The position numbers and the translations under genes are program-made. From Cellulophaga sp. BC115SP (GTDB lineage: Bacteria > Bacteroidota > Bacteroidia > Cytophagales > Spirosomataceae): DNA of 35,449 nt. The notes beneath the pieces are model-generated. The model worked only from the letters and a program-made list of their open reading frames with translations, ran no database searches and had not been told where the DNA came from. The stretch is from contig NZ_JAAALB010000055.1 of assembly GCF_009905545.1 (NCBI RefSeq), positions 1-35,449 of the forward strand, written 5' to 3'. Positions 1 through 35,449 of the stretch are shown piece after piece (the first letter of the stretch is position 1; each line of letters begins with the position of its first letter).

Positions 1-170
1 GGTTAGGGGTTAGGGGTTAGGGCAAAACGCTTCCACATCCTATCTACTCGCTTTTTCAACTTTTTCGAAAAAAACTAAACCCTATACCCTCACCCCTATA
101 CCCTAAAAACACTTTGTGCCTCTGTGCCTGATCACTCAAAAAACACTAACCCCTATCCCCTGACCCCTCA
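1..170. repeat. G-rich TTAGGGG-like intergenic repeat with inverted arms
   Basis: The first 22 bases are three tandem TTAGGGG-like units. Complementary C-rich words (CCCTATACCC, CACCCCTATACCC, ACCCCTATCCCCTGACCCCT) follow at about 77-105 and 148-168, so the two sides could pair as a loose hairpin. Between them lie copies of GTGCCT-type words also seen at 13371-13398 and 34900-34931. The last C-rich block lies inside the 3' end of glpD. This is a short dispersed intergenic repeat, not a gene. There is no ORF of note in 1-145. Confidence 0.6.
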
Positions 171-1735
171 GCATTCAATACCTCCTCCACATACCACTCT
201 GCTTTGGCTGCGGCGTCGGCATCTCTGAGGGCAAGTCCTAGTCTTCTGAAAAGGACGTCTTCTTTTGTACAAGCCATTTCGTGACGTACTGCATACACTA
301 CTTCAGCTTTGATAAACGGATGACCTACTACTAATAGGCTTTTGAGATCGGTATCTTCGTTAGATAACTCAAGGACTTTTCCTGCATTGTTACCATATTT
401 TTTCATTAAATGCTGTGCAACTTCAGTCGAAACTTGGTATTTATTTACTAGCACTTTCCAATCATCAAACTGGTACCCCTCTCCTCCAAACAATATTTGC
501 TTATCGGTAGAACATTCCGCAACAGGTTGTTTAAGTACATTTTCTTGTACCATATCCACTGTGTCTTTCGCCATCAAACGGTAGGTTGTCCACTTTCCGC
601 CCATGATACTAACCAATTTCGAACGCTTATCGATTTCTACCTCATGGTCACGCACAAGCGATTTGGTTTCAGAATCCAGTGCTGTATGAAGCTTAGCCTC
701 CAACAAAGGACGTTGTCCCGCAAAACCCGAAGTAACATCTTTTTCTGTCACAGGTGTTTCCAAATAGCGGTTCACATAATCAATCAGATACGTACGTTCG
801 TAATCCTCTAGTTTAGGGTTTTCGCTCAGTTGGTCTTCTTCATCTGTTGTACCTACCAAAAGATGGTCTTGCCAAGGTATCATAAAAATTACCCTACCGT
901 CATCAGTTTTCGGAACCAAGATAGCTGCATCACCTTGAAGATACTTTTTAGGCAAAACAATATGTGCTCCACGGCTCACCTTGATACGTGGCTTCATTTT
1001 GCTATTGGCCATTTTACGAATATGGTCGGCAAAAGGTCCAGTGGCATTAACAAATGCTTTTGCATGAATCTGAATTTCATCTCCCGAAAGCAAGTCTTGC
1101 GCATGTAGCGTTTTGATACGACCTGTATCTTCGTTTTTAACAAACTTATTTGCCTGTACATAATTGAATGCCACAGCACCCTTTTCTACCGCTGTTTGCA
1201 TCAGGGCTAAACAGTAGCGAGCATCGTCGAGCTGTCCATCATAATATAACACCGCCGAGTTCAAACGCTTTTTCTTTAGCTCAGGTATTAACTCCAAAGC
1301 CTCTTTTTTCGAAAGTCTTTCGCTAGATGAGATATTTTGCGAACCAGCAATCCACTCATACATTTTGAGTCCGATGGTATAGTAAATGCTTTCGATAAAA
1401 CTAAAACAAGGCGTTAACAAAGCTAAAGGACGAGAAAGATGTGGGGCATTTTTCAACAATATTTCACGCTCTTTCAATGCCTTTTTTACCATCTTATATT
1501 GTTCCCAATCCAGTTTTTTGACTGCTTGCTCCAAATATCGAACACCTCCATGAATAAGTTTAGTGGATTTGGAAGAAGTTTGTGAAGCAAAATCATTTTT
1601 ATCAATGATTACCACTTTCAAACCTCGCAGTACTGCATCGAGGGCAATCCCTGCGCCCGTAGCACCTGCCCCGATGATACACAAATCAAATTGCTCAGTT
1701 TGACGTAGTTTTTGGAGTTGAGAATTTCTATTCAT
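146..1735 (-). CDS. glpD: FAD-dependent glycerol-3-phosphate dehydrogenase
   Basis: Oxidises sn-glycerol 3-phosphate to dihydroxyacetone phosphate, passing electrons through FAD to the quinone pool at the cytoplasmic membrane. The predicted protein has 529 residues, a normal length. The N-terminus has the Rossmann dinucleotide motif GAGATG (residues 22-27) and the FAD-family stretch SSKSTKLIHGGVRYLE. The middle has the substrate-domain segment VSRGAHIVLP, then LLVGTTDEED and the motif MGGKWTTYRLMA. The C-terminus is the all-helical DAO_C domain. I start at the ATG at 1735, preceded by AT-rich DNA, because the 28 residues before it are outside the family. The last seven residues (EGSGDRG) are encoded by a G-rich intergenic repeat rather than conserved sequence. 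The gene stands alone, with no glpF or glpK nearby. Function is certain at family level. Confidence 0.95.
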   Translation of the reverse strand: MNRNSQLQKLRQTEQFDLCIIGAGATGAGIALDAVLRGLKVVIIDKNDFASQTSSKSTKLIHGGVRYLEQAVKKLDWEQYKMVKKALKEREILLKNAPHLSRPLALLTPCFSFIESIYYTIGLKMYEWIAGSQNISSSERLSKKEALELIPELKKKRLNSAVLYYDGQLDDARYCLALMQTAVEKGAVAFNYVQANKFVKNEDTGRIKTLHAQDLLSGDEIQIHAKAFVNATGPFADHIRKMANSKMKPRIKVSRGAHIVLPKKYLQGDAAILVPKTDDGRVIFMIPWQDHLLVGTTDEEDQLSENPKLEDYERTYLIDYVNRYLETPVTEKDVTSGFAGQRPLLEAKLHTALDSETKSLVRDHEVEIDKRSKLVSIMGGKWTTYRLMAKDTVDMVQENVLKQPVAECSTDKQILFGGEGYQFDDWKVLVNKYQVSTEVAQHLMKKYGNNAGKVLELSNEDTDLKSLLVVGHPFIKAEVVYAVRHEMACTKEDVLFRRLGLALRDADAAAKAEWYVEEVLNAEGSGDRG

Positions 1736-2002
1736 TTTATAAATTTGATTAGGGATATAAAGAAGCTGAGTACTTCGATATGGGGAAATTATTATTAAAA
1801 AATCGTCTGAATTTAACAATCTCTTGGAGGTCTTTCAAAAGAAAAAGCCATTGAGATTGTTTTGAGTATAAAGTACTATAAATAAACAAGCTACTTAAAA
1901 AATAGTTATAAATCTTGATAAGTTCACGAAGAAGTCAAAAACTAGCTTTTTTCCCCAAACATTTGTTACAATTCTATCTTGTATAATCCCGTGTAAGGGC
2001 AT
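1736..2002. other. Intergenic region upstream of glpD
   Basis: AT-rich spacer between the glpD start and the terminator of the DUF3299-like gene. I looked for a TAnnTTTG promoter on the minus strand and found none convincing. No ORF with coding character. Confidence 0.5.
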
Positions 2003-2031
2003 AAAAAAAGTCCCACTAAACTAGCGAGACT
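2003..2031 (-). terminator. Rho-independent terminator of the ABC-DUF3299 operon
   Basis: On the minus strand a 10-pair stem (AGTCTCGCTA pairing with TAGTGGGACT, two G-T wobbles) with loop GTT is followed by seven T residues. It lies 31 bp after the stop codon of the last operon gene. Confidence 0.8.
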
Positions 2032-2061
2032 TTCTTAATATATCCAGAATTTATTCTACTC

Positions 2062-2538
2062 TTATTCCACTAAGTCAGCGTCTTCAAGAATGTAATTCAT
2101 TTCGTAAATATCATCTGCATTCAGTTTCAATTTACCTGTGAAAGTGTGCATTTCGTCTGTTTTGTATTTTTTTGAACCTCCTTTTTTAGGTTTCAAAGAC
2201 ATTACAGATTCAGGGCCAGCGCCACCACAAAAGAAACATTGGCTATAAGGGAATGCCGACAACACATACACGTTGGTAGCGGCATCTACAGGAATCACAT
2301 ATCCTTTGATGGTAACTTCCTTATGCTCTAACTTTTTTATTGATGCCCCAAAGGTTGGGTACAACATATAAATAGATTCTTGTGGATACCATTTCTTTTT
2401 GAATACTACATCCTTCAAAATTTCCCATGTCAGTTTTTCGCCTGGTGCTACCATGCGCAATGCAGGATGCTCATGAGCCAAAACGCTCGTGCTGATTAAT
2501 AAGCTAGCAAATACAAAAGATAGAAAGCTCTTTTTCAT
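2062..2538 (-). CDS. Exported DUF3299-like protein, partner of the adjacent ABC transporter
   Basis: 158 residues with an N-terminal Sec signal peptide, probably cut after A21 (SVLA|HEHP), so the product is periplasmic. The mature part begins with a His-containing stretch and has the segment KEVTIKGYVIPVD followed by a Cys pair in QCFFCGGAGPES (C101, C104). This is the layout of DUF3299 proteins, where a Cys-containing loop follows a strand-rich start. From memory of the family, DUF3299 genes often sit with an FtsX-like permease and an ATPase, including in a Vibrio locus linked to zinc uptake. Here it is the third gene after exactly such a pair, 86 bp downstream, and is followed by a terminator. 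A role in metal (zinc) handling is inference; family membership is moderately sure. Confidence 0.7.
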   Translation of the reverse strand: MKKSFLSFVFASLLISTSVLAHEHPALRMVAPGEKLTWEILKDVVFKKKWYPQESIYMLYPTFGASIKKLEHKEVTIKGYVIPVDAATNVYVLSAFPYSQCFFCGGAGPESVMSLKPKKGGSKKYKTDEMHTFTGKLKLNADDIYEMNYILEDADLVE

Positions 2539-2624
2539 TGATACAAAATTTAGTTTTTAGTGTTGAAATCGTAAATTCAAGTTTGCCTGTAGGATTTTCA
2601 CTCTTAACTCATCAGTACTCCTAC

Positions 2625-3878
2625 TTAATCATCCGCCAGAGTTCTTGATATATCTATTTTGTAAATACCTAAAGAAGGAATCGCTGCCGCTAATAATCCA
2701 ATTATCAATGCTCCTGCCAATAACCACAACTCTTCGGTCAACAAAGATAAAACGCCAAAGTCATAATGAAAGTTTTGTTCGACATTCTGCGCCATAACTC
2801 CCAAGCCTAATCGACTTAGCAAAATACCCAAAACATACCCTATAACACTGATAATCAAACCTTCTGACAACAAAAGTAAAAATAATTTTGTACGGCTCGC
2901 TCCCATCGATAGCATTAATGCCATTTCATATTTTCGCTCTTTTAACGAATTATATAAGGAAACAAATACACTAATGCCCGAAACAATGATAATGACTAAG
3001 GCGATTAGCTTCAGTGTATCAATACCAACACCCATCAAGGCAAACAAACGATTCATTTCAATGGCAGGCGTAGCAGTCTGCATCGTTGAGTTTTCGTTGA
3101 TACTTCTCGAAATCATCATACCCATGGCTGGGTTTCTAAATTTTACGAGCATCGCCGTGATTTCCTTTTCATCCTCATGATGCTCTTCGCCTTGTTCGCT
3201 GTGTTCGTCTTCGGTAAGCAATTTCAAGGCATTGGCTCCTTTTCCTGCTTCTTCTGCTTCATGATGCTCGTGTACTGCCCACACACTTTCGAGTGGGGTT
3301 ATCAATACTTGATCCAGAACCGAGTTGCTTTGCTTTAGAACTCCTACCACTTTGAATTTACTTTCTTCGTGATGGTCACCCTCGCCATCATAGCCATGCT
3401 GACTTGCAAAAGAATCACCTACTTTGAGCCCTAGATTACGAGCAACTTTGGCTCCCACTACAATTTCTAAGGCATTTTCGAATGTTTTTCCCTGCTCAAA
3501 CTCGCCCTGAAAATGTTCAATATATTTGGGAGTTGTGCCAATAATACGATAGCCTTGATAGCTATCGCCCATCGAAAGTGGAATCGCTGACTGTACCATT
3601 GGGTTACGGGTAAAACGCATCGCCTCCTCCATTTTGATATTACCTGTTGGCGAGTCTATCTGATATACTGCTGCCAAAATCAATTGTAGAGGACTTCCTT
3701 TGGCGCCCAATACCATATCTATTCCTTGAATATTTCGGGTAAATTTTTCTTCTAATTGTTTGCCAACCAGTAACAACAAAGAGATAATGGCTATCCCTAA
3801 CGACATCAGTAAGATACTCAGGAAACTGGTTAGGGGTTTATCTTTTAGGTTTTTCCAAGAAATATGTAATAAGTTCAT
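2625..3878 (-). CDS. FtsX/MacB-type ABC transporter permease with His-rich loop
   Basis: 417-residue permease: one N-terminal membrane helix (about 18-38), a large extracytoplasmic MacB-like domain, and three C-terminal helices (about 295-315, 335-358, 385-405). The segment DMVLGAKGSPLQLIL just after helix 1 is characteristic of this permease subfamily. The extracytoplasmic domain has an unusual acidic and His-rich stretch: nine His between residues 161 and 236, including GDHHEE, HEHHEAEE and EEHHEDE. Such loops commonly bind Zn, Cu or Ni, so a metal substrate is plausible but unproven. I start at the ATG at 3878, just before the first helix; the 30 residues upstream look non-coding. It lies 43 bp after the ATPase gene and 86 bp before the DUF3299-like gene. 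A LolC- or MacB-like efflux role is the alternative. Confidence 0.85.
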   Translation of the reverse strand: MNLLHISWKNLKDKPLTSFLSILLMSLGIAIISLLLLVGKQLEEKFTRNIQGIDMVLGAKGSPLQLILAAVYQIDSPTGNIKMEEAMRFTRNPMVQSAIPLSMGDSYQGYRIIGTTPKYIEHFQGEFEQGKTFENALEIVVGAKVARNLGLKVGDSFASQHGYDGEGDHHEESKFKVVGVLKQSNSVLDQVLITPLESVWAVHEHHEAEEAGKGANALKLLTEDEHSEQGEEHHEDEKEITAMLVKFRNPAMGMMISRSINENSTMQTATPAIEMNRLFALMGVGIDTLKLIALVIIIVSGISVFVSLYNSLKERKYEMALMLSMGASRTKLFLLLLSEGLIISVIGYVLGILLSRLGLGVMAQNVEQNFHYDFGVLSLLTEELWLLAGALIIGLLAAAIPSLGIYKIDISRTLADD

Positions 3879-3921
3879 TTTTAGTCGATTTAGTAATTTG
3901 TCACAAGATTTATTCAAAACT

Positions 3922-4638
3922 CTATAAGTACAAGTGCTTCTCGAAAACATCTTTGAGACGCTGATCATGGGTTACCACCACTAGACTTGCTCCTATTTCA
4001 GAAGTTTGAGTTTTTAGTAAATCTATTACGCGCAAACAGTTATCGTCATCGAGATTGGACGTAGGCTCATCTGCCAAAATCACAGAAGCATTATTCATCA
4101 ACGCTCTGGCAATACTCACACGTTGTTGTTCACCTTGTGACAATTGTGTTGTTTTTTTAGCAAGATGATCGGCAAAGCCTAGACTTTCGGCTAAGTGTTG
4201 AGCTTTTTCTTTAGCTAAAGACTTATTTGCCAAATAGTTAGCCAACAGTAAATTGTCTAATACGCTTAGCGAGTGTACAAAATGAGGTTTTTGATAAATA
4301 ATCCCCACATTGGCAGCACGAAACGCTGCTGCTTGAGCACTATCAAAATGACTTATTTCTTGATTATGAATTTGAATAGAACCACCCGTTGGCTTCAATA
4401 AAAGCGCCATTAGGTGCAAAAAAGTAGTTTTACCACGACCAGATTTCCCCAAAATCAACATAGTTTCGCCATCAGCACAACTGAAATCGGGAAACGTAAA
4501 TTGTTTGGTCGGAACATTAGATTGAGTCGGATACGCAAAAGTTAATTGTTGAGTAGCTATCACAGTTGATGAATATGTTTTGGGTTGATAGATAATTGAG
4601 CGAGTAAGCCTTTGTAATTCATCAAATGCTATGATCAA
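3922..4638 (-). CDS. ABC transporter ATP-binding protein, LolD/MacB-like
   Basis: Nucleotide-binding subunit that powers the downstream FtsX-type permease from the cytoplasmic side. Over 238 residues it shows Walker A GKSGRGKT (64-71), Q-loop around YQKPHF (115-120), signature LSQGEQQ (166-172), Walker B VILADE (186-191) and the switch His H224. All key residues are intact. The start is doubtful: the longest frame opens with TTG at 4638, and there is no ATG before Walker A except at M60, which is too late. A GTG at 4563 (protein VIATQQLTFAYP...) would give 213 residues, closer to the usual LolD length. The TTG lies inside a 23-bp palindrome. First gene of a three-gene operon. Confidence 0.88.
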   Translation of the reverse strand: MIIAFDELQRLTRSIIYQPKTYSSTVIATQQLTFAYPTQSNVPTKQFTFPDFSCADGETMLILGKSGRGKTTFLHLMALLLKPTGGSIQIHNQEISHFDSAQAAAFRAANVGIIYQKPHFVHSLSVLDNLLLANYLANKSLAKEKAQHLAESLGFADHLAKKTTQLSQGEQQRVSIARALMNNASVILADEPTSNLDDDNCLRVIDLLKTQTSEIGASLVVVTHDQRLKDVFEKHLYL

Positions 4639-4656
4639 GCAAAATATCTGCTTGAT
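4634..4656. promoter_or_regulatory. Perfect 23-bp palindrome at the start of the ABC operon
   Basis: Arms ATCAAGCA (4634-4641) and TGCTTGAT (4649-4656) are perfect complements around a 7-base spacer. The palindrome overlaps the possible TTG start of the ATPase gene and lies about 110 bp downstream of a promoter-like TATATTTG. It could be an operator or an mRNA hairpin controlling translation. It differs from the TGCAACA boxes at 8987-9081. Confidence 0.45.
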
Positions 4657-4765
4657 AAGAATCGGTTTTTAGGAATTGGTATAATTTTCAGTTCCAAAAG
4701 CTAATACCTTCATTCATTTCGCACAATACAATATTTTCTGTCTGTAAATGAGTCAGTTTTTATTA

Positions 4766-4773
4766 CAAATATA
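4766..4773 (-). promoter_or_regulatory. Possible -7 promoter element of the ABC operon
   Basis: TATATTTG on the minus strand matches the Bacteroidota -7 consensus TAnnTTTG. A TTTTG lies 14 bases upstream, closer than the usual 18-21, so the -33 match is poor. It would give a leader of about 120 nt that contains the 23-bp palindrome. Confidence 0.35.
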
Positions 4774-4846
4774 AACACTAAGCTCATCAAAACGCACCGA
4801 ACTGTGGGTTATTCAGAGGATTTAAAGATATTTTAAAGATGGGGTT

Positions 4847-5251
4847 TTACATGGCTAGCAATATCTCGGCAGGGATTCCTAAATGATGATAGAGATTTTT
4901 AATGACCTTTAGCGTAAGCGGCCTTTTTCTATTAAGTATTTCAGAAACACGATTTTCACCACCAAAATATTTGGCGACCTCTTTTTGTGATAAATTAAGC
5001 ATTTCCAAGCGTTGTTTGATGGCGTCTATAGCATCTAATTTTTCGACAGGATAATGCTTTTTTTCATATTCAATTGCCAAAACAGTAACTGCCTCTAGAA
5101 TATCCAAAGCTTTATTTCTAATGGATTCATCTTCAATCAAATCTGCATCAACTAGATTTTCAATGATCTGGCTAGCATTATGATATTCTTCTTCTGTTCG
5201 AATGGGCTTGATTACAATGGAATCAAGGGCTGATATTTGCTGATTTGTCAT
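4847..5251 (-). CDS. higA: HigA-type antitoxin with XRE helix-turn-helix
   Basis: 134-residue antitoxin that should bind and neutralise the upstream HigB-like toxin and repress the shared promoter. The first 90 residues are the helical HigA-type N-terminal part (KPIRTEEEYHNASQIIENL). The C-terminal third is an XRE helix-turn-helix (IKQRLEMLNLSQKEVAKYFG, then VSEILNRKRPLTLKVIKNL), ending in GIPAEILLAM. The order toxin first, antitoxin second, with a 3-bp gap, is the HigBA arrangement. Autoregulation is expected from the family and fits the palindrome upstream of higB. No other mobile-element gene adjoins it. Family is clear; activity is inferred. Confidence 0.9.
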   Translation of the reverse strand: MTNQQISALDSIVIKPIRTEEEYHNASQIIENLVDADLIEDESIRNKALDILEAVTVLAIEYEKKHYPVEKLDAIDAIKQRLEMLNLSQKEVAKYFGGENRVSEILNRKRPLTLKVIKNLYHHLGIPAEILLAM

Positions 5252-5254
5252 CCT

Positions 5255-5551
5255 TCAAAGGTTTTTTATATCTTCGATTTTATCGTATTCTTTGTGAGTA
5301 CCAAGAAATCTAACAAAAACAAGTTTACGAGAATACTCGTACTTAGCCACTAATCTGTATTTATTATGGCATATATTAAATACAATTCTCCCATTCCCAA
5401 CGGTATCCGCATCCTTAAACAATGTGATGACTTCATTTGGGCTATTGAAATCATACTCTTCATTCACTTCATACCAAGTTTTTAATGAAGATTCAGAGTC
5501 GGGATATTTATTCCAAAAATCTCTAATGGTTCCTTTCGTAAATATTCTCAT
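5255..5551 (-). CDS. higB: HigB-type mRNA interferase toxin
   Basis: 98-residue toxin of the HigB/RelE superfamily, predicted to cut mRNA on the ribosome. The opening MRIFTKGTIRDFWNKYPDSE is typical of the HigB family, as is the end LVFVRFLGTHKEYDKI. The basic and aromatic residues K, R, Y and H of the last 40 positions are the likely active region. I start at the ATG at 5551; the longer frame begins with TTG at 5575 and adds eight hydrophobic residues not expected in the family. The gene is complete, is followed 3 bp later by higA, and is preceded by a perfect palindrome that is probably the antitoxin operator. Confidence 0.88.
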   Translation of the reverse strand: MRIFTKGTIRDFWNKYPDSESSLKTWYEVNEEYDFNSPNEVITLFKDADTVGNGRIVFNICHNKYRLVAKYEYSRKLVFVRFLGTHKEYDKIEDIKNL

Positions 5552-5565
5552 AGCAAATATAATAA

Positions 5566-5586
5566 AAATTCCCAAAATGGGAATTT
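5566..5586. promoter_or_regulatory. Putative HigA operator palindrome
   Basis: AAATTCCC (5566-5573), spacer AAAAT, GGGAATTT (5579-5586): perfect 8-bp arms starting 15 bp upstream of the higB ATG. Its position and symmetry suit a dimeric HTH antitoxin. That HigA binds here is inference. Confidence 0.6.
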
Positions 5587-6082
5587 AAGCTTAAACTGAT
5601 TGTCAGCATATTTTGAAACTTTAATAGTTTATACTGTCAATTTTCTCAGAAATGGATTTGAAAACAAATAAGATATTTTGATGATTCTAAGGATGAATCA
5701 ACGAAGATGCGAATGGTAGGTTGGTAGAATTTCATGATGTAGCCATTTTCAATTATTTTAATCAAATATATAGTTTTGAGTTGCTTTCTCCTAATTCGCT
5801 TACTTTCTTGTTTGTTCATCGCCTATAATGCGATTATAAGAGATTATCTAATAATTAGTTAGATACTTTAAACCTTGGCTTTTGTCTTGTTTCTAAGTTT
5901 TTTACTTTAGAGTAGAAAGTTCTTAACATTGGCTTTATCATTCTATCATAAACACCCAATGTATAGTTATCATTTGTTAATTATGCGTTTCTCAAAGTCC
6001 AATTTTGGTAAAATTTAGCATGTTTTTGCTAATTTATTATAGAAGTTTTCAAATTTAGAATAGCATAGAACAGCTAATTTGC
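5587..6082. other. Long AT-rich intergenic region between higB and the esterase gene
   Basis: About 500 bp with no ORF of coding quality on either strand. It must carry the higBA promoter at its left end and the esterase promoter at its right end. I see no strong hairpin or RNA-gene structure. A CAAATATA at 5763-5770 is a promoter-like word on the minus strand, but it lies over 200 bp from higB and lacks a partner. Confidence 0.4.
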
Positions 6083-6090
6083 TAAATTTG
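6083..6090 (+). promoter_or_regulatory. Possible -7 element of the esterase gene
   Basis: TAAATTTG matches TAnnTTTG and lies 41 bp before the esterase ATG. No clean TTG is found 18-21 bases upstream, so the call rests on the -7 box only. Confidence 0.4.
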
Positions 6091-6130
6091 CGTCCACTTT
6101 TGAGGAACAGCAATTTTTGAGTAGAAAGCT

Positions 6131-7207
6131 ATGAGTAACAACGTATTATATTTTGAACTAACCACCCCAGTTGAAGACGACCGCCCAATTTATATATCTG
6201 GCAATTTTAACGGGTGGCTCCCCGACAAGGAAGATTTCCGCTTGAAGAAAACAGAGGAAGGACGATATGTGTTGAAGTTTCCACACTCTGTACCACTTCC
6301 TGAAAAACTTGAATACAAGTACACCAAAGGTGGCTGGAATCAAGTTGAGTTGGATGAGTTTGGTAACGCTACTTATAATAGAGTAGTTACCAAAAAACTA
6401 GGTGTCATGCACGACTTTGTGCCACACTGGCGCTTAGACGGTTCCAACTTGCAACAAGACTTAATGCCTGAAATCCGCTTGATTTCTGATTCATTTGATA
6501 TGCCTCAGTTTGATACCAAACGTGCGGTATATATCTTGTTGCCTCATGATTATGACAAAACCGACAAAAAATACCCTGTCATGTATTTGCAAGATGCTCA
6601 AAACCTTTTCCAAGAAGGTTCTGAATTCGGCAACTGGGGTATCGACAAGCAGTTGGCGGTATTAGCATCTCGTGGTCATGGCGATGTGATTATTGTGGCT
6701 ATTGCACACGGTGGCGAAAATCGTTACAAAGAGTATTCTCCATACAATAACCCTAAATTGGGTAAAGGTGAAGGTCGCAAGTATGTACAATTTATTAGCC
6801 GTACTTTGAAGCCTTATATCGATGCCAACTTCCGTACCCTCACCGATCGTGAGCATACAGGTATTGGTGGTAGCTCGTTGGGTGGTTTGGTGAGTATTTA
6901 TGCAGGATTGATGTATCCAGAGGTATTTGGAAGATTAATGCTGTTTTCGCCGTCGTTATGGATTTCTCCAAATATTTATTTCGATGCGATTGACTTTTTG
7001 AGTCATTTACCTGCTAAGATTTATGCTTATGCGGGTGGTGGCGAAGGTCATTCTATGATTCCAAATGTTGAAAAGCTCAAACAAACGCTTACCCGTCAAG
7101 GTAACAAGAAGATTGAAATCAATCTTTCTCTTGACCCTGAAGGAAAACATAACGAATCACAATGGGGCAAAGAATTCCCTAAAGCCATCGAATGGTTATT
7201 CTTTTAA
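6131..7207 (+). CDS. Alpha/beta-hydrolase esterase with N-terminal CBM48/CBM20-like domain
   Basis: 358 residues with no signal peptide, so cytoplasmic. Residues 1-95 resemble a glycogen/starch-binding immunoglobulin-like fold (PIYISGNFNGWLPD, then LEYKYTKGGWNQVELDEFGN). Residues about 115-358 are an esterase of the putative esterase/IroE-like family: oxyanion-side HDYDKTDKKYPVMYLQDAQN, nucleophile elbow GIGGSSLGG with likely Ser249, and C-terminal His340 in EGKHNESQWGKEFP. The catalytic acid is not assigned. The natural substrate is unknown; the binding domain suggests a polysaccharide, and a glycogen synthase is encoded 12 kb away, but no direct link is visible. Single gene with its own terminator. 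Confidence 0.85.
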   Translation: MSNNVLYFELTTPVEDDRPIYISGNFNGWLPDKEDFRLKKTEEGRYVLKFPHSVPLPEKLEYKYTKGGWNQVELDEFGNATYNRVVTKKLGVMHDFVPHWRLDGSNLQQDLMPEIRLISDSFDMPQFDTKRAVYILLPHDYDKTDKKYPVMYLQDAQNLFQEGSEFGNWGIDKQLAVLASRGHGDVIIVAIAHGGENRYKEYSPYNNPKLGKGEGRKYVQFISRTLKPYIDANFRTLTDREHTGIGGSSLGGLVSIYAGLMYPEVFGRLMLFSPSLWISPNIYFDAIDFLSHLPAKIYAYAGGGEGHSMIPNVEKLKQTLTRQGNKKIEINLSLDPEGKHNESQWGKEFPKAIEWLFF

Positions 7208-7255
7208 TCATTGGGTGATTTGTAAATGAGTGATTTAGTGATTTTTTATCCCATA

Positions 7256-7288
7256 AAAAAGCCATCTCCCACGGGAAGATGGCTTTTT
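7256..7288. terminator. Bidirectional terminator between the esterase and COG0523 genes
   Basis: A 12-bp perfect stem (AAAAAGCCATCT with AGATGGCTTTTT) has a 9-base loop CCCACGGGA. T runs on both strands suit the two convergent genes. Confidence 0.85.
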
Positions 7289-7412
7289 GCATCACACTAC
7301 CTTTATATAAAATTTTTGTATTTCAAAAATTACTAGTCCTAGACCAAGTCGCTCACTAGATAACAATACAAGCGCATATTCACTAATTCACAAATCACTC
7401 ATTCACAATTAT

Positions 7413-8618
7413 TTAAAACTCAGGAAATGGATCTTCAAACTTTTTCTTGGCTTCCATTTGTTTGATTTCCTCCACCGTACAAAGACAATCTTGTAGTTCC
7501 TTTATCAATAATTCTTTGTCTAAATCTTGCCCAATAATCACTAATTCATTGATACGGTCGCCAAATCGTTCATCCCAACGCTTCATGATTTCGTCTTTTG
7601 AGTCTTTCCAAGCAGGATAAAAAGAACGCTCCCACTTGGGTACGCCAGCCCACCATTTCCCTGCATAATCTGCACGAAGCGAACCACCCGCCTGTCCCCA
7701 ATTTAGGGCATCTTTAGGTCTTGAAGCTAACCAAAATAAGCCTTTAGAACGAATAATTCCTGCATGCCAATGTTGATTAATGTAATTCCAAAAACGTGTA
7801 GGATGGAATGGACGGACGTCTCTAAAGACAAAAGAGCTAATGCCATATTCCTCCGTTTCGGGCGTATGACTCCCCTTTTCTAATTCTTGAATCCAGCCTG
7901 CCGATTGCGAGGATTTTTCAAAATCAAACAAGCCTGTATTGAGAATATGGGAGGTTTCAATTTTTCCAAAAGTCGATTCTACAACTTTAGCATCAGGGTT
8001 CAATTTCTGAATAATGGTCTTTAACTCCGCAACTCTTTCGCGAGGAAGCAAATCTGTTTTGTTCAAAACAATGACATTGGCAAACTCTATTTGGTCTGTC
8101 AATAGGTTTACGATGGTGCGTTGGTCATTAGGATCTTCGTCATTGAGGCCGCGAGTCCAGACAGTATCAATAGAGCCAAAGTCTTTGGCAAAGTTAAAGC
8201 AGTCAACCACCGTCACCATCGTGTCTAGTTGGGCAAAACGAGAAAGGTCAATTCCGCTGTTTTCATCAACATACGAAAAAGTTTGAGCCACAGGTAAAGG
8301 CTCCGATATACCCGTGGACTCTATGAGCAAATAATCAAAACGCTGGTCTTTGGCAAGTTTTTCTACCTCCACCATCAAATCTTCACGAAGTGTACAGCAG
8401 ATACAACCATTGGACATTTCGACCAGCTTTTCTTCCGTTCTTGAAAGTACATTTTCTTGTTTGACCAACTGAGCATCTATATTGACTTCACTCATGTCGT
8501 TGACAATTACTGCTACTTTCAAGCCTTCTTTATTGTGTAAAATATGATTGAGCAAAGAGGTTTTTCCAGCACCCAAAAAGCCACTCAATACTGTTACCGG
8601 TAATTTTCTATTTGACAT
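7413..8618 (-). CDS. COG0523 (CobW/ZNG1-type) metallochaperone GTPase
   Basis: 401-residue G3E-family P-loop GTPase. It shows Walker A GFLGAGKT (13-20), the family's CxCC metal-binding motif GCICC (C72, C74, C75), the Walker B/switch region [12 protein letters not shown] and the base-recognition motif NKTD (186-189). The C-terminal half has a CobW_C domain beginning near residue 258 ([16 protein letters not shown]). COG0523 proteins deliver Zn, Co or Ni to client enzymes, and many Zur-controlled members act under zinc starvation. The gene start overlaps the end of the MerC-domain gene by 25 bp, so they are co-transcribed, and the operon starts at a promoter with Zur-like boxes. A zinc role is therefore a strong inference. 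Confidence 0.93.
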
Positions 8619-8983
8619 TTTTTACAAAATTTTATGTTAAAATAATGTGTTGTAATCAACCCCAAAGAGGCAATCCACCCCAAATACTGCGCAAACCAAA
8701 CTTGGTCTTCATAGAGTAAAGCCCAAACAAAAACGAGATACGCCACCCAAAGTCCTATGCGGATGCCTTTGGGCGTATGTTTATGTGAACTCGTCCAAAC
8801 GGCTATCAAGCCCAAGCCTATAAATAAATAATCCCAAGTAGGATGATGCGCAAACCCCAAGCTCTCCAACTGAATCTCCCATTTAAACAATAGCATAATC
8901 GGCATCAGCATACAATGTATGAGGCATATCCCCGAACTAACTATGCCTACATAATCAAAAGTGTTTTTTCTCAAATTTTCCAT
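8594..8983 (-). CDS. MerC-domain integral membrane protein
   Basis: 129-residue protein with about four membrane helices. The first helix has C20, H23 and C24 ([11 protein letters not shown]), the MerC-type metal site position, and a second Cys pair FCKKC (C120, C123) lies near the C-terminus. MerC proteins were described as mercury importers, but in Bacteroidota short MerC-domain proteins often occur with COG0523 GTPases and Zur sites, suggesting zinc transport. I start at the ATG at 8983: the 11 preceding residues would be encoded by the operator itself. The promoter -7 box at 9000-9007 implies a nearly leaderless mRNA. The 3' end overlaps the GTPase gene by 25 bp. Transport direction and ion are not shown by sequence. 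Confidence 0.82.
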
Positions 8984-8986
8984 AAA

Positions 8987-9001
8987 TGCAACATTGTTGC
9001 A
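8987..9001. promoter_or_regulatory. Zur-like operator box 1
   Basis: TGCAACATTGTTGCA: perfect 7-1-7 palindrome. It overlaps the minus-strand -7 element by two bases and ends three bases before the MerC-gene ATG, so a bound repressor would block initiation. Attribution to a Zur-type Fur protein is inference from the controlled genes. Confidence 0.75.
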
Positions 9002-9031
9002 AATATAGAATATCAAAATTCATTTTTGCAA
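9000..9031 (-). promoter_or_regulatory. Promoter of the MerC-COG0523 operon
   Basis: On the minus strand: TTG (9031-9029), 21 bases, TATATTTG (9007-9000), matching the Bacteroidota primary sigma consensus. The -33 TTG lies in box 2 and the -7 overlaps box 1. Confidence 0.7.
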
Positions 9032-9041
9032 CATTATTGCG
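9027..9041. promoter_or_regulatory. Zur-like operator box 2, central
   Basis: TGCAACATTATTGCG: same left half as box 1, two mismatches in the right half. It starts exactly 40 bp after box 1. It contains the -33 TTG of both divergent promoters, and its centre (9034) is the mirror point of the whole region. Confidence 0.7.
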
Positions 9042-9068
9042 AATATTTAAAATATGTTTTTATATTTG
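9037..9068 (+). promoter_or_regulatory. Promoter of the Zur-box-associated lipoprotein gene
   Basis: On the plus strand: TTG (9037-9039), 21 bases, TATATTTG (9061-9068). It has identical geometry and the same -7 sequence as the divergent promoter. The -7 overlaps box 3. It implies a 5' leader of about 110 nt before the ATG at 9186. Confidence 0.7.
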
Positions 9069-9081
9069 CAACATCATTGCA
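9067..9081. promoter_or_regulatory. Zur-like operator box 3
   Basis: TGCAACATCATTGCA: left half identical to boxes 1 and 2, two mismatches in the right half. Starts exactly 40 bp after box 2 and covers the plus-strand -7/start region. Confidence 0.7.
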
Positions 9082-9185
9082 TTAATTAAAACAAACAAAA
9101 ATCAACGAAAACACTTTGTCAGGCACTCTCAAATTACCTTTTGCTACAACTGACATTCGTAGTCCTTTTTTTAATACACTCATTT

Positions 9186-9740
9186 ATGAAAAACTTACGT
9201 AAACCCCTCACAATTTTGGCTTTAGCCATTGCTGTCATTACCGTTAGTAGTTGTAAAAAAGACGCTCCTGACCCTGTACAGGATAGCGAAAACCTTACGA
9301 CGTTAAAGCTCAACTTTACATCGGGAGGTGTCACCAAAACATTTGCATTTAAAGATATTGATGGTATCGGCGGTAATGCTCCTGTAGTAGATAACATCAG
9401 CTTAGATGCCAACAAAACTTACAGTGTAACGGTACAGGTATTGGACGAAAGTAAAAGTCCAGCAGAGGATATTACATCAGAAATAGAAACCGAAAGCTTT
9501 GAGCACCTGTTCGTGTACACGCCAACGCCAAGCAATTTGTTGACCATTACTCGTACCGATAAAGACAATAGAAATCTGGAAGTGGGCTTAAAAGCTTCGG
9601 CTGTGACTACCAATGCAGGCACAGGAACATTGAGAGTCGTATTGTATCACCAACCACCACAAAACGGTGTGCCAATCAAAGATGGTACAGCTAAAGGAAG
9701 TACAGACTTTGACGCACAATTCAATGTAACAATCAAATAA
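9186..9740 (+). CDS. Surface or periplasmic lipoprotein of a Zur-box-linked Bacteroidota family
   Basis: 184-residue lipoprotein: signal MKNLRKPLTILALAIAVITV then lipobox VSSC with Cys23, followed by KKDAPDP. The mature part is strand-rich, with TLKLNFTSGGVTKTFAFKDIDG, SLDANKTYSVTVQVLDESKSPAEDIT, a charged EIETESFEHLFVYT and, near the end, VVLYHQPP. I recognise this pattern from small Bacteroidota lipoproteins encoded next to TonB-dependent receptors of metal-starvation loci, often loosely annotated as type 1 periplasmic binding fold. No receptor gene is present here. It is transcribed divergently from the MerC-COG0523 operon through the shared three-box region. I chose the ATG at 9186, which gives a proper signal peptide. 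Molecular function is unknown; a metal-scavenging role is inference. Confidence 0.75.
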   Translation: MKNLRKPLTILALAIAVITVSSCKKDAPDPVQDSENLTTLKLNFTSGGVTKTFAFKDIDGIGGNAPVVDNISLDANKTYSVTVQVLDESKSPAEDITSEIETESFEHLFVYTPTPSNLLTITRTDKDNRNLEVGLKASAVTTNAGTGTLRVVLYHQPPQNGVPIKDGTAKGSTDFDAQFNVTIK

Positions 9741-9827
9741 TTTGCCTAGTAAAATGTGGTGGTGATAAAATACTTTTGGTATTTCATCCATTTTATCAAC
9801 ACTTTGTACCTATACCTCTTAGTATCG

Positions 9828-9872
9828 AATCTGCAAAAACCTCTATATTTGTGTGTTTTTGCAGATTTTTTT
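9828..9872 (+). terminator. Terminator after the lipoprotein gene
   Basis: A 13-bp perfect stem (AATCTGCAAAAAC with GTTTTTGCAGATT) and 14-base loop are followed by a T-rich run. It lies 88 bp after the lipoprotein stop. Confidence 0.75.
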
Positions 9873-9950
9873 ATGCTTATAACTCCTAAAGCTAAGTTTT
9901 TCAAGAATTTACAAAAAGGGTTATAAAAGCTCATATACCAACCAATCTCG

Positions 9951-10931
9951 ATGATTTCAGTAGCGCTTTGCACCTACAATGGTGCCAAATATCTAGGTGA
10001 ACAATTAGAAAGTATTCTGAACCAAACTCGCTCGGTCAATGAAATCGTAATTTGCGACGACCGCTCTACCGATGCCACTGCTGATATTGTCAAAGCTTTT
10101 CAAGACAAAGCTCCTTTTCCGATATATTTTTATAGAAATGACTCACAACTAGGCTCAACCAAAAACTTTGAAAAATGTCTTCAATTGTGCCAAGGAGATA
10201 TTATTTTCTTATGTGATCAAGATGATTATTGGATGCCCGAAAAGGTTGAAAAATTAGTAGACTATCTCGAAAAAAATCCTCAGCAACAAATGGTATTCAG
10301 TGATGCTGGTATGATGGATGAAAAATCAGAGCGCATAGCAGGAAATATTTGGCAGGAAGTCATGTTTGATGATAATATGCAAAAAATCTGGCAAGCAGGT
10401 GGCGCTGCACAGATTTTATACAAAGGCTATGTGGTAACAGGTGCTACGGTAGCATTACGTAAAAGTGCATTGTCCAAAATGTTGCCTTTCCCTACATCGG
10501 TAAAAGATTTGATTCATGATGCGTGGATGTCTATTTCATTGGCGCTCAAAAATCAGATTGGTTTCGTCAATGAGGAACTCATTTTGTACCGTCGTCATAG
10601 TGCTCAACAAGTAGGTTTTGGCGGTGGTGGCGAAGCTGTTAGTTTCAAACAACGTTTTTCGAGACCTCGAGCCGAAAAACTCCTTCCCATTCAGGAAGAA
10701 TTATATCGTTTAGAATCTACTTTGGCTTTACTCAAACAACATTATCCAGAAGTACCTGCTAGTCAATTCGCCAAATTGGAATCACATCGAGATTTTGTCA
10801 AATTTAGGCTTGAATTACCTGAAAATCGTTTGTTAAGAATATTCCCTGTTACACTTAAGTTTTTGACAGGCAAATACTACGACCCTCAAAAACATTGGTG
10901 GAAAACTTTATTGGGGGATATAATAGAATAA
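9951..10931 (+). CDS. Family 2 glycosyltransferase
   Basis: 326-residue cytoplasmic inverting GT-A glycosyltransferase of the rhamnosyltransferase-like GT2 group. It opens MISVALCTYNGAKYLGEQL, has the nucleotide-binding acidic pair at D36-D37 (ICDDRSTDAT), the metal-binding DQDD (89-92) in FLCDQDDYWMP, and the acceptor-side HDAW (189-192). It probably adds a sugar to a cell-surface glycan or lipopolysaccharide, though the acceptor is not known. The next gene, DUF5672, lies 103 bp downstream on the same strand with a palindromic repeat in the gap. No other polysaccharide genes adjoin. Confidence 0.9.
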   Translation: MISVALCTYNGAKYLGEQLESILNQTRSVNEIVICDDRSTDATADIVKAFQDKAPFPIYFYRNDSQLGSTKNFEKCLQLCQGDIIFLCDQDDYWMPEKVEKLVDYLEKNPQQQMVFSDAGMMDEKSERIAGNIWQEVMFDDNMQKIWQAGGAAQILYKGYVVTGATVALRKSALSKMLPFPTSVKDLIHDAWMSISLALKNQIGFVNEELILYRRHSAQQVGFGGGGEAVSFKQRFSRPRAEKLLPIQEELYRLESTLALLKQHYPEVPASQFAKLESHRDFVKFRLELPENRLLRIFPVTLKFLTGKYYDPQKHWWKTLLGDIIE

Positions 10932-11017
10932 GTTTTAGAGGGGTCAGGCAAAAAGGGATTAGTAAAAAATGTCTATTTTTTCTGTTCCCTTTTTGCCTAT
11001 CCCCTATTGCCTAAAAC
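10932..11017. repeat. Palindromic intergenic element between GT2 and DUF5672 genes
   Basis: Arms at 10939-10958 and 10986-11005 match at 18 of 20 positions in inverted orientation (AGGGGTCAGGCAAAAAGGGA is the left arm). Outer arms GTTTTAG (10932-10938) and CTAAAAC (11011-11017) also pair. It shares G-rich and GGCAAAA words with the repeats at 1-170 and 20700-21027, so it is likely a member of the same dispersed repeat set. Confidence 0.65.
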
Positions 11018-11034
11018 CTTAACCAGCAAACACA

Positions 11035-11781
11035 ATGTCCAAACATATAAAAGCTAATCCAAAGAAAAATCAGGTTGCAGTGGTGATACCAATGTATAAA
11101 CCTGATATGACACCGTTTGAGCAAAAGTCTTTTGAACAGTGTATCAAAATTTTGGGGCACTATCCTATTGTCATTATAAAACCTGAGTCTTTGGATTTGG
11201 AGCATTTGAAGCAACAGCACGCTGCTATTCAATTTCAAAACTTTGAGGATAAATATTTTAAAGGTATAGAAGGCTACAATGCCTTACTAACGACCGTGCA
11301 TTTTTATGAAGCATTTACAGCTTACGAATATATGCTGATTTATCAGTTGGACGCTTTTATTTTTAGTGATCAACTCACAGAGTGGTGCAATGCAGGTTTT
11401 GATTATGTGGGCTCACCTCATATCGAACCTGAACGATGGAATATCGGAAGCAAACTTCCAGGGAATTATCACCAATTTCGTAGAATTTTTATGAATGGAG
11501 GTTTTTCTTTGAGAAAGGTCAAAGCTATGATTCGCTTCTTAAAGGTTTTGAAGTTTTTCAAAAAGGAGTGGATTTCAAATGAAGATGGTTTGTTTTCGCT
11601 TCACTTTATTCAGCTTCGTCCATATAGACCATTACTAAAGCTTCCTAATTGGCAACAAGCATTAAAATTTGGTTTTGAACAACATCCTCAACTCTGCTAT
11701 GAACTCAATAATCAACAACTCCCCTTCGGCTGCCATGCTTGGGAAAAATATGATTATGAGTTTTGGGAAAAATATATGTAA
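11035..11781 (+). CDS. DUF5672 domain protein, probable glycosyltransferase
   Basis: 248 residues, no signal peptide. The start QVAVVIPMYKPDMTPFEQKSF and the central YEYMLIYQLDAFIFSDQL, GFDYVGSPH, MNGGFSLRK and NEDGLFSL segments are those of DUF5672. The family has a GT-A-like layout: QLDAFIF could supply the metal/nucleotide-binding Asp, and NEDG the acceptor-side acids. It follows a GT2 gene on the same strand, which fits a role in surface glycan synthesis. Sugar and acceptor are unknown. Confidence 0.8.
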   Translation: MSKHIKANPKKNQVAVVIPMYKPDMTPFEQKSFEQCIKILGHYPIVIIKPESLDLEHLKQQHAAIQFQNFEDKYFKGIEGYNALLTTVHFYEAFTAYEYMLIYQLDAFIFSDQLTEWCNAGFDYVGSPHIEPERWNIGSKLPGNYHQFRRIFMNGGFSLRKVKAMIRFLKVLKFFKKEWISNEDGLFSLHFIQLRPYRPLLKLPNWQQALKFGFEQHPQLCYELNNQQLPFGCHAWEKYDYEFWEKYM

Positions 11782-11789
11782 AAGGCATT

Positions 11790-11808
11790 AAGCTGCTTAC
11801 AGCTTTTT
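11790..11808. terminator. Short terminator between convergent DUF5672 and ATP-grasp genes
   Basis: AAGCTG, loop CTTA, CAGCTT, then T residues that run into the ATP-grasp stop codon. The stem is only 6 bp, so strength is doubtful. Confidence 0.4.
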
Positions 11809-13021
11809 AATTTGTTGGCTTATCGGGTACTGGTGCTGACGCGTGGTAACCATCAAATACCACTTGGGCATATTTGTCTAAAAGTTCTTTTACACGCTCC
11901 TGCGATTCAGACTTTACAATTACGCCTACATGAAACTCTTCGTCCATACGCCAACAAACTTCCGAATCATCAAAAATCATAGGATCGGTATATCGCTGAC
12001 GAGTCAAGGAAATCAAGATACCAGCATAGGTATTTTGCACTTCGGGTAAAGTATATTCCAGATTACGAGCCATAGCTGTTTCGATATTTGCCCATTCGCG
12101 CCATAAGTTAATACCCGTAGCAGCCTCAACCATTTCGGCCAAATGTGCTCCTCCTACTCTTGAGGCTGTTTCTAAAAAGATAAACTTTCCTGTCTCGTGG
12201 TCACGAATAAACTCGGTATGGCTTGCACTAAATTTCATTCCGAAGGCTTTCAATACCTGTTCATTCATTTCTTTTAAAGCCAAATCTTCCTCCGAGCCAA
12301 CTTCCACGGTCATAGAGCGGAACACTCCACCACCATGCGCTACTTCCATTGGAGTTGATAAATAGCGACTACAGCGTGTAAAAATCGGCTGACCACCCAC
12401 CGTCAAGGAATCTACATGGTAAACATCCCCTGGGCGAAACTGCTCCACCAGATATTCAGGACGACGTTCGCCTAAGTAATGCACCACCTCCCACAATTGT
12501 TCTGAGTTATGGACTTTACGAATACCTGTAGCCGAAGCCTCTGAGCGAGGTTTTACCACACAAGGAAACTGCACTTTTTGGGTAAACTCAAATACGTCAT
12601 TATCATTAAACAAAGATGAAAACATTGGCACATTAATTCCTGCCTCCTCTGCTTTCATACGCATCGCTAATTTATCTCTAAATAACCGTCCTGTGGTTTG
12701 TCCCATGCCAGGAATACGAAAATGCTCGCGGAGATGAGCTGCTTTTTCTACATCAAAATCATCGAGTGCGACAATACGGTCTATTTTTCGGGAGCGCATC
12801 GCATAACCTAACCCAAGAATAATCTCTTGAATATCTATACTTCCATCGGGTTTCTCTTCTACGTAAAAAAACTCATCGACGGCTTCACGTGCCCACGGAC
12901 GATGCTCTAGTTTTTTATTGGTCAACAAGAAAACCCTATTTCCTGCTTGCTTACAAGCACGCAAAAACTCATTGCCTTTGAAATAGGTTGAGATACATAA
13001 AAAGGTTAATTCTTTTGTCAT
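11807..13021 (-). CDS. ATP-grasp domain protein (carboxylate-amine ligase family)
   Basis: 404 residues, cytoplasmic. ATP-grasp enzymes activate a carboxylate as an acyl phosphate and join it to an amine or other nucleophile. Residues 1-110 form a Rossmann-like pre-ATP-grasp domain (TFLCISTYFKGNEFL). The ATP-binding part has FPCVVKPRSEASATGI with K157, YLVEQFRPGDVYHVDSL, and the Mg-binding glutamates E270 (SHTEFI) and E284 (IFLETASRVGG). The usual Asn of the ExN motif is replaced (ETASR), a variant found in other biotin-carboxylase-like ATP-grasp ligases. The substrate cannot be told. It stands alone, convergent to DUF5672. Confidence 0.85.
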   Translation of the reverse strand: MTKELTFLCISTYFKGNEFLRACKQAGNRVFLLTNKKLEHRPWAREAVDEFFYVEEKPDGSIDIQEIILGLGYAMRSRKIDRIVALDDFDVEKAAHLREHFRIPGMGQTTGRLFRDKLAMRMKAEEAGINVPMFSSLFNDNDVFEFTQKVQFPCVVKPRSEASATGIRKVHNSEQLWEVVHYLGERRPEYLVEQFRPGDVYHVDSLTVGGQPIFTRCSRYLSTPMEVAHGGGVFRSMTVEVGSEEDLALKEMNEQVLKAFGMKFSASHTEFIRDHETGKFIFLETASRVGGAHLAEMVEAATGINLWREWANIETAMARNLEYTLPEVQNTYAGILISLTRQRYTDPMIFDDSEVCWRMDEEFHVGVIVKSESQERVKELLDKYAQVVFDGYHASAPVPDKPTN

Positions 13022-13325
13022 AAAGTAAAGGGCTATATCTGTTTTGGTTAGAGTGTCTTAGAGGTACACTAAAAGAAGATACCAGAACTAAAAGGGCAGA
13101 AAGTCTCAATGCTATGCAACAACACGACTTTATTGATTAAAGCCTTTGATACCTTTCTTAAATATAGCAAAAAAGATGGGGATTGAAAGAAAAACAGAAA
13201 GGAAAATATTTAGGAAACAGGCATAAAGTGAAAAATAATCTTGTTACTAGACAAAACGAATAAAAGCGATTCAAGCGTTGCGACACCTTCAGATAAAGAG
13301 TGATGGGTTCAGTTTCAAAACTATT
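13022..13325. other. Intergenic region upstream of the ATP-grasp gene
   Basis: About 300 bp of AT-rich DNA between the ATP-grasp start and the pepA terminator. It should hold the ATP-grasp promoter, but I find no TAnnTTTG on the minus strand. No coding ORF. Confidence 0.4.
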
Positions 13326-13359
13326 AAAAAGCTAGTCCAAGACTTAGTCTTGAACTAGC
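13326..13359 (-). terminator. Terminator of pepA
   Basis: Arms GCTAGTCCAAGAC (13331-13343) and GTCTTGAACTAGC (13347-13359) pair with one mismatch around loop TTA. On the minus strand the stem is followed by TTTTT. Confidence 0.7.
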
Positions 13360-13370
13360 CATTCAATCAA

Positions 13371-13398
13371 ACACTCTTTGCCTTGTGCCTCGTTGCCT
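13371..13398. repeat. Fragment of the ~150 bp intergenic repeat family
   Basis: ACACTCTTTGCCTTGTGCCT (13371-13390) is an exact 20-base inverted match to 34912-34931 in element E4. It sits just after the pepA stop codon and looks like a lone half-element. Confidence 0.6.
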
Positions 13399-13409
13399 GT
13401 TGTCTTCTT

Positions 13410-14870
13410 TTACAAAACTCCTTCAATAAAATCAATCAACAAACGAATACCATAGGCAGTGCCCGCTCGGCTTGGAACGAATTCTGTATCACCAAAGGCT
13501 GTACCTGCAATATCGAGGTGTGCCCAGCTATTATGATTTTCGGTAAAAACTTCCAAAAATTTAGCCGCAGAGATAGCTCCTGCCATAGGTTTTCCCGAAT
13601 AATTCTTGACATCGGCTATATCCGAAGCTATATCTTCTTTATACAAATCCCACAAAGGCAGCCTCCACAAACGTTCTCCTGTACGTGAACCAGCGTTACT
13701 AAGACGAGTTGCCAATTGGTCATTGTTGGTAAATAGTCCTGCTGCATGATAGCCCAATGTCGAAATGCAACTTCCCGTCAAAGTAGCCAAGTCAATTAGA
13801 TAATCGGTTTTATAATTTTTGACCATATACCCCAATCCATCCGCCAAAATCACGCGTCCTTCAGCATCAGTGTCGATTATTTCGATGGTTTTTCCTAAAT
13901 AAGAACCAATAACATCGCTTGGCTTAAAAGATTTGGCGTCTACAGCATTTTCACAAGTAGGCACAACCCCTATAATGTGCACAGGAAGTTTGAGTTTGGC
14001 TGCTAATTCTACCGTACCTAACACTGCGGCAGCTCCTCCCATATCCGATTTCATAAGGTGCATATTGGTAGAGGATTTGATAGAAATACCTCCTGTATCA
14101 AAAGTTACCCCTTTACCTACCAACCCAATTGTTTTTTGTGGCAAAGGAAAACGATATTCGACCACAATCATAGCAGGGTCATGCTCACTTCCTTGACCTA
14201 CCGCTAATAACGCCTCAAAACCATCTTTCTCTAGGGCAGGTCGGTCGATGATATGAGCAGAATAACCAAATTTTTGTGCAGAAGCTACAGCCCAGTCACA
14301 TAAGACCTGGGGCGTTTTCTTGTTGGCTGGAGCATTCATCAAATCAAAAATCTCCATTTGAGTTTCGGCTGTGGCAATGCCTTTATCAACTAAATTTTTG
14401 GCATTTTCACCGAATAATTCACCAGCGACTAGGTTAATCTGACCATTTTGACCAAATACCTCTGAAACAGTTTCACTTTCTGTTTTGTAGAGTTTGCTGT
14501 TGTATTGTCCCAACACAATGCCATTGGCAACCCATTCGAGTTGCTCAAGATTCAAAGACGAAACGATAATATCTATTTTGGCAGCTATTCTTGTTTTTTG
14601 GTGATGAAAGAAATAGCGTAAAGCCTTGATTACTTGTGCAGAGTCAGCATTTTTTCCTAATCCTAAGAAAAATACTTTTTGGGCTTGAGCGGTATAAAAC
14701 GAAAACGTTTCTTTTAACTCAGCCTTAAACTCCTTCGCTAAAATATCTGCGTCAAATGCTTCAGACTGGGCAATAGCGTGTAACTGTGTGGATAAGTTAT
14801 CACTTTGATTTAGTACATATAAGCGGCTTTGTGCCTGTGTATCGAGAGAAGAAGAAAGAATAAGAGACAT
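13410..14870 (-). CDS. pepA: Leucyl aminopeptidase, M17 family
   Basis: 486 residues. Cytosolic, two-metal (Zn/Mn) aminopeptidase releasing N-terminal residues from peptides. The C-terminal catalytic domain keeps every ligand and catalytic residue: K253 and D258 in VGKGVTFDTGG, K265, D276 in MKSDMGG, D335, E337 and R339 in DTDAEGR. Their spacing is identical to E. coli PepA with an offset of 17. The signature is slightly altered: the usual NTDAEGR reads DTDAEGR (N to D at 333), outside the metal ligands. Residues 1-160 are the less conserved N-terminal domain. Monocistronic, with its own terminator. Confidence 0.95.
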   Translation of the reverse strand: MSLILSSSLDTQAQSRLYVLNQSDNLSTQLHAIAQSEAFDADILAKEFKAELKETFSFYTAQAQKVFFLGLGKNADSAQVIKALRYFFHHQKTRIAAKIDIIVSSLNLEQLEWVANGIVLGQYNSKLYKTESETVSEVFGQNGQINLVAGELFGENAKNLVDKGIATAETQMEIFDLMNAPANKKTPQVLCDWAVASAQKFGYSAHIIDRPALEKDGFEALLAVGQGSEHDPAMIVVEYRFPLPQKTIGLVGKGVTFDTGGISIKSSTNMHLMKSDMGGAAAVLGTVELAAKLKLPVHIIGVVPTCENAVDAKSFKPSDVIGSYLGKTIEIIDTDAEGRVILADGLGYMVKNYKTDYLIDLATLTGSCISTLGYHAAGLFTNNDQLATRLSNAGSRTGERLWRLPLWDLYKEDIASDIADVKNYSGKPMAGAISAAKFLEVFTENHNSWAHLDIAGTAFGDTEFVPSRAGTAYGIRLLIDFIEGVL

Positions 14871-14939
14871 AGCTTTAAAAGTTTACAGCAATCGAGTAAT
14901 AGCTTTTAGCATTACTGACTACCAAATGGACCTCAACCA

Positions 14940-14966
14940 AAAATGCCACCTTGGAGGTGGCATTTT
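14940..14966 (-). terminator. Terminator of the DUF2795 gene
   Basis: An 11-bp perfect stem (AAAATGCCACC with GGTGGCATTTT) and loop TTGGA. On the minus strand a run of T follows the stem. It lies 11 bp after the DUF2795 stop and insulates pepA. Confidence 0.85.
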
Positions 14967-14977
14967 ATGAGGATTAA

Positions 14978-15199
14978 TTAATATTCGTCTTCATTAAAGA
15001 AGAAGTCGTCTTTTGTAGGATAATCTGGCCAGATTTCTTCGATACTCTCGTAAGGTTGACCATCATCTTCCAATTCTTGTAGGTTTTCGACTACTTCTAA
15101 CGGCGAACCTGTACGGATCGCATAGTCAATTAATTCATCTTTTGTTGCTGGCCAAGGAGCATCTTCTAGGTATGATGCAAGTTCTAGTGTCCAATACAT
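14978..15199 (-). CDS. DUF2795 family small acidic protein
   Basis: 73 residues, strongly acidic, cytoplasmic. MYWTLELASYLEDAPWPATKDELIDYAIRTG followed by SPLEVVENLQELEDD matches the DUF2795 pattern of a short helical domain in which a W/P-rich turn precedes a helix. In Bacteroidota this protein is a conserved stand-alone gene of unknown function. The last 20 residues (PDYPTKDDFFFNEDEY) are a disordered acidic tail. A good promoter lies about 130 bp upstream and a strong terminator just downstream, so it is a complete transcription unit. Confidence 0.85.
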   Translation of the reverse strand: MYWTLELASYLEDAPWPATKDELIDYAIRTGSPLEVVENLQELEDDGQPYESIEEIWPDYPTKDDFFFNEDEY

Positions 15200-15325
15200 A
15201 TTCTTTCTCTAAATTTGGTTACTGATTAAACGAAGGTAATAGAGCAAACAACTGACTATAAATTAATTATGTCTTTTATAAATGCTTATTTTACCCCTAT
15301 TTTTTTGATTGATTTAATAGGACTG

Positions 15326-15354
15326 CAAAAGTACAAGTTTTTTGAAATTACCAA
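15326..15354 (-). promoter_or_regulatory. Promoter of the DUF2795 gene
   Basis: On the minus strand: TTG (15354-15352), 18 bases, TACTTTTG (15333-15326), a full match to TAnnTTTG with near-standard spacing. Predicted leader about 120 nt. Confidence 0.55.
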
Positions 15355-15671
15355 CATTACTGGTTTGTAATTATTTAGATAATTCAAATAAATTTTCAAA
15401 ATGATAAATATGGGGTTATTTGCCTACCTTTTTTCTCTATTTCTACAAAAAAGCCCAAATACTATCTCTATTTTGATTTTCTCATGCGTAATTAACTAAT
15501 TTTTCTATAAAAAAGTATATTCAAAACCCTGTTTTTTTCTGAAAAGTGCCTTTAATTTTTGGGTTTTTACGAAAGAGACACATAACTAATTGATTATGAA
15601 TCTATAGATACCTATATCCTAACAAAATCTTCTCCCAACGATTTTACTTAAATAAGATTCTGGATATTGTC

Positions 15672-15701
15672 TTGAAGAATATTCTATCACGACTATATTT
15701 G
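15672..15701 (+). promoter_or_regulatory. Promoter of the outer-membrane protein gene
   Basis: TTG (15672-15674), 19 bases, TATATTTG (15694-15701): ideal Bacteroidota promoter geometry. It gives a leader of about 30 nt and rules out translation from upstream TTG codons, fixing the start at 15738. The rest of the gap 15355-15671 is AT-rich with nothing else recognisable. Confidence 0.7.
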
Positions 15702-15737
15702 CAGCATATTTTACACTACATTAATTCTTCACACTCT

Positions 15738-16361
15738 ATGAAACATTTCAGTCTAAAAAAACTCCTTTACTACGCACTATTCTTATTATTCTCTCCTACG
15801 GCTCAAGCTCAATTTATTAAAATCGACAATGGTATTCTGTTTAGTTCATTCAGAAATGAGCTCAAACTCGATATTCTTACTCAAAGAAATACTAGTTATG
15901 CCACCGCCCTTGGGATTGATTATTTACAGAAAAAGCATTTTTATTTATCTTCTCAAATAGGTTACCTACAAGTCGGTGGACACGAGCAAGACGATACTCT
16001 TTTGGGTACTGGATTTGATCACGCTTGTGAACAAACAAGTTTTATTCATCTCAATACTCAATTTCGCTATTTGATTACTACAGAAAAACCCTTTAGCCCC
16101 AGCGTTTTTGTTTCACTTGGTCCATTTGCCAATATTCTTTCTGGAAAAAAAGAATTCAAAAGTTACTACCAAGGTTATAACTTCCAAAATTTGTATGGGG
16201 GACTCAAAACAGAGCTTGGTATTACCAAAGACTTACATAGCGTAAGATTAGGACTTGTCGGGAGCTATATGTACAACCTCTCTCCTACGGCCAAATCTTC
16301 TGCCCTTGAGCTAACCAGCCAAAGCTACAGCATTATGTTTACCCTAGGTTACCGTATCTAA
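15738..16361 (+). CDS. Predicted outer-membrane beta-barrel protein
   Basis: 207 residues with a Sec signal peptide, likely cut in TAQA|QFIK. The mature chain is made of alternating strands (YATALGIDYLQKKHFYLSSQIGYLQVGG; FIHLNTQFRYLITTEKPFSPSVFVSLGPFANIL; GGLKTELGITKDLHSVRLGLVGSYMYNL) and ends with SIMFTLGYRI, a C-terminal aromatic-rich strand typical of small barrels. I do not recognise a more specific family. The start at 15738 is supported by the promoter at 15672-15701. Monocistronic; cutC follows 153 bp later. Confidence 0.7.
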   Translation: MKHFSLKKLLYYALFLLFSPTAQAQFIKIDNGILFSSFRNELKLDILTQRNTSYATALGIDYLQKKHFYLSSQIGYLQVGGHEQDDTLLGTGFDHACEQTSFIHLNTQFRYLITTEKPFSPSVFVSLGPFANILSGKKEFKSYYQGYNFQNLYGGLKTELGITKDLHSVRLGLVGSYMYNLSPTAKSSALELTSQSYSIMFTLGYRI

Positions 16362-16514
16362 GCTATTCAAACATGAAACTTTGGTATTTTTTTACCGTTA
16401 AATAAAATCTTGTTAAGTACTTATTAAATTTTTTTATTAAATGATTCATCAAAAGTCACGTGAAATGATACCTTTACATATATTTTAAAAATCCCTTTTT
16501 TCTGGTAATATTTT

Positions 16515-17252
16515 ATGAAAATTGAAATTTGCGCTTACTCGCTCGAATCATGTATCGCTGCCGAGCAAGGAGGCGCCAATCGTATCGAACTGTGTGCTTC
16601 GCCTTACGAAGGTGGCACAACTCCATCAGCAGGACTTATTCAACTAGCCAAACAACATACTTCTATCGAGGTGCATGTCATGATTCGTCCACGTGGTAGC
16701 GATTTTTGCTACTCAGCATTGGAAATTGAGCAAATGAAACAAGATATGCTCTCTGCCAAACAACTCGGAGCAGATGGTTTTGTTTTAGGTATTTTAGAAA
16801 AAAATGGTCGTGTCAACGTTGAACAGACAAAGGCATTCGTCGAAATAGCTCATCCTCTGCCAGTTACTTTTCACCGTGCCATCGACATGACTCCTGATTA
16901 TCTTCAAGCACTCGAAGATATTATTGAAGCAGGTTGCAAACGTGTCCTAACTTCAGGACAAAAGAATCTAGCGGAAGAAGGAGCTGACAATCTTAAAGCG
17001 TTAATTGAGCAAGCCAATGGACGTATTGAGGTGATGATTGGAAGTGGGGTAAATGTTCGTAATGCTCTGAAATTAGCAGAATTAAAACCTAATGCATTAC
17101 ATTTTACGGGCAAATCAACCAGAGATTCCGAAATGGAGTATAGAAAAGAAGATATTGTCATGGGCGGTCTTTCGGAAGTACCCGAATATGGTGTGATGTA
17201 TTCAAATGTCGAAAAAATTCGTGCCGTGGTAGCACTATTCAAATCTGCTTAG
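16515..17252 (+). CDS. cutC: CutC family protein
   Basis: 245-residue cytoplasmic TIM-barrel protein. MKIEICAYSLESCIAAEQGGANRIELCASPYEGGTTPS, then VHVMIRPRGSDFCYS, PVTFHRAIDM, VLTSGQ and MIGSGVNVRN are the signature segments of CutC. The family was named for copper homeostasis in E. coli, but a direct copper role has been questioned and the enzymatic activity is unknown. It is followed after 93 bp by a glycosylasparaginase gene on the same strand, a pairing that suggests a catabolic or housekeeping function rather than metal stress. No metal-type operator is seen upstream. Confidence 0.93.
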   Translation: MKIEICAYSLESCIAAEQGGANRIELCASPYEGGTTPSAGLIQLAKQHTSIEVHVMIRPRGSDFCYSALEIEQMKQDMLSAKQLGADGFVLGILEKNGRVNVEQTKAFVEIAHPLPVTFHRAIDMTPDYLQALEDIIEAGCKRVLTSGQKNLAEEGADNLKALIEQANGRIEVMIGSGVNVRNALKLAELKPNALHFTGKSTRDSEMEYRKEDIVMGGLSEVPEYGVMYSNVEKIRAVVALFKSA

Positions 17253-17345
17253 CATTTTTGAATTCTATTTTTATAGATTGAGTAACAACTTATTTGAATA
17301 ACTGAACATACCTCCACCGTACCCCAAACATCCAATTTTTCAGAT

Positions 17346-18305
17346 ATGAAACGTCGTACCTTTATTCAACAAACCTCTGCTTTGGCTGGACTTTCTACCT
17401 TAGCAGCTCATCAAACTCAAGCTCAAAATTCAGCTCCTGCTGAGTTTCCGATTATTATTTCTACTTGGAACAACGTCAAAGCTAATGAAGCTGCTTGGGC
17501 GATGGTTCAAAAAACAGGTCGTGCACTCGATGCTGTAGAGGCTGGCGCATGGGTTCCTGAAGCAGACCCCAATGAAATTACGGTAGGTTATGGCGGTTTG
17601 CCCGACCGTGATGGTCATGTTACCTTGGATGCTTGCATCATGGACGAAAAGGGTAATGCTGGCTCGGTAACTTTTCTTGAGGGTATTATGCACCCTATTT
17701 CGGTAGCACGTGCTGTGATGGAAAAAACTCCACACGTAATGTTATCGGGTGAAGGAGCCTTGCAATTTGCTCTTTCGCAAGGTTTCAAAAAGCAAAACTT
17801 ACTAACCGAAAGTTCTAAAAAGGCTTGGTTGAAATGGAAAAAAGAATCTAAATACGAGCCAAAAATTAATATCGAACGCCACGATACCATTGGGCTTTTG
17901 GCATTAGGCAAAAAAGGCGAAGTATCTGGAGCTTGTACCACTAGCGGTATGGCTTACAAAATGCACGGCCGTGTAGGTGACTCTCCAGTAATTGGTGCCG
18001 CGGTATTTTGCGACGATGAAGTGGGCGGTGCTTGTGCCACAGGCTTAGGAGAGTTTGTATTGAAAACCCTAGGTTCATTCCTTATTGTAGAGCTGATGCG
18101 CAATGGACATACACCACAACAAGCTTGTGAAGCTGCGATTATGCGTATTGTCAAACGATATAACTACAAAGAATTCCAGATTGGTTATTTGGCTGTTAAT
18201 AAAAAAGGCGAATATGGTGCATATTCAATTCAAAAAGGTTTTAGCTATACGCTTACCAAAGAAGGTGTCACCAAAGTTTACGATTCAGATTATTACATGA
18301 AGTAA
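17346..18305 (+). CDS. N4-(beta-N-acetylglucosaminyl)-L-asparaginase (glycosylasparaginase)
   Basis: 319-residue Ntn-hydrolase that splits the GlcNAc-Asn bond of glycoprotein fragments, releasing aspartate and the amino sugar. The N-terminus is a twin-arginine-type signal (MKRRTFIQQTSALAGLSTLA, cut after QTQA), so it is exported folded. Autocleavage is expected before T181 in ERHDTIGLLAL, the new N-terminal nucleophile. Downstream CTTSGMAYKMHGRVGDSPVIG and GGACATGLGE are the substrate-binding segments of the family. Length matches. It lies 93 bp after cutC and ends at a strong terminator, so the two are probably one operon. Asn-linked glycopeptide degradation is known of the family; the source of substrate here is unknown. 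Confidence 0.92.
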   Translation: MKRRTFIQQTSALAGLSTLAAHQTQAQNSAPAEFPIIISTWNNVKANEAAWAMVQKTGRALDAVEAGAWVPEADPNEITVGYGGLPDRDGHVTLDACIMDEKGNAGSVTFLEGIMHPISVARAVMEKTPHVMLSGEGALQFALSQGFKKQNLLTESSKKAWLKWKKESKYEPKINIERHDTIGLLALGKKGEVSGACTTSGMAYKMHGRVGDSPVIGAAVFCDDEVGGACATGLGEFVLKTLGSFLIVELMRNGHTPQQACEAAIMRIVKRYNYKEFQIGYLAVNKKGEYGAYSIQKGFSYTLTKEGVTKVYDSDYYMK

Positions 18306-18388
18306 AAAGAATAACACAGCGTTTAAAGACATAAAATAGCGTTGACGATATTTTATTAATTCTATTCTTTAATTCCTGTAGATGCAAC

Positions 18389-18430
18389 AAATCCCTTCAA
18401 GCTTTCATTTGTAGTTTGAAGGGATTTTTT
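18389..18430 (+). terminator. Terminator after the glycosylasparaginase gene
   Basis: A 12-bp perfect stem (AAATCCCTTCAA with TTGAAGGGATTT), a 15-base loop, then TTTTTT. Confidence 0.85.
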
Positions 18431-18850
18431 ATGAGCCAAAAAATAATAACTTATTATTCGGGAAAAGATTTTCCGTCTATGACTTAAAGAACTATTCAAA
18501 GAAATAATTGTACATACCTTATTCTACACAACTAAATAGGCGTACTTATAAAATGGTAAAAATAGTATATATTAAAGTCATTATATTTACCTCAAGACAT
18601 ATACCAAACATAACAATCTGACTATTAATTAATTATAACAAAAGCACTTCGATAAGGCTTTTGTATTTAGCGGATTTGAGGGCTTTTATCTATATTTTTT
18701 GATAATTAGATTTTATTAAGAAATGCCCCAAATTGCCCATTTTGAGCCAAAATAGAAATATGGCATTAAGTTTCCTATTCATTGAATATACTTATATATT
18801 AGCAACCTAATAGCTTGGTACAAGCAGCCAAACCTTATAACTAAGAGCCG
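18431..18850. other. Intergenic region upstream of glycogen synthase
   Basis: About 420 bp without an ORF. A hairpin at 18639-18663 (CAAAAGC with GCTTTTG, plus CTT with AAG around loop CGAT) could be a leader structure or terminator. No clear TAnnTTTG promoter was found for the following gene; TATATTAG at 18795-18802 is the closest. Confidence 0.4.
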
Positions 18851-20674
18851 ATGGAAATACAAAATCCTTTACAATCTGCTACCCAAAAACAAAAGATATT
18901 AATAGAAATTGCCTGGGAAACCTGCAACCAAGTAGGTGGTATTTATACTGTAATTCGTACAAAGGTCCCTTCAATGGTGGAGAAATGGGGCGATGACTAT
19001 TTCTTACTAGGTCCATATTTCCCACAAACAGCTTCTGCCGAGTTTGAACCTATTCATGATTTGGATGACTCTGTTTTAGGCAAAACGGTTCAGAAAATGC
19101 GCTCGATGGGCTATGCTGTGCATTATGGTTACTGGCTCGTAACTGGAAAACCACGCATTGTCCTATTTGATTTTTGGTCAATCTACAACAATATCAATGC
19201 TCTCAAAGCTGGACTATGGGAGCGTCATCAGGTTTCGACCTTAAATACTGAGGAGTTAGTAAGTCATGTGATTGCTTTTGGTGAAATGGTTCGTGTATTT
19301 TTGACCGAATTAGCCAAAGAACAACAAAATAAAATTGACATTGTAGCGCATTTCCACGAATGGATGGCAGCTTCGGCTATCCCTGATTTGCGCAAAGACC
19401 AAATTAAAGTAGCAACAGTTTTCACTACTCATGCTACCATGTTGGGTCGTTATCTGGCTGGAAACGTACCAAATTTTTACGATAAAATAGATACTTTCGA
19501 CTGGCTCAAAGAAGCTCGTCATTATGGTATTGAAGCTCAAGCCACGTTAGAACGTTTGGCAGCATTACAGGCACATGTTACCACCACGGTGAGTGATGTC
19601 ACTGCCAAAGAATGTGAGTTTTTATTAGGAAAAGTCCCTGATTTGATTTTACCTAATGGTCTGAATATCACAAGATTTTCGGCTATGCACGAGCATCAAA
19701 ACTTACATACCAAATACAAAGACCGTATCAATGAGTTTGTGATGGGGCACTTCTTCCAAAGTCAACCATTCAATCTTGAGAAAACTTTATACTTCTTTAC
19801 CTCAGGGCGTTATGAGTATAGCAACAAAGGCTATGATTTGACCCTTGAAGCGTTGGCTCGCTTAAACTGGAAAATGAAGCAAGCTAAGATTGATAAGACG
19901 GTCGTAATGTTCTTTATTACCAAACAACCTTATCACTCTATCGACCCAGAAGTATTGCATTCACGTGCGGTAATGGACGAAATCCGTGAAACTTGTAATT
20001 CTATCGAAAAACAAGTGGGCGAGCAGCTTTTCAAAGCGTCTGCATCGTCGAGCGATTTACAAATGCCAGACTTGAACAACTTTGTGGATGAGTATTGGCG
20101 TTTACGCTTGAGAAGAACGATTCAGACTTGGAAAAACAACAAACGTCCAAAAGTCGTAACGCACTTGCTAAAGCAAAATGACGGTATTACTGATTTTGTT
20201 CAAAAATCTAACTTGATGAACAATCCTGAGGATAAGGTAAAAATTGTTTATCACCCAGACTTTATTGTTTCGACTAATCCACTATTTGGTCTTGATTACG
20301 GACAATTTGTACGTGGTTGTAACCTTGGAGTTTTCCCAAGTTATTATGAACCGTGGGGCTACACGCCGCTCGAATGTATAGCTCGTGGCGTACCAACTAT
20401 TACTTCTGACTTATCAGGTTTTGGAGATTATATGATGCAAATCATGCGTGATTACGAACATTGGGGCGTTATGGTAGTAAATCGTAAAACACAAGACTTC
20501 TATAAAGCGGCAGAACAGTTGTCGGAAATGTTATTGAAGTTTGTCAAACAAAGTTTACGTGAACGCATCACCCAGCGTAACCGTGTCGAAAGCATTTCGG
20601 ATACCTTCGACTGGTCGAATCTAAGAACGTATTACGATACGTCTCATGATTTGGCATTGAAAAGAAGAAAATAA
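18851..20674 (+). CDS. Eukaryotic-type (GT3) glycogen synthase
   Basis: 607-residue cytoplasmic retaining glycosyltransferase that extends alpha-1,4-glucan chains, in this family normally from UDP-glucose. The N-terminus IEIAWETCNQVGGIYTVIRTK is the GT3 hallmark, quite unlike the KxGGL start of bacterial GT5 GlgA. Other GT3 segments are HFHEWM, VFTTHATMLGRYLAG, LPNGLNITRFSAMHE and the C-terminal YEPWGYTPLECIARGVPT with the E-x7-E pair, then TSDLSGFGDYM. It is shorter than animal enzymes (about 700 residues) and lacks their long phosphorylated tails. No other glycogen gene is adjacent; an esterase with a glycogen-binding-like domain is 12 kb away. Identity is very sure. Confidence 0.95.
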   Translation: MEIQNPLQSATQKQKILIEIAWETCNQVGGIYTVIRTKVPSMVEKWGDDYFLLGPYFPQTASAEFEPIHDLDDSVLGKTVQKMRSMGYAVHYGYWLVTGKPRIVLFDFWSIYNNINALKAGLWERHQVSTLNTEELVSHVIAFGEMVRVFLTELAKEQQNKIDIVAHFHEWMAASAIPDLRKDQIKVATVFTTHATMLGRYLAGNVPNFYDKIDTFDWLKEARHYGIEAQATLERLAALQAHVTTTVSDVTAKECEFLLGKVPDLILPNGLNITRFSAMHEHQNLHTKYKDRINEFVMGHFFQSQPFNLEKTLYFFTSGRYEYSNKGYDLTLEALARLNWKMKQAKIDKTVVMFFITKQPYHSIDPEVLHSRAVMDEIRETCNSIEKQVGEQLFKASASSSDLQMPDLNNFVDEYWRLRLRRTIQTWKNNKRPKVVTHLLKQNDGITDFVQKSNLMNNPEDKVKIVYHPDFIVSTNPLFGLDYGQFVRGCNLGVFPSYYEPWGYTPLECIARGVPTITSDLSGFGDYMMQIMRDYEHWGVMVVNRKTQDFYKAAEQLSEMLLKFVKQSLRERITQRNRVESISDTFDWSNLRTYYDTSHDLALKRRK

Positions 20675-20699
20675 AACGATTCTTATGTCAAAATAAAAG

Positions 20700-20852
20700 A
20701 ATAAGATTTAAGCTACTAGGCAAAAGGCATCAGGCAAATAGTTTTTAAATAACCACAGCCTTATTTCGCTATAAGCTAAAAAATAAAGGTGTGTTTATAC
20801 AATTATAAAAACCTGTTGCCTAGTGCCTAAAGCGCATCACTTAAATCTTATT
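20700..20852. repeat. ~150 bp dispersed palindromic element, copy E1
   Basis: Terminal inverted repeats AATAAGATTTAAG (20700-20712) and CTTAAATCTTATT (20840-20852) are perfect. Inside each arm are GGCAAAAGGCAT-type words in opposite orientation. Length 153 bp, like E2 and E3. Confidence 0.7.
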
Positions 20853-20876
20853 TTTGCACTAATACTTAAGTATTAA

Positions 20877-21027
20877 TGCAAAATAAAATTGCATTAATAC
20901 GCATTAGGCTGTAAGCCGTAGGCATTAGGCAAAAAGTTTCTATTGCTTCATGAGAAACACTATTTAACTTTTAGCCTACCGCATAAAGCCTAGAGCTTAA
21001 AGCGGGTAAAATTTATTTTAATTTTGC
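20877..21027. repeat. ~150 bp dispersed palindromic element, copy E2
   Basis: Aligns over its full 151 bp with the reverse complement of E3. Shared blocks include TGCAAAATAAAATTGCATTA, AAGCCGTAGGC, TTAGGCAAAAA, ACTATTTAACTTT and GCGGGTAAAATT. The two ends are inverted copies of each other. E2 lies 25 bp after E1. The remaining gap to the GH3 promoter holds nothing else recognisable. Confidence 0.8.
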
Positions 21028-21202
21028 CTACTAACTTATCTTGCTTGTCTTTTGTGCATTATCCTTATTCAACCTCTAACTCTGACATTTACCGCCTCAT
21101 TCAGTCTTCAAACAACATTTTGCACACTTCTTTTGAATTGTTTTCTGAATAAAAAATAAATCTGCATTTGTGCAGAAATACCTACGAGTTAGTTTTCTGA
21201 TA

Positions 21203-21233
21203 TTGACACAATCAATTTATTCTGTTAAGTTTG
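21203..21233 (+). promoter_or_regulatory. Promoter of the GH3-family gene
   Basis: TTG (21203-21205), 20 bases, TAAGTTTG (21226-21233). Predicted start about 20-25 nt before the ATG at 21263. Confidence 0.65.
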
Positions 21234-21262
21234 TTTAGAACACTTATAAGATTTGTTAGCGA

Positions 21263-22804
21263 ATGGATTTTCTAAATGAAACGCTAGTTTGGCTCATGAA
21301 AAAGCGTCTTCCTCGTATTCAGGCTTTTATGGATAGGCCGATGGATACGCAAGAGACGATGTTTTGGCAATTAATCCAAACTGCTAAGAATACAGAGTGG
21401 GGTAAAAAATACGATTTCCGTAGTATTTCTTCTATTCGGGACTTTCAGCAACGTGTTCCTATTTCTTCTTATGAAGATTTGTTTCCTTTTATTGAACGAA
21501 TCATGAAAGGAGAACAGAATGTTCTTTGGCCTTCGAATATCCAACATTTTGCCAAATCTTCTGGTACTACCAATGCCCGTAGTAAGTTTATTCCTGTGTC
21601 GAAAGAATGTCTCGATGATTGCCATTTTATGGGTGGCAAAGATATGATGACGCTTTTGGTAGAAAACAAACCAGATACCGAAGTCTTTAGTGGCAAAGGT
21701 TTATCGATTGGTGGAAGTTTATCGTCCAATCAATTGAATTCACGTAGTGTCATGGGCGATGTATCGGCGGTAGTGATGAAAAACTTGCCTATCTGGGCTC
21801 AGATTATTCGTACGCCTTCCTTGGATGTAGCTTTGATGGATGTTTGGGAGGAGAAAATCCAAAAAATGGCGGAAGTTACCTCTCAAGAAAATGTCACAAG
21901 TATATTGGGAGTTCCTACATGGACATTGGTGTTAATTGACAAAATTTTAGAAATTACAGGTAAAGACAATATTCTTGAAGTGTGGCCCAACTTTGAATTT
22001 TTCATTCATGGAGCAGTCGCATTTCATCCTTATCGGGATATGTTCCGAAATAAAGTTTTTCCTTCTGAAAGTGTTAATTATCTAGAGATTTATAATGCTT
22101 CTGAAGGATTCTTTGGTGTACAAGATGATATTTCACGCAAAGACGAAATGATGTTGATGCTTGATTATGGTATCTTTTATGAATTTATTCCTATGGAAGA
22201 AATCGAAAAAGAATACCCCAAGGCAGTTTCATTAGATGAAGTAGAAATAGGAAAAAATTACGCTATTATCATTTCTACGAATGCAGGATTATGGCGCTAT
22301 AAAATCGGCGATACGATTCGATTTACGACTAAATATCCTTATCGTTTCAAAATTTCAGGGCGTACCAAGCAGTTTATCAACGCCTTTGGCGAAGAAATCA
22401 TTGTTGAAAACTCAGATATAGCTATCACCAAAGCGTGTGAAGCTACAGGGGCGATTATCAATGATTATACTGCGGGACCAGTGTATATGGATGGTGGTAA
22501 AAGTGGTTGCCACGAATGGATTATTGAGTTTGACCAAGAACCTGATAACCAAGTGGTATTCAATCAAGTTTTAGACCAGACACTACGTTCTATCAATTCA
22601 GATTATGATGCCAAGCGCTATAAAGATATGGTACTAACTCCTCCCAAAATTAACGTGGTGCAGAAAGATACCTTTTATTCATGGATGCGTAGTAAAGGTA
22701 AATTGGGTGGACAACACAAAGTGCCACGATTGTGCAACTCACGAGAATATTTAGATAGCGTTTTAGCACTAGTTAATCAGAATAATACGGCTAATGTTAA
22801 TTAG
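21263..22804 (+). CDS. GH3 superfamily acyl-adenylating / acid-amido synthetase-like protein
   Basis: 513 residues, cytoplasmic, homologous to plant GH3 enzymes that adenylate a carboxylic acid and conjugate it to an amino acid. All three ATP/AMP motifs are visible: FAKSSGTTNARSKFIPVS (motif 1), LEIYNASEGFFG (motif 2) and LWRYKIGDTIRF (motif 3), followed by the C-terminal FKISGRTKQFINAFGEEI hinge. Length is close to the roughly 500-600 usual. The family is common in Bacteroidota but its bacterial substrate is not known. It has its own promoter and no biosynthetic neighbours. Catalytic competence is likely; the reaction is inferred from plants. Confidence 0.9.
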   Translation: MDFLNETLVWLMKKRLPRIQAFMDRPMDTQETMFWQLIQTAKNTEWGKKYDFRSISSIRDFQQRVPISSYEDLFPFIERIMKGEQNVLWPSNIQHFAKSSGTTNARSKFIPVSKECLDDCHFMGGKDMMTLLVENKPDTEVFSGKGLSIGGSLSSNQLNSRSVMGDVSAVVMKNLPIWAQIIRTPSLDVALMDVWEEKIQKMAEVTSQENVTSILGVPTWTLVLIDKILEITGKDNILEVWPNFEFFIHGAVAFHPYRDMFRNKVFPSESVNYLEIYNASEGFFGVQDDISRKDEMMLMLDYGIFYEFIPMEEIEKEYPKAVSLDEVEIGKNYAIIISTNAGLWRYKIGDTIRFTTKYPYRFKISGRTKQFINAFGEEIIVENSDIAITKACEATGAIINDYTAGPVYMDGGKSGCHEWIIEFDQEPDNQVVFNQVLDQTLRSINSDYDAKRYKDMVLTPPKINVVQKDTFYSWMRSKGKLGGQHKVPRLCNSREYLDSVLALVNQNNTANVN

Positions 22805-23164
22805 GGAATAGTGTAATTGTGAGAGAAGAGTATGTTTGAAAATTTTATTTGGCATTTGTAGTAGAAACAATATTTCCTTTCGCAACTCCTTACTTTTCTT
22901 GTCTTGACACAAGAAAAGTAACCGCAGCGGCGGCCGCAAAAGAAAGTCAAGAAATCCTAAACTCGCCTGCGGCTCAAACAACAGGATTTCAGAAAAGTAA
23001 ATACGTATCGTTTCAATGACTTATGAAATTTAAACATACTCTAAAGCATTCCATCTATACTAGAAAATGTAGATTAAAAATAATCACTCATCCGCTCAAT
23101 CACTCAATTACGGATGACTCATGTTTTATTATATCTGATTTTCTAAAAGTAGCTTATGGATCTC
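22805..23164. repeat. Gap with a GC-rich palindromic repeat island (22880-22999)
   Basis: Between the GH3 gene and the PorT-like gene. At 22890-22902 and 22909-22921 a 13-bp perfect inverted repeat (TTACTTTTCTTGT) has loop CTTGAC. It is followed by a very GC-rich patch with GCGGCCGC (22930-22937), and by GAAATCCT (22951-22958) paired to AGGATTTC (22983-22990). The GC content contrasts with the AT-rich surroundings. Such ACTTTTCTTG/CAAGAAAAGT words are typical of high-copy intergenic repeats in Bacteroidota. The rest of the gap (23000-23164) shows only short CACTCA repeats. Confidence 0.6.
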
Positions 23165-23941
23165 CTAAAACTTCAATCCAAAATCAATCACTAATTGGTT
23201 GGTTTTGGTAATCATATCTGCAAATGAACTTCCTCTGTTGATTTCCGAAAGTCCTCTTTGATATTGTAATCCAAAGAAAAAGGCATCTGTTCCCGTACCT
23301 AATTTTTTTTCAAATCCAGCTCCCAATAGTAAATTGGCTTCTCCAAAACCAAAAATCCCTGAATTAGGAGATACTCTGTCACGGTATTGCACTAAAGCAT
23401 TTTTGGCGTAATTGACAGGCTTTTCTGCAATATTTATATCCAAGGTTCCTCCAAACTGGATATAAAAAGGCATTCCTGGGGTTACTTGTTCACTAAAGAT
23501 TTTAAGCGAAACAGGTATTTGTAGATATTGAAGATTAAACTCTGCGGCATTGGCTTTAATTTCATCTTTGGTCAAAGGCTTTTGGACAAAGACATCTGTA
23601 TCATAAAAGCTATTGTAAATATTATATGAGACACCTTTTACTGTGTACCACAAACCAGTACTAAAAGCATATTTCTGAGCAAAATAAAAATCGGCTACTG
23701 GTCCTACAGTCATATTTATTTTGGCTGCACCATCTGACATTCCTTTAAAGTTTTTGACGCCTTCGAAAGAAACAAAAGTAATAGCTGGTGAAAATTTAAA
23801 GCCGATTGACATGTTATTGAATCGCCCGCCCCAGTATTCACGAGAGGCCGACGACAAACTCGATGACCATAATTGATTCTGGGCTAGGACATTTGTAATA
23901 CTAGCTAGAATAAAAAGGGTTATTAATACGTTTTTCTTCAT
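23165..23941 (-). CDS. PorT-like outer-membrane beta-barrel protein
   Basis: 258 residues with a Sec signal peptide (MKKNVLITLFILASITNVLA|QNQLW). The mature chain is a strand-rich barrel of the PorT / outer-membrane protein beta-barrel group: FSPAITFVSFEGV, FYFAQKYAFSTGLWYTVKGVSYN, LQYLQIPVSLKIF, FYIQFGGTLDINIAEK, NLLLGAGFEKKLG and the final QLVIDFGLKF strand. The LQIPVSLK segment is typical of the family. PorT itself belongs to the type IX secretion system, but many paralogues have no known role. Monocistronic. Confidence 0.75.
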   Translation of the reverse strand: MKKNVLITLFILASITNVLAQNQLWSSSLSSASREYWGGRFNNMSIGFKFSPAITFVSFEGVKNFKGMSDGAAKINMTVGPVADFYFAQKYAFSTGLWYTVKGVSYNIYNSFYDTDVFVQKPLTKDEIKANAAEFNLQYLQIPVSLKIFSEQVTPGMPFYIQFGGTLDINIAEKPVNYAKNALVQYRDRVSPNSGIFGFGEANLLLGAGFEKKLGTGTDAFFFGLQYQRGLSEINRGSSFADMITKTNQLVIDFGLKF

Positions 23942-24319
23942 AATTTTGCAGGTACTTACCTGATATATTTTGATTGACTAAGTAAGTTTTTAAGGAGTAT
24001 TGTATGATTATACTTTTGATTTTCAAACTATAAAACAGACAATCATTCAATTTATTTTGTCGATAGTGTTGGTTTGAACATTTCAATATCTCGTTTTAAC
24101 AAATAAGTAAAAAAGTTATTAGCTAATAGTATATCCGTTATTGGATTACACTCATCATCAGAAGGATACTATTGAAGTGTACCACAGATATATGATTAAT
24201 TTAATCTTTCCTATTACTTAAAAAGCTCAAAAGTAACTTAAAATATCCCTGCGATATTTTGTTTCGATAAATCAACTCATTCATTTGAACCCTGATTGCT
24301 TTCAACAGCTACCACAAGC
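23942..24319. other. Divergent intergenic region between the PorT-like gene and gldB
   Basis: 378 bp AT-rich. It must hold two divergent promoters. A near-match TATTTTG at about 24254 lacks one base of the consensus. No ORF or hairpin of note. Confidence 0.4.
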
Positions 24320-25345
24320 ATGAAAATTTTTGCAAAAATAGGACTTCTCTTTTTAGTTTCAGTATGCCTTTGGGCTTGTAACAACAATACAGATGGCGAA
24401 CCTGATGTAAGTAATGTTAAAGTCGACGTTAAGATTCAGCATTTAGACAAAGAACTTTTTGCCTGTAAAACAGAAGAAGACGTTTTGGTTTTCTTGAAAA
24501 AATACGCAGGCTTTGCTAGTCAATATTTCAACACAACGCCTGCTTCTTTTCCTGCGTTGGCAAACAAACTATTTCCACAAATTAGTAATCCAGCTTTACA
24601 AGAATTTTACCAACAGTCTCAAGAAAAGGAGTTTTTTGGCAATCAAAATCTTGAAAACGACTTCAAAGAAGCCTTTCAGCATATCAAGTACTATTATCCA
24701 AACTTTAAAGAACCTAAAATTTATACTATTTTTACAGGCTTTTTCGGGCAAGGAACAATCCTTAATCCAGAGCTACGCGTAAATGATTCGACAATTGTTG
24801 TTGGCATAGATTATTTTATGGGTGAAAAAGGCAAATATCTGCCTGATGTATATGATTATCAAATCAAAAAGATGTCGCCATCAGTTATAGCGCCACAAGC
24901 TGTACTACAACTTTCGAGCCGATATAACGCTACCAATACACAAGATAGAACACTCCTAGCCGAAATGGTTTGGTATGGGAAAAGTTATGTTTTTGGAAAA
25001 GTAATGATGCCCTCTAAAGCAGATAGCGTATTTTTGGGTTATTCTGACGAACAGCAGAATGCGACCTATGCTAATCAAGAAGTAGTATGGGCCTATTTTA
25101 TTGATAACAAACTTTTGTATTCGACCCAAGACCCCGTTAAAGGAAAGTATATTGGCGAACGTCCTTCAACACCCGAAATTGGTCCTGCCTGCCCTGGCGG
25201 TATTGGTAGATGGGTAGGCTTCAGAATAGTTTCGAAATACTATTATGATGACGAAAAACTCACTATTCAGGATTTGATGAAAGAACATGATGCACAGCGT
25301 ATTTTTGAGGCATCTAAATACAAAGGACTACCTGACGAAGAATAA
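24320..25345 (+). CDS. gldB: Gliding motility lipoprotein GldB
   Basis: 341-residue lipoprotein: signal MKIFAKIGLLFLVSVCLWAC with the lipidated Cys20, then a short NNNTDGEP linker. The mature protein carries GldB segments VKIQHLDKELFAC, FLKKYAGFASQYF, IYTIFTGFFGQGTILN, IVVGIDYFMGEKGKYLPDVYDYQIKKM and GRWVGFRIVSKYY. GldB is needed for gliding in Flavobacterium and is kept in many Bacteroidota that do not glide; its biochemical role is unknown. Its usual neighbour gldC is not here. I start at the ATG at 24320, since the longer frame opens with TTG and would bury the signal peptide. The next gene, an ABC exporter, is 150 bp downstream. Confidence 0.9.
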   Translation: MKIFAKIGLLFLVSVCLWACNNNTDGEPDVSNVKVDVKIQHLDKELFACKTEEDVLVFLKKYAGFASQYFNTTPASFPALANKLFPQISNPALQEFYQQSQEKEFFGNQNLENDFKEAFQHIKYYYPNFKEPKIYTIFTGFFGQGTILNPELRVNDSTIVVGIDYFMGEKGKYLPDVYDYQIKKMSPSVIAPQAVLQLSSRYNATNTQDRTLLAEMVWYGKSYVFGKVMMPSKADSVFLGYSDEQQNATYANQEVVWAYFIDNKLLYSTQDPVKGKYIGERPSTPEIGPACPGGIGRWVGFRIVSKYYYDDEKLTIQDLMKEHDAQRIFEASKYKGLPDEE

Positions 25346-25495
25346 TATCAAGGAGTCAACCATTTGGCTCGATTTTATGTTATAATTTCGAGATTGATTA
25401 AAGAAATTTAAGACTATTAAACTAATAGTCAAACCAACTAATAATTCATTTAATATCAACTGTTGTCAGCGAATCGAGAACAGTGTTATTCAAAC

Positions 25496-27385
25496 ATGGC
25501 AAAGCGAAGCGATAGATTTGGAGACAGTGCTTCTCCACAGGATAAAAAGAAAATTACCAAAGAAGGATTAAGTAAAGCGTTATCGATTTTTAGATTTACA
25601 GCACCTTACAAAGGAACATTTGCGATCGGATTTATCTTTTTAATTTTATCACAAATCACCTCCATGAGTGTGCCTTTGTTGATGGGACAAATGGTGGCTT
25701 CAATCCTTTCGCCCAATGACGCTCAACAAATGCAGACGATGTCGAGTAACCCTATGATGCAGCAAATGCAAAGTAGCTCGGTCATGAACTTGCCAAAGCT
25801 AACGCTCGACCAAATGACACTGTTGTTTTTAGCAATTTTGGCAGCACAAGCTTTGTTTTCATTTTTTAGAGTTTACACTTTTTCGAGAGTAACAGAGCGC
25901 TCGATTCGAGATATTCGTAAGGAGCTTTATGGCAAAATGATTTCTTTGCCTGTAACGTTCTTCGAAAAAAACCGTGTAGGCGAACTAATGAGCCGTATTA
26001 CTTCGGATGTAACTCAATTACAGGATATTCTTTCGGTTACATTAGCTGAGTTTTTCCGCCAAATCTTTACCTTAATTGGAGGTATTTGTTTGATTATTTA
26101 TTTCTCAGGAAAACTTACGCTATTCATGCTTTCTACCTTCCCGATTTTGGTAGTAGCAGCATTCTTTTTTGGAAAGTTTATTCGTAAAAATTCTAAAAAA
26201 GTACAAGATGAATTAGCACAAACCAATGTAATCGTAGAAGAAACCCTTCAATCTGTGAATGTCGTAAAAGCATTTACCAACGAAGCTTTTGAAGTAAATC
26301 GTTATACAACTTCACTCGAAAAAGTATTAAACTGGGCACTTCGCACTGCCACATTTAGAGGTAGCTTTATTTCATTTATCATTTTTGTTTTGTTTGGAGC
26401 TATTGTAGGAGTTGTTTGGTACGGTGGTCATTTGGTACAAAATCATGAATTGACATTCGATAAATTATTGACATTTATTATCTATACTGGCTTTATTGGT
26501 GGTTCTGTAGGTGGTTTAGGAGATATTTATGCCCAAATCCAAAGAACGATTGGCGCTTCAGAGCGTATCCTTGAAATCTTAGACGAAGAAGGGGAAGTAT
26601 CTACTAACGAGCCAGTAACACCTGTACATGTAAAAGGTGAAATTGTGTATGATAATGTTGCTTTTGCATACCCATCTCGCCCAGATGTGCAAGTATTGAA
26701 AAATATTTCACTGAAGGTAGAAGCTGGTAAAAAAATTGCTTTAGTTGGCTATTCAGGTGGTGGAAAATCGACAATTGTGGGTTTATTACTTCGCTATTAT
26801 CGATTGAATAGTGGTAAGATTTTAGTAGATGGTCAAGATGTTCAATCATATAACCTAACAGCCTTACGTCAAAATATTGCTGTTGTGCCACAAGAAGTCA
26901 TGTTATTTGGAGGTACCATTCGTGAAAACATTGCTTATGGTAAACCTAATGCTACCGAAGCCGCAATTACGGAGGCAGCTCGCAAAGCCAATGCTTTAGA
27001 TTTTATTGAGTCTTTCCCTGAAAAATTTGATACTATCGTTGGCGAAAGAGGTGTAAAATTATCGGGTGGACAACGTCAGCGTATTGCTATTGCAAGAGCT
27101 ATTTTGAAAGATCCTGCAATTTTGGTACTTGACGAAGCAACTAGTGCGTTGGATTCTGAATCAGAAAAATTGGTACAGGATGCGCTTGATAAGCTAATGC
27201 AAAATCGTACAACGATTATCATTGCACACCGTTTGGCAACTATCAGAAATGTTGATACGATTTATGTATTGAGAGACGGAGAGATAGCCGAATCAGGAAG
27301 TCATGAGGCATTGCTTTCACAAGAAGAAGGTATTTATGCCAACCTTGTGAAACTACAATATGAGTCTAGTATTTTAAGCGAGTAA
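25496..27385 (+). CDS. ABC half-exporter (MsbA-like permease/ATPase)
   Basis: 629-residue half-transporter that would work as a homodimer in the inner membrane. Residues about 25-330 are the six-helix exporter domain, with an unusual Met/Gln-rich extracytoplasmic loop after helix 1 (ASILSPNDAQQMQTMSSNPMMQQMQ). The C-terminal ATPase has Walker A GYSGGGKST (418-426), signature LSGGQ (522-526), Walker B/D-loop LVLDEATSALD (from 543) and the switch His in IIAHRLATI. The substrate could be lipid, peptide or drug; the Met-rich loop hints at nothing firm. I use the ATG at 25496, not the upstream TTG. A Fur-family gene follows after 4 bp, almost certainly on the same mRNA. Confidence 0.92.
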   Translation: MAKRSDRFGDSASPQDKKKITKEGLSKALSIFRFTAPYKGTFAIGFIFLILSQITSMSVPLLMGQMVASILSPNDAQQMQTMSSNPMMQQMQSSSVMNLPKLTLDQMTLLFLAILAAQALFSFFRVYTFSRVTERSIRDIRKELYGKMISLPVTFFEKNRVGELMSRITSDVTQLQDILSVTLAEFFRQIFTLIGGICLIIYFSGKLTLFMLSTFPILVVAAFFFGKFIRKNSKKVQDELAQTNVIVEETLQSVNVVKAFTNEAFEVNRYTTSLEKVLNWALRTATFRGSFISFIIFVLFGAIVGVVWYGGHLVQNHELTFDKLLTFIIYTGFIGGSVGGLGDIYAQIQRTIGASERILEILDEEGEVSTNEPVTPVHVKGEIVYDNVAFAYPSRPDVQVLKNISLKVEAGKKIALVGYSGGGKSTIVGLLLRYYRLNSGKILVDGQDVQSYNLTALRQNIAVVPQEVMLFGGTIRENIAYGKPNATEAAITEAARKANALDFIESFPEKFDTIVGERGVKLSGGQRQRIAIARAILKDPAILVLDEATSALDSESEKLVQDALDKLMQNRTTIIIAHRLATIRNVDTIYVLRDGEIAESGSHEALLSQEEGIYANLVKLQYESSILSE

Positions 27386-27389
27386 ACTT

Positions 27390-27824
27390 ATGAATGCGAG
27401 CGCAATTAAAAGTACCTTGAAGGCCTATAGCCTTCGCCAAACAGAATGTCGCGAAGAGATTCTAGATATATTCTTAACAAAAGCCTACGCATTGGCTCAT
27501 GCTGATGTGGAAACTCAAATGTCTGAAAAGTTTGATCGTGTAACGGTTTATCGTACACTCAAAACATTTCTAGACAAAGGACTTATCCATAAAGTACTCG
27601 ACGATGAGGGGGGGATCAAATATGCCCTTTGCAAAGACAATTGTCATGCCGACGACCACAAGCATCATCATGATCATGTGCATTTTAAATGCACTAAGTG
27701 TGGGCTTACCACTTGTCTCGACCACGTAACGATTCCGCAAGTTGCCTTGCCCGAAGGTTATCAACGTGTCGAAACCAATTTGTTGGTACAAGGCGTTTGT
27801 AAAACTTGTAATCAGATACTTTAG
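27390..27824 (+). CDS. Fur-family transcriptional regulator, Zur-like
   Basis: 144-residue metal-dependent repressor. The N-terminal winged helix has YSLRQTECREEILDIF and the recognition region FDRVTVYRTLKTFLDKGLIHKV. The C-terminal dimer domain has the structural zinc Cys4 site, C101-x2-C104 and C137-x2-C140. Between the two, residues 81-98 are very rich in Cys and His (CKDNCHADDHKHHHDHVH), more than usual for Fur, suiting a zinc sensor. Starting 4 bp after the ABC exporter, it is in that operon. It is the obvious candidate to bind the TGCAACA boxes at 8987-9081, though I see no such box at its own operon. Zur versus another Fur type is inference. Confidence 0.88.
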   Translation: MNASAIKSTLKAYSLRQTECREEILDIFLTKAYALAHADVETQMSEKFDRVTVYRTLKTFLDKGLIHKVLDDEGGIKYALCKDNCHADDHKHHHDHVHFKCTKCGLTTCLDHVTIPQVALPEGYQRVETNLLVQGVCKTCNQIL

Positions 27825-27870
27825 GTTTTTTTAAATATATTTAACACAACCTAACACTAGGCATATCTCA

Positions 27871-27897
27871 AACCTCTCTGAAAATGAGAGGTTTTTT
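27871..27897 (+). terminator. Terminator after the Zur-like gene
   Basis: AACCTCTC (27871-27878) and GAGAGGTT (27886-27893) form a perfect 8-bp stem, with TTTT following. Confidence 0.8.
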
Positions 27898-27900
27898 ATT

Positions 27901-27908
27901 TAGCTTTG
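27901..27908 (+). promoter_or_regulatory. Possible -7 element of the LptF/G-like gene
   Basis: TAGCTTTG fits TAnnTTTG and lies 56 bp before the ATG, directly after the terminator. No good -33 TTG is present. Confidence 0.35.
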
Positions 27909-27963
27909 TAAAAAAATCCATAGCTCGTTCGTTCTTCGACTATATACCAACCTTTGCTTAGGC

Positions 27964-29043
27964 ATGAAGATTTTAGATTTATATATATTAAAAAAATTCC
28001 TCAAGACATACGTTTTTGCGGTTTTGATCATTGTTGCTATTATTTTGGTGATTGACTACACCGAAAAGGTTGACAACTTTATCAAAAAACAAGCGCCTAC
28101 TTCGGAAATTCTTTTTAGCTATTACCTCAACTTTGTACCGTATTGGGCCAATTATATTAGTCCCTTAATGGTGTTTATTTCGACGGTATTTTTTACGGCA
28201 AACTTAGCAGCTCGAACCGAACTTATTGCGATTTTGAGTACTGGGGTGAGTTTTCTGAGATTAATGCGACCATATTTGATGGGTTCGGCACTGGTTGCGG
28301 TTATTACCTTTTTCATGGTAGCTTGGATTATTCCGATTGCGAACAAAACTCGTATCAAATTTGAACGGAAATATGTCATTGATACCTACTATTTCAGTGG
28401 AAGAGATGTACATATCAAAGTTGCACCAGACACGTACGCCTATATGGAAACGTACGACAACAACTCGAATACAGGCTATAGATTTACCCTAGAAAAAATT
28501 CAGAATAATCAACTAATGAGCAAGTTGATGGCAGAAAGAATTACTTGGGATACCACTCGTCACAAATGGACAATCCATGATTATCGTATCCGTGCCTTTG
28601 AGGGAGAAGGTAAAGAAAAGTTGACGTATGGTACCAAAATCGACTCCACAATTAATCTTTCACCAAAAGATTTTGATAGTAATTATCAACTTCATGAAAC
28701 CTTCACGCTGCCAGAGTTAAATGCGCATATTGCCAAGTTAAAATCTCGTGGTGCCGACGGTGTTGAGGTTTTTGTAGTAGAAAAATATGTGCGATTTGCA
28801 AACCCTTTTGCAATTATCATCCTAACGATGATTGGTTTGATTGTATCGGCACGAAAATCGCGTGGCGGCGTTGGATTTCAGATTGCTTTGGGCTTTATGC
28901 TGGCCTTTGTTTATATCATGTTTTTTATGATGAGTAAAGGCATGGCCGAGTCTGGAACGATGCCTCCTCTCCTAGCAGTATGGTTACCCAATATTATTTT
29001 TAGCGGTATTGGAGTGTTACTGTACTATACGATTCCACGATAA
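27964..29043 (+). CDS. LptF/LptG (YjgP/YjgQ) family permease
   Basis: 359-residue inner-membrane subunit of the lipopolysaccharide export ABC transporter LptB2FG, which lifts LPS from the inner membrane to the Lpt bridge. The layout is typical: three N-terminal helices (MKILDLYILKKFLKTYVFAVLI; the segment around YLNFVPYWANYISPLMVFISTVF; a third near 100-120), a large periplasmic beta-jellyroll (about 130-265), then three C-terminal helices (FAIIILTMIGLIVSARK, GFMLAFVYIMFFMMSKGMAESG, LPNIIFSGIGVLLYY). The opening YILKKFLKTY is the family start. In Bacteroidota two such permeases are usual; no second one is near. Confidence 0.9.
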   Translation: MKILDLYILKKFLKTYVFAVLIIVAIILVIDYTEKVDNFIKKQAPTSEILFSYYLNFVPYWANYISPLMVFISTVFFTANLAARTELIAILSTGVSFLRLMRPYLMGSALVAVITFFMVAWIIPIANKTRIKFERKYVIDTYYFSGRDVHIKVAPDTYAYMETYDNNSNTGYRFTLEKIQNNQLMSKLMAERITWDTTRHKWTIHDYRIRAFEGEGKEKLTYGTKIDSTINLSPKDFDSNYQLHETFTLPELNAHIAKLKSRGADGVEVFVVEKYVRFANPFAIIILTMIGLIVSARKSRGGVGFQIALGFMLAFVYIMFFMMSKGMAESGTMPPLLAVWLPNIIFSGIGVLLYYTIPR

Positions 29044-29290
29044 TAGAAATGAATTATGAGTTGTGAATTATGAGTTGTGTGTTGTAAATTAAAAATATAA
29101 CTATCAGTACTTTACACTCATCATTCACAATTTTCAAATCCTCTAAATGAGTTAACTTTTCAGTTAGGAAACAGCGTGTCTATGGACTAATGTTTACTAA
29201 CTCAATGGTTAACTCATTTTTGTTTATACGCCACTTTTATTTCATTTGTTCTAAAACAAGTATACCTTGGTTGATTAAACAACAGATTTT
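29044..29290. repeat. Intergenic region with short GAATTATGAGTTGTG repeats
   Basis: Just after the LptF/G stop, TGAATTATGAGTTGTG occurs twice in tandem with a near-complement CATTCACAATTTT at about 29121-29133. Similar CACTCATTCACAATT words occur at 7380-7410 and 23080-23110. Also GAGTTAACTTTTCAGTTAG and CTCAATGGTTAACTC near 29147-29215. Probably low-complexity repeat DNA. No ORF. Confidence 0.4.
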
Positions 29291-30178
29291 ATGCAAAACA
29301 AAACTACCAAAGACTATATCCAATTACACTTCATTGTATTATTACTTGGTTTTACGGCGATATTAGGGACTCTTATCTCTGTACATTCTTTGAGTACTGT
29401 ATTTTTCAGAACTGCCATTGCTGCTGTTGGAATATATTTTGTGTTAAAGTTTCGTCAGGTAGATTTAAAAATAGATCGCTCGGGAGCAATCAAGTTATTA
29501 TCAACAGGATTTTTGATTTCATTACATTGGTTTTTGTTTTTCTTTGCTGCCAAAATATCCAATGTAGCCTTATGCTTGGCTGGCTTTTCCACCGCTACTT
29601 TGTGGACAAGTATTATTGAGCCTATTACTTACAAACGCAAAGTTCGTCCACATGAAGTGCTGCTTGGCTTATTAGTCATCGGTGGACTTTGCATGATTTT
29701 TTTATCAGAAGTAAAGCATATTTGGGGTTTGATTTTAGGTATTTTGGCAGCTATGCTAAGTGCGTTATTTTCGGTAATTAATTCCAAACTTGGTAAGTCG
29801 TTTCCTTCGCAGGTTATCACATTTTACGAAATGACAGGCGCAGCGATTACCTCATTGATTCCATTGCTCTATACACTCAAAAGTGGCTACTTAACCATCG
29901 ACCAAGTAATTCCACATGGTTGGGATTGGCTTTGGTTGGCGATATTATCTTTGGTTTGTACGGTATATGCGTTCACTGTTACGATAGGTTTACTGATTAA
30001 ATTTTCAGCCTTTATATTCAATCTTGCCCTCAATCTAGAGCCTGTTTATGGGATTATATTTGCCTATCTGATTTTTGGAGAAAAAGAACAAATGAACTTA
30101 GGTTTTTATGCAGGAACAGGGGTTATTTTAATCGCTATTTTGATTTATCCTATCTTGAATAAAAGGTTTGGCAAATGA
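29291..30178 (+). CDS. EamA/DMT-superfamily transporter
   Basis: 295 residues with ten predicted membrane helices in two EamA repeats of five (about 10-145 and 150-290). The family exports or exchanges small metabolites; the substrate here is unknown. Characteristic segments are FLISLHWFLFFFAAKISNVALCLAGFSTATLWTSI in repeat 1 and FSAFIFNLALNLEPVYGIIFAYLIFGEKEQ in repeat 2, the conserved P-V-x-x-x-x-A end motif. The C-terminus is short and basic (NKRFGK), as expected for a cytoplasmic end. Monocistronic. Confidence 0.88.
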   Translation: MQNKTTKDYIQLHFIVLLLGFTAILGTLISVHSLSTVFFRTAIAAVGIYFVLKFRQVDLKIDRSGAIKLLSTGFLISLHWFLFFFAAKISNVALCLAGFSTATLWTSIIEPITYKRKVRPHEVLLGLLVIGGLCMIFLSEVKHIWGLILGILAAMLSALFSVINSKLGKSFPSQVITFYEMTGAAITSLIPLLYTLKSGYLTIDQVIPHGWDWLWLAILSLVCTVYAFTVTIGLLIKFSAFIFNLALNLEPVYGIIFAYLIFGEKEQMNLGFYAGTGVILIAILIYPILNKRFGK

Positions 30179-30351
30179 TGCTTTTCTCTATCAATGCGAG
30201 TATTTATTAATTGGCTAACAAGAAAATCTAAGAAATCAGGTAATTTTGCTAGGGGTATCTTTTAAATATGATCATTTGAAAGATACCTTTGAAGGCAATA
30301 AGAGTTTATACGTTCTAAAATTCTTATTACCGCACATCATCGCATAAGTTA

Positions 30352-30506
30352 GCGGGTAAAATTAAAAGAATTTTACCCGCAGTAGGCATTAAGCGATACG
30401 CCGTAAGCTGAAAGTTAAATAGTTTTTTTCATGGAGGAATTAAAGCTTTTTTGCCTAACGCCTACGGCTTATAGCCTAAAGCACATTAATGCAATTTTAT
30501 TTTGCA
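30352..30506. repeat. ~150 bp dispersed palindromic element, copy E3 (inverted relative to E2)
   Basis: Left end is a perfect 12-bp hairpin GCGGGTAAAATT (30352-30363), loop AAAAG, AATTTTACCCGC (30369-30380). The right end is the AATGCAATTTTATTTTGCA terminus. The reverse complement aligns along its whole length with E2. It fills most of the gap between the EamA and DUF6056 genes; the flanks 30179-30351 and 30507-30566 hold nothing else clear. Confidence 0.8.
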
Positions 30507-30566
30507 CGATTACTTGAGTCTAGGTAGGCTTCTTTCATATTCATTCACTCTAGTTTACGTTCGGTT

Positions 30567-31961
30567 TTGAAACTTATACAAACTAAAGCATTTTCGCATT
30601 CGATTATCTGGGTAATTTTCTTACTTAGTGTAGTGCCCATTGCGATTTTGGGCTATTTCAATCATCCATCTGTAGCAGACGACTATTGCTTTGCCTACAT
30701 GACCCGTGATTATGGATTTTGGGAGGGTCAGCGTTTATACTACGAAGGCTGGTCAGGGCGATATATTTCTAACATGTTATTCCATGCCTCACCGCTGGCA
30801 TTTGGTTATTTTGGCTTTGTCAAGATTATGCCTGTTCTCATTTTGGCGCTACTATTTCATTCATTTTACCTGATGATTGGAGAGTTTATTCCAACAAGTC
30901 GTAGTAATAAACTAGTGCTTACAGGAGCATTTTTGAGCCTTTATATTGCTGAATCTGCAAGTATTATTGATAATTTTTTCTGGTACACTTCAGTCTTTAT
31001 TTTTCCCATATCGGTGTGCTATTGGATGTATTTGGTGGCTGTGCTCATACGATATTATTCTCCACAATATCAATCTCTTCAAAATGCCATAGCCTTGCTT
31101 TGTGCCACATTAGTTTTTTTTATTGTAGGTTCAAACGAAGTGGTAATGTTGATGATTATTGCTTTTTTAGGACTGGTTTGGCTATATTTTCTTCTTTTCG
31201 AAAAGCGTTTTGACAAGTTTTTTACCATGCTTGGCATTGTAGCAGTGTTGTGTGCGTATTTCTTGGTAATCAAAGCCCCAGGTAACCAAGTTCGTATGCA
31301 AGGTGGCGCTTTGAGTGGTAATATTGTCTTGGCTGTAACAAAGGCAATCAAATCAACATTCAAAGATAGTTTCCAATGGGTAGTTTATAGCCCACTCCTG
31401 CCTATGACTCTTTTGTTTGCGGCATGGTATCAAAAATTTGTACCCAATACCAAGATAGCATTATTCAAAACCAATTTGCTATATACCATTGTAAGCCTTG
31501 GGGTTTTGCTTACGTTAATGTTTTTTGCGATTCACTACGGTAACCCTGATGGCGTGCCTGATCGTGTCAAGAATGCCATTTATGTGTTTTTCTTAGCAGG
31601 CTGGTTTTACTTGATATTAAGTATCCTAAATCAGTTTCCAAAACTGATCACTTTACCTTTGCACAACGTTGTTTTTGTACTGGGCTTAACAGCATGGTCG
31701 TTATTTGCTTGGTCAAAAAGTACCAATCTACGAATTATGTATGCGGATATTCGCTCAGGAAATGCCAAAGGATATGATGAAGAAATGACGGCTAGATACA
31801 AGCTAATTCAGGAGTCAAAAGCAGATACCATTTATGTAACACCTTTGAAACACGCTCCTAAAACCTTGTACTTCGATGAAATTAAAGACAATCAAGACCA
31901 TCTTTGGAACAAGTGCTATGCTACTTATTTTAAAAAGAAGGTGATTGTGATGAAGAAATAA
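30567..31961 (+). CDS. DUF6056-like polytopic membrane protein
   Basis: 464 residues with about ten to twelve membrane helices. After helix 1 comes HPSVADDYCFAYMTRDYGFWEGQRLYYEGWSGRYISN, a loop with a DDY acidic pair and a W-G-R-Y motif typical of the DUF6056 family. The membrane topology with an acidic first extracytoplasmic loop resembles GT-C glycosyltransferases that use polyprenyl-linked sugars, so a surface glycan role is possible but not shown. The last 80 residues are soluble (ADIRSGNAKGYDEEMTARYKLIQESKADTIYVTPL). The start is TTG at 30567; no in-frame ATG exists between the preceding stop and the first helix. The gene sits between repeat element E3 and the GAGACG repeat module. Confidence 0.75.
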   Translation: MKLIQTKAFSHSIIWVIFLLSVVPIAILGYFNHPSVADDYCFAYMTRDYGFWEGQRLYYEGWSGRYISNMLFHASPLAFGYFGFVKIMPVLILALLFHSFYLMIGEFIPTSRSNKLVLTGAFLSLYIAESASIIDNFFWYTSVFIFPISVCYWMYLVAVLIRYYSPQYQSLQNAIALLCATLVFFIVGSNEVVMLMIIAFLGLVWLYFLLFEKRFDKFFTMLGIVAVLCAYFLVIKAPGNQVRMQGGALSGNIVLAVTKAIKSTFKDSFQWVVYSPLLPMTLLFAAWYQKFVPNTKIALFKTNLLYTIVSLGVLLTLMFFAIHYGNPDGVPDRVKNAIYVFFLAGWFYLILSILNQFPKLITLPLHNVVFVLGLTAWSLFAWSKSTNLRIMYADIRSGNAKGYDEEMTARYKLIQESKADTIYVTPLKHAPKTLYFDEIKDNQDHLWNKCYATYFKKKVIVMKK

Positions 31962-32022
31962 ATCTACTAACACATCCTTTCCTTAATTGAGTGATTTTTC
32001 TAGAAATTATATTCTCTTGTAG

Positions 32023-32042
32023 AGACGTAATACTTTACGTCT
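32023..32042. repeat. GAGACG palindrome, copy a
   Basis: AGACGTAA, TACT, TTACGTCT: 8-bp perfect arms, preceded by GTAG as in the other copies. A diverged relative of copies b and c. Confidence 0.6.
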
Positions 32043-32065
32043 TAGGCAGAATCAGACATAATGTA

Positions 32066-32120
32066 GTAAAATCAAAAAAGGCGGTCGAAATTAGTTTTCG
32101 ACCGCCTTTTTTGATTTTAC
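32066..32120. terminator. Very long bidirectional terminator between DUF6056 and moxR genes
   Basis: Perfect 25-bp arms (32066-32090 and 32096-32120) with loop TTAGT. The stem core GGCGGTCGAAA is flanked by A6/T6 runs on both sides, so it stops transcription from both convergent genes. Nearly the same hairpin recurs at 35164-35215. Confidence 0.9.
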
Positions 32121-32143
32121 CGTGCTAGATATGACGCTGATTA

Positions 32144-32162
32144 AGACGCAATCATTGCGTCT
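32144..32162. repeat. GAGACG palindrome, copy b
   Basis: AGACGCAAT, C, ATTGCGTCT: 9-bp perfect arms. With the flanking CTACTGCTA it is identical over 28 bp to the reverse complement of copy c. Confidence 0.75.
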
Positions 32163-32218
32163 CTACTGCTAAAGCTCAGATTTTTAACTACTAAAGTCAA
32201 AATGGTTTCTTTTTCAAC

Positions 32219-33178
32219 TTATCTACCAATAGCCACTCTTCTTAAAATCGTATCAATTACCTGCATAGTGGTTATACCATCAGCTTCGGCCTCGTAATTG
32301 AGCATAATTCTATGGTTTAGTACATCTGGTGCTATTTCTTTAATATCTTCTGGCAATACGTAGTCTCTTTCATCAAGATAAGCTAATACTTTTGCGGCAA
32401 GGTTCAGGTTAATCGTTGCACGCGGTGATGCACCAAACTGTACATAACGAGCCTCATCTCTCAAGCCGTAATCTCCAGGTTTACGTGTCGCAAAAATCAA
32501 TTCGATGATATATCTTTCTAAAGTTTCTGAAATCGTAATTTTATTAATTTCTTGACGAATATTAGATATGTCTTCTTTTGTCAAAATAATTTTGGGCTTA
32601 TAATTAAAGTCCATATTTGACATTTTTTGCATTACCTCTAGTTCTTGTTCTTTGCTCAAATATCCCATAAATACTTTTAGCATAAAACGGTCAACCTGAG
32701 CTTCTGGCAACGGAAACGTACCTTCTTGCTCTACAGGGTTTTGGGTAGCTAGTACCAAAAAAGGCTTATCCAAAATATAACTTTCGTCGCCAATGGTTAC
32801 TTGCTTTTCTTGCATCGCCTCCAACAATGCCGACTGCACTTTGGCAGGTGCACGGTTGATTTCGTCAGCCAAAATAATATTGGCAAAAATAGGTCCTTTG
32901 CGTACCTCAAAATCATCGAGCTTACGATTATAAATCATCGTCCCAATCAAATCGGCAGGCAATAAGTCGGGGGTAAATTGAATACGGTGAAAATTCAAAT
33001 CGAGGATTTTAGCTAGTGTATTTATCGTAAGGGTTTTGGCCAAACCTGGCACACCTTCCAAAAGAACGTGTCCTCCAGTAAAAAGTCCAATCAACAATCG
33101 GTTGGTAAGGCGCTCGTGCCCCACCACGATTTTACCCATTTCATCAAATACCTGTTTTATTTTTGCGCGAGAATTCAT
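32219..33178 (-). CDS. MoxR-family AAA+ ATPase
   Basis: 319-residue cytoplasmic AAA+ chaperone-like ATPase. Walker A GVPGLAKT (42-49), Walker B ILADEINRAP with D105-E106, then the MoxR hallmark ALLEAMQEKQVTIG, sensor 1 ATQNPVEQEGTFPLPEAQVDRF and the C-terminal lid with RYVQFGASPRATINLNLAAK. MoxR proteins act with DUF58 and von Willebrand-type proteins in cell-envelope or enzyme maturation functions. The DUF58 partner gene is adjacent but divergent, 342 bp away, rather than downstream in the same operon. The gene ends at the long shared terminator. Confidence 0.93.
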   Translation of the reverse strand: MNSRAKIKQVFDEMGKIVVGHERLTNRLLIGLFTGGHVLLEGVPGLAKTLTINTLAKILDLNFHRIQFTPDLLPADLIGTMIYNRKLDDFEVRKGPIFANIILADEINRAPAKVQSALLEAMQEKQVTIGDESYILDKPFLVLATQNPVEQEGTFPLPEAQVDRFMLKVFMGYLSKEQELEVMQKMSNMDFNYKPKIILTKEDISNIRQEINKITISETLERYIIELIFATRKPGDYGLRDEARYVQFGASPRATINLNLAAKVLAYLDERDYVLPEDIKEIAPDVLNHRIMLNYEAEADGITTMQVIDTILRRVAIGR

Positions 33179-33520
33179 CAGTCAATAAGAAGTAAGTTTT
33201 TGTACAAGTTTGCCTAAGCACAAGCAAGAATTTATTTTTACAAGCCTTTTCCAACAACACTATTCTCTTAGGCTTTCGTGACAAGTTTACGAAAAAAAGC
33301 TCAAACTGCCAATCGTATCGAGTTTCAATGAATAGAAGCTTCTTTGCTGCATTCAAAACCTTCGAGTATGTTCAATCTTCCCTCTTTCATTCATTTTAAA
33401 AAACTTTACCCTTAAAGTTGAAACAAAGCGTTTGATTTTATGGAAAAAACCATTCAAATTTACCAATAGCAAAGAGTCTAGTTCTATGCTGTTGTCTTAC
33501 TCGCACAATTCCACTTTCTC
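33179..33520. other. Divergent intergenic region between moxR and DUF58 genes
   Basis: 342 bp. A minus-strand TAAATTTG at 33455-33462 matches the -7 box but has no -33 partner and lies 277 bp from moxR. No ORF with coding quality or strong palindrome. Confidence 0.4.
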
Positions 33521-34852
33521 GTGAAACAAATCTTATCTATCTATATCAATAAGCCTGTCTATTGGGGATTTACCGCTCTCATTAGTCTTTTCTGCTTGGC
33601 ATTTGTATTGCCTTGGCTATTCAATATTTCTGTATTATTGAGCTTGGCGTTTGGAGGAATGCTTTTGGTAGACTTAGCGATGTTATTGGGGAGTCAAAAA
33701 ACGTTTATTGCCAAAAGATTTATTCCAGAACATTTGTCCAATGGCGACCAAAATACTATCGAAATAGCATTAGAAAACCGCTATGGTTTTGAGGTAAAAG
33801 TTAGCTTGGTTGATGAAATTCCTTTTCAGTTTCAAAAAAGAGATTTTCAGATAGATACCCAACTAGCAAGTAATACAACCCAAAATTTACAATATACCCT
33901 CCGACCTACCCAGCGAGGAGAATATCTATTTGGCGCATTAAATGTATTTGTGAGTTCGCCTTTGGGTTTGCTACAACGGAGATTTCAGTTTGAAAAAGAT
34001 AAAATGGTAGCCGTCTATCCTTCATTTTTGCAAATGCGAGAATACGAATTAATGGCGATTTCGAACCGATTAACGGATGTCGGTATCAAAAAAATCAGAC
34101 GAATTGGACATACGCAAGAGTTTGAACAAATCAGAAGCTACGTACAAGGCGACGATATTCGAACGATCAACTGGCAAGCTACAGCTCGTCGCAATGAGCT
34201 GATGGTTAATAGTTATCAGGACGAACGAGCGCAGTCGATTTATTGTCTTATCGATAAAGGTCGAATTATGCAAAGTCCTTTTGATGGGCTAACGCTATTG
34301 GATTATGCGATTAATTCGAGCTTGGTGTTGTCAAATATCGCTTTACACAAGCACGATAAAGCGGGGGTGATTACTTTTTCTAACAAAATTAATCAGACGC
34401 TTTTGGCCGACCGTAAATCGGGACAACTTCACCGTATTTTGGATATGTTGTACCACCAACAAACACTTTTTCAGGAAAGTGACTATGAGGCATTGTACAT
34501 CCATGTCAAAAAGCAAATCAAGCAACGAAGCCTGTTGATAATTTATACCAATTTTGAAACGGTCAATTCTATGCGTCGTCAGTTGCCTCATTTTCGAAAG
34601 CTTGCCAAAGAACATCTAGTATTAGTCGTTTTCTTTGAAAATACGGGACTACAGAATATCCTTGAACAACCCGCTTCGACAACGGCAGAAATTTACAAAA
34701 AAACTATTGCAGAAAAGTTTTATTATGAAAAAAAGCTGATTGTGAAAGAGTTAGAGCAATATGGGATTCAAGCATTATTGACAAGTCCACAACAGTTGTC
34801 AATTAACACCATCAATAAATACTTGATATTGAAAGCTAAAGGAGCGATTTAA
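33521..34852 (+). CDS. DUF58 domain protein (von Willebrand-like), MoxR partner
   Basis: 443 residues. Two N-terminal membrane helices (about 12-30 and 34-52: VYWGFTALISLFCLAFVLPWLF, VLLSLAFGGMLLVDLAMLL) anchor the protein. A strand-rich domain (about 65-165) precedes the DUF58 core RRIGHTQEFEQIRSYVQGDD, then IRTINWQATARRNELMVNSY and a von Willebrand factor A-like fold with CLIDKGRIMQ. The classical MIDAS DxSxS reads DKGR here, as in other DUF58 proteins of this type. The start is GTG at 33521, immediately before the first helix. It faces away from moxR, which encodes its expected partner. Confidence 0.88.
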   Translation: MKQILSIYINKPVYWGFTALISLFCLAFVLPWLFNISVLLSLAFGGMLLVDLAMLLGSQKTFIAKRFIPEHLSNGDQNTIEIALENRYGFEVKVSLVDEIPFQFQKRDFQIDTQLASNTTQNLQYTLRPTQRGEYLFGALNVFVSSPLGLLQRRFQFEKDKMVAVYPSFLQMREYELMAISNRLTDVGIKKIRRIGHTQEFEQIRSYVQGDDIRTINWQATARRNELMVNSYQDERAQSIYCLIDKGRIMQSPFDGLTLLDYAINSSLVLSNIALHKHDKAGVITFSNKINQTLLADRKSGQLHRILDMLYHQQTLFQESDYEALYIHVKKQIKQRSLLIIYTNFETVNSMRRQLPHFRKLAKEHLVLVVFFENTGLQNILEQPASTTAEIYKKTIAEKFYYEKKLIVKELEQYGIQALLTSPQQLSINTINKYLILKAKGAI

Positions 34853-34876
34853 AGGAGTTATCAGTTAAGTAGTCGT

Positions 34877-35018
34877 GTAAAATTAGACTTAACTTTTGTG
34901 TTTTAGGCAACAGGCACAAGGCAAAGAGTGTTAAATCGTTTTTTAGTAACGATAGATATGTTTTGCCGAATGCCCAAAGCTGAAAGCCGAAGTCTCAAAA
35001 ATTAAATTTTATTTTGCA
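34877..35018. repeat. ~150 bp dispersed palindromic element, copy E4 (diverged)
   Basis: About 142 bp after the DUF58 stop. The right end ATTTTATTTTGCA equals the terminus of E2/E3, and AAAATTAGACTT on the left pairs loosely with AAGTCTCAAAAATT on the right. It contains AGGCACAAGGCAAAGAGTGT (34912-34931), an exact inverted copy of 13371-13390. More diverged than E1-E3. Confidence 0.6.
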
Positions 35019-35116
35019 TATTAACTTATTAGCTATTGGCTTTTGAGATGTTGATTTATATAAAACATGAGGCATCCCCAGTTTAGTAATTGAATGTATG
35101 ATTTTTATTCTAGCAG

Positions 35117-35141
35117 TAGAGACGCAATGATTGCGTCTCTA
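35117..35141. repeat. GAGACG palindrome, copy c
   Basis: TAGAGACGCAAT (35117-35128), G, ATTGCGTCTCTA (35130-35141): perfect 12-bp arms. In inverted orientation it matches copy b exactly over 28 bp including flank. Confidence 0.8.
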
Positions 35142-35163
35142 GCCAAGTTATATATAGTAGTTT

Positions 35164-35215
35164 TTTATCAAAAAAGGCGTTCGAAATAAGTTTTTCGAAC
35201 GCCTTTTTTGATAAA
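35164..35215. terminator. Long hairpin terminator, paralogue of 32066-32120
   Basis: Perfect 23-bp arms (35164-35186 and 35193-35215), loop TAAGTT, A6/T6 on both sides of GGCGTTCGAAA. Differs from the 32066-32120 hairpin mainly by a compensatory G-C to T-A pair in the stem, so it is a related copy under pairing constraint. It can end DUF58 transcription and shield the gene that follows. Confidence 0.85.
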
Positions 35216-35324
35216 CATTTAGAGAATATTCCCAATGTTACACTTTGGGATAACACATTTTTTAATTTTTGTTTTGCAATAAGAAAAGGTAAATGAATAA
35301 ATATGTTTCACCCAACATGAGTCA

Positions 35325-35341
35325 TCCCGAATTTTTCGGGA
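35325..35341. repeat. Small TCCCGAA hairpin
   Basis: TCCCGAA, TTT, TTCGGGA: perfect 7-bp arms within GAGTCATCCCGAA, a word often seen in Bacteroidota intergenic repeats. It lies 72 bp before the terminal gene start. Confidence 0.55.
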
Positions 35342-35355
35342 GAACTTTTAAAAAT

Positions 35356-35411
35356 GAAACCTCCTTGTTTACTTTGTGAATCACGACAAACACAAACAAA
35401 CAGGAGGTTTC
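35356..35411 (+). promoter_or_regulatory. Hairpin that can hide a strong Shine-Dalgarno
   Basis: GAAACCTCCTTGTTT (35356-35370) pairs with AAACAGGAGGTTTC (35398-35411), 14 pairs with one bulged T. The right arm contains AGGAGG (35402-35407), five bases before ATG at 35413. Folding would block ribosome access. Confidence 0.6.
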
Positions 35412-35412
35412 T

Positions 35413-35449
35413 ATGCATAAAGCATTTCTACAAAATAATGACATAAAAT
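35413..35449 (+). CDS. Start of an unidentified gene, cut by the window end
   Basis: ATG with an ideal Shine-Dalgarno AGGAGG at a spacing of five bases, then 12 codons reading MHKAFLQNNDIK before the window stops. A perfect AGGAGG is unusual in this genome, where other genes show none. Together with the upstream hairpins this suggests a transposase or other mobile-element gene, but 12 residues are too few to assign a family. Confidence 0.45.
   Translation, partial: MHKAFLQNNDIK

Follow-up and report, generated by a model that had tools for sequence, protein, structure and literature searches.

A predicted Zur operator array merged with a pair of divergent promoters in Cellulophaga sp. BC115SP

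Three 15-bp boxes in 40-bp steps lie between a lipoprotein gene and the merC-COG0523 genes of Cellulophaga sp. BC115SP, on a stretch of 35,449 nucleotides (contig NZ_JAAALB010000055.1) that is referred to here, as a whole, as the window. They very probably form an operator array for Zur that is fused with a divergent pair of promoters, and through which a Zur-like protein, together with zinc, would shut both gene sets. The boxes, the promoter-like elements, their conservation, the gene linkage and the co-occurrence with a Zur-like protein are read from the sequence itself. The box is a 7-1-7 palindrome, TGCAACA-N-TGTTGCA, with the consensus pattern TGCAAYANTRTTGCA. Allowing up to one mismatch, this pattern has exactly three matches in the window, the three boxes themselves, against a mean of 0.06 in 100 shuffled windows, none of which held three.

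Table 1. Features of the window and further boxes in the same genome (the latter as contig:position)
Feature	Position	Strand	Remarks
COG0523 GTPase	7413..8618	-	PF02492 and PF07683; most similar to ZigA, a zinc metallochaperone; overlaps the end of merC
MerC-family membrane protein	8594..8983	-	PF03203, 60.3 bits (cut-off 27.6); start codon 3 bases past box 1
Box 1, TGCAACATTGTTGCA	8987..9001	.	shares two bases with the -7 element of the MerC promoter; covers the presumed MerC start point
Predicted merC-COG0523 promoter	9000..9031	-	TTG (9031-9029) N21 TATATTTG (9007-9000)
Box 2, TGCAACATTATTGCG	9027..9041	.	carries both -33 TTGs; off-consensus end TTGCG
Predicted lipoprotein promoter	9037..9068	+	TTG (9037-9039) N21 TATATTTG (9061-9068)
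Box 3, TGCAACATCATTGCA	9067..9081	.	shares two bases with the -7 element of the lipoprotein promoter
Lipoprotein gene	9186..9740	+	recurrent partner in the candidate regulon; predicted model mostly beta strands
Fur-superfamily regulator, Zur-like	27390..27824	+	proposed repressor; PF01475, 37.2 bits (cut-off 23.1)
Own-genome box	C111:36989		exact box; a fur gene lies 235 bases away; upstream of a pyridine-nucleotide-disulphide oxidoreductase gene
Own-genome box	C111:13508		upstream of a TonB-dependent receptor gene
Own-genome box	C125:2404		upstream of a TonB-dependent receptor gene
Own-genome box pair	C126:33659 and 33632		upstream of a second MerC, PF03203, 69.7 bits
Own-genome box	C143:42784-42798 (L029:6785)		upstream of a small protein with no Pfam match

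A TTG upstream of the -7 element is part of the Bacteroidota sigma-A promoter. The -7 element itself reads TAnnTTTG (given in passages of PMC9723704). By sequence, both predicted promoters match this form, and the same holds in the six arrays described below. The -33 TTGs and the -7 elements of the two promoters are each centred on position 9034, which is at once the centre of box 2 and the mirror axis of both promoters. An earlier note on this DNA had claimed three boxes 40 bp apart, two mirror-image TTG-N21-TATATTTG promoters around 9034, both TTGs inside box 2 and a two-base overlap of boxes 1 and 3 with one -7 element each; the coordinates agree with all of this, and the perfect palindrome claimed for box 1 is borne out, its central base aside. 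The symmetry arises because a palindrome with such ends supplies promoter elements on both strands: the ends, TTGCAA, double as the TTG of the -33 and the TTTG of the -7 element. Taken alone, the pattern TTG-N21-TAnnTTTG matches the window three times against 1.01 expected, and three or more matches were obtained in 7 of 100 shuffles. By itself, therefore, the promoter pattern is not rare in this AT-rich window, and the promoter reading draws its weight from the fit to the boxes and from conservation rather than from rarity.

The array, its promoters and the flanking lipoprotein, MerC and COG0523 genes are kept in six genomes, namely all five sampled from the genus (G000-G004) and one of another genus (G008). 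A direct search of 222 family genomes found three-box arrays in these six only. The steps measure 40 and 40 bp in four genomes and 40 and 41 bp in two. The earlier note had held that absence of the boxes from related genomes would speak against them; the six-genome alignment shows no variation in 39 of 45 box columns and in 10 of the 12 remaining -7 columns, compared with 8 of 39 spacer columns and 10 of 61 flanking columns. All six arrays retain the inward TATATTTG of the MerC promoter, the TAnnTTTG of the lipoprotein promoter (with a spacer of N21 or N22) and the off-consensus end of box 2. In the three more distant array genomes, identity falls to 35-45% for MerC and 49-74% for the lipoprotein, and the array is still present. 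Judging from this alignment, the array is a real, conserved regulatory element. The divergent lipoprotein-MerC arrangement is more widespread than the 40-bp array, since five further genomes (G011, G019, G021, G029 and G032; loci L079/L246, L080/L260, L083/L255, L084/L247 and L086/L256) show boxes 22-23 bp apart. In G011 and G019 they form a simple pair; G021 and G029 have a lone box in addition to the pair, and G032 has three consecutive boxes. This is a different geometry, which is not explained by the promoter rule set out below.

The box also recurs upstream of related genes elsewhere. The exact palindrome occurs in 38 of 59 relatives (95 sites, against 2 for a reversed control). A box with up to two mismatches lies within 350 bp upstream of 24 of 30 MerC homologues (all 30 protein-similarity matches, 29 of them placeable by blast) and 23 of 30 lipoprotein homologues (taken from 53 matches); equal-size control stretches farther along each locus gave 0/29 and 1/30, respectively. 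No box was placed at six MerC and seven lipoprotein loci, and five of the latter (G006, G014, G016, G018 and G027) adjoin zur and merC. The genome of BC115SP itself contains TGCAAYANTRTTGCA nine times when up to one mismatch is allowed, and the reversed control twice; the same scan of the window placed no box at the zur gene (27390-27824). The pair before the second MerC has a spacing of 27 and contains TTG-N19-TAATTTTG. The C143 box is the centre of a 27-bp palindrome, TATATTTGCAACAATATTGCAAATATA, flanked on both sides by a TATATTTG -7 element. At C111:36275-37003 (L025), the second Fur paralogue adjoins the disulphide-oxidoreductase gene, with the exact box in between. A separate case of gene association is found at G035:C12:46452-47555, where a box has as neighbours a lipoprotein homologue and a distant paralogue of Zur (27% identity); this suggests that the genome carries a duplicated zinc module.

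Box pairs were collected by DNA pattern alone from one genome per species, giving at least 118 pairs with spacings of 21-51; L185, an exact copy of the L182 stretch, was left out and L220 gave two pairs, such that 118 pairs correspond to 117 loci. Neighbouring ORFs were labelled by phmmer with proteins of the BC115SP genome. Beside the 118 pairs listed, the labels comprise MerC (24), Zur (17), lipoprotein (14), COG0523 (11), TonB receptor (11), oxidoreductase (3), the C143 protein (2) and the second Fur (0), and a further 107 ORFs, some surely not genes, carry no label. Comparison of ten unlabelled ORFs with Pfam gave no match for five, identified two as ABC transporter ATPases, and revealed one each of a TonB-receptor plug, a DUF4625 protein and a ZIP transporter (Nitrotoga). 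A further ORF scanned in Methylophilus is a ZIP transporter. A 400-aa lipoprotein-like ORF beside the pair of L163 (4313-5512) has no Pfam match and resembles the zinc chaperone AztD in NCBIfam (1.2e-28; 99.9 bits, under the cut-off of 400); ORFs of similar size in L164, L180, L189 and L221 may be its relatives. Thus, the earlier note's expectation of boxes near other zinc genes is matched by boxes beside zur, COG0523, TonB-receptor, AztD-like and ZIP genes. Among the matches listed, 80 pair loci carry an organism name; 13 lie outside Bacteroidota (Nitrotoga, Silvimonas, Herbaspirillum, Janthinobacterium, Undibacterium, Methylophilus and single outliers), and the remainder are Bacteroidota and one Balneolaceae. 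Betaproteobacterial pairs are seen in L117, L171 and L177 (Nitrotoga) and in L173 (Methylophilus); those of L171 and L173 lie upstream of ZIP zinc transporter genes at spacings of 38-39 bp, without TAnnTTTG. A widespread three-box array was considered and rejected: among the 118 pairs listed, a third box 20-60 bp away (up to two mismatches) was found at 3 loci, one with steps of 41 and 41 (L148, Prevotella) and two with steps of 21-22.

The regulator proposed to bind these boxes is the Zur-like protein of the window. It combines a FUR domain with a winged-helix fold, and its model (pLDDT 87.8) matches structures of Fur, PerR and Zur, which score alike in the comparison. The best solved structure by sequence is M. 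tuberculosis Zur/FurB (2o03; E 2.4e-6). Two CxxC pairs for structural zinc, C101/C104 and C137/C140, are invariant in 17 aligned proteins. Ahead of the HxH motif, Cys81 (in YALC) aligns with YRRC of 2o03, at the position of the Zur regulatory-site Cys. Of 15 aligned Zur-like proteins, 10 have this Cys, and both other Fur proteins of the genome show a gap there. The curated Zur model PRK11639 is the best NCBIfam model for the protein, at 30.4 bits against a cut-off of 167, and the Fur and PerR models are likewise not passed. What supports the assignment to zinc is therefore the gene content, Cys81 and the ZigA-like COG0523 neighbour (NF038288, 566.6 bits, under the cut-off of 600, with the next model at 175.1), not a family model.

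Box presence tracks this Fur-type protein and not the other Furs. The protein is present in 50 of 59 relatives, and the exact box occurs in 38 of these 50 and in none of the nine without it (p 2e-5, a rough value, as is the one below, the loci sharing ancestry). Within the order but outside the family, the box is found in 9 of 13 genomes with the Zur-like protein and 0 of 9 without; in a sample of the class, the counts are 32/61 and 12/88 (p 5e-7, equally rough), 12 of the 44 box-bearing genomes having no Zur match and 29 of the 61 Zur-bearing ones no exact box. Among nine class genomes picked by eye, the box lies 16-69 bases upstream of the zur match in seven and just past the other end of zur in two. 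Sequence evidence thus supports the zinc and Zur reading of the earlier note and its proposal of joint control of both gene sets, through box conservation, boxes before the expected genes in relatives, tracking with the Zur-like protein and boxes beside zur.

The spacing of the boxes points to promoter geometry. Among the 118 pairs listed, 79 have a start-to-start spacing of 36-40, with a mode of 38 (34 pairs; p 7e-35 against a uniform distribution, common ancestry biasing the spacings). If the upstream box supplies the -33 TTG from its 3' end, boxes spaced d apart yield TTG-N(d-19)-TAnnTTTG, such that 38 gives N19 and 40 gives N21. Of these 79 pairs, 57 have a TAnnTTTG that enters the downstream box from inside and 4 one that enters from outside, a test that rests on four free bases, the box supplying the others; 22 of the 79 have no TAnnTTTG. 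A second class with spacings of 27-30 (16 pairs among those listed) carries TAnnTTTG in nine, with a T before box A in eight of the nine, and here the TTG comes from the other end of the upstream box, giving N19-N22. Both classes obey one promoter rule. The classes at 21-24, 31-34 and 42-50 (18 pairs among those listed, two with a -7 element) are not explained by it. Among the organism-named pairs listed at 36-40, TAnnTTTG is present in 36 of 48 from Bacteroidota (including one Balneolaceae) and in 0 of 7 others, which fits a phylum-specific promoter. The spacing is thus set mainly by the distance from -33 to -7, which fits better than helical phase. The earlier note had read 40 bp as four helical turns; at 10.5 bp per turn, steps of 40 and 38 bp correspond to 3.8 and 3.6 turns, and the most frequent spacing elsewhere is 38, in a peak that spans 36-40, so this reading is not supported. 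Helical phase is disfavoured by spacings that centre on 38 and by classes that fit promoter spacers, with the non-Bacteroidota pairs as the counterpoint.

Those pairs bear on the most serious alternative, in which Zur dimers bound to the three boxes would meet one another or form a loop, and selection for protein contact would have set the spacing. The seven non-Bacteroidota pairs among those listed keep 36-40 without TAnnTTTG, and therefore another promoter geometry or protein contact must be at work there; this raised the weight of a cooperative array, which is also favoured by the near-constant steps of the six arrays and by the fact that in other bacteria more than one Zur dimer can bind (passages of PMC6103462). 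Set against this are the spread over 36-40 around 38 and the additional 27-30 class among the pairs listed, both of which, where TAnnTTTG is present, fit a spacer of about N16-N22, as well as the 3.8 turns of a 40-bp step. Cooperativity as the origin of the spacing is accordingly unlikely, though the strongest of the rivals. At one of the two promoters, Zur could also activate or have a mixed role, since activation by Zur is known elsewhere (passages of PMC6103462); here, however, a predicted core promoter element lies under every box, as suits repression, and such a role is very improbable.

A different protein might bind the boxes altogether, either the C163 protein, an ordinary Fur, or the second Fur, encoded on C111, with iron or peroxide as the signal. 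The C111 fur gene is indeed close to a box (235 bases), and the box-preceded TonB receptor of C125 scores best as a haem type (206.4 bits against 122.7 for ZnuD, both under the NCBIfam cut-offs). The distribution across genomes nevertheless disfavours the Fur paralogues as box binders: close orthologues of the C111 Fur (at least 92%) are confined to G000, G001 and G003, whereas 38 of 59 relatives have boxes, and 55 of the 59 have a Fur like those of C163 and C111, among them six of the nine genomes that lack both the box and the Zur-like protein. Moreover, C111-Fur labels are lacking beside the 118 pairs listed, compared with 17 for Zur, neither Fur has a Cys at the Cys81 position, and several target genes are of zinc type. 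Control by another Fur is therefore improbable, if slightly less so than activation.

The preferred reading, repression by the Zur-like protein, would work as follows. The box ends, TTGCA(A) on both strands, would serve as the -33 TTG or the -7 TTTG, with box 2 supplying the TTG to both promoters and boxes 1 and 3 each abutting one -7 element. When zinc is plentiful, the Zur-like protein would bind boxes 1-3 and hide the bases that sigma reads, covering both TTGs, both -7 ends and both start regions, and merC-COG0523 and the lipoprotein gene would be shut together; under zinc shortage, both sets would be released and transcribed. We infer binding, the zinc response, repression and the start points in this scheme. 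The shared centre may also make two polymerases compete, because usual footprints would leave hardly any room for both at once. Of the products, MerC would act as an inner-membrane metal carrier, the COG0523 protein as a cytoplasmic zinc chaperone and the lipoprotein as an envelope zinc handler. In 16 aligned MerC proteins, CxxHC and N116 are invariant and H113 nearly so. The lipoprotein has no Pfam or NCBIfam match, and its model has no Foldseek match at E <=0.001, so its structure yields no function. More tentatively, and with somewhat more doubt than confidence on our part, the region may be a single-point divergent switch, in which one Zur dimer on box 2 would silence both operons, the polymerases would exclude each other and the off-consensus end of box 2 would tune the order of release as zinc falls; more generally, across Bacteroidota, Zur operator and promoter would share bases, with operator spacing equal to promoter spacing.

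Several known systems offer parallels. The B. subtilis gene yciC is a COG0523 gene. At yciC and at S. coelicolor znuA, two Zur boxes sit on both promoter elements, one on the -35 and one on the -10, as in the present array (passages of PMC6103462, which also describe Zur box geometries such as the 7-1-7 palindrome in promoters). The box sequence and promoter class differ there, whereas here the box ends are themselves promoter elements and the unit becomes divergent through its third box. The E. coli Zur box of znuABC shares the regulator superfamily, zinc and the possibility of more than one dimer per promoter (passages of PMC6103462); it is one long site for two dimers, in contrast to the separate 15-bp palindromes 40 bp apart. 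As in the Zur regulons of Haas et al. 2009 (PMC2770081), a COG0523 gene lies under a predicted Zur site; the sites in that paper's main text are from Bacilli, proteobacteria and cyanobacteria, and the words "Bacteroid" and "Flavobacter" are absent from it. Passages of a Riemerella ZntR paper treat Zur in general terms (PMC11960050). Among the freely available papers listed by the literature searches, no description of a Bacteroidota Zur box or regulon was found.

The kind of control described here is known, while the shared-base variant and the spacing rule appear new, and the three-box form looks like a rare version of a Zur operator fused with a promoter. The finding would make the Zur box of a large phylum, the Bacteroidota, readable and give it a candidate zinc regulon, together with a simple rule, testable through mutations, that ties operator spacing to promoter geometry. 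It also suggests work in zinc supply for proteins labelled MerC after mercury and for a lipoprotein family of no assigned function.
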